Position numbers and translations under genes: made by a program. Below are positions 1 to 6,869 of a DNA stretch of 6,869 bases, in pieces (the stretch's first letter is position 1; the number at the start of each line of letters is the position of its first letter). This stretch comes from CBDUXZ01 sp965371325 [NCBI: uncultured bacterium] (GTDB lineage Bacteria > JAUYMQ01), in assembly GCA_965371325.1 (NCBI GenBank), contig CBDUXZ010000101.1:1-6869 (forward strand), in the 5' to 3' direction. The notes under the pieces were generated by a model that searched no databases, had not been told where the DNA came from, and saw only the letters and a list, made by a program, of their open reading frames with translations.

Positions 1-379
1 GGCCGATACTCTCCAGCTCGCTGGATATCGTTCGCGTCGGCTTCGCAACGAAGTCGACGGCGCCAAGCTCGAGCGCCTTGAAAACGTTCTCCCCCTCGTT
101 CCGGCCGCTGACGACGAGGACCGGCGTCGGCTGGCGGGACATAAGGACCCGCAGGAAACTGAAGCCGTCCAGTTTCGGCATCTCCAAATCGAGAGTGACA
201 AGATCCGGCTGTAGATCGAAGGCGCGGCGAAGGGCTTCCTCGCCGTCCTTCGCCGTTCCCACGACCTCGATGAAGGGCGATCGCTCTAGGAGCCTGGTGA
301 TCGTCCGCCGGTTGTAGGCAGAATCATCGACCACAAGAACCCGCACGCGATGCTTATTTCCGTTGCTCGTCGGCACCAT
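1..379 (-). CDS. cheB: CheB chemotaxis methylesterase, N-terminal receiver part (partial)
   Basis: CheB is a cytoplasmic response regulator that, once phosphorylated by CheA, removes methyl groups from (and deamidates) MCP glutamates. The gene reads from the ATG at 377-379 to the window edge, giving 126 complete codons, so only the receiver domain is present and the catalytic methylesterase domain lies outside. All receiver residues are visible: acidic pair D18-D19 in [12 protein letters not shown], phosphoacceptor D64 in [12 protein letters not shown]91 in VLVVSG, and K113 in AVDFVAKP. The segment [20 protein letters not shown] is typical of CheB at the receiver-to-linker junction and argues against a plain CheY. 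It starts 35 bases after the cheR stop, the usual cheR-cheB order. The start is the only sensible one, as no ATG, GTG or TTG lies in frame between it and the cheR end. The nearest Shine-Dalgarno-like GGAG (393-396) is about 13 bases upstream, which is rather far. Confidence 0.93.
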
Positions 380-414
380 GAAGCGCTTTCTTCTCCGGCC
401 GTTCGGGAGTCGTT

Positions 415-1317
415 TCAGAAAATTTTTCGCTTCTCCGGCTTCTGATAGACAAGATCATTCTTCAGATGCTTCAGCTCGAAGGCCTGCGTGATGTTGATAA
501 GGGATTCCGAATGCCCCAGCATGAGGTAGCCGCCCGGAACCAGCTTTCCCTCCAGGCTCTGGATCATCGACTTCTTGGTCAGGAGATCGAAATAGATGAT
601 CACGTTTCTGCAACAGATCAGATCCATCGTACGCAGGAGGCTGATCTTCGTCAGATCAACCAGGTTCAGACGACTGAAATTCACGTACTTCTTCACCTCA
701 TCGTTGATCCGCCAACGCCCGTCGACCTCCTTGAAATAGCGATCCCGGTCGGCCTTCTCGGTGACGCGAAACGATGACTTCCCGTAGACTCCCTTGCGTG
801 CGATCTGCAGGACCCGGCGATTGATATCACTCGCAAATATGTCCACGTGCCAGTCCCGAAACAACTTCGATTCGATGATGAGCATGGCCAGCGTGTAGGG
901 CTCCTCTCCGCTGGAGCAACCCGCGCTCCAGACGCGCAGCGTTCGATCTCGCCGGGCGAGCTTCGCGGCATGCAACTCGGGGAGGATCTCCTCCCTGAAG
1001 GCTTTCAGCTGGCGCTCCTCCCGGAAGAAATAGGTTTCGTTGGTCGTTACAGAATCGATAACCGCGTCCAGTTCCTCTTCCTTCTGCCGATCGTATCTGA
1101 GGAAATAGTAATAATCTCGGTAGCTGCGCAATCTGCGCGCCTTCACCAACCTTGCTACACGCTTCTCCAGAATGGGCTTGGCGTTGTCGCTGAAATAGAT
1201 TCCGCTCTTGGACTGAATGAAGTCCCGGATGAGACGGAAATCTTCGACGCCCATCTGAAGATCGCCGCCCGGCAGAAGGCTTCTCTGGAGGTCGCCTATT
1301 CTGATTCCGTCACCCAT
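415..1317 (-). CDS. cheR: CheR chemotaxis protein methyltransferase
   Basis: CheR transfers methyl groups from S-adenosylmethionine to glutamates on the cytoplasmic helices of MCPs, opposing CheB in adaptation. The 300-residue product has a full-length CheR layout. The N-terminal all-helical domain (about 24-95) holds [10 protein letters not shown] and ends in [10 protein letters not shown] (91-100). The catalytic domain has the SAM-binding motif [17 protein letters not shown] (129-145), the acidic ASDIN (162-166), [12 protein letters not shown] (232-243) and [11 protein letters not shown] (262-272). There is no TPR extension, so this is the plain form. The start at 1315-1317 is preceded by a GGTGA at 6 bases; an internal ATG (1252-1254, residue 22) would give 279 residues and also fits the family, since conservation starts only after it. 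It lies 47 bases after the HEAT gene and 35 before cheB, so it is almost certainly co-transcribed with both. Its likely substrate is the MCP encoded at the head of the same cluster. Confidence 0.96.
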
Positions 1318-1323
1318 GGGTTT

Positions 1324-1328
1324 TCACC
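1324..1328 (-). promoter_or_regulatory. Possible ribosome binding site for cheR
   Basis: On the minus strand GGTGA lies six bases before the ATG at 1315-1317. It is a modest match, but better placed than anything before the internal ATG at 1252-1254, and it is why I prefer the longer cheR start. Confidence 0.45.
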
Positions 1329-1364
1329 GGATCCCGGCCGTTGTGCCGGAGTGTCGGCCGTTCG

Positions 1365-3410
1365 TCAGTCACTCGCCGGACGACCTGCGTTCAACTTGTC
1401 AATTGCGTAGCGCATCATTTCCCGGACCGCCGTGTCGGTTTCCTTTTCCAGCACGCCGCGCAGGACCGGCAGTGTCTTCGCGATCCGGTGAATCCCGACG
1501 AACCGGATCGTCGCAAGGCGCACGTTGGGATCGGCGTGTTCGAACAGCGGTATGAGCGCGCGTACCAGCCGTTCGTCCCCGCCCCGCTGGCCGAAATGTT
1601 CGAGCGTCTGAAGCGACATCTTGATGACCTCCGGGTCGCCATGCGCGAGGGCACGCGTCAGATCGTCGAATGCGCCCTCCCCCGCCAGCCGGACAAGCGC
1701 CTCGAGACCGGTAATCATCAGTATCCCGTCGGCCTCCGAGAGAGCTTCCCTGAGAACGGCGATGGTCCCCGTATCACCGCACTCACCCAGACCCCGAAGG
1801 GCCGCGCACCGAACCCAGAGATCCTCGTCATGAAGCATCAGCGTCAGGTTCTCCACGGCGCGTGGAAGACCACTTCTCCCCCAAAGCTCGGCCGTGATAT
1901 TCCGGACTTCCGCGCTCTCGTCCGTAAGCGAAACCTGGAAATGGTTCTCGAACCGGGCGAAGCCGAGCTGGCCCAGCGCCTCGAGCGCCGCCCGGCGAAC
2001 CAGCGGACTCTCATCACGCGTGGCGTTCCGGATAGCATCTGCCCCCTCCTCCGCCCCCAGATGTCCGAGGATTCGCACCACGTTCGCTCGGGTGAACTCG
2101 CTGCCTGAGCCCGCGCGTGAAGCAACAACCTTGAGAACTTCGCGTTCATGTCCGCGGGAAAGCGAAACGAGCGACTCCACCGCTGCGTCTTCCACTTCAA
2201 GCGATGCGTCCTCGAGAAGCAACACCAGCGCCGGCAGGGCATCGATGGCCCCAATCTCGCCAAGTGCAACGGCAGCGGCAGCTTTGACTTCGGACGATTC
2301 GTCCTCGAGCGCCGATCGGAGTACGGGAATCGCCGCGTCACCGCCCAGAGATCCCAGCACCACGCACCCGGCCGCGCGGCTGGCTCCCTCCAGCCCGGAG
2401 AAATTCGCAAGCAGGCTCTCCCTTGCAGGAGCGCCGATACGCACGACGGCGTCCAGGGCGTAGGGTGCAACCGATTCATCGGTTGCCGCTTCAAGCAAGG
2501 AGAGCGTTGCGGTGCCGTCGCCCAGAAACCCGAGAATCTCGGCCATGAAGATTCGCCTGTTCAGATCGGGCGCGGAGAGCTCCTCGATGAGCGCCCCCAC
2601 GTTGATGGCCGCGACCGCGCGGCGAACCTTTTCGATCAGGGCATTCTGGAATGAGGGATCCTTCGATCGATGGAAAATTTTCATGAGTGAATCGGCTGCA
2701 GCCACCCGGATAGCCGCCGACTTATTCCCCAGGCCGGCCAGCAGGAGATCCACCGCGGGCAGCTCAGGGATGTTTCCGAGGCACCCGTAAACGGGCTTCG
2801 TCAGGAGCGGTTTCACGAGAAGGGGGGCGACTACATCGAGGGGGACGGGTTTCCCGATGCTGGCCAACGCCTTCAGCGAGTTGTACTGCAGCTGTAGATC
2901 ACCCCTACCAAGGCTTGCCAGTAGCGATTCGACCGCGTCTTCGCTTCCGATCAGCCCGAGATTTTCCGCGGCGGTCGAGCGGACGTTCTCGTTGGGATCG
3001 TCCATCGCCGCAACAAGCGCAGGGACCGCTCGGGGATCGGCGATCCCTCCAAGAACGTCGATCACGAATTTCCTGACATCCTCGTGGGGTGTTTCGACGT
3101 GCTCGAGCAGCGCCGGAACGGCCATTTCCCCCATTCGGATGAGCGTTTCAACCGACGCATTCCGGAGCCCCGCGTTGTCCTCCGAGTGCAGCCCGTGGAT
3201 CAATCCCCTGATGGCCTTCTCTGGATCGGTGAAGGTGAGGAGAGCCTCCACGGCTGTTTGCCTGACACGCCAGCTCTCATCAGCGGTGGCCCTAATCAGC
3301 AGGCGAAGCGCATTCTGCGAGGATGCCTGAAAGAGGGACTCCACCGATTCCCGCCGGGTCTCCTCATCACCGCAGTTCAGGGCCTCTTCAATTTTTTCAG
3401 ATGTCATCAT
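1365..3410 (-). CDS. HEAT-repeat scaffold protein of a chemosensory cluster
   Basis: This 681-residue protein is HEAT/PBS-lyase-type repeats from end to end, with no signal peptide, membrane segment or recognisable catalytic domain. I count about 19 units of 28-37 residues, each centred on a pattern such as DESxxVRxxAxxALGxLG. The clearest are at about 44-58, 138-155, 370-387, 466-483, 497-514, 528-545 and 625-640. Such units form a curved helical solenoid used for protein binding; the PBS-lyase name alone does not imply phycobilin chemistry. The middle (about 165-275) is less regular and includes a proline-rich stretch near 187-220. I chose the start at the ATG-ATG pair (3405-3410): the frame is open further upstream, but that extension is an out-of-frame reading of the preceding gene, is compositionally unlike HEAT repeats, and the repeats begin just after this start. 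The start overlaps the preceding gene by 14 bases, pointing to translational coupling. A likely role is scaffold or output partner of the che system, as reported for Cpc7 of M. xanthus Che7; the function here is inference. Confidence 0.9.
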   Translation of the reverse strand: MMTSEKIEEALNCGDEETRRESVESLFQASSQNALRLLIRATADESWRVRQTAVEALLTFTDPEKAIRGLIHGLHSEDNAGLRNASVETLIRMGEMAVPALLEHVETPHEDVRKFVIDVLGGIADPRAVPALVAAMDDPNENVRSTAAENLGLIGSEDAVESLLASLGRGDLQLQYNSLKALASIGKPVPLDVVAPLLVKPLLTKPVYGCLGNIPELPAVDLLLAGLGNKSAAIRVAAADSLMKIFHRSKDPSFQNALIEKVRRAVAAINVGALIEELSAPDLNRRIFMAEILGFLGDGTATLSLLEAATDESVAPYALDAVVRIGAPARESLLANFSGLEGASRAAGCVVLGSLGGDAAIPVLRSALEDESSEVKAAAAVALGEIGAIDALPALVLLLEDASLEVEDAAVESLVSLSRGHEREVLKVVASRAGSGSEFTRANVVRILGHLGAEEGADAIRNATRDESPLVRRAALEALGQLGFARFENHFQVSLTDESAEVRNITAELWGRSGLPRAVENLTLMLHDEDLWVRCAALRGLGECGDTGTIAVLREALSEADGILMITGLEALVRLAGEGAFDDLTRALAHGDPEVIKMSLQTLEHFGQRGGDERLVRALIPLFEHADPNVRLATIRFVGIHRIAKTLPVLRGVLEKETDTAVREMMRYAIDKLNAGRPASD
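3397..3410 (-). promoter_or_regulatory. 14-base stop/start overlap coupling the zinc-ribbon and HEAT genes
   Basis: The TGA of the zinc-ribbon gene (3397-3399) lies downstream of the HEAT ATG-ATG pair (3405-3410), which falls inside the last codons of the first gene (GATGATGAC). A G-run (3417-3421) six bases before the first ATG could serve as a weak ribosome site. Overlap of this kind usually means the second gene is translated by ribosomes finishing the first, keeping the two products in fixed proportion. Confidence 0.7.
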
Positions 3411-4485
3411 CCCCGACCCCCGTGTCGGCGAAGAAATCGCCACCGTGCCGGGCGCCTTCGTCGCTCCCGGGAACGGTGCCTTCGCCTTTAAGATCAGATA
3501 AGCCGAGCTCGCGGCTCTTCTTCTCGGAGGCAGCGTCCAGCGCCTCTCGAATGAAATCACACGCGTCGACCACGGGCGGTTTGATTCGCCTCCGAAAGAG
3601 CTTGTATCCCTCTTCCAGCTCGTCGCGCACAAGGTTCGCAAGCTGACCCGAACGGATTCCCTCCTCGAACCTGTCAGGATTGTATAGAGCGATATCGCTC
3701 ACGATGATTCGCGCGAGCCTGCACGCCCGTTCGCGCTCTTCCGCGTGCGGATCATCAACCGGGGTCTCTACGTGAGGCGGTTCCTCGACCCGGGTTTGCG
3801 AATGCGCTCCGGGATCCTCCTCGAACGGGGACGATGACCGGACAGGTGGCCACGATGACTCTACACGGCCGGATTCCCCAGGTGCCGGTTGTGCTTCGCC
3901 TCCCCCTTCTTCGTCGTCGCGTCTTTCCGGAGAGCCCGACAGGAGACGGTGCAGTTTTGCCACCAGGGCTTCCCTGATCTCCCGTTCCCCCAGCACGTCG
4001 TCGGCCCCGTAAAGGTTCTCGGCCGTCCGTTTGTAACGGCCCTGGTTGTGGGTTGCCTCAACCAGGAGAACTTTTATGTTGCAGAGGCTCTCGTTCCTTT
4101 TCAGGAACTCGCAGATTTCAAACCCGTACATCTTGGGAAGGGCCGCGTCGATTACCGCCACCGCCGGGTGCTCGCGCTGAATCTTCATAAGCGCGTCGAC
4201 CCCGTCCTGCGAAGTCACTACCTCGAAGTTCTCTTTCTCGAGGAGCCCGCTCATCGTGGCGCAGACAGTGTGTTTCGCATGAGCGACGAGAATTCGCGGT
4301 CTGCTCCCGCCGGCGGTCGAACCGGCGACCGCAGCGGGTGCCGAGGCAGCCGGGCTCTCGACCACCCGCTTCCTGACGGCGAAAAGGCTCTGGCACCGGG
4401 CGCAACGAAGGCGGACCCCGGGGGGCTTTATCTTCGTCTCGTCAATCCTGAACTTCGCCCTGCAAGAGGGGCACGCAACTATCAT
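3397..4485 (-). CDS. Zinc-ribbon protein with degenerate response-regulator receiver domain
   Basis: The 362-residue protein has four parts. Residues 1-38 are an MJ0042-type zinc ribbon with C5-x2-C8 and C28-x2-C31, followed by an Ala/Pro linker. Residues 63-183 match a CheY-like receiver: the first strand RILVAH, phosphoacceptor D113 in AVIDAALPKMYGFEI, and GADDVLGERE near the end. Residues 184-248 are an acidic, Pro/Ser/Glu-rich and probably disordered linker. Residues 249-325 form a charged, predicted helical region (RLARIIVSDIALYNPDRFEE onward) that I cannot assign to a named domain, with a short acidic tail ending VGDDDI. The receiver keeps D113 but has H69-A70 for the acidic pair, E143 for the Thr/Ser and E167-R168 for the usual Lys-Pro, so it probably does not phosphorylate normally. 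A good Shine-Dalgarno supports the start. It sits between the MCP and the HEAT gene, so a role in signal output or array assembly is likely but unproven. Confidence 0.9.
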   Translation of the reverse strand: MIVACPSCRAKFRIDETKIKPPGVRLRCARCQSLFAVRKRVVESPAASAPAAVAGSTAGGSRPRILVAHAKHTVCATMSGLLEKENFEVVTSQDGVDALMKIQREHPAVAVIDAALPKMYGFEICEFLKRNESLCNIKVLLVEATHNQGRYKRTAENLYGADDVLGEREIREALVAKLHRLLSGSPERRDDEEGGGEAQPAPGESGRVESSWPPVRSSSPFEEDPGAHSQTRVEEPPHVETPVDDPHAEERERACRLARIIVSDIALYNPDRFEEGIRSGQLANLVRDELEEGYKLFRRRIKPPVVDACDFIREALDAASEKKSRELGLSDLKGEGTVPGSDEGARHGGDFFADTGVGDDDI

Positions 4486-4490
4486 TTCAA

Positions 4491-4495
4491 TCCTC
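4491..4495 (-). promoter_or_regulatory. Shine-Dalgarno for the zinc-ribbon receiver gene
   Basis: On the minus strand GAGGA lies five bases before the ATG at 4483-4485 (GAGGATTGAAATG). It fixes the start so that the zinc ribbon begins at the second residue. It sits inside the 52-base gap after the MCP stop, which shows no T-rich hairpin terminator, so read-through from the MCP is expected. Confidence 0.75.
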
Positions 4496-4537
4496 GGCTT
4501 GAAAGTTCCCGATGTCAGGCAATTCGCCCATTCAGAA

Positions 4538-6869
4538 TCATGACGAAGGCTTTACCTTATGAACCGGCGGATCAGCCGTGTCGGGATCGCCATTGTCCCG
4601 ATCCTTCCTGAGCTGGAATCGGTTTACCTCTCTTTTGAGAACGCTGGCCTGGGTCACCATTCCCTTCACGACCCCCGACATCTTTCCAGCCGCATCCTGG
4701 TTTCTTTCGGCCCGCTCGCGAATGTGATCGAGGGCCTCCACGGCCTGCTCCGTGCCATGGCGCTGCTCCTGAATTGCGCCGTTAATTTGCTGGACCATGT
4801 CACGGATGTTTTCAATGCTGGCCGTTATACGTCCAGAGCCGCGCGCCTGTTCATGGATAGTTCCCTTTACCTGCTGTGCGACGTCTCGCATAGATATGGA
4901 TGAGGCCATGACCTGATCCGATCCGCGAGACTGCTCCTCCATCGCTCCGCGAATCTGTGAGACCAGCTCCCGGACGTGCTCCATTGCAACGACAACCGAC
5001 TGGGAGCCCTTCGCCTGTTCGGTGGCGGCCTGGGCAATCTCGCCGATCATCTCGCCCGAACTGCGGGCGCTGGCCATGATCTCTTCAAGGGCCACCCCTG
5101 CCTCGCGCGAGAGGTGCTGGCCTTCGGCCACCATTTCACCGCCGCGGCAGACGGCCGAGATTGCGTTCTCAGACTCGTCCTGCACCGCCTTGATCACCTT
5201 CCCGATCTCCTTCGTGCTCGCGCCGACGCGATCCGCGAGATCCTTTATCTCGTCCGCCACCACCGAGAATCCACGGCCGTGCTCGCCGGCCTGTGCGGCA
5301 ATGATGGCCGCGTTCAGGGCCAGCAGATTTGTCTCCTCCGCCACATCGTCAATCACGTCGAGAATTTCGCCAATCCCCTCGGCCCGGCGCCCAAGCGAGG
5401 CGATGACCTGCTGGGCCTCCTCGGAAGAGGACCGAATCGCTTCGATACCACTGATCGTTGCAAGCACCCGCTCGGTCCCCGTTTCTGCAGCCTTGACCAC
5501 CTCGAGGGACAGGCGGCGCGAATCGATGGCGTTCTCCCCCACCTGCTTCACGGAAGCGGCCATCTCCTCCATGGAAGCGCCTGTCGCCTCAGCCACTTCG
5601 GACAGTCCCTCGACGTTTCGGGTCACTTCGCGGATGACTCCGGTCATCTCCTCCATGCTCGAGACCGAATCGTCGACCGAGCGGCTGAGGCTCTCCATGT
5701 TTCCGCTCACTTCCTCAACCGTCGCTCCCATTTCAAGAATGGAGCTCGAAGATTCCTCGGCTGATACGCTCAGATGCTCCGTGTGCTCGGCGATCCCGCG
5801 GATCGAGGCGTTGATCTGCTCGAACACGCTTGTGGCCTCCAGCACACTGGAGTTCTGCTCGTCGCTTGCAACTGCGACCGCCTGGGAGACGGCCGACACC
5901 TCGGAACTCATTTTTTCCACGCCATCACTCGTTGTCAGGACATGGAGAAACATCTTGCGCAGACGGCGCGACATGTCCGAAAGAGAATGCGCCAGCTCCC
6001 CCAGTTCGTCTTCGCTCTCCACGCTCAGGGTAGTACCGAGATCACCCAGCGCTACGCGCCTGGACCACTGCGCCATGCTCCGCAGGGCGTTGTTAACGTC
6101 ATTGGCTGCAAGAACCGCCAGCCCCATGGCGACGAACAGGCTTAACAGAAGCTGAATTGCGAGTATCCGATGCAGACCTGATTTCTGGCCCTTCGTAAGG
6201 CCGGTGGAAGCCGTCAGCGCCAGGTGCCATCCCTTGCCCGGCACCTGGTCTTCGAGGATCACATCCCCCGGGCCCAAATCTTCTCCCGGCCCGCGATTCA
6301 AGGTTGGCAAGCCCCGGAAACCGGTCCTCTCGGAGCTCTCTTCACCCGCGAAGGCAAGCTGCTTCCCCCCGGCGTCAAAAAGCGCAACGGCGTAATCGGG
6401 AGCCAGGCCGGCCCCTCGCGCGATCGCGCCCAGGTCCACGAGCCCGGCATCCTCGAAAGGAACCCTCGAAAGCTCGCTCCGGATGGAATCGAAAACGGGA
6501 CGTGAAGCTTCAATCCTGGTTCTTTCCACCACCCTCAGCGTCTGCTCGTAGAACATCAGGGCAGAGAAGGCCAGCGTGACGAAAACCAGCGACACGAATG
6601 TTGCAAGAAGCTTCGTGCGAAGGGTGACCCGCTTCACGTTCTTCGCGATATCCTCCACGTCATGGTAGGTCTGGAACGACTCCCGCACAGGACAGAGGAT
6701 TCGCTTCGATACGTGGAAGAGAAAGAAACTTGAAAGTGTGCCGGAGCTTAGTCCGGCGAAGCAGATCTTGAAAAAGCTGAAGCCGGAGACGCCCTGGAAA
6801 AGTACCATGTAGGAGCCGACCAGCAATGTCCCCGCCGTCCAGAAGCCCAAACCCTGGAAGAAGAGGAAT
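4538..6869 (-). CDS. Methyl-accepting chemotaxis protein with long signalling domain (5' partial)
   Basis: This is a membrane chemoreceptor. Reading from the TTG at 6848-6850 gives 770 residues, but the frame stays open to the edge (FLFFQG precedes), there is no ribosome site before that TTG, and a hydrophobic segment is cut, so the true start lies beyond the window. With TTG as residue 1, hydrophobic segments lie at about 1-20, 25-47, 80-100 and 228-250. Residues 101-225 form a small extracytoplasmic region, possibly a single-Cache or PAS-like fold ([27 protein letters not shown]). A HAMP domain follows (about 251-303, with [12 protein letters not shown]) but lacks the usual early proline. 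The signalling hairpin runs from about 304 to 735, with its tip near [20 protein letters not shown] (506-525). Glu pairs in methylation-type context lie on both helices (for example E379-E380, E428-E429, E639-Q640). No NWETF-like CheR-tethering tail is present. It is the furthest upstream gene visible in the operon. Confidence 0.95.
4688..5023 (-). repeat. Four tandem 28-residue repeats in the MCP C-terminal helix
   Basis: Within the MCP, residues 610-637, 638-665, 666-693 and 694-721 align as four units of exactly 28 residues (four heptads each). The shared pattern is EQ-x-[KR]-G-[ST] near the start, an [ILMV]-R-[DE] or similar near the middle, and G-[AT]-[MI] at the end ([30 protein letters not shown]). 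The fourth unit diverges most in its second half. Three of the unit junctions fit the MCP methylation-site consensus. The repeat is a protein-level pattern; the underlying DNA is not near-identical. Confidence 0.75.

Follow-up and report, generated by a model that had tools for sequence, protein, structure and literature searches.

The described chemosensory systems closest to the locus analysed here are Che8 and Che7 of M. xanthus, which group together with Dif, and a cluster in Geobacter. In Che8 (MXAN_4751-4759) the locus tags run in the order CheY8b, CheA8, CheW8b, CheW8a, 4755, 4754, CheR8, CheB8 and CheY8a. MXAN_4755 and MXAN_4754 appear in none of three published che tables; the authors of the Che8 table treated the receivers of the operon as its CheY set and listed none at these two tags. 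The C. coralloides Che8 is also said to be without an MCP, che8 is described as shared by A. dehalogenans and G. sulfurreducens, and a 2022 paper states that no function has been identified for it. The Che7 tags give CheY7, CheA7, CheW7, Mcp7, an unlisted gene (6961), CheR7 and CheB7, and a review reports that Cpc7, a HEAT protein, interacts with CheY7. A further precedent is archaeal: the HEAT_PBS protein OE2401F has CheD and OE2402F, a CheF protein, as binding partners. Geobacter Esn mutants grow poorly on electrodes, and knockouts of the Geobacter beta-group affect the matrix, according to an unpublished remark by the authors; both point to roles other than flagellar ones. We infer that Esn is the beta-group che cluster, an identity that the literature searched does not state.

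The window, the whole 6,869-base stretch analysed here, carries five genes that the ORF listing places on the minus strand in the order MCP, zinc-ribbon/receiver (ZnRR), HEAT, cheR and cheB (Table 1). The sequence-only reading had described them as co-directional, at most 52 bases apart and with a single overlap, and the ORF coordinates confirm this: MCP and ZnRR are separated by 52 bases, ZnRR and HEAT overlap by 14, and the HEAT-CheR and CheR-CheB spacings are 47 and 35 bases, respectively. The identical gene order was found again in other genomes, and the arrangement is therefore not due to chance. Among the che core genes, cheR and part of cheB lie in the window, and cheA and cheW lie within the clusters of its relatives.

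Table 1. Genes and protein regions of the window, numbered from its first base
Feature	Position	Strand	Description
MCP chemoreceptor	4538..6868	(-)	HAMP and MCP signalling domain; 5' end beyond the window
ZnRR protein, 362 aa	3397..4485	(-)	zinc ribbon, degenerate receiver and conserved C-terminal motif
MJ0042-type zinc ribbon, ZnRR residues 1-37	4375..4485	(-)	domain search
Degenerate receiver, ZnRR residues 65-168	3982..4293	(-)	Asp113 acceptor retained; acidic pair, Thr and Lys positions lost
ZnRR C-terminal conserved motif, residues 253-270	3676..3729	(-)	without Pfam match
HEAT-repeat protein, 681 aa	1365..3410	(-)	all-helical solenoid in predicted structure
cheR, receptor methyltransferase	415..1317	(-)	Pfam CheR
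cheB, receiver portion alone	2..379	(-)	rest of gene beyond the window

Pfam matches were obtained for all five products: MCPsignal (5.3e-40) and HAMP (1e-09) for the MCP, Zn_ribbon_4 (3.2e-13) and Response_reg (1.1e-10) for ZnRR, HEAT_2 (4.3e-78) for the HEAT protein, CheR (4.3e-56) for CheR, and Response_reg (1.6e-24) for the partial CheB. The top match of this cut receiver is CheB (PRK00742, 5.6e-37), which falls below that model's cut-off because the window holds the receiver part of CheB only. The MCP relative in L001 (867 residues, 68% identical across 762) has six hydrophobic stretches in a simple hydropathy scan. The HEAT_2 match within a che operon supports the earlier description of a HEAT-bearing chemosensory system. 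A phycobilin lyase was rejected as the identity of this protein, its matches to NblB, CpcF and CpcE being below the cut-offs and taken as shared repeats. When the HEAT model was used for a fold search, the 50 matches listed were solenoids, either designed or eukaryotic (TM-score 0.51 at most), and gave no information on function. The AlphaFold model of ZnRR is poor (mean pLDDT 45; 72-78 over the first 40 residues) and was left unused, so its receiver fold is assigned from sequence.

Gene order was compared across 25 genomes with a che-linked ZnRR, counts being limited to loci where the contigs reach. HEAT comes after ZnRR in 24 of 24 reachable loci, CheR after HEAT in 21 of 21, and CheA lies upstream in 20 of 20; cheA, cheW, cheB and cheR occur together in one cluster. 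The gene directly before ZnRR is an MCP in the window and 13/25 relatives and CheW in 12/25. Beyond CheA, a CheY is found upstream in 15 of the 16 loci that extend so far, and a second CheY follows a GAF gene in 11 loci. The gene order is retained in at least five phyla, as phyla are grouped in the genome collection searched. Adjacency beyond one genome, on which the sequence-only reading had staked its proposal, is thus widespread, and a one-genome oddity is ruled out by its presence in many genomes of several phyla.

Some searches gave no such locus. In the phylum of G048, the ZnRR search returned 0/291 at E 1e-30, which shows little, as seven candidates per genome were scored without a positive control. 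At 1e-25, with 11 of 195 candidates scored, ZnRR found no match in G029, whose eight stretches examined also contained no ZnRR-HEAT pair; G013, from the first relatives search, has no such operon within the stretch read. One of the eight G029 stretches (L127) carries a different che cluster. GltJ was above cut-off in G029 alone of 16 tested; its phylum is presumably Myxococcota. In plasmids, ZnRR had matches in 36 records; coverage of the query stayed below 80% in every one, and the 15 listed match the receiver only.

The ZnRR receiver has lost most of the residues expected of a functional one. Among 24 aligned ZnRR sequences, the acceptor Asp is retained in all, both acids of the acidic pair are kept in none, with His at the first acid position in 22, the Thr/Ser position is kept in none (one gap) and the Lys in 10; in the window's own ZnRR only the Asp remains. 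The L110 receiver, at 29.3 bits, falls short of the 30.2-bit cut-off. ZnRR had been called a pseudo-receiver, and the alignment bears this out. The suggestion that it takes the place of a CheY is not supported and was rejected: CheYs are encoded in the same operons, and all catalytic residues are present in the seven of seven checked. Judged by gene content, ZnRR accompanies the CheYs.

Six of 21 genomes (G050, G252, G249, G250, G041 and G553) encode HEAT and CheR as a single protein, and the other 15 as separate genes. The fusions fall at three places in the CheR tree, where some fused rows are long branches (L044, L115); they may still share a single origin. These fusions indicate that HEAT may be a partner of CheR, and among candidate partners of HEAT it is CheR, not proposed as such in the earlier reading, that the genome evidence supports best. 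The account that we prefer, at roughly even probability, is that the window covers the central part of a chemosensory operon of Che8-like type that includes its receptor gene, and that ZnRR, HEAT and CheR form an adaptation-control module. The receptor, CheW and CheA would form the array, and CheA would phosphorylate the canonical CheYs and CheB. HEAT would serve as a long scaffold, either holding CheR or gating it, and would thereby control receptor methylation (adaptation), a role comparable with that of TPR domains fused to CheR. Conventional phosphorylation of ZnRR is unlikely; the protein would dock on HEAT as an adaptor that works independently of phosphorylation, with the zinc ribbon as an additional contact or input. 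Output would be directed at type IV pili, the matrix or gene expression and not at a flagellar switch. The components and the order in which they are conserved, the metal-binding acids missing from ZnRR and the natural HEAT-CheR fusions are features of the sequences themselves; the ZnRR-HEAT and HEAT-CheR interactions are predictions. No interaction or phenotype reported for ZnRR or for a Che8 HEAT protein was found in the literature. A bolder version, which we regard as doubtful, is an undescribed adaptation module in which a receiver that binds zinc and is not phosphorylated acts through a HEAT scaffold on CheR to set receptor methylation, adding a second input to the array (metal or redox state) independent of CheA phosphorylation.

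HEAT and ZnRR could instead form an output branch, in which HEAT is bound by phospho-CheY, by analogy with Cpc7 and CheY7, and ZnRR, a competing or cooperating partner, relays the signal. The Cpc7 precedent does indicate a CheY and is a point against CheR as the HEAT partner; an H. salinarum HEAT_PBS protein stands between Che and the archaeal flagellum, canonical CheYs are present in the operon, and the Che7 tags put one unlisted gene between MCP and CheR7. However, all six fusions join HEAT to CheR and none to CheY, and HEAT adjoins cheR in every reachable locus, and we consider an output branch rather unlikely.

It is improbable that ZnRR is a genuine phospho-receiver of unusual metal chemistry, with the conserved His in place of an acid, and a direct target of CheA: neither the full acidic pair nor the Thr/Ser survives in any aligned ZnRR and the Lys does in fewer than half, although the pocket, given the invariant Asp and the frequent His, is conserved and not decayed. 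That both proteins are passengers, co-transcribed yet outside the pathway, is difficult to reconcile with a gene order kept across phyla and with the fusion of HEAT to CheR in six genomes. An orphan ZnRR with no che gene across its 17 kb contig (L114, genome G076) would suit such passengers, as would our finding no functional data for HEAT or ZnRR genes, but we hold this to be highly improbable.

Under the preferred adaptation-control reading, as in the sequence-only one, the output would be other than flagellar. In the 23 operon-bearing relatives tested, FliM was found in 8 and not in the other 15, whereas PilT was found in all 23. Flagellar output is therefore unlikely for most operon-bearing genomes, and a non-flagellar one is likely in most relatives tested. 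A point against it comes from the phylum of G029, where FliM matched above the Pfam cut-off in 8 of 9 operon genomes tested.

ZnRR and HEAT thus recur between the receptor and CheR in many genomes and may control CheR. Should HEAT prove to be a partner of CheR, with ZnRR as a regulator that is not phosphorylated, two so far unlisted components of such pathways would become directly testable in model bacteria. Such operons are of wider interest since growth on electrodes involves the Esn genes of Geobacter.

The operon resembles Che8 in locus-tag order, the comparison being one of order and not of the sequences of named genes. The Che8 tags agree, by tag number alone, with L110 from CheY through CheB, and the order CheY-CheA-CheW-CheW-two genes-CheR-CheB is found in MCP-less relatives such as L107, L108, L110, L111 and L113. 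In the relatives a GAF gene stands between CheB and the CheY that follows, whereas the Che8 tags leave no room for one. The missing receiver at MXAN_4754/4755 counts against a ZnRR there, unless it is too degenerate to score. Neither Che8, as tabulated, nor the Geobacter beta-group cluster has an MCP, unlike the window; with an MCP directly before ZnRR, as in 13 relatives, the window is an MCP-bearing relative and not a Che8 or beta-group member. CheW, an ATPase and CheA occupy consecutive Esn tags (GSU2220-2222), as in L043 and L046, and EsnA is encoded apart from them. GSU2216 and GSU2217 may be the HEAT and zinc-finger/receiver genes. A literature search found no paper on these two tags or on MXAN_4754/4755.

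Che7 shares with the window an MCP inside the operon and a HEAT protein tied to the chemosensory system, but has one CheW and one unlisted gene where Che8 has two of each, and the literature examined mentions no zinc-ribbon receiver in it. The window resembles Che7 in its MCP and in having a gene before CheR, and Che8 in having two genes there; it mixes features of both. In CheR-TPR fusions of the FrzF and WspC type, CheR likewise carries helical repeats, and most of these fusions belong to non-flagellar clusters, whereas in the window's relatives the repeats are HEAT and not TPR, lie N-terminal to CheR and are more often a separate gene.

In the window, five genes had been placed on the minus strand by the sequence-only reading, and both their positions and their domain content agree with the open reading frames and with Pfam. 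The MCP and ZnRR genes are separated by 52 bases, HEAT and CheR by 47, and CheR and CheB by 35, whereas ZnRR and HEAT share a 14-base overlap.

Genes of the chemosensory operon in the window
Gene	Position	Strand	Remarks
MCP	6868-4538	minus	Outer gene, 5' end cut by window
ZnRR	4485-3397	minus	ORF, domains by Pfam
HEAT	3410-1365	minus	ORF, domains by Pfam
CheR	1317-415	minus	ORF, domain by Pfam
CheB	379-2	minus	Outer gene, cut by window

A genome scan with ZnRR as the query returned four loci. One of these, L001, from a MAG titled Deltaproteobacteria bacterium, is a clear relative, with 58% identity across the whole protein, and encodes CheW, MCP, ZnRR, HEAT, CheR, CheB, a GAF protein and CheY; the remaining three gave partial matches only (27-28% identity). 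Among the genomes grouped as relatives of G001, the genome of L001 (59 including G001 itself), 54 gave some match, those listed being mostly to the receiver. The operon is carried by six of the seven genomes from which stretches were fetched (G001, G015, G021, G041, G045 and G050) and is absent from the stretch fetched from G013. With phyla named by a member genome, a profile search matched 1/1 genomes in the phylum of G001, 9/9 in that of G021, 3/3 in that of G041, 1/2 in that of G045, 21/195 in that of G029 and 0/291 in that of G048; orthologues may have been overlooked in the last two, because scoring there stopped at 11 and 7 candidates, respectively, in each genome. Eleven of the 21 matching genomes of the G029 phylum were examined, and nine have the operon. 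No che homologue was found in G070, and in G076 an orphan ZnRR (L114:8244-9056, minus strand) adjoins TPR and SpoU-methylase genes; its contig, of 17 kb, contains no che homologues.

Gene order was compared across 25 genomes with a che-linked ZnRR: the six operon carriers named above, eight more of the G021 phylum (G060-G067), nine of the G029 phylum (G078, G080, G249, G250, G252, G255, G256, G259 and G260), and G552 and G553. ZnRR is followed by HEAT in all 24 loci where the contig reaches; the contig of G552 stops within ZnRR, and the ZnRR gene of G041 is divided between two contigs. HEAT is followed by CheR in 21/21 loci, a count that omits G552, G061, G063 and G260, whose contigs stop short of it. 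All 20 loci that reach far enough upstream contain CheA there, with an AAA ATPase after it in 13 of the 20, and the gene directly before ZnRR encodes an MCP in 13 genomes and CheW in 12. CheY precedes CheA in 15 of the 16 loci extending past CheA, and a gene for a DUF4388-receiver protein lies ahead of that CheY in 11 of the 14 reaching so far (for example, L043:17372-19171 and L110:4038-6269). On the other side, a GAF gene follows CheB in 12 of 18 loci (those showing the gene or running at least 2 kb past CheB) and is itself followed by CheY in 11 of these 12; it was not seen in the loci of the G021 phylum that extend past CheB.

A simple hydropathy scan found six transmembrane stretches in the MCP of L001 (361-2961) and in the first MCP of L045 (175-2679), and two in the other four full-length MCPs scanned. 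Two adjacent MCP genes occur in G015 and in G045 (L045:175-4798; L046:9638-14078). The G045 MCP adjoining ZnRR has an MCPsignal match of 51.5 bits and no HAMP match.

The ZnRR receiver was aligned in 24 rows, together with seven chosen operon CheYs. All pocket residues (acids, Asp, Thr/Ser and Lys) are kept in 7/7 CheYs. Every ZnRR row keeps the acceptor Asp and none has both pocket acids together, the first-acid position being His in 22. The Thr/Ser position is Ala in 21 rows, a gap in one, and Thr or Ser in none, and the Lys is kept in ten. All rows but one (23/24) have the zinc-ribbon cysteines; the exception is L111, for which the start of the protein is uncertain. A C-terminal motif resembling ARxIVSDIALYN, altered in places, was recognized by eye in all 24. 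The ZnRR family is a conserved degenerate receiver and not a decayed gene. The C-terminal part (window 3676-3729, minus strand) has no match in Pfam and is possibly an unnamed small domain. Several genomes have matches to it at other sites, in small open frames (90-98 aa), including those at G001:C585, G021:C67 and G034:C3.

A structure model of HEAT built from two sequences is confident (mean pLDDT 87.7, pTM 0.62) and all-helical, with 40 helices and no added domain. A single open frame encodes both HEAT and CheR in six of the 21 genomes. Pfam recognizes both domains in four of these, G050 (912 aa), G252, G249 and G250, whereas the fusions of G041 and G553 were identified from tblastn matches and inspection of the open frame; the G041 frame contains a 19-base run of N in the HEAT part, away from the joint. 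In a tree of 20 CheR rows (the window and 19 of 21 loci, two partial loci being left out) and one outgroup, the fused rows fall in three places, two of these rows being long branches, and the starred branches are compatible with a single origin of the fusion. Fusion of these neighbours supports a putative working contact between HEAT and CheR.

FliM and PilT were sought in 23 operon-bearing genomes (G552 and G553 not among them), many of them drafts with completeness not given. PilT scored above its cut-off in all 23. FliM was found in eight, all of the G029 phylum, with best scores of 42-61 bits versus the Pfam cut-off of 27, and not in the remaining 15, including 9/9 of the G021 phylum. Because of these two counts, a flagellar output is unlikely for most genomes tested, which leaves type IV pili, matrix or gene expression as candidate outputs. 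A non-flagellar output of the window's own genome would follow by analogy only. The FliM-domain matches (G080, G249, G250, G252, G255, G256, G259 and G260) lie in frames of 424-492 aa and could be flagellar or secretion-system proteins.

In M. xanthus, the Che8 tags are MXAN_4759 (CheY8b), 4758 (CheA8), 4757 and 4756 (CheW), 4753 (CheR8), 4752 (CheB8) and 4751 (CheY8a), with MXAN_4754 and 4755 in none of the three che tables; those of Che7 are 6965 (CheY7), 6964 (CheA7), 6963 (CheW7), 6962 (Mcp7), 6960 (CheR7) and 6959 (CheB7), with 6961 unlisted (PMC3945109). By tag order, the window therefore resembles Che8 in having two genes before CheR and Che7 in having an MCP. Conservation of che8 is stated for A. 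dehalogenans and for G. sulfurreducens (PMC2330069), and Che8 of C. coralloides is described without an MCP (PMC6194562). The function of Che8 is called not identified, and CheA8 and CheA7 are implicated in phosphorylating MXAN_4468 (PMC9040617); a review reports an interaction of Cpc7, the HEAT-repeat protein of Che7, with CheY7 (PMC11514114). The Geobacter beta group is defined as without mcp, with preliminary effects on matrix (PMC2577667); PMC8235581 repeats the definition. The Esn genes GSU2220 (CheW), GSU2221 (ATPase) and GSU2222 (CheA), reported with an electrode phenotype (PMC5585712), we infer to be the beta-group cluster.

In the literature read, mainly open-access papers, neither ZnRR nor a HEAT protein of Che8 is described, and no functional test of either part was found. 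The operon of the window belongs to a type of system already known, as a variant that has an MCP and two conserved parts of this sort. Three points are the most useful: HEAT and CheR occur naturally as fusions, the ZnRR receiver is consistently degenerate, and gene order links the operon to Che8 and Che7 and, less surely, to Esn.
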